In this document: positions 1-40,549 of the stretch, in pieces
Layout: every line of letters begins with the position of its first letter
Position numbering within the stretch: the stretch's first letter is position 1
DNA from: Bradyrhizobiaceae bacterium
GTDB lineage: Bacteria; Pseudomonadota; Alphaproteobacteria; Rhizobiales; Aestuariivirgaceae
Direction of reading: 5' to 3'
NCBI GenBank assembly: GCA_947475225.1
Contig: CANJMQ010000032.1
Location: forward strand, 1-40,549
DNA length: 40,549 bases
Translations under genes and position numbers: made by a program
The notes under the pieces: model-generated
The model's input: the letters and a program-made list of their open reading frames with translations, nothing else
Told to the model about the DNA's origin: nothing
Database searches by the model: none

Positions 1-1
1 C

Positions 2-127
2 AAGGGTGGCGATTCCGACATACGAGTTCCCGTGAATATAATGCCGACCCACACGGATGTATCTAAAGACTTCAGTCAATGTTCGATTGATCTAGCTAAC
101 GAAATTCAGAAAAAACTGTCGGAATAA
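2..127 (+). CDS. C-terminal tail of an unknown protein (partial)
   Basis: Frame 2 is open from the window edge to a TAA at 125-127 and encodes 41 residues ending in EIQKKLSE. The composition is hydrophilic and plausible for a protein end. Codon use is less GC-rich than in the rest of the window, which suggests acquired DNA. No family is recognised. The start lies outside the window, so neither length nor function can be judged, and it might be a chance open frame. Confidence 0.35.
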   Translation, partial: KGGDSDIRVPVNIMPTHTDVSKDFSQCSIDLANEIQKKLSE

Positions 128-218
128 AGACTGTCCGGCGTCAGCGCTTCTGAGACAAACCGGGTGACTTGAGGAAGGGAGGATTTCTGGCTCATCGTAA
201 CTCTTAGGAGAAGCGCAG

Positions 219-424
219 ATGAGACAGAAGTCCGAGACGCGGGCGACGCCCGAGCAGATTGTGAAGGACATCCGCCGGGCCACCCGGAAGCACCATTCGG
301 CCGAGGAGAAGATCCGGGTCGTGCTGGAGGGGCTCCGTGGCGAGTACAGCATCGCGGAGCTGTGCCGGCGGGAGGGCATTGCCGAGAGCCTTTATTACAG
401 CTGGTCGAAGGAGTTCCTGAAGGC
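219..424 (+). pseudogene. Truncated IS3-type transposase orfA
   Basis: The first 68 or so residues match the N-terminal helix-turn-helix half of IS3-family OrfA proteins common in rhizobia: a KDIRRATRKHHSAEEKIR segment, then GLRGEYSIAELCRREGIAES and LYYSWSKEFL. The ATG at 219 follows AGGAG at 207-211. After SWSKEFLKA the typical continuation (a leucine-zipper-rich tail, then orfB with the DDE domain) is missing. The frame runs on to 758 through sequence that belongs to another gene on the other strand, so the breakpoint is near 424. No orfB and no right-hand inverted repeat were found, so the element should be inactive. OrfA would bind the IS ends and modulate transposition. Confidence 0.8.
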
Positions 425-701
425 CGTCCTGAGCGCCTTGGACCACTCGGTGGACAGCATCTTGAAAGTGGGGTCGCCAGTCCGATGCGCTTGGTGTGCG
501 CGATCTTCAGTGTGCCACGCGGTTGAGCATGGGCGAGCCGTATTTGTACTCGCCGATATGGAAGTACGGCTTATCCACCGTCGCCTTGATGAAATTGCCC
601 GCCGCATGGATCTTGAAAAGGCGGGGGCGCTCCTGGCCGATCTGGCCGCCAAAGATGAAGCTGGCCGCGAAGGCATCGCCGTTGGTCGGCAGTTTGGTCT
701 G
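425..701 (-). pseudogene. Relic of an Anbu-type proteasome-like peptidase (COG3484)
   Basis: Read on the minus strand from about 701, one frame gives DAFAASFIFGGQIGQERPRL, then FKIHAAGNFIKAT, KPYFHIGEYKYGSPMLNRV and a TGA at 507-509. This matches the middle-to-late part of Anbu, the bacterial proteasome/HslV-like Ntn hydrolase (family pattern GGQI..G..PRLF.IY..GNFI.A...PY.QIGE.KYGKPILDR). Further on, in shifted frames, come KRIG and then GDPTFKMLSTEWSKALRTAF, matching the Anbu C-terminal region. About 30 residues between these blocks are missing. The N-terminus with the catalytic Thr/Ser is absent, and the 3' end abuts the IS orfA fragment near 424. The gene is therefore dead. The identification comes from remembered family patterns, not a search. 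Confidence 0.75.
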
Positions 702-942
702 GAAAGGACAAGGCGTGTGTATTCCTTGCGAAGGAACGGGAGAAATGGCATACCCTGAGCATGTGTTTTCACGCGACCATATCCGGGGCGATTTTGCCTA
801 TCTGGTCAAAAACGGCGTATGATGAAGTGATGCTTCACTGCGCTCGCATCGGATTCAAGCCGTAAGCATCCCACATTCTGTCTGATTGTCTGCTCGCCGC
901 AGCCGCTGCGGGCGCATATTCGTTTCCGGTTTGGAGAGTGCC

Positions 943-2328
943 ATGAACGTCCTCAACAAGAACATCAATATCGCCGAAGTGGTGCGCAACGACATTGCGC
1001 ACCATTTTCACCCCTTCACCGACCACAAGTCTTTCCACGCCGAGGGCGGCCCGCGCGTCATGACGCAGGCTGACGGCATCTGGATCTGGGACGGCAGCGG
1101 CCACAAGCTGCTCGACGGCATGTCCGGCCTGTGGTGCGTGAACGTCGGCTATGGCCGCAAGGAGCTGGCCGAGGCTGCCTACAAGCAGATGCTCGATCTC
1201 CCCTACTACAACACCTTCTTCAAGACGACGACGGTGCCGACGACCGAACTTGCCGCCAAGATATCCTCGGTGATGCCGGAGCGCTTCAAGCACATCTTCT
1301 TCACAAATTCGGGCTCGGAAGCGAACGACACCATCGTGCGCTTCGTGCGTCATTACTGGAAGCTGAAGGGCAAGCCCTACCGCCAGCACTTCATTGCCCG
1401 CACCCGCGGCTACCACGGATCAACCATGGTGGCCGCCAACCTCGGCGGGTTCCAGGGCATGCATGACCAGGTGGGCACCGAGTTCCCGGGTTTCCACCAC
1501 GTGCAGCAGCCACACTGGTTCGACTTCGGTGGCGACAAGACGCCGGAGGAATTCGGCCTCGAGGCTGCTGCGGAGCTGGAAAGGAAAATCCTTGAAGTTG
1601 GGCCCGACAATGTCGCTGCTTTCATCGGCGAGCCGATCCAGGGGGCGGGCGGCGTCATCATCCCGCCGTCGACCTACTGGCCGGAAGTGCAGAAAATCTG
1701 CCGCAAATACGGCATCCTGATCATCTCGGACGAGGTGATCTGCGGTTTCGGGCGCACCGGCAACTGGTGGGGCTTCGAGACCATGGGCTTCGAGCCCGAC
1801 ATCGTGCCGATGGCCAAGGGCCTGTCGTCGGGCTATCTGCCGATCGGTGCCGTGGCGTTCGCCGACCACCTGATCAAGGACTTCTTTGAACTGGGCGGAG
1901 AATTCTATCATGGCATGACCTATGCCGGGCATCCGGTGGCCGCTGCCGTGGCGCTCCGCAACATCGAGATCATCCAGCAGGAGAAGCTGGTCGAGCATAC
2001 CCGCGACATTGGGCCCTATTTCGCCCAGGCGCTGGCTTCGCTGCGCGACCACCCGATCGTCGGCGAAACCCGTTCGGTAGGTCTCATCGGCGCCATCGAA
2101 CTGTCCAACGACAAGGCCCGGCGCGGGCGCTTCGCCAGCCCTGGCCGGGTGGGCTCGATGTGCCGTGACAACAGCTTCAAGAACGGGCTGATCATGCGCG
2201 CCTGCTGGGATACCATGGTGCTCGCCCCACCGCTGGTCATCACGACCAAGGAGATTGACGAACTGGTGCGCCTGGCGCGGGCGGCCCTGGACGCGACTTA
2301 TGCCCAGATAAAGGCTGAAGTCGTTTGA
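943..2328 (+). CDS. spuC: Class III aminotransferase, putrescine--pyruvate type (SpuC-like)
   Basis: A 461-residue PLP-dependent omega-aminotransferase. The sequence follows Pseudomonas SpuC closely along its whole length: GLWCVNVGYGR, FFTNSGSEANDTIVR (phosphate-binding loop), GYHGSTM, EPIQGAGGVIIPPSTYWP, SDEVICGFGRTG (PLP-ring aspartate) and MAKGLSSGY, with the Schiff-base lysine at about K292. SpuC moves an amino group from putrescine to pyruvate, giving 4-aminobutanal and alanine. I chose ATG 943 because GGAGAG lies at 933-938; an in-frame ATG at 886 has no such site. It is first in the polyamine block, 133 bp before the binding-protein gene. Other diamines or beta-alanine are possible substrates, since this subgroup is promiscuous. 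Confidence 0.85.
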   Translation: MNVLNKNINIAEVVRNDIAHHFHPFTDHKSFHAEGGPRVMTQADGIWIWDGSGHKLLDGMSGLWCVNVGYGRKELAEAAYKQMLDLPYYNTFFKTTTVPTTELAAKISSVMPERFKHIFFTNSGSEANDTIVRFVRHYWKLKGKPYRQHFIARTRGYHGSTMVAANLGGFQGMHDQVGTEFPGFHHVQQPHWFDFGGDKTPEEFGLEAAAELERKILEVGPDNVAAFIGEPIQGAGGVIIPPSTYWPEVQKICRKYGILIISDEVICGFGRTGNWWGFETMGFEPDIVPMAKGLSSGYLPIGAVAFADHLIKDFFELGGEFYHGMTYAGHPVAAAVALRNIEIIQQEKLVEHTRDIGPYFAQALASLRDHPIVGETRSVGLIGAIELSNDKARRGRFASPGRVGSMCRDNSFKNGLIMRACWDTMVLAPPLVITTKEIDELVRLARAALDATYAQIKAEVV

Positions 2329-2461
2329 AATTACAAAAGCTTAAGTAGTTTCCCATTGGCCGCCGTGCGGTGGTGGCCTAAACTCCACCCCAGACTGAGG
2401 CCGCCTCGTGCACCAGCGGCGAAAGATGATCGGTGCAGAAGTTTTGAAAGGATTAGAGAGA

Positions 2462-3541
2462 ATGTCGACCTTCCGTCCGCGGTTCCGTCCCAACCGCCGC
2501 TCGTTGCTTCAGGGCACGGGCGCCTTGTTCGCGGGTCTCACCTTCCTGCCGCGCATCTCGCTGGCAGAAGAAGAAAAGAAGCTGAACTTCTACAACTGGG
2601 ACACCTACATCGGCGAGAACACGCTGGCTGAATTCACCGATGCCACCGGCATCGCGGTGAAGATGGATCTCTACGCCGACAATGACGAGCTTTTCGCCAA
2701 GCTCAAGGGCGGCAACCCCGGCTATGACGTGATCGTGCCGACCAACGACTACCTCGAGCGCATGATCAAGGCCGACATGGTGATCCCGCTCGATCATTCG
2801 AAGATCCCCAACATGTCGAACATCGACACGCTGTTCCAGGACGCGCAGTTCGACCCGGGCCGCAAGTATTCGATTCCCTACATGTGGGGCACCGTAGGTA
2901 TCGGCTACCGCAAGTCCGCGGTCAGCGCCGCGCCCGACAGCTGGAAGGTGCTGCTTGACTCGGATGAATATGCGGGCGCCATCGCGATGCTGGCCGACCA
3001 GCAGAATGTGCTTGGCGCCGGCCTGAAGTATCTGGGCTTCTCCTGGAACTCGACCAATGCGGACGAGCTCAAGAAGGTCGAGGACCTGCTGATCGCTCAG
3101 AAGAAGAACATCAAGGTCTTCGCCCCCGACAACGGCCAGGACCTTCTCGCCTCCGGCGAGGTCAAGATCTGCCAGGAGTGGAACGGAGACATCAAGCAGG
3201 TGATGACCGAGGACGAGGACCTGGACTACGTGGTGCCGAAGGAAGGCTCGCTGGTCTGGCAGGATACCATGGCCGTGCCGAAGGGTGCACCGCACCCCGA
3301 GAACGCGATGGCCTTCCTCAACTTCATCCTCGACGCGAAGGAAGGTGCGGGCATCGCCACGACGATCCAGTACGCTACCACCAACAAGGCGGCGCGCGAG
3401 TTGATGCCGGCAGACTACCAGAACAACCCGGTGATCTTTCCGCCCGCGGACGTGCTGATCAAGTGCGAGCCGACGCTTTACCTCGGCGAAGAGGCGGTGA
3501 AGATGCGCGACGAGATCTGGACACGCATCCGCGCCTCGTAA
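2462..3541 (+). CDS. potF: Polyamine ABC transporter periplasmic binding protein (PotD/PotF family)
   Basis: A 359-residue extracytoplasmic solute-binding protein. The N-terminus carries an NRRSLLQG motif followed by a hydrophobic stretch ending ISLAEEEKK, so export by the Tat route is possible, though a Sec signal cannot be excluded. The mature part opens with LNFYNWDTYIGENTLAEF, the usual start of spermidine/putrescine binding proteins. It continues with YDVIVPTNDYLERMI, IPYMWGTVGIGYR and a late WQDTMAVPKGAPHPENAMAF segment. ATG 2462 is preceded by a purine-rich GGATTAGAGAG; upstream in-frame ATGs at 2408 and 2426 lack this. It would deliver putrescine or spermidine to the permeases encoded at 5995-7715. 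A terminator-like hairpin follows at 3555. Confidence 0.9.
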   Translation: MSTFRPRFRPNRRSLLQGTGALFAGLTFLPRISLAEEEKKLNFYNWDTYIGENTLAEFTDATGIAVKMDLYADNDELFAKLKGGNPGYDVIVPTNDYLERMIKADMVIPLDHSKIPNMSNIDTLFQDAQFDPGRKYSIPYMWGTVGIGYRKSAVSAAPDSWKVLLDSDEYAGAIAMLADQQNVLGAGLKYLGFSWNSTNADELKKVEDLLIAQKKNIKVFAPDNGQDLLASGEVKICQEWNGDIKQVMTEDEDLDYVVPKEGSLVWQDTMAVPKGAPHPENAMAFLNFILDAKEGAGIATTIQYATTNKAARELMPADYQNNPVIFPPADVLIKCEPTLYLGEEAVKMRDEIWTRIRAS

Positions 3542-3554
3542 CGGCGCGTCATCA

Positions 3555-3590
3555 GGGGCGGGCGCCGCAAGCGACCGCCCCGTTTTGTTT
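3555..3590 (+). terminator. Intra-operon terminator or attenuator hairpin
   Basis: Perfect 7-bp stem GGGGCGG (3555-3561) / CCGCCCC (3575-3581) with a 13-nt loop, followed directly by GTTTTGTTT. It lies 13 bp after the binding-protein stop codon and before the next gene of the same transport operon. The arrangement suggests partial termination that keeps the binding protein more abundant than the permeases and ATPase. Confidence 0.7.
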
Positions 3591-3606
3591 GAACATCTGG
3601 AGCGCC

Positions 3607-5925
3607 ATGCTCGACACGCTGCGACCGCCTGCCCTGCCGCTGGACGTTCTCCATGCCTTCGCCCTGTCGGCCTATGGGCTCGGCGGAACATGGTCGGCTC
3701 TCGAAGGTGAGCGCGACCAGAATTATCGCATCCTCAGCGCGGATGGGCAGAGCGCCGTCTTCAAGGTCTGCCAACCGGCGGAAGGCATTGCCATCCTGCA
3801 ATGCCAGGCTGAGGCACTGGAGCACATCGCGGAGGCCGAGCCGTCCCTGCTCGTGCCCCGCCTCATCCGCACCCGGGATGGAAACCCGCTCGGGCAGATT
3901 GTCCATGAGGGGCGCAGCTATCCGGTCATGGTGCTGGCCTGGCTGGACGGCCACGTGCTGGGCGGCGAGACGCCGTCACGCCACGGTCTGTTCGAACTCG
4001 GGCAGCTTCTGGCACGGCTCGGCGTGGCGCTGCGCGGCTTCGTCAACGGAGCCCCGGCGGAGCGCGATCTGGTGTGGGACACGCGCCACGTGCTGCGGCT
4101 TGCTGCCGAAGTCGGCAACCTGCCGGAGGGCGATCGCGAACTGGCGGCGGCCATTCTTGCACGCCATGAAACGGTCACCGCCCCGGCACTGCGCCGCATG
4201 CGCAGTCAGATCATCCACGGCGACGTTCACCCCCACAACGTACTGGTTGACGACAGGGGCAAGGTCACCGGCATCATCGACTTCGGCGACCTGGTGCACG
4301 GGCCCCTGATCCTCGACCTTGCGAATGCGGCTGGCGACTTCCTGACACCCGCGGCGGATGTCGCGGACACCATCTTCGAACTGGTACGCGGTTATCGCAG
4401 CGTGACGCCGCTCGAGGAGGCGGAGGCCGATGCTTTGGTGGACCTGATCGATGTGCGCCTGCTGATGACCCCGCTCATCGATGCGCTGAAGGCCTCGAAC
4501 GGCATCGCCTCGCAAGATTACTTCCAGGCCTTCAACAGCCGCAGCATGCCGATGATCCGTGAGATGCGGCGCATTGGCCACGACAGGCTGCGCGGGCTTG
4601 TTCGCCGTGCTGCGGCCTTTTCAACGGTCCCGCCGCATCACGCAGGCACGGCCGCAGAGGCGATTGAACGTCGTCGCAAGGTGATGGGCGAGAAGCTCTA
4701 TGTCTTCTATGATCCGCCGTTGCACATTGTGAAGGGCGCGGGCGTGTGGCTCACCGCCTCCGACGGCCGCCGTTACCTCGACTGCTACAACAACGTACCG
4801 CATGTGGGCCACGCCCACCCCTATGTGGCCGAGGCGATCGCGCGACAGGTCCGCACGCTCAACACCAACACGCGCTACATCACTGACCAGGCCATCGAAT
4901 ATGCCGAGCGTCTTACGGCGCTGGCATCCGAGGGTCTCACCTCCGTCACCTTCGTCAACTCGGGCAGCGAGGCGAATGACCTTGCCTGGCGCATGGCCAA
5001 GGCTTTCACCGGTCATGGGGGTGGCCTGTGCATGGACTTTGCCTATCATGGCGTGAGCGAGGCGATTGACGCGTTCTCGCCCTCCAACTCCGGAGCACAC
5101 TGGAACGCGCCGCACATCCGCCTGCTGCCGCCGCCGGACCTCTATCGTGGCCCCTATGACGCCGATCATGCCGATGTGGGCGAGCGCTATGCGGCACTGG
5201 CCGATCCCTTGATCGCGGACCTCCAGGAGAGGGGTCTCGGCGTCGCCGCGGCGATGGTTGACTCAGCCTTCATGAGCAACGGCGTGCTCGATGCGCCCGC
5301 GGGCTATCTGCAGGGCGTGGTGGCGCGCGTCCACAAGGCGGGTGGGCTGTTCATCGCCGATGAGGTGCAGTCAGGTTTTGGCCGCATGGGCCCATCCTTC
5401 TGGGGTCACCGCCACCATGGCGTGACGCCGGACTTCATCACCATCGGCAAGCCGGCCGGCAATGGTTATCCGCTGGGCGTGGTCATCACCAGGCCTGAGA
5501 TCCTGTCACATTTCCTTCAATTCGGCCCGTTCTTCTCTACCTTCGGCGGCAACAATGTCGCGGGTGCCGCAGGCATGGCCGTCCTCGACGTCATCCAGGA
5601 CGAGAGACTGGTCGAGAACGCGCGTGACGTCGGGGCCTATTTCCGCCTGGGCCTGTCGGACCTCATGCAGAAACATGCGCTGATCGGCGACGTGCGAGGT
5701 GTCGGCCTCGCCACGGGCGTGGAACTCGTGCATGACCGAGCCACCAAGTCGCCTGCCGGCGACGTGATGGCGCGATTGCTGAACCTTATCCGCGACGAGG
5801 GCGCGCTGGTCGGTGGAGAGGGGAAATCGGGCAATGTCCTGAAAACCCGGCCGCCCATCGTTTTCAGTCGCGCGGATGCCGATTTCGCGGTTGCGGCCAT
5901 CGACAGGGCGCTCTCCCGGCTATAG
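3607..5925 (+). CDS. APH-family kinase fused to a class III aminotransferase-fold enzyme
   Basis: A 772-residue two-domain protein. Residues about 1-330 form an aminoglycoside/hydroxylysine-kinase-like domain: IIHGDVHPHNVL (catalytic loop, H204-N211) followed by GIIDFGDLVHGPLILDLANA. Residues about 345-772 form a complete class III PLP enzyme: FVNSGSEANDLAWRMAK, YHGVSE, IADEVQSGFGRMG and TIGKPAGNGYPLG, with Schiff-base lysine K615. In animals the separate homologues are hydroxylysine kinase and the phospho-lyases AGXT2L1/AGXT2L2, which act on O-phosphoethanolamine or phosphohydroxylysine. By analogy this protein may phosphorylate an amino alcohol and then eliminate phosphate; that is inference. 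Some bacterial relatives carry a peptidase M23 domain between the two halves, which is absent here. ATG 3607 follows a CTGGAG. Its place inside a polyamine transport operon implies an amine substrate brought in by that transporter. Confidence 0.85.
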   Translation: MLDTLRPPALPLDVLHAFALSAYGLGGTWSALEGERDQNYRILSADGQSAVFKVCQPAEGIAILQCQAEALEHIAEAEPSLLVPRLIRTRDGNPLGQIVHEGRSYPVMVLAWLDGHVLGGETPSRHGLFELGQLLARLGVALRGFVNGAPAERDLVWDTRHVLRLAAEVGNLPEGDRELAAAILARHETVTAPALRRMRSQIIHGDVHPHNVLVDDRGKVTGIIDFGDLVHGPLILDLANAAGDFLTPAADVADTIFELVRGYRSVTPLEEAEADALVDLIDVRLLMTPLIDALKASNGIASQDYFQAFNSRSMPMIREMRRIGHDRLRGLVRRAAAFSTVPPHHAGTAAEAIERRRKVMGEKLYVFYDPPLHIVKGAGVWLTASDGRRYLDCYNNVPHVGHAHPYVAEAIARQVRTLNTNTRYITDQAIEYAERLTALASEGLTSVTFVNSGSEANDLAWRMAKAFTGHGGGLCMDFAYHGVSEAIDAFSPSNSGAHWNAPHIRLLPPPDLYRGPYDADHADVGERYAALADPLIADLQERGLGVAAAMVDSAFMSNGVLDAPAGYLQGVVARVHKAGGLFIADEVQSGFGRMGPSFWGHRHHGVTPDFITIGKPAGNGYPLGVVITRPEILSHFLQFGPFFSTFGGNNVAGAAGMAVLDVIQDERLVENARDVGAYFRLGLSDLMQKHALIGDVRGVGLATGVELVHDRATKSPAGDVMARLLNLIRDEGALVGGEGKSGNVLKTRPPIVFSRADADFAVAAIDRALSRL

Positions 5926-5994
5926 CCGGGGTTGCCGTGCCGTGGGGTGCTGGGGTAGCTTCAAAGAACACGGCACTGGGGGAGTGAGCGCATC

Positions 5995-6867
5995 TTGGAG
6001 AACTGGAAACAGAATCCGCGGGTTTTCTGGACCCTGGGTATACCACCGTCGCTGTGGCTTCTGGCCTTCTTCATCATCCCGCTCGGCTTTCTCTTCGTCA
6101 TGTCGTTCAGCGACAAGGCCATGGTCGATGGCCAGGTGTCGATCACCGGCTATGACTATCTGACCGGTATCACCAACTACATCCGTGCCTTCGACTCGCT
6201 CTATCTCGGGATCATGTGGAAGTCGGTCTGGATCAGTGCGCTGGCCACCGCGCTTTGCCTGCTTACCGCCTATCCCATCGCCTTTGGCATCTGCTTCGCA
6301 CAAGACAAGTGGAAGCCGCTTCTCCTGCTGCTCGTGGTGCTCCCGTTCTGGATCAACCTGCTGATCCGCACCTATGCATTGATCGCGGTCTTCCGCACCC
6401 AAGGCTACGTGAACAAGATCCTCGGGGTGGTGGGCCTCGGCCCCTACGAGATGCTCTATAACAATTTCGCGGTCATCTTCGGGCTGGTCTATGTCTACAT
6501 GCCCTTCATGGTGCTGCCACTCTATGCGACGATCGAACGGCTGGACAAGTCTTACCTCGAGGCGAGCCTCGACCTCGGCGGCTCGCAGTTCCAGACCTTC
6601 CTGCGGGTCACGGTGCCGCTCACCATGCCCGGCATCATCTCCGGCATCATTCTTGTTTTCATTCCGTGTCTCGGCTCCTTCCTGACGCCCGACCTGCTGG
6701 GTGGTGCCAATGCGCTGATGATCGGCAACGTGATCGAGCGGCAGTTCAAGGCGGCGAATGACTGGCCTTTCGGCTCGGCGCTGTCCTTCCTGCTGATGTA
6801 CGCCACCTTCGGCGCGCTGGCGCTGCGCTATCTCTTTACCCTGCGAAGCAAGGGAGTGGACGTCTGA
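5995..6867 (+). CDS. potB: Polyamine ABC transporter permease, PotB/PotH type
   Basis: A 290-residue inner-membrane permease with about six predicted transmembrane segments, including LWLLAFFIIPLGFLFVMSF near the N-terminus. The EAA loop that docks on the ATPase is clear: YLEASLDLGGSQFQTFLRV followed by PLTMPGIISG. The start is a TTG at 5995, supported by GGGGGAG at about 5979-5984; no ATG or GTG fits as well. It lies 69 bp after the kinase fusion and overlaps the next permease by one base (TGATG), pointing to coupled translation. It should pair with the PotC-like protein to form the channel. Confidence 0.92.
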   Translation: MENWKQNPRVFWTLGIPPSLWLLAFFIIPLGFLFVMSFSDKAMVDGQVSITGYDYLTGITNYIRAFDSLYLGIMWKSVWISALATALCLLTAYPIAFGICFAQDKWKPLLLLLVVLPFWINLLIRTYALIAVFRTQGYVNKILGVVGLGPYEMLYNNFAVIFGLVYVYMPFMVLPLYATIERLDKSYLEASLDLGGSQFQTFLRVTVPLTMPGIISGIILVFIPCLGSFLTPDLLGGANALMIGNVIERQFKAANDWPFGSALSFLLMYATFGALALRYLFTLRSKGVDV

Positions 6868-7715
6868 TGGCCGCGCAGCTGAAGCCGGGGCAGGGGCCTC
6901 TCGACTATGGCAGCCGCACCTGGCTCAAGGTGCTGTTCGCTGTAATCTTCTTCGTTCTCTATGCGCCGATCATCACGCTGGTCGCCTTCTCCTTCAACAC
7001 CGACAAGCGCGGCGTCGTCTGGCGTGGCTTCACCCTCGATAACTACACCAAGGCCTGGAACAACGCTTCGCTGATCGAGGCGCTTACCAACTCGCTGGTG
7101 ATCGCCGTCATCGCCACCGTCATCGCCACGGTACTCGGTGCGCTGACAGCACTGCTGATGTGGCGTTTCCGTTTTCCCTTCAAGGGCGCCTATGAGGGGT
7201 TTATGGCGTTGCCCATCGTCATTCCCGAAATCTGCATGGGAGTAGCCCTCCTGCTGTTCTTCGTGAACTCCGGCATGATGGAACTGTTCGTCCACCTGCC
7301 GTGGCCGTTGAACCTTGGTAACATCATCTTCGCGCATGTTACCTTCTGCTTCCCCTTCGTCGCGGTTGTCGTGCGCTCGCGCCTCGTCGGATTCAATCGC
7401 CAGCTGGAGGAAGCATCGAAGGATCTTGGTGCAAGCGAGTGGCAGACCTTCTGGTCGATCATAGTGCCCTTCATGAAACCCGGCCTCATCGCTGGCGCGC
7501 TCCTGGCCTTCACGCTGTCGCTCGATGATTTCGTCATCACCTTCTTCACCTCGGGTCCCGAAACGGTGACCTTCCCCGTCAAGGTCTATTCGCTGGTCCG
7601 CCGCGGCGTCTCGCCAGAAATCAACGCGGCATCGACCGTGCTGATCGTCATCACCGTCGTCGCAACCGTCCTCGCAATGAAACTCCAGGCACCGCCCAAG
7701 GCGGACAAGGGTTGA
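6867..7715 (+). CDS. potC: Polyamine ABC transporter permease, PotC/PotI type
   Basis: A 282-residue integral membrane protein, the second permease subunit. It starts with a short cytoplasmic tail and a first helix VLFAVIFFVLYAPIITLVAF. The EAA motif reads LEEASKDLGASEWQTFWSII followed by VPFMKPGLIAG, then SLDDFVITFFTSG, a stretch typical of PotC/PotI. ATG 6867 shares its A with the TGA of the upstream permease gene. The stop codon at 7713-7715 lies just before the ATPase gene, so potB, potC and potA are one translational block. Confidence 0.92.
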   Translation: MAAQLKPGQGPLDYGSRTWLKVLFAVIFFVLYAPIITLVAFSFNTDKRGVVWRGFTLDNYTKAWNNASLIEALTNSLVIAVIATVIATVLGALTALLMWRFRFPFKGAYEGFMALPIVIPEICMGVALLLFFVNSGMMELFVHLPWPLNLGNIIFAHVTFCFPFVAVVVRSRLVGFNRQLEEASKDLGASEWQTFWSIIVPFMKPGLIAGALLAFTLSLDDFVITFFTSGPETVTFPVKVYSLVRRGVSPEINAASTVLIVITVVATVLAMKLQAPPKADKG

Positions 7716-7720
7716 TCAAA

Positions 7721-8803
7721 ATGTCAGAAGCCATCGTCTCCATCCGCAACGTCACCAAGGCTTTTCCGGGCGGCGTCACCGCCGTCGATAATGTCTCGCT
7801 CGACATTGCCCAGAACGAGTTCTTCGCGCTGCTCGGCCCCTCGGGCTGCGGCAAGACAACGCTGCTCCGCATGATCTCCGGTCTCGAGACACCAACAGCG
7901 GGCGGCATTCTCATCGGCGGTGAAGACATGGCCTACACGCCGCCCAACAAGCGGCCCACCAACATGGTGTTCCAGTCCTATGCAGTCTTCCCGCACATGA
8001 CGGTGGAACAGAACGTAGGCTATGGCCTCAAGGTCACAGGCGTCGCTTCAGACGAGATCAAGCGCCGTGTCGGCGAGGCGCTGGAGATGGTCAAGCTCAC
8101 CGCGCTCGCCACCCGCAAGCCGGACCAGATGTCGGGAGGTCAGCGCCAGCGCGTGGCCTTGGCTCGCGCCCTCGTGAAGCGCCCCAAGGTGCTCTTGCTC
8201 GACGAGCCGCTCTCGGCACTCGATGCCAAGCTGCGTGACGACATGCGCATGGAACTGACCCGGCTTCAGGAAACCGTCGGCATCACCTTCATCATCGTGA
8301 CGCATGACCAGGACGAGGCCCTCTCCATGGCCAGCCGTATCGCGGTGATGGACAAGGGTGCCGTGCAGCAGGTGGCAACTCCTGCCGAGCTCTATGAACA
8401 GCCCAAGAACCGCTTCGTCGCCGACTTCATCGGCAAGGTGAACCTCATCGAGGCGCGGGTGCACCGGCAAATCGGCCGCAAGATCGACTGCGAACTGAAG
8501 GGGGTGGGCCGTATGGAATTGAACAGCGACAACCTTGTCGGGGCTCAGGTCTCTGTTGCCGTGCGGCCTGAGAAGCTGAAGATCGCCACCTCGGAGCCGA
8601 CCTCTGCCGTTCGGGTTCAGGGCAAGGTCCGGGACGTTGCCTATTATGGCGATACCAGTCATGTCGTCATCGAGGCGGGAGATGGGCTCGACCTCTCGGT
8701 CAACGTCCAGAATGACACGCGTCTCGGCGGCGCCGGCGTGGAGCGTGGCCAACAGGTCTGGGTATACTGGGCGCCCGAAGATTCCATCGTCCTCACGGAG
8801 TAG
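7721..8803 (+). CDS. potA: Polyamine ABC transporter ATP-binding protein (PotA/PotG)
   Basis: A 360-residue ABC ATPase. Motifs in order: Walker A GPSGCGKTTLL (about residue 40), Q-loop VFQSYAVFPHMTV, signature MSGGQRQRVALARAL, Walker B VLLLDEPLSALD and the switch histidine in IVTHDQDEALSM. The C-terminal 110 residues form a TOBE-type regulatory domain, usual for polyamine and spermidine importers. I chose ATG 7721, with AAGGG at 7707-7711; a TTG at 7712 overlapping the previous stop would add three residues. It energises the PotB/PotC channel. The stop at 8801-8803 is followed by the agmatinase gene after 4 bp. Confidence 0.92.
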   Translation: MSEAIVSIRNVTKAFPGGVTAVDNVSLDIAQNEFFALLGPSGCGKTTLLRMISGLETPTAGGILIGGEDMAYTPPNKRPTNMVFQSYAVFPHMTVEQNVGYGLKVTGVASDEIKRRVGEALEMVKLTALATRKPDQMSGGQRQRVALARALVKRPKVLLLDEPLSALDAKLRDDMRMELTRLQETVGITFIIVTHDQDEALSMASRIAVMDKGAVQQVATPAELYEQPKNRFVADFIGKVNLIEARVHRQIGRKIDCELKGVGRMELNSDNLVGAQVSVAVRPEKLKIATSEPTSAVRVQGKVRDVAYYGDTSHVVIEAGDGLDLSVNVQNDTRLGGAGVERGQQVWVYWAPEDSIVLTE

Positions 8804-8807
8804 GTCA

Positions 8808-9803
8808 ATGTCGCTCGAGATGAATCCCAACGGCCCGTTCCCGGGTGACAGCGCCTTTCGCCGCGAGAGCCTCAAGGGCACGCAGTGGGAGCCCACTTAT
8901 GCTGGCGCGCTCTCCTTTATGCGCCGGAAGTATACGCGTGATCTTACAGGCGTGGACATCGCGGTGACCGGCATTCCGTTTGACCAGGCGGTCTCCCACC
9001 GGTCTGGCACCCGCATGGGTCCGGAGGGCATCCGCAAGGCCTCCGCCGAAAACGCCTGGGGACCGTTCTGGCCGTGGAATTTCGACCCCTTCGACACGCT
9101 CGCCGTCATTGATTATGGCGATTGCTTTTTCGACTGGGGACGCAAGGAAAATTTCCCTCAGCGCCTCGAGGACCACGCCACGGAGATCATTTCGTCGGGT
9201 GCCGAGATGATCTCGCTGGGCGGCGACCATTACGTCACCTATCCGTTGCTCCGGGCGCATGCGAAGAAGCATGGGCCCCTGTCACTCGTCCACTTCGATG
9301 CCCATCGCGACGTGGAGCCCGATGACGGTGGCCGCATCGACCACGGCACCATGTTTGGTTACGCGGTGAGGGAAGGCCTCATCGACCCAAAGAAGTCCGT
9401 GCAGATCGGCATCCGCACCGTATTTGCCGGAGAGCGCACCTATGGCTTCCGCATCGTCTATGCCGACGAGGTGCATGACTCGACGCCCGCGCAGTTGGCC
9501 GACATCGTCCGCAAGGTCGTGGGCACCAACAAGGCCTATCTCACCTTCGACATCGACTGTCTCGATCCGTCCGTTGCCCCGGGCACCGGAACGCCCATTC
9601 CGGGCGGCCTGTCCTATCATCAGGCGGCATCGATCATCCGCAAACTGACGGACATCAATTTTGTGGCCATGGATGTGGTTGAGGTGTCGCCGCCTTATGA
9701 TCACGCCGACATCACCTCGCTGGCGGCCTCTTCGCTGATCATGGAGTATCTGTGCCTGAAGGCCTGGCAGAAGGGCGCGCGCGCCGCACCCTTCGCCGAG
9801 TAG
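8808..9803 (+). CDS. speB: Agmatinase / ureohydrolase family enzyme
   Basis: A 331-residue member of the arginase-agmatinase superfamily. The binuclear manganese ligands are all visible: GGDHYVTYP, FDAHRDVE (DxHxD) and TFDIDCLDPSVAPGTGTPIP (DxD). Agmatinases hydrolyse agmatine to putrescine and urea. Close relatives act on guanidinobutyrate, guanidinopropionate or formiminoglutamate, so the exact substrate is not fixed by motifs. ATG 8808 has GGAG at 8797-8800 inside the end of potA; the longer frame from 8637 lies within potA and was rejected. In this operon it could supply putrescine to SpuC or PuuA. Its stop is only 3 bp from the stop of the convergent flavin oxidoreductase gene. Confidence 0.87.
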   Translation: MSLEMNPNGPFPGDSAFRRESLKGTQWEPTYAGALSFMRRKYTRDLTGVDIAVTGIPFDQAVSHRSGTRMGPEGIRKASAENAWGPFWPWNFDPFDTLAVIDYGDCFFDWGRKENFPQRLEDHATEIISSGAEMISLGGDHYVTYPLLRAHAKKHGPLSLVHFDAHRDVEPDDGGRIDHGTMFGYAVREGLIDPKKSVQIGIRTVFAGERTYGFRIVYADEVHDSTPAQLADIVRKVVGTNKAYLTFDIDCLDPSVAPGTGTPIPGGLSYHQAASIIRKLTDINFVAMDVVEVSPPYDHADITSLAASSLIMEYLCLKAWQKGARAAPFAE

Positions 9804-9806
9804 TCG

Positions 9807-12207
<2,401 letters not shown>

Positions 12208-12289
12208 GGTGGAAAGGGTTTAGCGGCCCCCCTTTTGTTTGGTCAAGCTTCCGCGCTAGATTGGGGCGTTTCAACAATTCCGGAATATC

Positions 12290-13639
12290 ATGACCCAATC
12301 GCGATTTGAGGAATGGCTGCACGAGCACAAGATCAGCGAGGTGGAATGCCTCGTGGCTGACATGAACGGCACTGCGCGTGGCAAGATTCTTCCGCCCAAG
12401 AAATTTCTCTCCGGCAACCGCTCCCGCGGACTGCGCGTCCCTGAGGAAGTCTTCACGCTGACGATCAACGGTCGCTACACGCAGGACACCCGTGCGGTGT
12501 CCGACAGTGCCATCGACATCTACATGAAGCCCGATGTTGACACGATCCGCTTCGTACCATGGTATCAGGAGCCCACCGCGCAGGTGATCTGTGATGCCTT
12601 CCACCTTGATGATGAGCCCGTGGAGATCTCGCCGCGTCACGTTTTGAAGCGCGTGCTGCAGGCCTACAAGGACAAGGGCTGGAAGCCGATCGTGGCACCT
12701 GAGCTCGAATTCTATCTCGTGAAGAAGAACATTGATCCAGACTATCCGCTCGATGCAGCTGTCGGGCGCTCGGGCCGCAAGGAGCCGGGTGGGCAGGCCT
12801 ATGGCATAGATGCCGCCAACGATTTCGACCCCATCGTCGAAGACATCTATGATTTCTGCGAGGCGCAGGAACTCGACGTCGATACCCTGAGCCATGAAAG
12901 TGGCCCCGCGCAGCTCGAGATCAACTTCAATCATGGTGATCCGCTGGAGCTTGCCGACCAGGTATTCCTGTTCAAGCGCACGGTGCGTCAGGCGGCACTC
13001 AAGCATGACATCTATGCAACCTTCATGGCGAAGCCGCATGAGAACGAGCCGGGCTCGTCCATGCACATCCATCAGTCGGTGATGGACATCAAGACCGGCA
13101 AGAACATCTTCGCCAGCAATGCTGGCGTGCACTCCAAGCTGTTCCTAAATCATATCGGCGGCTTGCAGCGCTACCTTGCGGCCGCTCTGTCGCTGTGCGC
13201 GCCGAACGTCAACTCCTACCGTCGGCTCGTTCCCGATTCGGACGCGCCGACCAATGTGCATTGGGCCATTGACAACCGCACTGTCTCACTGCGCGTGCCG
13301 TCGTCCGACCCCAGCAATACCCGTGTTGAAAACCGCGTGCCGGGGGCGGATGCAAATCCCTATCTCGCCTTCGCGGCATCGCTGGCCTGCGGCTACCTTG
13401 GAATGATCGAGCGCATCAAGCCGTCGGAACCGGTCACGGGTTCAGCCTATCGCTATGCCCATACACTGCCGATCAGCCTCGATGAAAGCCTCGACAAGCT
13501 TAATTATACAAAACCATTGAAGCAGGTGCTGGGTGAAAAGTTCTGCGAGGCCTATAACGACGTCAAGTACGAGGAGATGCAGAATTATCGACGGGTGATC
13601 AGCTCCTGGGAACGCGAATATCTCCTGCTGAACGTTTAA
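12290..13639 (+). CDS. puuA: Glutamine-synthetase-like gamma-glutamylpolyamine ligase (PuuA-like)
   Basis: A 449-residue protein of the glutamine synthetase superfamily. The N-terminal beta-grasp has VADMNGTARGKILPPKKF, the ATP/metal core has PELEFYLVKKN, ESGPAQLEINF and KPHENEPGSSMHIHQS, and the C-terminus has NRTVSLRVP and ENRVPGADANPYLAFAA. It diverges from canonical GlnA (no adenylylation loop tyrosine recognised) and resembles PuuA, which ligates glutamate to putrescine using ATP. Start ATG 12290 has GGAA 5 bp upstream. It is divergent from puuB, giving the first two steps of the Puu route. PuuC and PuuD equivalents are not in the window; the class III aminotransferases here could partly substitute. 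Confidence 0.85.
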   Translation: MTQSRFEEWLHEHKISEVECLVADMNGTARGKILPPKKFLSGNRSRGLRVPEEVFTLTINGRYTQDTRAVSDSAIDIYMKPDVDTIRFVPWYQEPTAQVICDAFHLDDEPVEISPRHVLKRVLQAYKDKGWKPIVAPELEFYLVKKNIDPDYPLDAAVGRSGRKEPGGQAYGIDAANDFDPIVEDIYDFCEAQELDVDTLSHESGPAQLEINFNHGDPLELADQVFLFKRTVRQAALKHDIYATFMAKPHENEPGSSMHIHQSVMDIKTGKNIFASNAGVHSKLFLNHIGGLQRYLAAALSLCAPNVNSYRRLVPDSDAPTNVHWAIDNRTVSLRVPSSDPSNTRVENRVPGADANPYLAFAASLACGYLGMIERIKPSEPVTGSAYRYAHTLPISLDESLDKLNYTKPLKQVLGEKFCEAYNDVKYEEMQNYRRVISSWEREYLLLNV

Positions 13640-13651
13640 GGACAACCAGAC

Positions 13652-15268
13652 ATGCGGACGGCGACAAGACTTCTCCTTGCAATGCTGCTGTGGGCAGGTC
13701 TTGCCGCCGCCGCTCATGCCAAGCCCACCTCAGCTGCGCCGCCCGCACCGGAAGTGGAAACGGCTATCGCGGACGTGCTGAATTCCCAGGAACGTCTGCC
13801 GTTGCCGCTGGAGCGTATCCGCCCGGCGCTGATTGCGCACTATATCCGCGATCAGGCGCCGGTCTACTGGGTCGGTACCGGCCGCATGACGCCCTTCCTG
13901 CAGCGACTTGCCGACGCCGGGGACGACGGGCTCAACCCCGCCGATTATCCCATCGACGCACTGATCGAACTGCGTGACACCATCGACCCGGCAGACGCTG
14001 ACAGCGCGGCGCTAGCTGAATTGTTCTTCACCGCCTTCTACGTGAACTACGCAACTGACCTGAAGATTGGCCGCCTGACTCCCCAGAAGGTCGATCCGAA
14101 GAACTTCAGGAACCGCAAGACCGTGGATGTGCTCGCCATCATGACGGGCCTGTCGAAACAGAATGGCCCGGGTGAATTCCTCGATATGTTCGAGTCTCAC
14201 AATCCGCAGTATCAGGCACTGAAGAAAATGCTGTCGCTCTACCGTGCCATGACGGAATCGGTCGAGTGGGATCAGATCGCCATGGGGGGTGACATCAAGC
14301 CAGGTGACAGCGACGCGCGAATCCCCGAGATTCGTGACCGGTTGATGCTGACCGGCGACCATCCCGGCGGTGGCGATCAGGGCGACGTCTATGACTCATC
14401 CACGGTCTTGGCGGTTCGCAGTTTCCAACTCCGTAACGGGCTCGAGGCGAAAGGCCTGATCGGCAAGCAGACCGTTCTTGCACTTAATGTGCCGCCCGCT
14501 GACCGCGCGCGCCAGATCATGCTCAACATGGAGCGTTGGCGCTGGATGCCGGAAGATCTGGGTGACCATCATTTCATCGTGAACCTCGCTTCCTTCGAAC
14601 TCGATGAAGTGCTGAGCGACGACATCATTGATCGCATGGACGTGGTGGTCGGTGCCGTCGCCACGCAGACCCCGGAGTTCTCGCAGGGCATGCGGTATGT
14701 CGAAATCAATCCGACGTGGACGGTGCCTTATTCCATTGCCACCGGCGAGATGCTGCCAAAGCTGCGGCGCAACCCCTCCGCTTATGCAGCCGAGTTCGAA
14801 GTGTTCATGAATGGCAAGCTCACTTCATGGGGCGGCATCAACTGGAACGCATATGGCAAGGGCAACTTCCCCTTTACCTTCCGCCAGAAGCCAGGGCCGA
14901 AAAATGCGCTCGGCAAAGTGAAGTTCATGCTGCCCAACCCCTACAACATCTATCTTCACGATACGCCGGCGAAGGACAAGTTCCTCGCCACCACGCGTGC
15001 CTTCAGCCATGGCTGCATACGCCTGTCACGGCCCATGGACCTCGCCTATCATCTGGTCGGGGACGTCGCGGGGTGGTCGAAGCCTAAGATTGATGCCGCT
15101 TTCGCCGGTGGCCAGACCACGCGGGTCAGTCTCCCTCAGCAGATTCCCGTTCACCTTATCTATGCGACAGCCTTTGAGGGCGATGGCGGCAGCATTGAGT
15201 TCCGGCCAGACATCTATGGCCGCGACCGCAAGCTCGACGCCGCATTGAGCGGGAAGCCTTCGAGCTGA
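13652..15268 (+). CDS. Periplasmic murein L,D-transpeptidase (YcbB/LdtD-like)
   Basis: A 538-residue exported protein. A Sec signal peptide, RTATRLLLAMLLWAGLAAAA, is followed by HAK (probable cleavage after AHA). A peptidoglycan-binding repeat lies at about residues 245-275 (STVLAVRSFQLRNGLEAKGL). The YkuD catalytic domain is in the C-terminal third, with TRAFSHGCIRLSRPMDLA; the nucleophile is about C455 and the HGCIR motif is complete. Proteins of this build form 3-3 cross-links in peptidoglycan. The ATG lies 12 bp after the puuA stop with AAGGA at 13638-13642, so co-transcription with puuA is possible although the functions are unrelated. The large N-terminal domain before the binding repeat matches the YcbB architecture. 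Confidence 0.9.
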   Translation: MRTATRLLLAMLLWAGLAAAAHAKPTSAAPPAPEVETAIADVLNSQERLPLPLERIRPALIAHYIRDQAPVYWVGTGRMTPFLQRLADAGDDGLNPADYPIDALIELRDTIDPADADSAALAELFFTAFYVNYATDLKIGRLTPQKVDPKNFRNRKTVDVLAIMTGLSKQNGPGEFLDMFESHNPQYQALKKMLSLYRAMTESVEWDQIAMGGDIKPGDSDARIPEIRDRLMLTGDHPGGGDQGDVYDSSTVLAVRSFQLRNGLEAKGLIGKQTVLALNVPPADRARQIMLNMERWRWMPEDLGDHHFIVNLASFELDEVLSDDIIDRMDVVVGAVATQTPEFSQGMRYVEINPTWTVPYSIATGEMLPKLRRNPSAYAAEFEVFMNGKLTSWGGINWNAYGKGNFPFTFRQKPGPKNALGKVKFMLPNPYNIYLHDTPAKDKFLATTRAFSHGCIRLSRPMDLAYHLVGDVAGWSKPKIDAAFAGGQTTRVSLPQQIPVHLIYATAFEGDGGSIEFRPDIYGRDRKLDAALSGKPSS

Positions 15269-15330
15269 TCAGGCAGTTGCGTGGCGGCTCGCCGGCTTGG
15301 TCAATTGCGGCTCAAACTTCGCCGACCGTG

Positions 15331-16470
15331 TCAGCGTTGCGAAATGGGCAGGTAGTCGCGGGGTGGCGGGCCGTCATAGAGCGTCAGGGGGCGGATAAGA
15401 ATGTTATTCTGCATCTGTTCCAGGCATTGCACCGTCCAGCCGGGCACCCGGCCCACCGCGAAGATCGGCACGAAGAGATCGGGCGCAATCCCGTTCAGAT
15501 AGTAGATGGCGCCCGAGTAGAAGTCGACGTTCACGTTTACGCCAAAGCGAGCATAGGGCTTCATCGCCTCGACCACCGCCTGCAGGATGGCGAACCACTT
15601 GGGCTCTCCCATCTCGCGGGACAGGGTTTTCACGCCATCACGCATGTGCCGGGCACGGGGGTCTTCGGTTCGGTAGACGCGATGTCCGAAGCCTGTCACG
15701 GCTTCGCCTGCCGCGCGTTTTGCCTTCACATAGGCTGCGGCATTCTCCGGCTCGCCGATCTCCTGTGCCATGCGCATCACGTCTTCTGCCGCACCGCCGT
15801 GAGCAGGGCCTGAAAGCGCGGCAATCGCGGCCGTCATCGCCGCATGAAGCGTCGCCTCGGTGCCGATGACGACGCGCGCGGTAAACGAAGAGGCGTTGCT
15901 GCCATGCTCGGCGTGGAGGATGAGGTCGCGGTCCATCAGCAGCGCGCCATCGGGTGATGGCTTGCGACCGGTGATCATCCACAGGAAGTTCGCGGCGTGT
16001 GACAGCGACATATCGGGCGCGGGCACGGCGCTGCCATTGCGGATTGCAGCGTGTGCCGCGACGATCATGGGAACCTGCGACGCCAGCCTGATGCCCTTGT
16101 TACGTGTTGCCTCGACGGAATTGTCGTAGGTGTCGGGCTCAAAGCCAGCCAGTGCCGAGACTGCGGTGCGCAGCACATCCATCGGATGTGACTGCTTCAC
16201 GGTCTCGATGAGTGACAGAATCTCACTGGGAAGCCTGCGCGCCGCCTTGAGCCTGGCGTCGAAACCCGCAAGCTGGGACACCGTCGGCAGCTCGCCGTAG
16301 AGCAGCAGATAGGCCGTTTCCTCAAAGCTCGAATGCTGCGCCAGGTCATGGATCGAATAGCCGCGATAGCGGAGTTCCCCGGCCTTGCCATCGATGAAGG
16401 TGGTCCCGGAGCGTTCAAAATAGACGCCCTTCAGGCCGCGGTGGATTTCGATCTTTTCTTCTGCTGACAT
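15331..16470 (-). CDS. gltA: Citrate synthase family protein
   Basis: A 379-residue short-form citrate synthase. Catalytic blocks are present: [19 protein letters not shown] (first histidine), [12 protein letters not shown] (second histidine), [17 protein letters not shown] and [20 protein letters not shown] (catalytic aspartate). These condense acetyl-CoA with oxaloacetate. The short length and N-terminus [17 protein letters not shown] are those of citrate/2-methylcitrate synthases (type I-like), so propionyl-CoA may also be used. ATG 16470 was taken; an in-frame ATG at 16479 is equally possible and no strong ribosome site decides. It is divergent from pta with only 25 bp between starts. A separate housekeeping hexameric GltA may exist elsewhere. 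Confidence 0.88.
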
Positions 16471-16495
16471 GGCCGCCATCCGAAAGAGAGTTCCA

Positions 16496-17398
16496 ATGAG
16501 CGTGATCGACGAAGCCAAGGCCAAAATCAAGGACAGAGGTTTGAAACTGGTGATGCCAGAGGGCGAAGACGAGCGAATCAGGGCCGCCGCTGAGCGTTTT
16601 CGCCGCGAGGGCCTTGCCGATCCTGTCGTATTCGGCGCCGCGGACGTGCCGGAGGCCACCGAGGCCCATATTGCCCTCGTCCGGTCCCGGCGCGAGAAGA
16701 TGTCGGACGCCATGGCGGAGCGACTGCTGAAGAAGCCGCTTTACCGTGCCGGGGCCGCCGTTGCGGCAGGCGAGGCGCATGCCATGCTGGCGGGGGCTGC
16801 GAACCCGACCGCCCGCGTCATTGAGGCGGCGCTGATGACCATCGGCCCGGCGGCGGGGATCGACACGCCCTCGAGCTTCTTCCTGATGCAATGGCCGGAG
16901 CGGCGGCTGGTGTTCGCCGATTGCGGCGTCAACATACAGCCCACTGCGGCGGAGCTGGCGGATATCGCCATCGCTTCCGCCACGAGTGCGGCGCGTTTCC
17001 TGGGCGAGGAGCCGCGCGTGGCGCTGCTCTCGTTCTCTACCAAGGGCAGTGGCAGTCATCCGGATGCCGACAAGGTGATCGAGGCCCTGCGCATCGCAAG
17101 AGCGAAGGCACCGCATCTCAAGATTGACGGCGAGCTTCAGGGTGATGCCGCGTTGTCGCCGTCTGTGGCTTCGAAGAAGCTGAAGGAGCCGGGCGACGTG
17201 GAGGGCCGCGCCAATGTGCTGGTCTTCCCGGACCTCGACGCCGGCAACATCGCCTATAAGCTCACGCAGTATCTGGCGGGTGCGCAGGCCATCGGCCCGA
17301 TTCTGCAGGGTTTCGCGAAGCCGGTCTCCGACCTGTCGCGCGGTGCGACGGTGGATGACATTGTGGCGACGGGCGCGCTGCTGCTGGCGATGAGCTAG
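16496..17398 (+). CDS. pta: Phosphate acetyltransferase (short form)
   Basis: A 300-residue single-domain phosphotransacetylase of the PTA_PTB family, which interconverts acetyl-CoA and acetyl phosphate. Recognisable stretches are [85 protein letters not shown] and [19 protein letters not shown] 16496 is preceded by AGAGAG; an upstream ATG at 16469 overlaps the citrate synthase start. It lacks the long N-terminal regulatory domain of E. coli Pta. Its stop interlocks with the ackA stop in the tetranucleotide CTAG (17395-17398). Short Ptas also accompany sulfoacetaldehyde acetyltransferase in taurine pathways, but no xsc gene is present here. Confidence 0.92.
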
Positions 17399-18483
17399 AC
17401 GAGTTCGCTGACGCCGTGCGCAATCGTCAGTTCCTCGTTGGCGGGAACGACATAGACGTTCTCCGGCCCGAGCCCCAGCCACTTGAGGTGTGACATGATG
17501 CGCGCGCGCACGGCGCCGGCGTTCTCGCCCACGCCGCCGGTGAATACCATGGCATCGACGCCGCCCAGTGCCGGCACCAGCGATGCGGCATGGCGTGCGG
17601 CGGAGTAGCAGTAATAGTCGACTGCCTCGCTCGCCTCGGTGCGGTCGCTGGCCAGCAGCACGCGCATGTCGGCCGAGATGCCGGAGAGGCCGAGCAGACC
17701 GCTCCTGCGGTAGAGAAGGTCCTCCAGCTGGTCGAGGCTCATGTGTTCGTCGCGCATCAGCGCTACCAGCACGCCGGGGTCGATGGAGCCGGTGCGCGTG
17801 CCCATGACGAGGCCATCGGCCGTCGAGAAGCCCATGGTGGTTGCAACACTCTTGCCGTCGAAGATCGCGCACATCGAGGCACCCGAGCCCAGATGCGCGG
17901 CGAGCAGGCGCCGCTGCAACGGCTTGCCGGAAACATGCGGCAGCGCCTCGACGACGTGCTGGTAATTGAGGCCGTGGAAGCCGTAGCGTCGGTAACCCTT
18001 GTCAAAGTAATCGCGGGGCAGCGGCAGGCGGGTGGCGAGTTCCGGCTGCGTGGCATGGAACGCCGTGTCGAAGCAGGCGATGTTCGGCACCTCCGGTGCA
18101 ACGCGTCGCATCTCGCGCAACACGCCGAGCCCGAATGGCAGATGCAGCGGAGCGAGAGACCGCAGGGCCTCGAGGTCCTGCTGGATCCGGTCATTGACTG
18201 CGATCGGGGTCACATACTGCGTACCGCCATGCACGATGCGATGGCCGATGCCGTTGAATTGCGCAGGCTCATGGCCATTGTCCGCCAGCCACTCGGCCGC
18301 TACCAGCAGGCCTTCGCTGGCGGTCATGACATGCGGCACGTCGCGGCCTGGATGACCTTCGACTTCGAACCTTGGCCTCGAGCCGATCCCCGAAACCTGA
18401 CCCTTCAGCAACAGCTTCAGCTGGCCGTTGAATACCGCAAACTTGAGTGAGGACGATCCGGCGTTGAGAACCAGGAACTTCAC
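17395..18483 (-). CDS. ackA: Acetate/propionate kinase
   Basis: A 362-residue ASKHA-fold kinase that makes ATP and acetate from acetyl phosphate. The N-terminal [35 protein letters not shown] (catalytic aspartate), [35 protein letters not shown] (transition-state arginine), [10 protein letters not shown] and [12 protein letters not shown] are all present. It is about 35 residues shorter than E. coli AckA. The start overlaps the cupin stop by 4 bp (ATGA), so the two are translated together. Pta and AckA face each other rather than forming one operon, hence separate control of the two halves of the pathway is likely. Confidence 0.93.
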
Positions 18484-18773
18484 TTCAACTCGATCTCGAT
18501 GAAGGCATATTCGGTGGCATTGGCGTTGATGACGTCATGCTCCACACCCGCATGACGGAAATAGGGGACACCCGCCTTCATCTCGGCGTGGGCAGGGCCA
18601 GTGGGTGTTTCCAGCCGTACCTTGCCATCCATCAGCGGTACCACCACATAGTCATGGCCATGCTTGTGCCAGCCGGTGTTGGCGCCTGGTGCGAAGCGGT
18701 ATTCGGTGACGATCACCCGATCATTCTCAATGAAAACAGTGGCTTTGGCAGTTCCGGTGGTGTGGTCGGACAT
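18480..18773 (-). CDS. Small single-domain cupin protein
   Basis: 97 residues forming one beta-barrel cupin. Motif 1 is GANTGWHKHGHDYVVVPLMD followed by GKVRL, with metal-ligand histidines in HxHxH spacing; motif 2 is less regular around GVPYFRHAGVEHDVIN. Small cupins of this kind bind a divalent metal and can act as dioxygenases, isomerases or ligand sensors; nothing in the sequence decides. It is the first gene of the cupin-ackA unit, transcribed away from zur. Its start lies about 60 bp from the Zur-type palindrome, so zinc control of this unit is conceivable. Confidence 0.8.
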   Translation of the reverse strand: MSDHTTGTAKATVFIENDRVIVTEYRFAPGANTGWHKHGHDYVVVPLMDGKVRLETPTGPAHAEMKAGVPYFRHAGVEHDVINANATEYAFIEIELK

Positions 18774-18831
18774 TGTGGCACTCCTGAGGTTTCAAGCCAT
18801 CGTGGATGGAACTGGAACTTGCCGCAAGCAT

Positions 18832-18844
18832 GTTATATTATAAC
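18832..18844. promoter_or_regulatory. Zur-type operator palindrome
   Basis: GTTATA-T-TATAAC is a perfect 13-bp palindrome in the cupin-zur intergenic region, 4 bp before the zur ATG. It matches the core of proteobacterial Zur boxes (GTTATANTATAAC). A TATTAT hexamer at 18836-18841 inside it could be the -10 element, with TGGAAC at 18813-18818 as -35 (17-bp spacer). That would make bound Zur block RNA polymerase and give a very short leader. Confidence 0.85.
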
Positions 18845-18848
18845 GTTC

Positions 18849-19322
18849 ATGTCGTTCCCTGAGCCGCATCACAACCACGCAACCTGCACCGCCGAACTCC
18901 TGTCGCGCGCCGAGCGCGCCTGCGAGCGGCGCGGCTCCCGCCTCACCGATCAGCGCCGCGAGGTGCTGAATTGCGTGGCCGAAAGCCATTCTGCCGTGGG
19001 TGCGTATGACATCATCGAGCGCATGGCGGGCCACGGGCCCCGGCCCGCGCCCATCACCGTCTATCGCGCGCTCGACTTCCTCGAGGCGCATGGCCTGGTC
19101 CACAAGATCGAGAGCCGCAACGCCTTCGTTGCCTGCACCCACCCACATGAGGGCGAGCCTGCTGCCATTCTGGTCTGCGAGAAATGCGGCCTCGTCGCCG
19201 AACTCGATGCGCCGGAGATGTTCGAGGCGCTACAATCCGCGGCGACGGCGCAGGGCTTCGCTGTCCACCGCAGCGTCGTCGAACTCACCGGCCGTTGTGC
19301 GTCTTGCGGGGAGGGTACCTGA
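18849..19322 (+). CDS. zur: Fur-family zinc uptake regulator
   Basis: 157 residues. A winged-helix N-terminus (LTDQRREVLNCVAESHSAVG, ITVYRALDFLEAHGLVHKIE) is followed by a dimerisation domain with HPHEGEPAAILVCEKCGLVA and a terminal CASCGEGT. The paired CxxC motifs form the structural zinc site. When zinc is sufficient, Zur represses uptake genes. Identity as Zur rather than Fur rests on the adjoining znuC and znuB and on the palindrome just upstream. Its TGA overlaps the znuC ATG by one base. ATG 18849 was chosen; the frame is open further upstream but crosses the operator. Confidence 0.92.
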   Translation: MSFPEPHHNHATCTAELLSRAERACERRGSRLTDQRREVLNCVAESHSAVGAYDIIERMAGHGPRPAPITVYRALDFLEAHGLVHKIESRNAFVACTHPHEGEPAAILVCEKCGLVAELDAPEMFEALQSAATAQGFAVHRSVVELTGRCASCGEGT

Positions 19323-20092
19323 TGCTGAAGGTCGCCAACGCCATTCTCAGCGCGCGTGACGCCACCCTCGTGATCGGGGGCCGCACCATTCTCGACAAGG
19401 TCAACATTGATGTGCGCCCAAACGAAATCGTCACGGTGATCGGCCCCAATGGCGCGGGAAAGTCCACGCTGGTGCGCTGCCTGCTGGGCCTGCAGCCGCT
19501 CACATCGGGCGAGATCATCCGCCCCAAGGCGTTGCGCATCGGCTATGTGCCGCAGCGCTTTCCGCTCACCTCAAACGTACCGCTGGATGTGCGCCGCCTG
19601 CTGTCACTGACGCTGAAGCCAACCGAATCCGAAATTGACGATGCGCTGGCCGAAACCGGAATCGCGCACCTGAAGGAGGCGAATGTCTCCCGCCTCTCCG
19701 GCGGTGAGCTGCAGCGCGCGCTGCTGGCGCGTGCCCTGCTCAGGCAACCCGAACTCCTGGTGCTGGACGAGCCGGTACAGGCCGTCGACTTCCTGGGCGA
19801 GGCGCGCATGTACGAGCTGATTTCCGAGGTGCGCAAGCGCCATGGCTGCGGCATCCTCATGGTCAGCCACGACCTCCACATGGTGATGGCGGAAAGCGAC
19901 CACGTCGTCTGCCTCAATGGCCACGTGTGCTGCGAGGGCGGCCCCATCAAGGTCCAGCAGGACCCGGAATTCGCCAAGCTCTTCGGGCCTGCCGCAGCGC
20001 GCATGATCGCGGCCTATACCCACAACCACGATCACGACCATGAAAGCCATGACTGTGGCCATGACCATCACCATCCTGACCACCGGCACTGA
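19322..20092 (+). CDS. znuC: Zinc ABC transporter ATP-binding protein
   Basis: A 256-residue ABC ATPase. Walker A VIGPNGAGKSTLVR, Q-loop IGYVPQRFPL, signature RLSGGELQRALLARALL, Walker B LLVLDEPVQAVD and switch MVSHDLHMVM are in order. The C-terminus is a histidine/aspartate-rich tail of about 20 residues, starting THNHDHDHESHDC and ending in H, typical of zinc-handling ZnuC and likely to bind zinc in the cytoplasm. ATG 19322 overlaps the zur stop. The channel ZnuB follows after 5 bp. The periplasmic ZnuA is not next to them. Confidence 0.94.
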   Translation: MLKVANAILSARDATLVIGGRTILDKVNIDVRPNEIVTVIGPNGAGKSTLVRCLLGLQPLTSGEIIRPKALRIGYVPQRFPLTSNVPLDVRRLLSLTLKPTESEIDDALAETGIAHLKEANVSRLSGGELQRALLARALLRQPELLVLDEPVQAVDFLGEARMYELISEVRKRHGCGILMVSHDLHMVMAESDHVVCLNGHVCCEGGPIKVQQDPEFAKLFGPAAARMIAAYTHNHDHDHESHDCGHDHHHPDHRH

Positions 20093-20097
20093 CGCTC

Positions 20098-20898
20098 GTG
20101 CTTGATATCCTCATCCAGCCGTTCTTCCAGCGCGCCCTGCTCGCAGGGCTTGCCATCGCTTCGGTGGCAGGTCCTGTGGGCTGCTTTATCGTGTGGCGGC
20201 GCATGGCCTATTTTGGCGAGACGCTGGCGCATTCGGGCCTGTTCGGCGTGGGCTTGGGCCTGCTGCTGGGCTTCAGCCTCACGCTGGGTGCTGTTGCCAC
20301 CGCCGTCGCCGTGGCGCTGCTGCTGATGCTGATGAAGAGCCAGCGCGTTCTGGCCACCGACACGCTGCTCGGCATCCTGTCACATTCCTCCCTGGCGCTC
20401 GGCATCGTCACGGTGGGCCTCGTCACTGGTTCAGCGGGCGACCACATGGACCTGCTGTTCGGCGACATCCTCACGGTGAGCTGGAAGGACGTGGCCGTCG
20501 TCTGGGCGGGGGGGGCTGCCGTGCTGCTGATCCTCGGCCTCCTGTGGCGGGACCTCATTGCCATGTCGGTGCACGAGGAACTGGCCCAGGCCGAGGGCAT
20601 CAACGTCAGGCGGGTTGAACTGGGCTTCGTGCTCTTGATCGCGCTGATGACGGCGATCTCCATGAAGATCGTCGGGCTGCTGCTCATTACGGCACTCCTC
20701 GTCATTCCCGCCGCCGCCGCGCGCCGCCTGACCAACAGCCCCGAAACCATGGCGCTGGTCTCCGCCGCCATCGCCTGCGTGGCGGTGGTCATGGGGCTGG
20801 CGTTGTCCGCCTTCGCCAATGCCATCACCGGGCCGGCCATTGTCCTTTCCGCAGGCCTGCTCTTCGTCTTGACCTTGCTTCGTCCTCAGGCCAGTTAA
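20098..20898 (+). CDS. znuB: Zinc ABC transporter permease
   Basis: A 266-residue ABC-3 family permease with about eight hydrophobic helices. Family marks include [20 protein letters not shown] near residue 30 and the late [20 protein letters not shown]. It starts with GTG 20098, five bases after the znuC stop, so the two are co-translated. With ZnuC and an external ZnuA it imports Zn2+ across the inner membrane. Manganese or iron permeases share the family, but the Zur context points to zinc. Confidence 0.93.
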
Positions 20899-20903
20899 TA
20901 CCC

Positions 20904-22130
20904 ATGAGCTATTCTGTGATCAGTAACCGGCGCAGGTCGGTCCCCGTAAAGGTAGGCCACGTCACGGTGGGCGGCGGCGCCCCCATCGTCGTCCAGTCCA
21001 TGACCAACACCGACACGGCAGACGCCGAGGGAACCGCCAGGCAGACGGCGGCGCTTGCCCGCGCCGGATCGGAACTCGTCCGCATCACGGTCGACCGTGA
21101 GGAATCGGCCAGGGCCGTGCCGCACATCCGCGAGAAGCTGGACCGCATGGGAGTCAACGTGCCGCTGGTGGGTGACTTCCACTACAATGGCCACACATTG
21201 CTGAACGACCACCCGGCCTGCGCCGAGGCGCTGGCCAAATATCGCATCAATCCCGGCAACGTCGGCTTCAAGGAGAAGAAGGACCGCAACTTCTCGATGA
21301 TGGTCGAGACGGCCATGAAGTTCGGTCGTCCGGTGCGCATCGGCGTCAACTGGGGCTCGCTCGACAACGCACTGCTGACAGAGTTGATGGACCAGAACGC
21401 CAGGTCCGCCGAACCCATGGACGTGCGGGAGGTGATGCACGAGGCCGTGGTGCAGTCCGGCCTCATGTCGGCCGAGCGCGCGGTGGAGCTGGGCCTGCCG
21501 AAGGACAAGATTGTCATTTCTGCCAAGTGCTCCGAGGTGCAGGACCTGATTGCCGTCTATCGTTCGCTGGCAAAGCGTTGCGACTTCGCGCTGCATCTCG
21601 GCCTCACCGAGGCCGGCATGGGCTCCAAGGGCATCGTCGCCTCGACAGCGGCGCTGGCTGTTCTGCTGCAGGAAGGGATCGGCGACACCATCCGTATCTC
21701 GCTCACACCCGAACCCGGTGGCGACCGCTCGCGCGAGGTGATCGTGGCGCAGGAAATTCTTCAGACAATGGGCATCCGCAGCTTCGCGCCGATGGTCATT
21801 GCCTGCCCCGGCTGCGGTCGCACCACCTCGACGACATTCCAGGAGCTGGCGCAGGACATCCAGTCCTACGTCCGTGCCCGCATGCCCGACTGGCAGCGTG
21901 ATTATCCCGGCTTCGAGACACTGTCGCTCGCCGTCATGGGATGCATCGTCAACGGACCCGGCGAGTCGAAACACGCCGACATCGGCATATCGCTCCCGGG
22001 GACCGGCGAGCTTCCGGCGGCCCCGATCTTCATCGACGGCAAGAAGGCCATGACATTGCGTGGCGAGAACCTCTCGCAGCAGTTCAAGGACATCGTCGAG
22101 GACTATGTGAAGGGGCGCTGGGGCACTTGA
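20904..22130 (+). CDS. ispG: (E)-4-hydroxy-3-methylbut-2-enyl-diphosphate synthase
   Basis: 408 residues, the [4Fe-4S] enzyme of the MEP isoprenoid pathway that reduces MEcPP to HMBPP using flavodoxin or ferredoxin. The N-terminal TIM barrel includes [32 protein letters not shown] and [13 protein letters not shown]. The cluster ligands are C301 and C304 in [10 protein letters not shown]347 in GCIVNGPGE and the glutamate of that last motif. Start ATG 20904 is 5 bp after znuB, so it may ride on zinc-regulated transcripts as well as its own promoter. It converges with ispA, the next isoprenoid gene. Confidence 0.95.
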
Positions 22131-22170
22131 TCCGCGGACGTCGTCCTCTCCCGCTGAAGCAGGAAAAGCC

Positions 22171-23049
22171 TTACTTCCGTCTCTCCACAATGAACCGCGC
22201 CGCCTCATTCAGCACCGTGGCTTTTGCTCCGTATCCCGACAGGCTCTCCACCGCCTCATCCACCAGCGCCGCAGCGCGGCGCTTGGCTTCGCCCATCCCC
22301 AGCAGGTCCACGAAGGTGGCCTTGCCCATCGCCTTGTCCTTCTGTGTCGCCTTGCCCAGCGCCTCGGGCGTCGATTCGACGTCGAGAATGTCATCGGCGA
22401 TCTGGAAGGCGAGCCCGATCTTCTGGGCATAGCGGATGAGCGGGGCAGGGTCTGCACCGCCGAGGATGGCACCCGCCTCGCAGGCATAGCGGAACAGCGC
22501 CCCGGTCTTCAGCGACTGGATCAGCCCGATATGGGCAAGCTCGGAGGCGTTCTGCGTCTCGGCCTCGATGTCCAGCATCTGCCCCCCTACCATGCCGGAA
22601 ACGCCGGCTGCCCTGGCGAGCTTCGACACGAGCCCAACACGGATGGCCGCATCGGGGTGGGTGGCCGCATCGGCGAGGATTTCAAAGGCATGGGTCAGCA
22701 GCGCATCACCCGCGAGGATGGCGGTCGCCTCGTCGAATGCCTTGTGGGTGGTGGGCTTGCCGCGCCGCAGGTCGTCGTCGTCCATCGCGGGCAAATCGTC
22801 ATGGACCAGCGAATAGCAGTGCACGCATTCGAGCGCCGCGCCCGTCCGTAGCGCTTGGCTTCGTGGCACCTCAAAGAGGGCGGCTGACTCGACCACCAGG
22901 AAGGGGCGCAGCCGCTTGCCCTGGCCCAGTGCCGCATAGCGCATGGCCTCCGTCACCCGCGGGGCGGGGAAGGCATCCAAGGGCAGCAACCGGTCTAGCA
23001 GGGCATCGGTTTCGGCAGCGCAGCGGGTGAGGGCTTCCTGGAAGGACAA
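22171..23049 (-). CDS. ispA: Polyprenyl synthetase, farnesyl diphosphate synthase type
   Basis: About 292 residues from a TTG at 23049 that has AGGA eight bases upstream. A longer frame to ATG 23139 would overlap the divergent mtgA start and adds a non-family N-terminus. Both aspartate-rich motifs are present: LVHDDLPAMDDDDLRRGKPT (FARM) and FQIADDILDVES (SARM), as is GQGKRLRPFLV. It condenses IPP with DMAPP/GPP to make farnesyl diphosphate (possibly geranylgeranyl), the precursor for quinones and undecaprenyl carriers. It converges on ispG with a 40-bp gap in which no terminator hairpin is evident. Confidence 0.92.
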   Translation of the reverse strand: MSFQEALTRCAAETDALLDRLLPLDAFPAPRVTEAMRYAALGQGKRLRPFLVVESAALFEVPRSQALRTGAALECVHCYSLVHDDLPAMDDDDLRRGKPTTHKAFDEATAILAGDALLTHAFEILADAATHPDAAIRVGLVSKLARAAGVSGMVGGQMLDIEAETQNASELAHIGLIQSLKTGALFRYACEAGAILGGADPAPLIRYAQKIGLAFQIADDILDVESTPEALGKATQKDKAMGKATFVDLLGMGEAKRRAAALVDEAVESLSGYGAKATVLNEAARFIVERRK

Positions 23050-23088
23050 GGCGGGAATCCTATGGTAAGGCCGCTTCTGATTAGGGTC

Positions 23089-23904
23089 ATGGCACAAGAA
23101 ACTCAACCAGCAGCCGTTAGGACAGCGGAACCGCTTCACGCCGTGGAAGCGGAGGTTTCCCCGTCCGATGGTGCCGAGCCGGATCTCATTACGCCCATGC
23201 GCCGCTCACTGAAAAGCCGCCTGCCGAAGAACCGCCTGCTGCGCTGGGGCGTCTATATGCTGGGCTTCGTGGTGGCCTGGCCTATTGTTATGACGCTGGT
23301 CTATGCTGTCGTGCCGCCGCCGGTTTCCAACATCATGCTGCTCAGGGCACTTTCCGGGAACGGGATCGACAAGCAATGGGTAAGCCTCGAGGACATGTCG
23401 CCCTGGCTGCCCCGCGCGGTCATTTCCTCCGAGGATGCCCGCTTCTGCCAGCACAATGGCGTAGACTGGATCGAGGTGCAGGGCGTCATCGACGACGCCA
23501 TGGACAATGACGAGGGCCCCACCCGCGGCGCCTCGACGATTCCCATGCAGACGGCCAAGAATCTGTTCCTGTGGGACGGCCGCCTTGCCATCCGCAAGCT
23601 GATCGAGATTCCGCTCGCCTTGTGGATCGACCTGATCTGGTCCAAGCGCCGCATCATCGAGGTTTACCTGAACATCGTGGAATGGGCCCCCGGCGTCTAC
23701 GGGGCTGAGACAGCGGCCCAGCATCATTTCCATAAGTCATCGAAAAACCTCACGAAAAAGGAGGCGGCCCTGCTGGCTGCTGTGCTCCCGAACCCGCTCA
23801 AGCGCAATGCCGGGAAGCCCTCCAAGGGGGTCCGTGGCGTTGCCACCCGGATTCTCATCCGCATGACCGGAATGGACCCCTATCTGACTTGCCTTCAGCC
23901 CTAG
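23089..23904 (+). CDS. mtgA: Monofunctional biosynthetic peptidoglycan transglycosylase
   Basis: A GT51-family protein of about 271 residues. One N-terminal membrane anchor (WGVYMLGFVVAWPIVMTLVY) leads to the catalytic block ISSEDARFCQHNGVDW (glutamate of the EDxxF motif), then GASTIPMQTAKNLFLW and RRIIEVYLNIVEWAPGVYGA. It polymerises lipid II glycan strands at the outer face of the inner membrane and lacks a transpeptidase domain. Start at 23089 is preceded by TAGGGTC; an ATG at 23062 is possible and would add nine residues. It is divergent from ispA with 39 bp between starts. Confidence 0.93.
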   Translation: MAQETQPAAVRTAEPLHAVEAEVSPSDGAEPDLITPMRRSLKSRLPKNRLLRWGVYMLGFVVAWPIVMTLVYAVVPPPVSNIMLLRALSGNGIDKQWVSLEDMSPWLPRAVISSEDARFCQHNGVDWIEVQGVIDDAMDNDEGPTRGASTIPMQTAKNLFLWDGRLAIRKLIEIPLALWIDLIWSKRRIIEVYLNIVEWAPGVYGAETAAQHHFHKSSKNLTKKEAALLAAVLPNPLKRNAGKPSKGVRGVATRILIRMTGMDPYLTCLQP

Positions 23905-23932
23905 TCTGGGTTAAGAGCCGCTCCAACTGAAG

Positions 23933-23954
23933 GGCGCGGGCCGTTCCCTGCGCC
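23933..23954 (+). terminator. Hairpin between mtgA and rpmF
   Basis: GGCGCGGG (23933-23940) pairs with CCCTGCGCC (23946-23954) with one bulged T and a 5-nt loop, followed by TTTGCC. It could be a weak terminator for mtgA or a leader structure of rpmF. Confidence 0.35.
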
Positions 23955-23973
23955 TTTGCCTATGGAGTTTTAA

Positions 23974-24159
23974 ATGGCCGTTCCACGCAAGAAGATGTCA
24001 AAAAGCCGTATCGGCATGCGCCGTTCGGGCCACCATGAACAGACCGTGACATGGGTCGAGGACAAGAAGTCGGGCGAGCTCCGCCGCCCCCACCACATCG
24101 ACCTGAAGACCGGCCTCTACAAGGGTCGCCAGGTTCTTACGGTGAAGGCTGAAGGCTAG
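23974..24159 (+). CDS. rpmF: 50S ribosomal protein L32
   Basis: 61 residues, the full usual length of alphaproteobacterial L32: [19 protein letters not shown], then [20 protein letters not shown] and [16 protein letters not shown]. It belongs to the large ribosomal subunit. The zinc-binding cysteines of some L32 proteins are absent, as is normal in this lineage. GGAG lies about 8 bp upstream of the ATG. A strong terminator follows at 24187-24210. Confidence 0.97.
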
Positions 24160-24186
24160 ACCCTTCCGTCGTCGTTGACGCTTCGA

Positions 24187-24210
24187 AGCCAGCCCTCGGG
24201 CTGGCTTTTT
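24187..24210 (+). terminator. Rho-independent terminator of rpmF
   Basis: Perfect 8-bp stem AGCCAGCC (24187-24194) / GGCTGGCT (24199-24206), CTCG loop, then a run of five T. Confidence 0.92.
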
Positions 24211-24289
24211 GCGTTCCCCAGGGGCGCGCTAAGAGTTCCTCTCTCGCGCCCCACACAAGGGCCGTCATCTCGGCACACCCCCCTCCATT

Positions 24290-24320
24290 GGTGTGATCCC
24301 GGCGAAAGCCGGGGTGACGG
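24290..24320. repeat. Dispersed intergenic palindrome (alphaproteobacterial REP-like)
   Basis: GTGATCCCGGCGAAAGCCGG followed by GGTGACGG contains a perfect stem CCCGGC (24298-24303) / GCCGGG (24308-24313) with a GAAA tetraloop. Sequences of the form GTCATCCCGGC..GCCGGG recur between genes in many alphaproteobacteria. Only one copy is visible in this window, so its repeat status is from memory. Confidence 0.6.
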
Positions 24321-24351
24321 CGTCACAGAGAATGGGGGAAAGAAGATGCTT

Positions 24352-24381
24352 ATTGACTTTAGTCCTATAATATGCCTATAT
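24352..24381 (+). promoter_or_regulatory. Strong housekeeping-type promoter without a downstream gene
   Basis: ATTGAC (24352-24357) and CTATAT (24376-24381) are 18 bp apart. This is close to the alphaproteobacterial sigma-70 consensus CTTGAC-N17-CTATAT. Transcription would start near 24388 and run into sequence with no credible reading frame. Confidence 0.6.
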
Positions 24382-24387
24382 CCCATC

Positions 24388-24780
24388 GCTCTCCCCAGTC
24401 GGGGTCCTGCTCATGGCGGTGAGCTCGGGCGAGGTGGAGGACAGGCCTGCGGGTGCGACGTAACGTGTGCCGCTCTCCCGGGGGCCGAGGGGGAGACCCG
24501 GGGGCAATACGCCCCCCGCGCCTCAGGCAAGGCGACACGTTCCTTGGGAACAGTCCGCAAGCGCTCCTCCAAAGGCCTAAGACCTGTCGGTTCGCGGGCG
24601 CTGCTCAGCGCTCTACCGCTGGTCCCACAAGGATCAGCTCACCGCGCCGGGCAGCGCCCGCGCCTCCCACTTCTCTCGCGAGGGACCATTGCAACCCTCA
24701 CCAAGGATGGCTCATGCCTGTGCACACGGCTCTCTCGCACCACCAAAGGAAAACGCCCGGCTCTCACCGGGCGTTTCTGT
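24388..24780 (+). ncRNA. Candidate structured non-coding RNA of unknown family
   Basis: This is the longest stretch in the window without a credible protein gene. From the promoter at 24352-24381 to the hairpin at 24751-24776 the sequence folds extensively. AACGTGT+GCC (24462-24471) pairs with GGC+ACACGTT (24531-24541) across one bulged G. GGGGGC/GCCCCC (24500-24516) and GTTCC/GGAAC (24539-24551) form hairpins. CGCGGGCGCTGC (24593-24604) pairs perfectly over 12 bp with GCAGCGCCCGCG (24651-24662), with CAGCG/CGCTG nested inside. GACAGG (24440-24445) can pair with CCTGTC (24583-24588). I looked for RNase P RNA, tmRNA and SRP RNA signatures and did not find them. 6S RNA cannot be excluded. The 3' end is not defined. 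Confidence 0.45.
24751..24776. terminator. Bidirectional terminator, ald and candidate RNA
   Basis: Perfect 10-bp stem AAACGCCCGG (24751-24760) / CCGGGCGTTT (24767-24776) with a CTCTCA loop, ending in T-rich tracts on both strands. It lies 25 bp after the ald stop on the minus strand and closes the plus-strand RNA candidate. Confidence 0.9.
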
Positions 24781-24800
24781 CTTCAAGACTTGCAGGCCGT

Positions 24801-25916
24801 TCAGGCCAGCAGCTTTTCCGCCGGCACGTAGGCGTAGCCGAGATCGTCGGCTACCGCCTTGTATGTCACCTTGCCGTCGGCCACGTTAAGGCCGTTGCGA
24901 AGATGCGCGTCATCGAGCAGCGCCTTCTTCCAGCCCTTGTTGGCAATGGCCAGCCCGAAGGGCAGGGTGACGTTGTTGAGTGCATAGGTGGAGGTGCGGG
25001 CAACGCCGCCCGGCATGTTGGCGACGCAGTAGTGGATGACGCCGTCGACCACATAGGTGGGCTCGGCATGCGTCGTAGCCTTGGAGGTTTCGGCACAGCC
25101 GCCCTGGTCGATGGCGACGTCGACGAGCACCGAACCCGGCTTCCAGTCCTTCAGCATCGCCTTGGTGACGAGTTTCGGGGCCGCAGCACCGGGGATCAGC
25201 ACGCCGCCGATCACGAGGTCGGCCGCGGCGCATTCGTCTTCCACCGCACCCTGCGTGGAATAGATCGTCTTGATCGCCGTGCCGAAGCGGGCGACCAGTT
25301 CTTCCATCCGGTCGGTGTTCTTCTCGAGGATGGTCACGTCAGCGCCCATGCCCAGTGCCACGACGGCGGCATTGGTGCCGACGACGCCGCCGCCGAGGAT
25401 CACGACCTTGCCCGGCGCTACGCCGGGAACGCCGCCCAGCAGCACGCCGAGGCCGCCCTGTGCCTTTTCGAGGCAGTGGGCACCGGACTGGACCGACATG
25501 CGGCCCGCGACCTGGCTCATCGGGGCCAGCAGCGGCAACCCGCCGCGCGGCGAGGTCACGGTTTCGTAGGCGATGCACACCGCACCGGAGGCGGCCAGGT
25601 CCTTGGTCTGCTCCGGATCGGGCGCAAGGTGGAGGTAGGTGTAGAGGATCTGGCCGGGGCGCAGCATCTTGCGCTCGGCAGCCTGCGGTTCCTTCACCTT
25701 CACGATCATGTCGGCCTTGGCGAATATCTCTGCCGCGGTGGCGATGATCTTGGCGCCGGCCGCCGCGTAGTCTGCATCCGTTGCGCCGATGCCCGAGCCG
25801 GCATTGGCTTGCACCCAGACCTCATGCCCGTGGCGCACGGCCTCCTTCACCGAGGTGGGCGTCATGCCCACGCGGTATTCGTGATTCTTGATTTCCTTCG
25901 GAACGCCGATGAGCAT
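24801..25916 (-). CDS. ald: Alanine dehydrogenase
   Basis: 371 residues, the standard length for Ald, which converts L-alanine and NAD+ to pyruvate, ammonia and NADH. The N-terminus [20 protein letters not shown] contains the substrate-binding residues, [19 protein letters not shown] follows, and [20 protein letters not shown] and the Rossmann stretch [20 protein letters not shown] are intact. ATG 25916 has GGGAGGA upstream on its strand. It is divergent from an Lrp/AsnC regulator that probably controls it through the inverted repeat at 26012-26041. Alanine made by the SpuC-like transaminase could feed this enzyme to regenerate pyruvate. Confidence 0.95.
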
Positions 25917-26011
25917 TGAAATGTCCTCCCTCGATGGTGGTCGCAAACTAGCAAATCCCGCCTGAAATGATTTTCCGAAGAGGTTTCCGGAGCACTGCAG
26001 CATTGAAACTC

Positions 26012-26041
26012 CATTCGAAAATATGATAGGAAGTTCGAATG
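26012..26041. promoter_or_regulatory. Inverted repeat operator of the ald / Lrp pair
   Basis: CATTCGAA (26012-26019) and TTCGAATG (26034-26041) are perfect 8-bp inverted copies separated by 14 bp. The right arm includes the start codon of the regulator gene, so occupancy should directly block its expression and may activate or repress ald. Confidence 0.75.
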
Positions 26042-26506
26042 AAATCTCAGGAACTGGACAAGACGGACAAGATCATCCTGTCCGAACTGCAGAAGAACGC
26101 CCAGCGGCCGATTGCCGAACTGGCCCAGAAGGCGGGTCTCTCGGCCTCCTCCTGCCACAGGCGTGTGAAACTCCTCGAGGAGGCGGGCGTCATCCAGGGC
26201 TACACCGCCAATCTCGACCGCGCCGCGCTGGGGCTTGCCAACGAGTTCTTCGTCGAAGTCTCGCTTTCCGCCCAGACCGAGGAGGCCTTCGAGAAATTCG
26301 AGAAAGCGGTGCAGCGCGTACCTGAGATTCTCGAGTGCCACCTGATGAGCGGCCAGTTCGATTATCTGCTGCGCGTTGCCGCAACCGATACGGCAGATTA
26401 TGAGCGCATCCACCGCTCGCGAATCTCGCGCCTGCCCGGCGTTCAGCGCATCCAGTCCTCGCTTGCGCTGCGCACGGTGAAGGGCTGGGCCGGTTACCCG
26501 ATTTGA
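26039..26506 (+). CDS. Lrp/AsnC family transcriptional regulator of ald
   Basis: 155 residues. The N-terminal helix-turn-helix reads DKTDKIILSELQKNAQRPIA, then AGLSASSCHRRVKLLEEAGV; the C-terminal RAM (ligand-sensing) domain follows with HLMSGQFDYLLRVAATDTAD. It is divergent from ald, which is the common arrangement for AldR-like proteins that sense alanine. The ATG lies inside the right arm of a perfect inverted repeat, indicating autoregulation. A GGAAG precedes the start codon. Confidence 0.9.
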   Translation: MKSQELDKTDKIILSELQKNAQRPIAELAQKAGLSASSCHRRVKLLEEAGVIQGYTANLDRAALGLANEFFVEVSLSAQTEEAFEKFEKAVQRVPEILECHLMSGQFDYLLRVAATDTADYERIHRSRISRLPGVQRIQSSLALRTVKGWAGYPI

Positions 26507-26514
26507 GGTCAACG

Positions 26515-27261
26515 ATGCTGAAGCAACTTCCCGTCCACATGCTCTGGGTCTCGGGCAAATTGTCGCGCCTCGCGCGTCTGAGCCTCACCAGCTTCGTGAG
26601 CAATGGCTACAAGGTGAAGCTCTGGAGCTACGATCCCGAGCATCTGCGCGCCGAGGTGCCGGATGTGCAGGATGCATCCGTGTTCCTTCCCATGCAGGCG
26701 GAAGACACTACAAACATGGCCTATCTTACCAGCCTCTTCCGCTATCGCGTTCTTGCCGAGCAGGGCGGAATCTGGTCCGATCTGGACGTGGTGGCCCTGA
26801 CCGATGCCCCGAAGATCGCCGCTGGCCCGCTCATCGCCTCAGAGAAGCGGCGCCCTTTCCGCCATGCTGAACCGACCGCGACGGGCGAGAGCCTGACGCA
26901 GGTCACCAATTGCTTCATGGCCACTCCCGTCCCGCGCGCCGGCGACCTCTGGCATCGTGCCGTGGACCGCGTTGCAGCGCTGAACCCGGAGGACCGAAAC
27001 TGGGAAAATGTCGGCCCGCACATGCTCTCGGGGCTCATGCTGCGCGAACCCGACGAGGACATCGACATTCTTCCGCCCGAAGCGGTCGACCCCGTCGCCT
27101 GGTGGAACGTGCCCGCCTTCTTCTTCGAGGAGCGCGACCCGCCGCCGTCCCCATTCATGCACATGTACGCAACGATCTGGAACAGACGCGGCGTCGACGC
27201 CGAAATGCCCTTCCCGCATCGCTCCATGGCAGGCAGGCTGTGGACGCGCTTCGGGCTCTAG
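26515..27261 (+). CDS. DXD-motif glycosyltransferase-like protein
   Basis: 248 residues of the sugar-binding DXD type (Gb3 synthase/OCH1-like fold, PF04488). FVSNGYKVKLWSYDPE is followed by AYLTSLFRYRVLAEQGGIWS and DLDVVAL, where the DLD is the metal/nucleotide-sugar site. TNCFMATP and a later NVGPHMLSGLML also fit. Such enzymes transfer a hexose from a nucleotide sugar to glycans or proteins; the acceptor cannot be told. It starts 8 bp after the Lrp stop, so it may share its transcript. Its stop interlocks with the convergent EamA gene in CTAG (27258-27261). Confidence 0.8.
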   Translation: MLKQLPVHMLWVSGKLSRLARLSLTSFVSNGYKVKLWSYDPEHLRAEVPDVQDASVFLPMQAEDTTNMAYLTSLFRYRVLAEQGGIWSDLDVVALTDAPKIAAGPLIASEKRRPFRHAEPTATGESLTQVTNCFMATPVPRAGDLWHRAVDRVAALNPEDRNWENVGPHMLSGLMLREPDEDIDILPPEAVDPVAWWNVPAFFFEERDPPPSPFMHMYATIWNRRGVDAEMPFPHRSMAGRLWTRFGL

Positions 27262-28193
27262 GCAAGCGCCCGGTCCAGCGCCCGGTCCCTCAGGATCATC
27301 AGGATGCCCGCCACCACCACGATTCCCGCACCAATCCACGTCCAGAAATCCGGGAAATCGCCGAACAGCACGATTCCATAGATCACCGCCCAGATCATCG
27401 CCGAATATTCGAAGGGCGCCACGAAGTTTGTCTCCGCCAGGCGATAGGCATTGATGAACAGGATCATCGCGGTGCCTGCCAAGATGCCGTGGCCGAACAG
27501 CAGGATTGCGTCGAAAGCGGTGGGCCACATCGGCGGCCGCGACAGGAACACGAGGCTCGGATGCGTGAAGTGCCCGAAGTCAAAGCTGTTGAAGATGATT
27601 CCGATGGCCAGCGCCATGCCCGCATAGATGAAGTTCTGCCACGTCGCGATGACGATGGGCGACACTTTCTGGGAGAGCGGCCGGCCAAGCATTTGGCCTA
27701 CCGCGTAACCCATGGCCGAACCGAGCGCCAGCAGCGAGGCCGGTTCGAACACGCCGGCACCTGGCCGCACCATGATGAGCACGCCGATGAAGCCAGCAAT
27801 GATGGCGAGCCAGCGGTGGAACCGCACCCGCTCATGAAGCAACGGACCTGCGAGCCCCGCCACAAAGAACGGCATGGTAAAATAGATCGCCACCGCATTG
27901 GCAATGGGAATCGCAGCTATGGCCAGCACGAAGCACAGATATGCGGCGGAGAGAATCAGCCCCCGCAGGCACACGCGCCGCCACAGCGGCGTGGCGATGG
28001 ACCAGCCGCGCCCCTCCCGCCACAGCAAGAAGGCTATGACCGGCAGCGAGCCCACGCAACGGAACAGCAGCGTCTCATAGGCCGGGTAGCCGGACGACAT
28101 GTATTTGACGACGGCATCCTGCGCCGAAGCGAGACCTACTCCGACCAGCACGCAGGCCAGCGCCAGTGCGCGGTTGTCGGTCGCAAGCTTCAT
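27258..28193 (-). CDS. DMT-superfamily transporter (EamA domains)
   Basis: 311 residues with about ten hydrophobic helices in two EamA repeats. It starts LACVLVGVGLASAQDAVVKY with a re-entrant pattern typical of drug/metabolite exporters; GYAVGQMLGRPL and AYRLAETNFVAPFEYSAMIW mark the second repeat. The substrate is unknown. ATG 28193 lies 4 bp downstream of the stop of the MocR regulator on the same strand, so the two form one unit. The longer frame to 28328 would overlap that gene. Export of an amine, amino acid or sulfonate related to the regulator's ligand is a guess. Confidence 0.88.
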   Translation of the reverse strand: MKLATDNRALALACVLVGVGLASAQDAVVKYMSSGYPAYETLLFRCVGSLPVIAFLLWREGRGWSIATPLWRRVCLRGLILSAAYLCFVLAIAAIPIANAVAIYFTMPFFVAGLAGPLLHERVRFHRWLAIIAGFIGVLIMVRPGAGVFEPASLLALGSAMGYAVGQMLGRPLSQKVSPIVIATWQNFIYAGMALAIGIIFNSFDFGHFTHPSLVFLSRPPMWPTAFDAILLFGHGILAGTAMILFINAYRLAETNFVAPFEYSAMIWAVIYGIVLFGDFPDFWTWIGAGIVVVAGILMILRDRALDRALA

Positions 28194-28197
28194 GGGT

Positions 28198-29661
28198 TCA
28201 GCGCCGCACGAGGTCGGAGAGGATGCGGATGCCGGGTTCGATCTTCTGCTCGGCAATCGACGAGAAGGCGAGACGATAGAAATTGCGCGGTGCGTCCGTT
28301 GTACCAAAGGTGATGTGGCCTGGTTCAATCAGTACGCCCTTGGCGGCAGCGGTCCTGCCGAGCTCGTCGCTGTCGAGGCCCGCCGGGCCCTTCACCCAGA
28401 AGCTCGTGCCACCGAAGCTCGGCACGCGGCTTGCGTCAGGCAAGTACTGCTTCAGCGCCTCGCCCATGATCTCCCAGCGGGTGCGATAGGCCCGGTGCAA
28501 ACGGCGGATCAGCGTGTCGTGGTGTCCGAGCGACAGGAAAAGTGCCGCCGTCCGCTGGTTGTTGTTTGGGGCATGCCGCACCATCAGGCGCCGCAGTGCG
28601 CGGGCCTCGGCCACAATATTCTTCGGCGCCACGAGGAAGCCAAGGCGCAGGCCTGGGAACAACGTCTTGGACAGCGAGCCCACATAAATGACGCGGCCGT
28701 CGTCATCGAGCGACTTCAGCGCTGGGCAGGGCTCGTTCACATAATTCGTCTCGAACTCGTAGTCGTCCTCGATGATGACCACGTCATGCTTTGCGGCGCG
28801 CTTCAGAAGTTCCATGCGGCGCTCCAGCGGCATGGTCACAGTGGTCGGGAACTGATGGCTCGGCGTGGTGAAGACGAGGTCGCAGGCATCGAAGGCCTCG
28901 GAGGGTACGAGGCCCTTCTCGTCCACCGGCAGAAGCGAGACATGCGGTGTGCTGAGGTTGAAGATGTTGCGCACGTCGGGATAGCCCGGCTCTTCCATGC
29001 CCGCCCGCGTATCGCGCCCCACCAGCAGCGTGGTGAGCAGGTAGAGCGCGTTCTGGGCACCCAGCGTCACCAGGATTTCGTCATCATTGGCCATGATGCC
29101 GCGGCGTGGCAGGATGCGTCGGCGGATCTGCTCGACGAGCAATGGGTCGTCATGGGCCCAGGTGTCGTTGGTCCAGGAACCCAGCCACTTCTTGCCCAAC
29201 GCCTGTCTGGCACAGTCGCGCCACTCGGCCAGCGGGAACAGCGTGTGGTCGACCTGGCCATAAATGAAGGGGTAGGTGTAGGATTGCCAATCCAGAGGCT
29301 TCGAGACATTGGCCTGGTCGGCCGGCTGCATGGTCAACCGGCTCGACCAGTCGATTCCCGCGCTGGAGGCCGCCTGCTTCAGCGGTTGTTTCGGTGTGGA
29401 GGCCCCGTCCAGTGCCTTTTCGGCCACGTAATAGCCGGAGCGCTCGCGGGCCTTCAGGTAGCCGTCGTCAAGCAGACCCTGATATGCCAACACCACGGTA
29501 TTTCGGGAAACCCCCAGGCTCTTCGCCATCTTGCGGGTCGACGGAATCGGTTCCTCCCGGGCAAGTTGCCCGTCGAGGATTGCAGAGACGAGCGCCTCGC
29601 GGATCTGGGTCTGGAGGCTGGCGTGTTCGTTCCGCCGGATATGGACGAGCCAGTCGCGCAT
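28198..29661 (-). CDS. MocR-type GntR/aminotransferase regulator
   Basis: 487 residues. The N-terminal GntR winged helix is LQTQIREALVSAILDGQLAR, then PSTRKMAKSLGVSRNTVVLA and YQGLLDDGYLKARERSGYYV. A linker leads to a fold-type I aminotransferase domain with IIEDDYEFET and YVGSLSKTLFPGLRLGFLVA; the PLP lysine is at about residue 330. MocR proteins (GabR, PdxR, TauR) use PLP plus an amine as effector. ATG 29661 was chosen with AGGGA upstream. It is divergent from the soe operon across 89 bp containing TGGACCTAT half-sites. A TauR-like role linked to sulfonate and sulfite metabolism is attractive but inferred only from the neighbours. Confidence 0.92.
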   Translation of the reverse strand: MRDWLVHIRRNEHASLQTQIREALVSAILDGQLAREEPIPSTRKMAKSLGVSRNTVVLAYQGLLDDGYLKARERSGYYVAEKALDGASTPKQPLKQAASSAGIDWSSRLTMQPADQANVSKPLDWQSYTYPFIYGQVDHTLFPLAEWRDCARQALGKKWLGSWTNDTWAHDDPLLVEQIRRRILPRRGIMANDDEILVTLGAQNALYLLTTLLVGRDTRAGMEEPGYPDVRNIFNLSTPHVSLLPVDEKGLVPSEAFDACDLVFTTPSHQFPTTVTMPLERRMELLKRAAKHDVVIIEDDYEFETNYVNEPCPALKSLDDDGRVIYVGSLSKTLFPGLRLGFLVAPKNIVAEARALRRLMVRHAPNNNQRTAALFLSLGHHDTLIRRLHRAYRTRWEIMGEALKQYLPDASRVPSFGGTSFWVKGPAGLDSDELGRTAAAKGVLIEPGHITFGTTDAPRNFYRLAFSSIAEQKIEPGIRILSDLVRR

Positions 29662-29684
29662 TTGGTCCCTGTGAACGCTCTGTC

Positions 29685-29703
29685 TGGACCTATCATAGGT
29701 CCA
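29685..29703. promoter_or_regulatory. MocR operator between the regulator and soeA
   Basis: GGACCTA-TCA-TAGGTCC (29686-29702) is a perfect palindrome, giving two inverted TGGACCTATNAT half-sites. A third partial half-site, TTGGACACCT, lies at 29728-29737. MocR regulators typically bind paired TGGAC-type boxes, so this should control both the regulator and the molybdoenzyme operon. Confidence 0.75.
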
Positions 29704-29750
29704 AGAGAGTCGGTAGAGTAGAAAAGATTGGACACCTAGGCCGGACGCGC

Positions 29751-32558
29751 ATGACCGAACCCGTCGTAGATACCTCGCCCAAGAACTGGGATGAGGTGAA
29801 GACCACCACATGCTACATGTGCGCCTGCCGCTGCGGCATCAGGGTGCAGTTGAAGGATGGCCGCGTCACCTACATCGACGGCAACCCGGAGCATCCCGTC
29901 AACAAGGGGGTCATCTGCGGCAAGGGCGCGGCCGGCATCATGCAGCATTATTCCCCGGCTCGGCTTTCGAAGCCACTGCTGCGCGTGGGCCAGCGCGGCT
30001 CGGGCGAGTTCAAGGAGATCGAGTGGGATGAGGCTCTGGGCCTCGCTTCTAGTTGGCTCTCCGAGGTCCGCGCCAAGGACCCAAAGAAGCTCGCCTTCTT
30101 CACTGGGCGCGACCAGAGCCAGGGCCTTACCGGCTGGTGGGCCACGCAGTTCGGTACCCCCAACTATGCCGCCCACGGAGGCTTCTGTTCTGTCAACATG
30201 GCGGCAGCGGGTCTCTACACCTTCGGGGGCTCCTTCTGGGAGTTCGGTGAGCCGGACTGGAAGCACACGAAATACTTTATGCTGTTCGGCGTTGCCGAGG
30301 ACCATGGCTCGAACCCGATCAAGAAGGCGCTGGGTCAGTTGAAAGCCCGCGGCGCCAAGATCGTTTCGATCAACCCCATCCGTACCGGCTACTCGGCGAT
30401 TGCGGACGAATGGATCGGCATCCGTCCCGGCACTGACGGCCTGTTCGTCGGCGCGCTGATACATGAGCTGCTCACCGCCCAGAAGATCGACGGCGAATAC
30501 CTGCTCCGCTACACCAACTCGCCATGGCTCATCATCGAGAATGAGGGCGGTGCCGATGATGGGCTCTTCGTCCGCAATGCGCAGAATTCTGCGCTGGTAT
30601 GGGACAACCACTCGAACACAGCCATGCCGGCACTATCGTCCGATGCGGCCCCGAAGCTCATGGGCCGTTTCAAGATGCCGGATGGCCGCCGCGTCGTCAC
30701 TGCCTTCACGCTCATTGCCGAACGGTTCATCGATTCTGAATGGTCCGCCGAGAAAGTCTCCGAGCGCTGCGGCGTTCCGGTGGAGACCATCAGGCGTATC
30801 GCCGCCGAGCTCGCACGCACTGCCTTCGAGGAGGAGATTGCGCTCGACGTTCCGTGGACGGATCATCTTGGCCGTTATCACGAAAAGATGGTGGGCCGCC
30901 CCGTTTCCATGCACGCCATGCGTGGCATCTCCGCCCACGCCAACGGCTTCCAGACTTGCCGCACCATCCACCTTCTACAAATTCTGCTCGGCACCATCGA
31001 CGTACCGGGTGGATTTCGCTACAAGCCGCCGTTCCCCAAGCCACCACCGCCCGGCGTGAAGCCGGCTGGAAAGCCCGGTCAGGTAAAACCCAATACGCCG
31101 CTCCCGGGGCCCCCACTCGGTTTTGTCACCTCGCCGGAAGATCTGCTGGTGGACGCTGAGGGAATTCCGCAGCGGCTGGACAAAGCCTATAGCTGGGACG
31201 CGCCGCTGGCCGCCCACGGCATGATGCACATGGTCATTACCAATGCCGCCAAGAAGGATCCCTACGGCATTGACGTCCTATTCATGTACATGGCCAACAT
31301 GAGTTGGAACTCGGCAATGAACGTGCCTGACACCATCAGGTATCTCACGCAGAAGGAGCCGGACGGCAGCTACACTATCCCCAAGATCATCTATTCGGAC
31401 GCTTACGCCTCCGAGATGGTGCATTACGCCGACCTCATACTACCCGATACCACCTACCTCGAGCGCTGGGATTGCATCTCGCTCCTCGATCGCCCGATAT
31501 CGGAAGCTGATGGCCCGGCGGATTCCATTCGCCAGCCGGTGGTCGAGCCAGACCGTGACGTGCGCCCCTTCCAGACCGTGCTGCTTGACCTCGGCACGCG
31601 CATCGGCCTCACGGGCATGACGCGCACCGATGGCTCGCCACGCTATCCCGGCGGCTACCCGGATTACATCGTCAACCATGAGCGCGCACCCGGCATCGGC
31701 CCGCTCGCCGGGTTCCGCGGACCCAATGGCCGCGCGCAGGGGCGCGGCACACCCAATCCAGAGCAGTTGCAGCACTACATCGACAACGGCTGCCACTGGT
31801 TCTACGAACTCCCCGATCACATGAAGTATTATCGCCATGTAAACTGGGCCTATCTCGATTGGGCAACCTTCTTCGGCTTCATCGGCAAGCCGGAACCCGT
31901 CATCCACCAGCTTTATTGCGAGCCGCTGCAGAAGTTCCGCCTCTCTGCCAGGGGGCACGGCAAGGTCGTTGCGCCTGCCGAGCATCGCAGTCGCATCGCC
32001 AGCTACTTCGACCCCATCCCCTTCTGGTATCCACCCTTCGAGGGCGAGATGGTGTCGGATGCGGAGTTCCCCATGCATGCCGTCACCCAGAGGCCGATGG
32101 CCATGTATCACTCCTGGGGCTCGCAGAACGCCTGGCTCCGTCAGATCATGTCACGCAATTGGCTCTACATGGCGCGCGAGATGGCAGCGAAACTTAAGGT
32201 CGCGGATGGTGATTGGGTCACCGTCACCTCGCACCATGGAAAGATCAAGGCGCAAGCTAAACTCATGGATGGGGTGAACCCGGAAACCGTCTGGACCTGG
32301 AACGCCATCGGCAAGCGCTCCGGCACCTGGGGGTTGAAGCCCGGCTCGGACGAATCAAAACAGGGTTTTCTCCTCAACCATTTGATCTCCGAATTGCTGC
32401 CCGAGCGAGAGGGCGGTTATCGTTATTCAAACAGCGATCCCATCACCGGGCAGGCCGCTTGGTACGATCTCCGCGTTCGCGTCGAGAAGGCCTCCGACCA
32501 GTCGGATGTCAGTGAGCCACAATTTGCCACTCTTAAGCCGCTCGAGAGGGTCGAATGA
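29751..32558 (+). CDS. soeA: Molybdopterin oxidoreductase catalytic subunit, SoeA-like (sulfite dehydrogenase)
   Basis: 935 residues of the DMSO-reductase superfamily. An N-terminal [4Fe-4S] site has C21, C24, C28 and C56 in TTCYMCACRCGI ... GVICGKG. There is no Tat signal, so it stays in the cytoplasm, as in SoeA. FGVAEDHGSNPIKKALGQLK and SINPIRTGYSAIADEWIGIR contact the cofactor; a proline-rich insert (PPFPKPPPPGVKPAGKPG) lies mid-protein. The C-terminal domain has MYHSWGSQNAWLRQI and KVADGDWVTVTSHHGKIKA. Domain order and the three-gene layout match SoeABC, which oxidises cytoplasmic sulfite to sulfate and passes electrons to quinone. Polysulfide, thiosulfate or formate enzymes of the superfamily are alternatives. 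The next gene overlaps by 4 bp (ATGA). Confidence 0.82.
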   Translation: MTEPVVDTSPKNWDEVKTTTCYMCACRCGIRVQLKDGRVTYIDGNPEHPVNKGVICGKGAAGIMQHYSPARLSKPLLRVGQRGSGEFKEIEWDEALGLASSWLSEVRAKDPKKLAFFTGRDQSQGLTGWWATQFGTPNYAAHGGFCSVNMAAAGLYTFGGSFWEFGEPDWKHTKYFMLFGVAEDHGSNPIKKALGQLKARGAKIVSINPIRTGYSAIADEWIGIRPGTDGLFVGALIHELLTAQKIDGEYLLRYTNSPWLIIENEGGADDGLFVRNAQNSALVWDNHSNTAMPALSSDAAPKLMGRFKMPDGRRVVTAFTLIAERFIDSEWSAEKVSERCGVPVETIRRIAAELARTAFEEEIALDVPWTDHLGRYHEKMVGRPVSMHAMRGISAHANGFQTCRTIHLLQILLGTIDVPGGFRYKPPFPKPPPPGVKPAGKPGQVKPNTPLPGPPLGFVTSPEDLLVDAEGIPQRLDKAYSWDAPLAAHGMMHMVITNAAKKDPYGIDVLFMYMANMSWNSAMNVPDTIRYLTQKEPDGSYTIPKIIYSDAYASEMVHYADLILPDTTYLERWDCISLLDRPISEADGPADSIRQPVVEPDRDVRPFQTVLLDLGTRIGLTGMTRTDGSPRYPGGYPDYIVNHERAPGIGPLAGFRGPNGRAQGRGTPNPEQLQHYIDNGCHWFYELPDHMKYYRHVNWAYLDWATFFGFIGKPEPVIHQLYCEPLQKFRLSARGHGKVVAPAEHRSRIASYFDPIPFWYPPFEGEMVSDAEFPMHAVTQRPMAMYHSWGSQNAWLRQIMSRNWLYMAREMAAKLKVADGDWVTVTSHHGKIKAQAKLMDGVNPETVWTWNAIGKRSGTWGLKPGSDESKQGFLLNHLISELLPEREGGYRYSNSDPITGQAAWYDLRVRVEKASDQSDVSEPQFATLKPLERVE

Positions 32559-33352
32559 CGTCGCTTCCTCCGCCCTCAGCCAAGAAACTTGGCCTCGTCA
32601 TTGACCTCGACACCTGTGTCGGCTGCCAGGCCTGTGTCACCTCCTGCAAGGAGTGGAACACGCAGGGCTATTCGGCCCCGCTCACCGATACAAACCCCTA
32701 CGCATCCGATCCGTCCGGCGTCTGGCTCAATCGCGTCCATGGCTATGAAGTGAAGGAGCAGGGCCAGGACCAGTCCCGCATCGTTCACTTCCCACGCTCC
32801 TGCCTCCACTGCGAGGAACCCGCTTGCGTCACGGTCTGCCCGACGGGCGCGAGCTACAAGCGCGCGGAAGACGGCATCGTGCTTGTGAATCCTGAAACCT
32901 GTATCGGCTGCAAGCTGTGCTCATGGGCCTGCCCCTATGGAGCGCGCGAATATGACCAGAGCCAAGGCGTGATGAAGAAATGCACGCTTTGCGTCGACCG
33001 CATCTATAACGAGAACTTTGAGCCAGAGGACCGCCAGCCAGCCTGCGTCAAGGCCTGTCCGACGGGTGCTCGCCACTTCGGCGACCTGGGAGACTCGACT
33101 TCGAAGGTCTCGCAACTCGTCGCCGAGCGCGGTGGCTACGACCTGCTTCCGGAAATGGGCTACAAGCCGGTCAACAAATATCTTCCCCCGCGCGCGCGAC
33201 GCGATGCCACCAACTCACCTGCCGAGGCATTGCCCCGCCCTGACGGTTCCGCCTTTGATCGCCTTTTCCAGTGGGCGGACAGGGTGCTCTCGCCACGCAG
33301 GGCTGACGGCCGCACCTCTGACCTCGACCATTCCGGAAAGCTTGAAGGCTAA
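32555..33352 (+). CDS. soeB: Four-cluster ferredoxin-like electron transfer subunit, SoeB-like
   Basis: 265 residues with four cysteine groups for [4Fe-4S] clusters: CVGCQACVTSC, CLHCEEPACVTVCPTGA, CIGCKLCSWACPYGA, and CTLCVDR with ACVKACPTGARHF. This is the DmsB/SoeB pattern that links the molybdenum subunit to the membrane anchor. No export signal is present. The last 60 residues are hydrophilic and of unknown role. The start overlaps the soeA stop, and soeC begins 2 bp after its stop. Confidence 0.93.
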   Translation: MTSLPPPSAKKLGLVIDLDTCVGCQACVTSCKEWNTQGYSAPLTDTNPYASDPSGVWLNRVHGYEVKEQGQDQSRIVHFPRSCLHCEEPACVTVCPTGASYKRAEDGIVLVNPETCIGCKLCSWACPYGAREYDQSQGVMKKCTLCVDRIYNENFEPEDRQPACVKACPTGARHFGDLGDSTSKVSQLVAERGGYDLLPEMGYKPVNKYLPPRARRDATNSPAEALPRPDGSAFDRLFQWADRVLSPRRADGRTSDLDHSGKLEG

Positions 33353-33354
33353 GC

Positions 33355-34284
33355 ATGCATCCCGCCTATTCCGTCATCCTGTTCACGACGGCCACGGGTG
33401 CTGGCTATGGTCTCCTGGTGCTGCTCGCCCTTGTCGGCATCAGTCATGGCGAAGCAACAACTATCGCCTTCGGTCTCACGTCTATGGTGATCGCGCTCGG
33501 CCTCATCTCCATCGGCCTGCTTGCCTCCACCTTCCACCTCGGCCACCCGGAGCGCGCCTGGCGCGCCCTCTCGCAGTGGCGCTCATCATGGCTGTCTCGC
33601 GAAGGCGTGCTGGCCATCGTGACCTATGTTCCCGCCGTGCTCTTCGGTGTCGTGTGGTCGGGCCTCATCCATGCTCCCGACCTCATCAAACCGCTGGCCG
33701 TCATCACCGTCGTTCTCGCCATGCTCACCGTGATGTCCACCGGCAAGATCTATTCGACACTCAAAACCATCCGCGCCTGGCACAATCCCTGGACGGTCTG
33801 GGTCTATCTGACTTTCGCGCTGGCGACCGGAGTAACCATCCTCGCCGCCATTACCTCCGTCTTCGGCAACTTCCCTGCCTTCCTCGTGTACTTCTCTTCC
33901 GCGTGGATGGCGGTCGCCCTCATCGTTAAGGTTCTCTACTGGCGCAGCGTCGATGCTGCCCCGCGTGACCTCACGATGGGTGATGCAACCGGCCTCGGTC
34001 GCCTCGGCAAGGTCGGCCAGTGGGAATTGCCGCACTCCGTTCCGAACTACGTTCAGAAGGAAATGGGCTATGCGGTGGCCCGCAAGCATGCCGCGAAACT
34101 GCGTAAGCTGGTGATCGCCGCGCTGGTCCTTGCCATCCTCCTGATGCTCTCCGCACTCGTCGTGCCCCATGCCGCCTTGCTCTCCATGGCGCTGGTGCTC
34201 TTCGCTTCAGTTGTGCAGCGTTGGCTTTTCTTCGCGGAAGCCCAGCATGTGGTAACATTATTCTATGGCGCGGAGGCCGCCTGA
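33355..34284 (+). CDS. soeC: Membrane anchor subunit, DmsC/SoeC-like
   Basis: 309 residues, with about eight transmembrane helices, of the DmsC family. Early features are YSVILFTTATGAGYGLLVLL and FHLGHPERAWRALSQWRSSW followed by LSREG, the conserved cytoplasm-facing loop of DmsC proteins. The C-terminal half carries VPHAALLSMALVLFASVVQR. It would dock SoeAB on the inner membrane and hand electrons to ubiquinone. The stop TGA overlaps the following metallo-hydrolase ATG by one base, so four genes are translationally linked. Confidence 0.9.
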   Translation: MHPAYSVILFTTATGAGYGLLVLLALVGISHGEATTIAFGLTSMVIALGLISIGLLASTFHLGHPERAWRALSQWRSSWLSREGVLAIVTYVPAVLFGVVWSGLIHAPDLIKPLAVITVVLAMLTVMSTGKIYSTLKTIRAWHNPWTVWVYLTFALATGVTILAAITSVFGNFPAFLVYFSSAWMAVALIVKVLYWRSVDAAPRDLTMGDATGLGRLGKVGQWELPHSVPNYVQKEMGYAVARKHAAKLRKLVIAALVLAILLMLSALVVPHAALLSMALVLFASVVQRWLFFAEAQHVVTLFYGAEAA

Positions 34285-35105
34285 TGCTCTGTGATGGCGT
34301 CACGTGGCTGGATGACTGGTTCGCGGTGGAGGAGGTGGCTCCTGGTGTCATCGCTATCGGCGAACCGCGCTTCCACCAAATCAACTGGAATTACCTGATC
34401 CTCGGAGAGCGCAGGGCCCTGATGTTCGATACGGGCCCCGGCGTGCGCGATATCTCGAAGGCGGTACGCGCGCTCACGACGCTCCCCGTCATGGCACTGC
34501 CTTCGCATATGCATTTTGACCACACAGGTGGTCTTTCGGGGTTCTCCAGCATTGCGCTTCCAGATCTTTCCGTCCTCCGGGCCTGCATGAAGGACGGCTG
34601 GCTTATGCCGTCGGATGACCTCTATGTCGGCTACTGGGAGGGCATGACTTGGGTTCCCGTGAAGCCCACCCACTGGCTCGCCATCGGATCGGAGATCGAT
34701 TTGGGTGGGCGCCGCCTCACCCTTCTACACACCCCCGGTCACTCGCCTGATTCGGTTTCCCTGCATGACAAGGCCAATGGTCTCCTGTTTGCCGCGGACT
34801 TCGTTTACCCGGGCAAGCTCTATGCACAAATCGCCAACTCCGACCTGAAGTCCTACCTAGACACAGCCGAGGCCCTGCTGCCACAAGTGGCAGCGGCCAC
34901 CGCAGTTCTGTCCGCCCACGGCAAGCCGGACGTCCAACGCCTCCACCGCGCGCCCCGCCTCGCGCGTCATGACATAGCCGACCTAGGCAACAGCCTCCGC
35001 AGTCTCAAGGCCTCCGGCCAGCGCCCCGCCGCCTGGCCGGTGAATGACCGGATGAGCCTTCTTCTGTCCGACGAGGCGTTTCGCTCTTGGCAAGAGGCTG
35101 GATAG
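34284..35105 (+). CDS. Metallo-beta-lactamase-fold hydrolase
   Basis: 273 residues. The binuclear metal site is SHMHFDHTGG (HxHxDH), followed by a HTPGHSPDSVSL histidine, AADFVY (bridging aspartate) and a C-terminal SAHGKPDV histidine. The family includes glyoxalase II, persulfide dioxygenases and lactonases. Placement as the fourth gene of the soe operon raises the possibility of a sulfur substrate feeding sulfite to SoeABC, but the sequence motifs alone do not show this. ATG 34284 overlaps the soeC stop (TGATG). Confidence 0.87.
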   Translation: MLCDGVTWLDDWFAVEEVAPGVIAIGEPRFHQINWNYLILGERRALMFDTGPGVRDISKAVRALTTLPVMALPSHMHFDHTGGLSGFSSIALPDLSVLRACMKDGWLMPSDDLYVGYWEGMTWVPVKPTHWLAIGSEIDLGGRRLTLLHTPGHSPDSVSLHDKANGLLFAADFVYPGKLYAQIANSDLKSYLDTAEALLPQVAAATAVLSAHGKPDVQRLHRAPRLARHDIADLGNSLRSLKASGQRPAAWPVNDRMSLLLSDEAFRSWQEAG

Positions 35106-35109
35106 GGAT

Positions 35110-35125
35110 ATAAAGAAGTCTTTAT
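35110..35125. promoter_or_regulatory. Palindromic operator upstream of homocysteine methyltransferase
   Basis: ATAAAGA-AG-TCTTTAT is a perfect inverted repeat with a 2-bp centre, ending 22 bp before the start codon. AT-rich ATAAAGA boxes of this type are reported for ArsR-family regulators of methionine/SAH metabolism (SahR/SamR) in proteobacteria; the match is from memory. Confidence 0.6.
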
Positions 35126-35147
35126 GTTGTCTGCCACGGAGGCCACC

Positions 35148-36164
35148 ATGACCCGCCCGTCCTTTACCGAAGCCCTCGCTACCCGTCCTTGGCTACTGGC
35201 CGATGGAGCCACCGGAACGAATTACTTCCAGATGGGCCTCGAATCCGGTGATGCCCCGGAAATGTGGAATTTCGATCATGCGGAGCGGGTTCGTTCGCTG
35301 CATCGTCGCTTCATCGAGGCGGGGGCTGACATCGTCCTCACCAACTCCTTCGGTGGCAACCGCCATCGCCTGAAGCTCCACAATGCGCAAGGTCAGGTCC
35401 GCGAGATCAACATCGCCGCCGCCAAGAATGCCCGTGCCGAGGCTGATGCGGCAGGCCGCGCGGTCTATGTCGGCGGCTCCGTCGGCCCAACCGGCGAGAT
35501 CATGGAGCCCATCGGGGCCATGTCGCATGATGAGGCGGTCAAGGCCTTTGCCGAGCAGGCGCTGGCACTCAAGGACGGCGGCGTGGACGTCCTTTGGATC
35601 GAGACCATGTCGTCCGAGGAGGAACTCAAGGCCGCCGTCGAGGGCTGCGCCCAGGCGGGCCTTCCCATCGTCACCACCATGAGCTTCGACACCAACGGCC
35701 GCACCATGATGGGCATCACCCCAAAGGCCTTCGGCGCCATGACTGCGGCTCTCCCCACCCAACCGGTTGCCATCGGCGCCAATTGCGGTGTGGGTGCTTC
35801 GGAACTGGTCGCCACCGTTCTGGGCATTTCGGAAGCACGCCCCGACGCGGCAGTGGTCGCCAAGGGCAACTGCGGCATCCCGCAATATGTCGACGGCCAC
35901 ATTCATTACACCGGTACGCCGGAACTCATGGCCGACTATGCCCGTATCGCACTGGATGCCGGCGCCAAGATTATTGGCGGCTGCTGCGGCACCAGCCCGG
36001 AGCACCTTGCGGCGATGCGCAAGTCGCTGGAAGGCTACAGCAAGGGCAGCCGTCCCTCGCTGGAACTCATCGAAACAAAGCTCGGCCCCGTGTCCGAGCT
36101 TGCCAAGGGTCACGACGCCGCTGCCGCCGGTGCCGCCCGCCGCGAACGCCGCCGCGGGAATTGA
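35148..36164 (+). CDS. Homocysteine S-methyltransferase (split methionine synthase component)
   Basis: 338 residues of the pfam02574 barrel, as in the N-terminal domain of MetH and in betaine-homocysteine methyltransferase. The opening LLADGATGTNYFQMGLESGD, IVLTNSFGGNRHRLKLHN and GGSVGPTGEIMEPIGAMSHD are typical. The zinc ligands are C213 (GANCGVG) and C279-C280 (GGCCGTS). It transfers a methyl group to homocysteine to make methionine. It lacks the pterin, cobalamin and activation domains of MetH, and a separate corrinoid protein begins at 39998, so a split methionine synthase is likely. ATG 35148 has GGAGG upstream; ATG 35124 would lie inside the palindromic operator region. Confidence 0.88.
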   Translation: MTRPSFTEALATRPWLLADGATGTNYFQMGLESGDAPEMWNFDHAERVRSLHRRFIEAGADIVLTNSFGGNRHRLKLHNAQGQVREINIAAAKNARAEADAAGRAVYVGGSVGPTGEIMEPIGAMSHDEAVKAFAEQALALKDGGVDVLWIETMSSEEELKAAVEGCAQAGLPIVTTMSFDTNGRTMMGITPKAFGAMTAALPTQPVAIGANCGVGASELVATVLGISEARPDAAVVAKGNCGIPQYVDGHIHYTGTPELMADYARIALDAGAKIIGGCCGTSPEHLAAMRKSLEGYSKGSRPSLELIETKLGPVSELAKGHDAAAAGAARRERRRGN

Positions 36165-36187
36165 CGTCCGTCAAAGACCACTGACCC

Positions 36188-37699
36188 ATGGCGCGGCAAT
36201 GTTGCGCCATGTTCACCTCCGCATTCCTCAAGGGCGAAACCTGGGGCCTCCCCGGCGAGGCGGTGGAGCATGTCGAAACGCACGCAGCGCATGTGTTCCT
36301 GGTGGGTGACCGGGCCTACAAGATCAAGAAGGGCGTAACGCTGCCTTATCTTGATTTCTCCACGGTGGAGAAGCGTCGGGCAGCGCTTGTCGCGGAACTT
36401 GAGATCAACCGTGTGTTCACGGCAGACCTCTATCTCGCTCTGGACGAAGTGCTGGGTGAGCCCGTCCTGGTGATGCGCCGTTTCGCCGCCAGTGCGCTTC
36501 TGGCTTGGATCATGCCACATGGCGAGATTGGCCCGCCGCTATCGGCGAAGCTCGCAGTCATGGCTGCCCGATCACATGCCCTTGCCCCGCGACGCGATGT
36601 GAAAGGCTCCGATGTTATGACCGGCCTCGGCGCGCAACTGTCGAAGGCCTTCATCGATTCGCCCGACATCTTCCGGGCGGATGATACGCTGGAGTTCCAT
36701 GCTCTCTACGAATCTGCTCTGCGCGCGCAACGCCATTTCCTGAACGAGCGCAGCGAGCGCGGTCTCGTGCGACGCTGCCACGGCGACATGCATTGCGGAA
36801 ACATCATCGTGGAGGACGAGGAACCGAAGCTCTTCGATGCCATCGAGTTCAGCGAGAAGATCGCGACAATCGACGTGCTCTACGATCTTGCATTCCTGCT
36901 GATGGACCTGTGGAGCGGCGGCGAAAGGGGGGCCGCCAACACCGTCCTCAATCGCTATCTCCACTTGCGTCGCGCCGAGGAAGACCTGTTGGGACTGGCT
37001 CTGCTGCCGCTCTTTTTCGCCACACGTGCGGGTGTCAGGGCGCTCGTCACCGCTGACCTTGCGCATGAACTGGCGCTTAGGAATTCGATGAGGGAGCGTG
37101 GTCAGGCGCTCGACTGGTTTCGCGCCACAATCGCCTATTTGAAGGTGCCGCCGCCCCTGTTGCTGTGCATCGGCGGCTTTTCGGGAACGGGGAAGTCCAC
37201 CGCTGCCGCAGGCCTCGCGCCGCACCTGGGTTCTGCTCCCGGAGCCATCCATGTGCGTAGCGATGTCGAGCGCAAGGTGCTTGCGGGCGTTGGCGAGATG
37301 GAACGGCTTTCGCCTGCAAGCTACACGCGGGAGGCGTCGTTCGACGTCTATGCCGCATGCATGGCGCGAGCAGAGAAGGCACTTGCGGCCGGGCACTCCG
37401 TTGTCCTCGACGCCGTCTTCGCGCAGGAGGATGAGCGTGCCGCTGTTGTCGAACTGGCGCGCCGCACCAAGTCGCAGTTCGCCGGCGTATGGCTGGAGGC
37501 GCCACGCGAAGTCCTCATCGCCCGTCTTGCCACCCGTCGCGGGGACGCTTCCGATGCTACGGCGGAAGTGGTCGAAAGGCAGCTTCGCTATGACCTCGGC
37601 CACCTCGACTGGCCGCGGGTCTCGGCCGGCGGGACATCGGCGGAGACGCTTGCGCGGCTCAGAGAAACGGTTCCGTATCGGTTCGACGGCCCAGCATGA
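36188..37699 (+). CDS. APH-like phosphotransferase fused to an AAA/P-loop kinase domain
   Basis: 503 residues. Residues about 20-330 are kinase-like with YKIKKGVTLPYLDFSTVEKR and RRCHGDMHCGNIIVED (APH catalytic loop) then LFDAIEFSEKIATIDVLYDL. Residues about 335-500 form an AAA_33-type P-loop domain, LLLCIGGFSGTGKSTAAAGL, with VRSDVERK and VVLDAVFAQEDER. This two-domain arrangement is a known conserved family annotated as bifunctional aminoglycoside phosphotransferase/ATP-binding protein; its substrate is unknown. The start could be ATG 36188 or the in-frame ATG 36209. Its 3' end overlaps the convergent dehydrogenase by 41 bp. Confidence 0.87.
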   Translation: MARQCCAMFTSAFLKGETWGLPGEAVEHVETHAAHVFLVGDRAYKIKKGVTLPYLDFSTVEKRRAALVAELEINRVFTADLYLALDEVLGEPVLVMRRFAASALLAWIMPHGEIGPPLSAKLAVMAARSHALAPRRDVKGSDVMTGLGAQLSKAFIDSPDIFRADDTLEFHALYESALRAQRHFLNERSERGLVRRCHGDMHCGNIIVEDEEPKLFDAIEFSEKIATIDVLYDLAFLLMDLWSGGERGAANTVLNRYLHLRRAEEDLLGLALLPLFFATRAGVRALVTADLAHELALRNSMRERGQALDWFRATIAYLKVPPPLLLCIGGFSGTGKSTAAAGLAPHLGSAPGAIHVRSDVERKVLAGVGEMERLSPASYTREASFDVYAACMARAEKALAAGHSVVLDAVFAQEDERAAVVELARRTKSQFAGVWLEAPREVLIARLATRRGDASDATAEVVERQLRYDLGHLDWPRVSAGGTSAETLARLRETVPYRFDGPA

Positions 37700-38588
37700 A
37701 GCAGTCGGAGACGAGTTGCAGGGGTGCGCTGTCGACGTGCGAGCGGCCCGTGCGCAACAGTTCGGCAAAGTGGACGTAGATGTCCTCGTATTCCTCGGAC
37801 GGTGCGGAGGTGACGAGCGTGCCGCGGACATAGAGCTCCGTGCCGCCGCGCCTCAGCGCAAGCTCGAGACCATCCGCCGTGTCGACGTCGATGTTCCAGC
37901 TCTGTTCGCCAGTCTGCCGCCAGTCGAGGTCCGAGGTCAGCTCGGCCTCACCGTCCCATGACGGCTTGAAGGTGATCTGCGCGGCAATCGGTGTTGCCTT
38001 GTTGCGCGGCGTCTCAAGCATGGCTGATTTCACGAAGATCGGCTGCGGCAGTATCTTCGTCACGATCGAGAAGGCGTTGATGCCGGGGTCGAAGACGCCG
38101 AAGCCACCAGCCTCCCAGATCCATTCCTGGCCGGGGTGCCAGTGGCGTACGTCCTCTTTCCAGCTGACATGAAGGCGGGTAACTCGCTTGCCGGAGAGCA
38201 TCCGCTGCGCCTCGTCCACCGCCTTGTTGTATTGCGAGTGCCATGTGGTGAAGAGGATGCGGCCCGCCCTCTCTGCATGCTCGGTGATGGCATCGAGTTC
38301 GCCGACCGTCGGCGTTGGGGGCTTTTCCATCAGTACGTGGAGACCCGCGTCCAAAGCATCCCGCGCGATGGCGAAGCGCGGCTCGGGCGGCATGCAGAGA
38401 GCGACGGCATCGAGCTTCAACCCGCTGCGGAACAGTTCGGCGGGCGTCTTGAAGTGCGGGACGTCGCGATAGCCTTCGCGGGAGGAGACGACGGCGGCGA
38501 GGTCGAAGTCGTTGTTCTTGGTGACGACGGGGAGGTGCTGGTCCTGGGCGATCTTGCCGAGGCCGATGATGGCGAGCTTGTAGGCCAT
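37659..38588 (-). CDS. Gfo/Idh/MocA family dehydrogenase (galactose 1-dehydrogenase-like)
   Basis: 309 residues. The Rossmann N-terminus YKLAIIGLGKIAQDQHLPVV binds NAD(P), and the family motif EKPPTPT (lysine at the active site) follows VLMEKPP. A C-terminal barrel includes WEAGGFGVFDPGINAFSI. The length and the GLGKIAQDQHLP start recall D-galactose/L-arabinose 1-dehydrogenases, but the family is broad. It begins 3 bp after the stop of the cysteine-desulfurase-like gene, on the same strand. It overlaps the kinase/AAA gene tail to tail by 41 bp. Confidence 0.85.
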   Translation of the reverse strand: MAYKLAIIGLGKIAQDQHLPVVTKNNDFDLAAVVSSREGYRDVPHFKTPAELFRSGLKLDAVALCMPPEPRFAIARDALDAGLHVLMEKPPTPTVGELDAITEHAERAGRILFTTWHSQYNKAVDEAQRMLSGKRVTRLHVSWKEDVRHWHPGQEWIWEAGGFGVFDPGINAFSIVTKILPQPIFVKSAMLETPRNKATPIAAQITFKPSWDGEAELTSDLDWRQTGEQSWNIDVDTADGLELALRRGGTELYVRGTLVTSAPSEEYEDIYVHFAELLRTGRSHVDSAPLQLVSDCFMLGRRTDTEPFL

Positions 38589-38591
38589 GGT

Positions 38592-39836
38592 TCAGGCGCT
38601 CCTGACCTGACGGGTGAGGGAGGAGAGCAGGGCATCCACCTCCGCTTCCGTATTGTAATGTGCAAGGCCAACGCGCAGCACGCCGCCCTTATCCATAAGG
38701 CCCATGCGTCCGACAGGTTCGATGGCGTAGTTGTGGCCGGACCAGACGAAGATGCTATCCTTGGCGAAGGCCTTGGCTAGGTTCTCTGGGTGGTGCCCGT
38801 CGAGCGTGAAGGATACGGTGGGCACGCGCCGGTGCATGGCATTGGACGAGGTGATGCCGCGGATGGTAAGGCCCTTGAAGGTCTTGAGCCCTTCGATCAG
38901 CTTCAGCGTGATCTTGTGTTCGTAGTCGGCAAGACTGCTCCACGCTGAGGCAATGCGTTTGGCGCGTGTCGCGCCCTTCCCGAACTCCTCCAGATACTCG
39001 ATGGCGCCCAGTGTACCGGCCATGCCCTCGTGTGAGAGGGTGCCTGTCTCGAACTTGTGTGGCAGGTCTTCTCCTGCGGGGCGAACCTTGTAGCCAAAGG
39101 TGTCCTTCAGCAACGCCTCTCGGCCCCACAGGATTCCCTGGTGGGGGCCAAACCACTTGTAGGCGGAAGAAACAACGAAATCGGCGCCAAGATCCTGAAC
39201 ATCGATGGCGTAGTGCGGGGCGAACTGCACGGCATCAAGATAAACGATGGCGCCGGCCTTTTTCGCCTCCGCCGCGAAGCGCTTGGTATCGTTCACGGTA
39301 CCGGTGCAGTTCGAAGCCATGCCCATGGCGAGGAGTCTGGTTTTGTCGCTCAGCACCTTAGTCAGGGCATCGTCCGGGAATTCATAGGTCTCGGTATCGA
39401 AGTCGATCCAGCGCACGGTGAGGCCGAGGTCGTCTGCCAGCAGCAGCCACGGGGCGACATTCGCGTCATGGTCCATGCGGGAGAGCACGATCTCGTCGCC
39501 GCGCTTCAGTTTCTTGCCAAGGCAGCGTGACATGTGGAGCGTCAGACTGGTCATGTTCTGGCCGAACACGATCTCGTTCATGCTCGTGGCATTGTAGAAA
39601 TCCGCGCAGGCCTGGTGGGCGAGGTCCACCAGCTCACCCGCTTCCACCGTGGTGGTGAAATAGCCGCCGAGGTTGGCGTTGCGGTTGGCGAGGCAGTCCA
39701 CCGTCCGGTCGATGACCCGCTGCGGCACCTGGGTGCCGGCCGGGTTGTCGAAGTAGATTCGGTCGCGGCCGCCGTCCTTGAGCGCGAGGGCGGGGAACTG
39801 GGCGCGGAGGGCGGCGACGTCGAGGGCGGCGATCAT
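38592..39836 (-). CDS. Class V aminotransferase, cysteine desulfurase-like protein
   Basis: 414 residues of fold-type I. Features are YFDNPAGTQVPQRVIDRTVD, NMTSLTLHMSRCLGKKLKRG, LSRMDHDANVAPWLLLADDL, YLDAVQFAPHYAID and VVSSAYKWFGPHQGILWG with the PLP lysine. It resembles the cysteine-desulfurase-like subfamily seen without Fe-S assembly genes; no cysteine nucleophile loop of IscS/SufS type was recognised. Substrate unknown. It is upstream of the dehydrogenase in a two-gene unit and divergent from the corrinoid protein gene across 161 bp. Confidence 0.85.
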   Translation of the reverse strand: MIAALDVAALRAQFPALALKDGGRDRIYFDNPAGTQVPQRVIDRTVDCLANRNANLGGYFTTTVEAGELVDLAHQACADFYNATSMNEIVFGQNMTSLTLHMSRCLGKKLKRGDEIVLSRMDHDANVAPWLLLADDLGLTVRWIDFDTETYEFPDDALTKVLSDKTRLLAMGMASNCTGTVNDTKRFAAEAKKAGAIVYLDAVQFAPHYAIDVQDLGADFVVSSAYKWFGPHQGILWGREALLKDTFGYKVRPAGEDLPHKFETGTLSHEGMAGTLGAIEYLEEFGKGATRAKRIASAWSSLADYEHKITLKLIEGLKTFKGLTIRGITSSNAMHRRVPTVSFTLDGHHPENLAKAFAKDSIFVWSGHNYAIEPVGRMGLMDKGGVLRVGLAHYNTEAEVDALLSSLTRQVRSA

Positions 39837-39969
39837 GGTGAAAAATCCGGTTCAAACAATGAGAAGCTATCCTTAAACGGGCTTTCAGCTTGCCTCAACC
39901 GTCGCTTTCCGGCATGGGGAGGTCGCCCGCTGGCGAAAAGCGTATTGCGCCCGGGCCTATTGTGATCCG

Positions 39970-39981
39970 ACAAAGATTTGT
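39970..39981. promoter_or_regulatory. Short inverted repeat upstream of the corrinoid protein gene
   Basis: ACAAA-GA-TTTGT is a perfect 12-bp palindrome 16 bp before the ATG, partly resembling the ATAAAGA palindrome upstream of the homocysteine methyltransferase. Confidence 0.4.
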
Positions 39982-39997
39982 GTCCCGGAGACAGCTG

Positions 39998-40549
39998 ATG
40001 AGCGACGATGGTGAACTTGACCTGAACTCCCTCAATGACGAGGAGCTGGTGCAGCAGGTCCATGACGACCTCTATGACGGCCTCAAGGAAGAGGTTGAGG
40101 TGGCGGTTCACATCCTGCTGAAGCGCGGCTGGACCCCCTACAAGGTGCTGACTGAAGCCCTCGTCGAGGGCATGCGCATCGTTGGCGTCGACTTCCGCGA
40201 TGGCATCCTGTTCGTTCCGGAAGTCCTGCTGGCCGCCAACTCGATGAAGGCCGGCATGTTCATCCTCCGCCCGCTGCTCATCGCCACCGGCGCCCCGCGT
40301 CAGGGCAAGATGGTGATCGGCACCGTCAAGGGCGACATCCACGACATCGGCAAGAACCTTGTCGGCATGATGATGGAAGGTGCCGGCTTCGAAGTGATCG
40401 ATCTCGGCATCAACAACCCGGTCGAGAAGTATTTGGCCGCCATGGAAGAGCACAAGCCGGACATTCTCGGCATGTCGGCGTTGCTCACCACCACCATGCC
40501 CTACATGAAGGTCGTGATCGACACCATGAAGGAAAAGGGCATGCGCGAC
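39998..40549 (+). CDS. Corrinoid (cobalamin-binding) methyltransferase protein, 3' truncated by the window
   Basis: 184 codons are open to the window edge. An N-terminal helical cap (about residues 10-90, with PEVLLAANSMKAGMFILRPL) precedes the Rossmann-like B12-binding domain. IGTVKGDIHDIGKNLVG holds the DxHxxG motif with cobalt ligand H115, and LGMSALLTTTMPYMK is the next conserved loop; the GG motif is expected beyond the edge. It belongs to the MtbC/MetH-cap family. GGAG lies about 9 bp upstream of ATG 39998. With the stand-alone homocysteine methyltransferase at 35148 it probably forms part of a split methionine synthase. Confidence 0.92.
   Translation, partial: MSDDGELDLNSLNDEELVQQVHDDLYDGLKEEVEVAVHILLKRGWTPYKVLTEALVEGMRIVGVDFRDGILFVPEVLLAANSMKAGMFILRPLLIATGAPRQGKMVIGTVKGDIHDIGKNLVGMMMEGAGFEVIDLGINNPVEKYLAAMEEHKPDILGMSALLTTTMPYMKVVIDTMKEKGMRD

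Follow-up and report, generated by a model that had tools for sequence, protein, structure and literature searches.

What is encoded between rpmF and the alanine dehydrogenase gene in this member of the Aestuariivirga group (Alphaproteobacteria, Hyphomicrobiales)? The window, that is the whole stretch of 40,549 nucleotides analysed here, is contig C32 of G000, a draft genome of 177 contigs which is 87.8% complete. rpmF (L32; 23974-24159, + strand), with mtgA upstream of it, and the convergent alanine dehydrogenase gene (24801-26003, - strand) enclose a spacer for which an earlier note had proposed an unassigned structured RNA behind a near-consensus promoter. As regards the structured RNA, this proposal was borne out for positions 24340-24725, where we found covariation and no match to Rfam. 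Beyond what had been claimed, the RNA is one member of a multi-copy family.

A covarying fold downstream of rpmF

The repeated unit, here called type A, consists of a promoter and a structured RNA on the + strand (24340-24725) and was recognized because its DNA recurs at six other places of the genome. The RNA body is predicted to start at about 24388. A covariance model of the family matches 24393-24725 with 336.4 bits, a score obtained with the window sequence itself included in the model. A REP-like palindromic stretch (GATCCCGGCGAAAGCCGGGGTGAC, 24240-24335) lies directly 5' of the unit and, by eye, similar ones flank some other copies.

None of 100 shuffled versions of the 400-nt stretch folds as well as the stretch itself (z -3.54). 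The comparison of relatives for compensatory changes suggested by the earlier note was carried out and gave covariation beyond controls. In the type A alignment (18 sequences) 96.4% of the cells pair and changes on both sides occur in 19 of 59 pairs (80 cells), a level that none of 500 shuffles attained; with slid partners the maximum was 9 pairs and 16 cells, a control over which the structures are favoured because they were derived from alignments made by sequence alone. A diverged second clade of the same layout (12 sequences) showed both-side changes in 27 of 84 pairs and 61 cells, which none of 500 shuffles equalled; the slid controls did not exceed 10 pairs and 13 cells. The same fold was found in two other genera (11 sequences, five genomes) with both-side changes in 27 of 62 pairs (0 of 500 shuffles), although for further pair types in this set 88 of 500 shuffles did as well. 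Related sequences can beat shuffles even without a structure; the argument from covariation rests on the size of the effect and on its recurrence in separate sets. Moreover, copies within one genome (G019) differ by paired changes in one hairpin, and G-U pairs are kept on the + strand. We are practically certain that this is a real structured RNA family.

The fold is multi-branched and all its helices are read on the + strand. P1 closes it (24432-24437 with 24663-24668); here 95.5% of cells pair and few of the pairs vary. P2 (24440-24445 with 24583-24588) is paired in 100% of cells and has different commonest strand pairs in type A, in the ORF-bearing type B described below and in other genera; only these commonest pairs were used, the automatic strand finder reporting a 6-of-6 pair at mixed places. 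The best-covarying helix is the P3 hairpin (24446-24482), with both-side changes in 7 of 12 pairs, and P4 (24490-24494 with 24565-24569) shows them in 4 of 5. The P5 hairpin (24499-24518; 4 of 6 pairs) carries a loop of the CANTANGA type which is conserved in types A and B, in a comparison whose type B list still holds two type A copies (G005_C79b and G005_C62). The long hairpin P6 (24594-24661) is mostly invariant in its outer part and varies in its inner helix (24618-24623/24633-24638), where 3 of 6 pairs change on both sides. It includes the 12-bp pair that had been noticed in the sequence: 24593-24604 (CGCGGGCGCTGC) and 24651-24662 (GCAGCGCCCGCG) pair perfectly. The 10-bp helix postulated for 24462-24471/24531-24541 fared less well: it is present in the single-sequence fold with one bulge, but it competes with the covarying P3 (24446-24460/24468-24482) and is therefore probably not a native helix. 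Further downstream, a 3' hairpin GAGGG/CCCTC (24680-24699) has a compensated pair in 2 of 13 sequences; it is folded otherwise in the 18-sequence alignment and stands outside the covariation counts. A core of 104 nt (24427-24530, + strand; model R2) is common to type A, type B and other genera.

The hairpin at 24751-24776, listed without a strand, had been taken for a perfect terminator ending the RNA. Relatives without the RNA (G017, G018, G001 and G035) keep this hairpin and we therefore assigned it to the convergent alanine dehydrogenase gene, although it may also stop the window RNA. A strict scan of 24150-24850 listed no strict terminator. In three of the relatives that lack the RNA here (G017, G018 and G001; loci L157, L156 and L159) the spacer between rpmF and alanine dehydrogenase contains, by eye, a different common stretch, GTAACGATTG...CTAGCC, which is perhaps another small element.

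Length and a strong promoter would also suit a divergent form of 6S RNA, RNase P RNA, tmRNA or SRP RNA, and 6S RNA had been suggested for this locus. Forms of these RNAs detectable by Rfam are refuted: a scan of the window and 20 loci with all families gave one tRNA only, no family matched in the window at gathering score, and a search with relaxed E-values returned chance-level matches alone (best E 0.47), none of them near a family cut-off. The models of RNase P RNA, tmRNA and SRP RNA, signatures of which the earlier note had not seen, gave no match, and ARAGORN finds no tmRNA. Identity with 6S RNA was rejected on account of matches to its model RF00013 elsewhere and of the multi-branched fold, as opposed to one long hairpin with a central bubble. 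Of 21 genomes searched, 20 have an RF00013 match at another place, 18 of them over the cut-off; the match in G000 is truncated and sub-threshold (32.6 bits) and lies on another contig (G000:C8:3-99). As the element is moreover multi-copy, we give a divergent form of any of these four RNAs practically no credence. Among all Rfam families searched, no model of ROOL, GOLLD, OLE or HEARO matched either. Searches of the open-access published literature on noncoding RNA of the genus, on multi-copy RNAs at the level of class and order, on intergenic repeats and on large ornate RNAs turned up no description of the family.

Copies, promoters and likeness within genomes

The window unit and its six matches make seven places in G000; because three of the six other matches are cut by contig ends, the genome holds at least six distinct copies. 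DNA-level matches were obtained in 16 of 61 genomes, all of the host genus. The type A covariance model, built from 13 sequences, extended this to 30 of 69 genomes of the family, of which 29 are among the 37 genomes of the genus and one belongs to another genus. As many as 18 copies were found in a single genome, and 8 of the 37 gave no match. The core model (104 nt, 51 sequences) likewise matches in 29 of 37 genus genomes and, across the order, in 23 of 397 genomes and 11 of 141 genera. Outside the genus this comprises 15 order genomes in ten genera, 13 of which have two or more matches. These relatives span eight numbered families of the order, and covariation was tested in three. The remaining 374 of 397 order genomes gave no match at E 0.001 under strict filters. 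Among 385 sampled genomes of the class the core model matched nothing but G000 and, weakly, G765 (37.5 and 35.4 bits), and among 398 of the phylum only G000 and two already-known order genomes. Strict filters apply to all sets above 40 genomes and absences there are therefore soft; E-values of the core and family models are rough. Several relatives from other families (L255-L270) share, by eye, a promoter-like stretch that has CTTATCCCC and a TA-rich hexamer in place of TTGAC. A pattern match in Reyranella was set aside, its position reading by eye as coding DNA.

The near-consensus promoter described for the window held in part. A predicted -35 element TTGACT (24353-24358) and, 17 nt after it, a predicted -10 element CTATAT (24376-24381) are present on the + strand, and TTGAC is enriched in the family, but the strict scan of 24150-24850 for sigma-70 sites returned none. 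In 70 family promoter windows, taken from copies other than the one studied here, TTGAC occurs 46 times, as against 4 of 70 control windows, and a second motif, TTCCTA, 29 times as against 1 of 70. The window has GTCCTA, one base off, between its -35 and -10 elements (24362-24367, + strand). Judged by these motifs, the unit is likely transcribed from its own promoter, and type A promoters may be regulated with TTCCTA as a predicted operator.

Several places are common to species, among them lepA (G000, G001, G017 and G029), rpmF-alanine dehydrogenase (G000 and G028) and trmB-rimP (G000 and G028). At 60 lepA and alanine dehydrogenase loci we found nine sense-direction matches, three of which are eroded or partial; at lepA, erosion is seen in three genomes. 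The six G000 copies compared share 91.4% on average (88.3-95.4) and form one branch in a tree (branch support unread), whereas they share 72.7, 77.3, 81.6, 63.2, 74.9 and 71.6% with their positional counterparts. Similar results were obtained for G029 (96.0% within the genome versus 59.3-63.2% to positional counterparts). Nearly the same pattern is seen in G005 (90.5% within the genome), where one G010 copy is nested among the G005 copies, and in G019 and G034 the copies cluster by genome. No such excess exists in G017, G028 and G010, where the two copies compared resemble each other no more than positional counterparts do. A likeness within the genome above that of positional counterparts is best known from rRNA genes. 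The G000 copies are likely kept alike by exchange or recombination between copies, as rRNA genes are; repeated insertion at common places instead of exchange is possible.

An ORF-bearing sister class

A sister class, type B, contains the 104-nt core and begins with a purine-rich ribosome-binding site followed by a start codon. The counts given here refer to the 36 copies with this 5' motif and a start at ATG (20), GTG (14) or TTG (2); three of the 39 places on the type B list lack the motif and play no part in the counts for the ORF and the closing helix, namely G010_C215 and two type A copies, G005_C79b and G005_C62. The frame is open over 80 codons in all 36 copies (0 stops in 2880 codons), whereas the two other frames have 81 and 82 stops in 2844 codons each. 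The ORF is likely translated. By reading, its conserved-looking amino acids largely follow from the RNA helices. Pfam gave no match for the ORF, and none of 83 database relatives bears an informative name. REP-like palindromes were seen by eye inside the ORF of G019 copies (L219, L220 and L221), with the frame kept.

In 31 of 36 copies an 8-of-8 partner of the 5' purine run lies further downstream, at a distance of about 245-455 nt. Single pairings of this kind are weak because 2-34% of shuffles equal them; the evidence for a closing helix is the common place of the partner, mostly the same CCTCC-type motif, and its matched changes (GGAGGGAA/TTCCCTCC and GGAGGAGA/TCTCCTCC). As far as base complementarity goes, the ribosome-binding site of type B can thus pair with the 3' end of the RNA.

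No frame is open in all type A copies, and the one frame that is open in the copy studied here (24175-24831) has stops in sister copies, in line with the earlier view that the stretch contains no credible gene. Type A often keeps the type B frame open across part of the core. This would be expected if type A were the decayed relic of an ORF-bearing type B; compensated pairs and conserved promoters would be unexpected in a relic, however, and relatives in other genera show no such ORF by eye. We consider this origin very improbable.

A small Cys-rich gene (CPxxRCRRxxxC) lies directly downstream of ten type B places in nine genomes and also directly after the core match in G070 (loci L194, L208, L213, L214, L218, L202, L207, L118, L121, L187 and L119). 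We found it in 16 of the 69 genomes of the family and in 4 of 347 from the order, each of these four belonging to the host genus; Pfam gave no match for it. As the gene was not found in G000 or G017, it is no general partner of type A. Among 11 genomes, there are only 5 in which the middle regions of types A and B match best within the genome itself; one of the 5 is inflated by a mislabelled copy, the two type A copies on the type B list being part of the comparison. A decoy link between the types is therefore weak.

Possible roles of the family

Conserved promoter motifs, scattered places, the lack of a common neighbour and the conservation of the fold point to a trans-acting RNA with a core that binds something. 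The reading that we put forward, tentatively, is that of a dispersed multi-copy RNA of about 330 nt which acts in trans as a scaffold or decoy. The type A RNA would be transcribed from its own regulated promoter and its conserved core would be bound by a protein, the number of copies would serve dosage, and recombination within the genome would keep the copies alike. In type B the fold would repress translation through pairing of the 3' end with the ribosome-binding site, and type A RNAs could compete with type B for the core-binding factor. The patchy distribution, the eroded lepA copies and the weak link between types A and B speak against a scaffold or decoy. A more far-reaching picture, in which order-wide multi-copy RNA genes with a shared operator and rRNA-like homogeneity have been overprinted in one genus with an ORF and a locked ribosome-binding site, and in which type A decoys tune type B, appears rather unlikely as a whole.

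A selfish non-autonomous repeat, the RNA fold of which serves its own spread and renders the host no service, is a serious rival, albeit a rather less probable one than the scaffold or decoy. The range of 0 to 18 copies in a genome, the patchy presence and the eroded copies at lepA would all be expected of it, and multi-copy motifs have been filed as mobile or repeat candidates in published work (PMC11109978). Twin type B copies have identical bodies next to promoters at baseline likeness in G007 (100% and 71%) and next to promoters of 87% in G011, and body-only insertion and exchange would both fit. However, in 25 units with approximate boundaries no terminal inverted repeats were found above chance (own mean 5.56 versus cross mean 5.34 bases), and target duplications gave no clear excess (flank repeats, own mean 5.48 versus cross mean 5.28; 9-11 bases in 3 of 25). 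Places common to species and conserved promoter motifs also argue against a selfish repeat, as does the absence of matches for the window unit in the plasmid and phage collections. Three units from other genera likewise had no match in the plasmid collection, and an exact 26-base pattern was absent from viral contigs. Scanning 28 neighbour proteins revealed no common neighbour gene for type A; nearly all are ordinary chromosomal genes and one is a transposase. The latter, ISXO2-like (L261:1716-2588), adjoins a copy in another genus, G038_C27. We also considered that the RNA might act in cis, as a leader or terminator of the gene next to it, given that some copies lie directly 5' of a gene in the same direction (lepA and rimP) and a few type B copies precede the small Cys-rich gene. 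Yet the window copy faces a convergent gene, the 3' neighbour is opposing at 16 of 46 type A places tabulated, the neighbour genes differ, and by eye the promoter-like stretch of lepA itself is kept in RNA-less relatives. A cis element is therefore improbable.

The scaffold or decoy reading has parallels in known systems. CsrB and RsmZ titrate a protein (CsrA/RsmA) that also binds mRNAs and provide a working analogy for the decoy, although we saw no repeated array of GGA hairpins in the family. The earlier guess of 6S RNA shares with it a strong promoter, structure and action in trans; fold, size and place differ. The hok-type mRNAs fold their 3' end back over the ribosome-binding region and encode a short hydrophobic peptide. 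Pairing between the 3' end and the ribosome-binding site is possible in type B as well, but its ORF spans the whole fold and the product is not a short hydrophobic peptide. ROOL, GOLLD and OLE are large, ornate bacterial RNAs defined by covariation with poorly understood functions (PMC12286853). ROOL and GOLLD measure about 600-800 nt or more and reside in phage or prophage loci, in contrast to about 330 nt and dispersed chromosomal copies here (PMC12286853). Closer in taxonomy are SmelA075 and SmelA099, trans-encoded sRNAs of the same order (Rhizobiales), each genome of which likewise carries several copies; they form short rows of similar hairpins, whereas the present family has a closed multi-branched fold with long-range helices (PMC3927594). 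The mobile or repeat candidates of the Breaker pipeline are also structured and multi-copy, and the example given for them has one long stem as compared to a multi-branched fold with its own promoter (PMC11109978).

Two copies were detected in Aestuariivirga litoralis, which makes a full deletion practical and the function therefore directly testable. The ORF-bearing type B would provide a natural instance of a single fold that serves both as a non-coding RNA and as an mRNA. With this family, a complex RNA of about 330 nt that reaches 18 copies in a genome has relatives in eight numbered families of a well-studied order without matching a family in Rfam.
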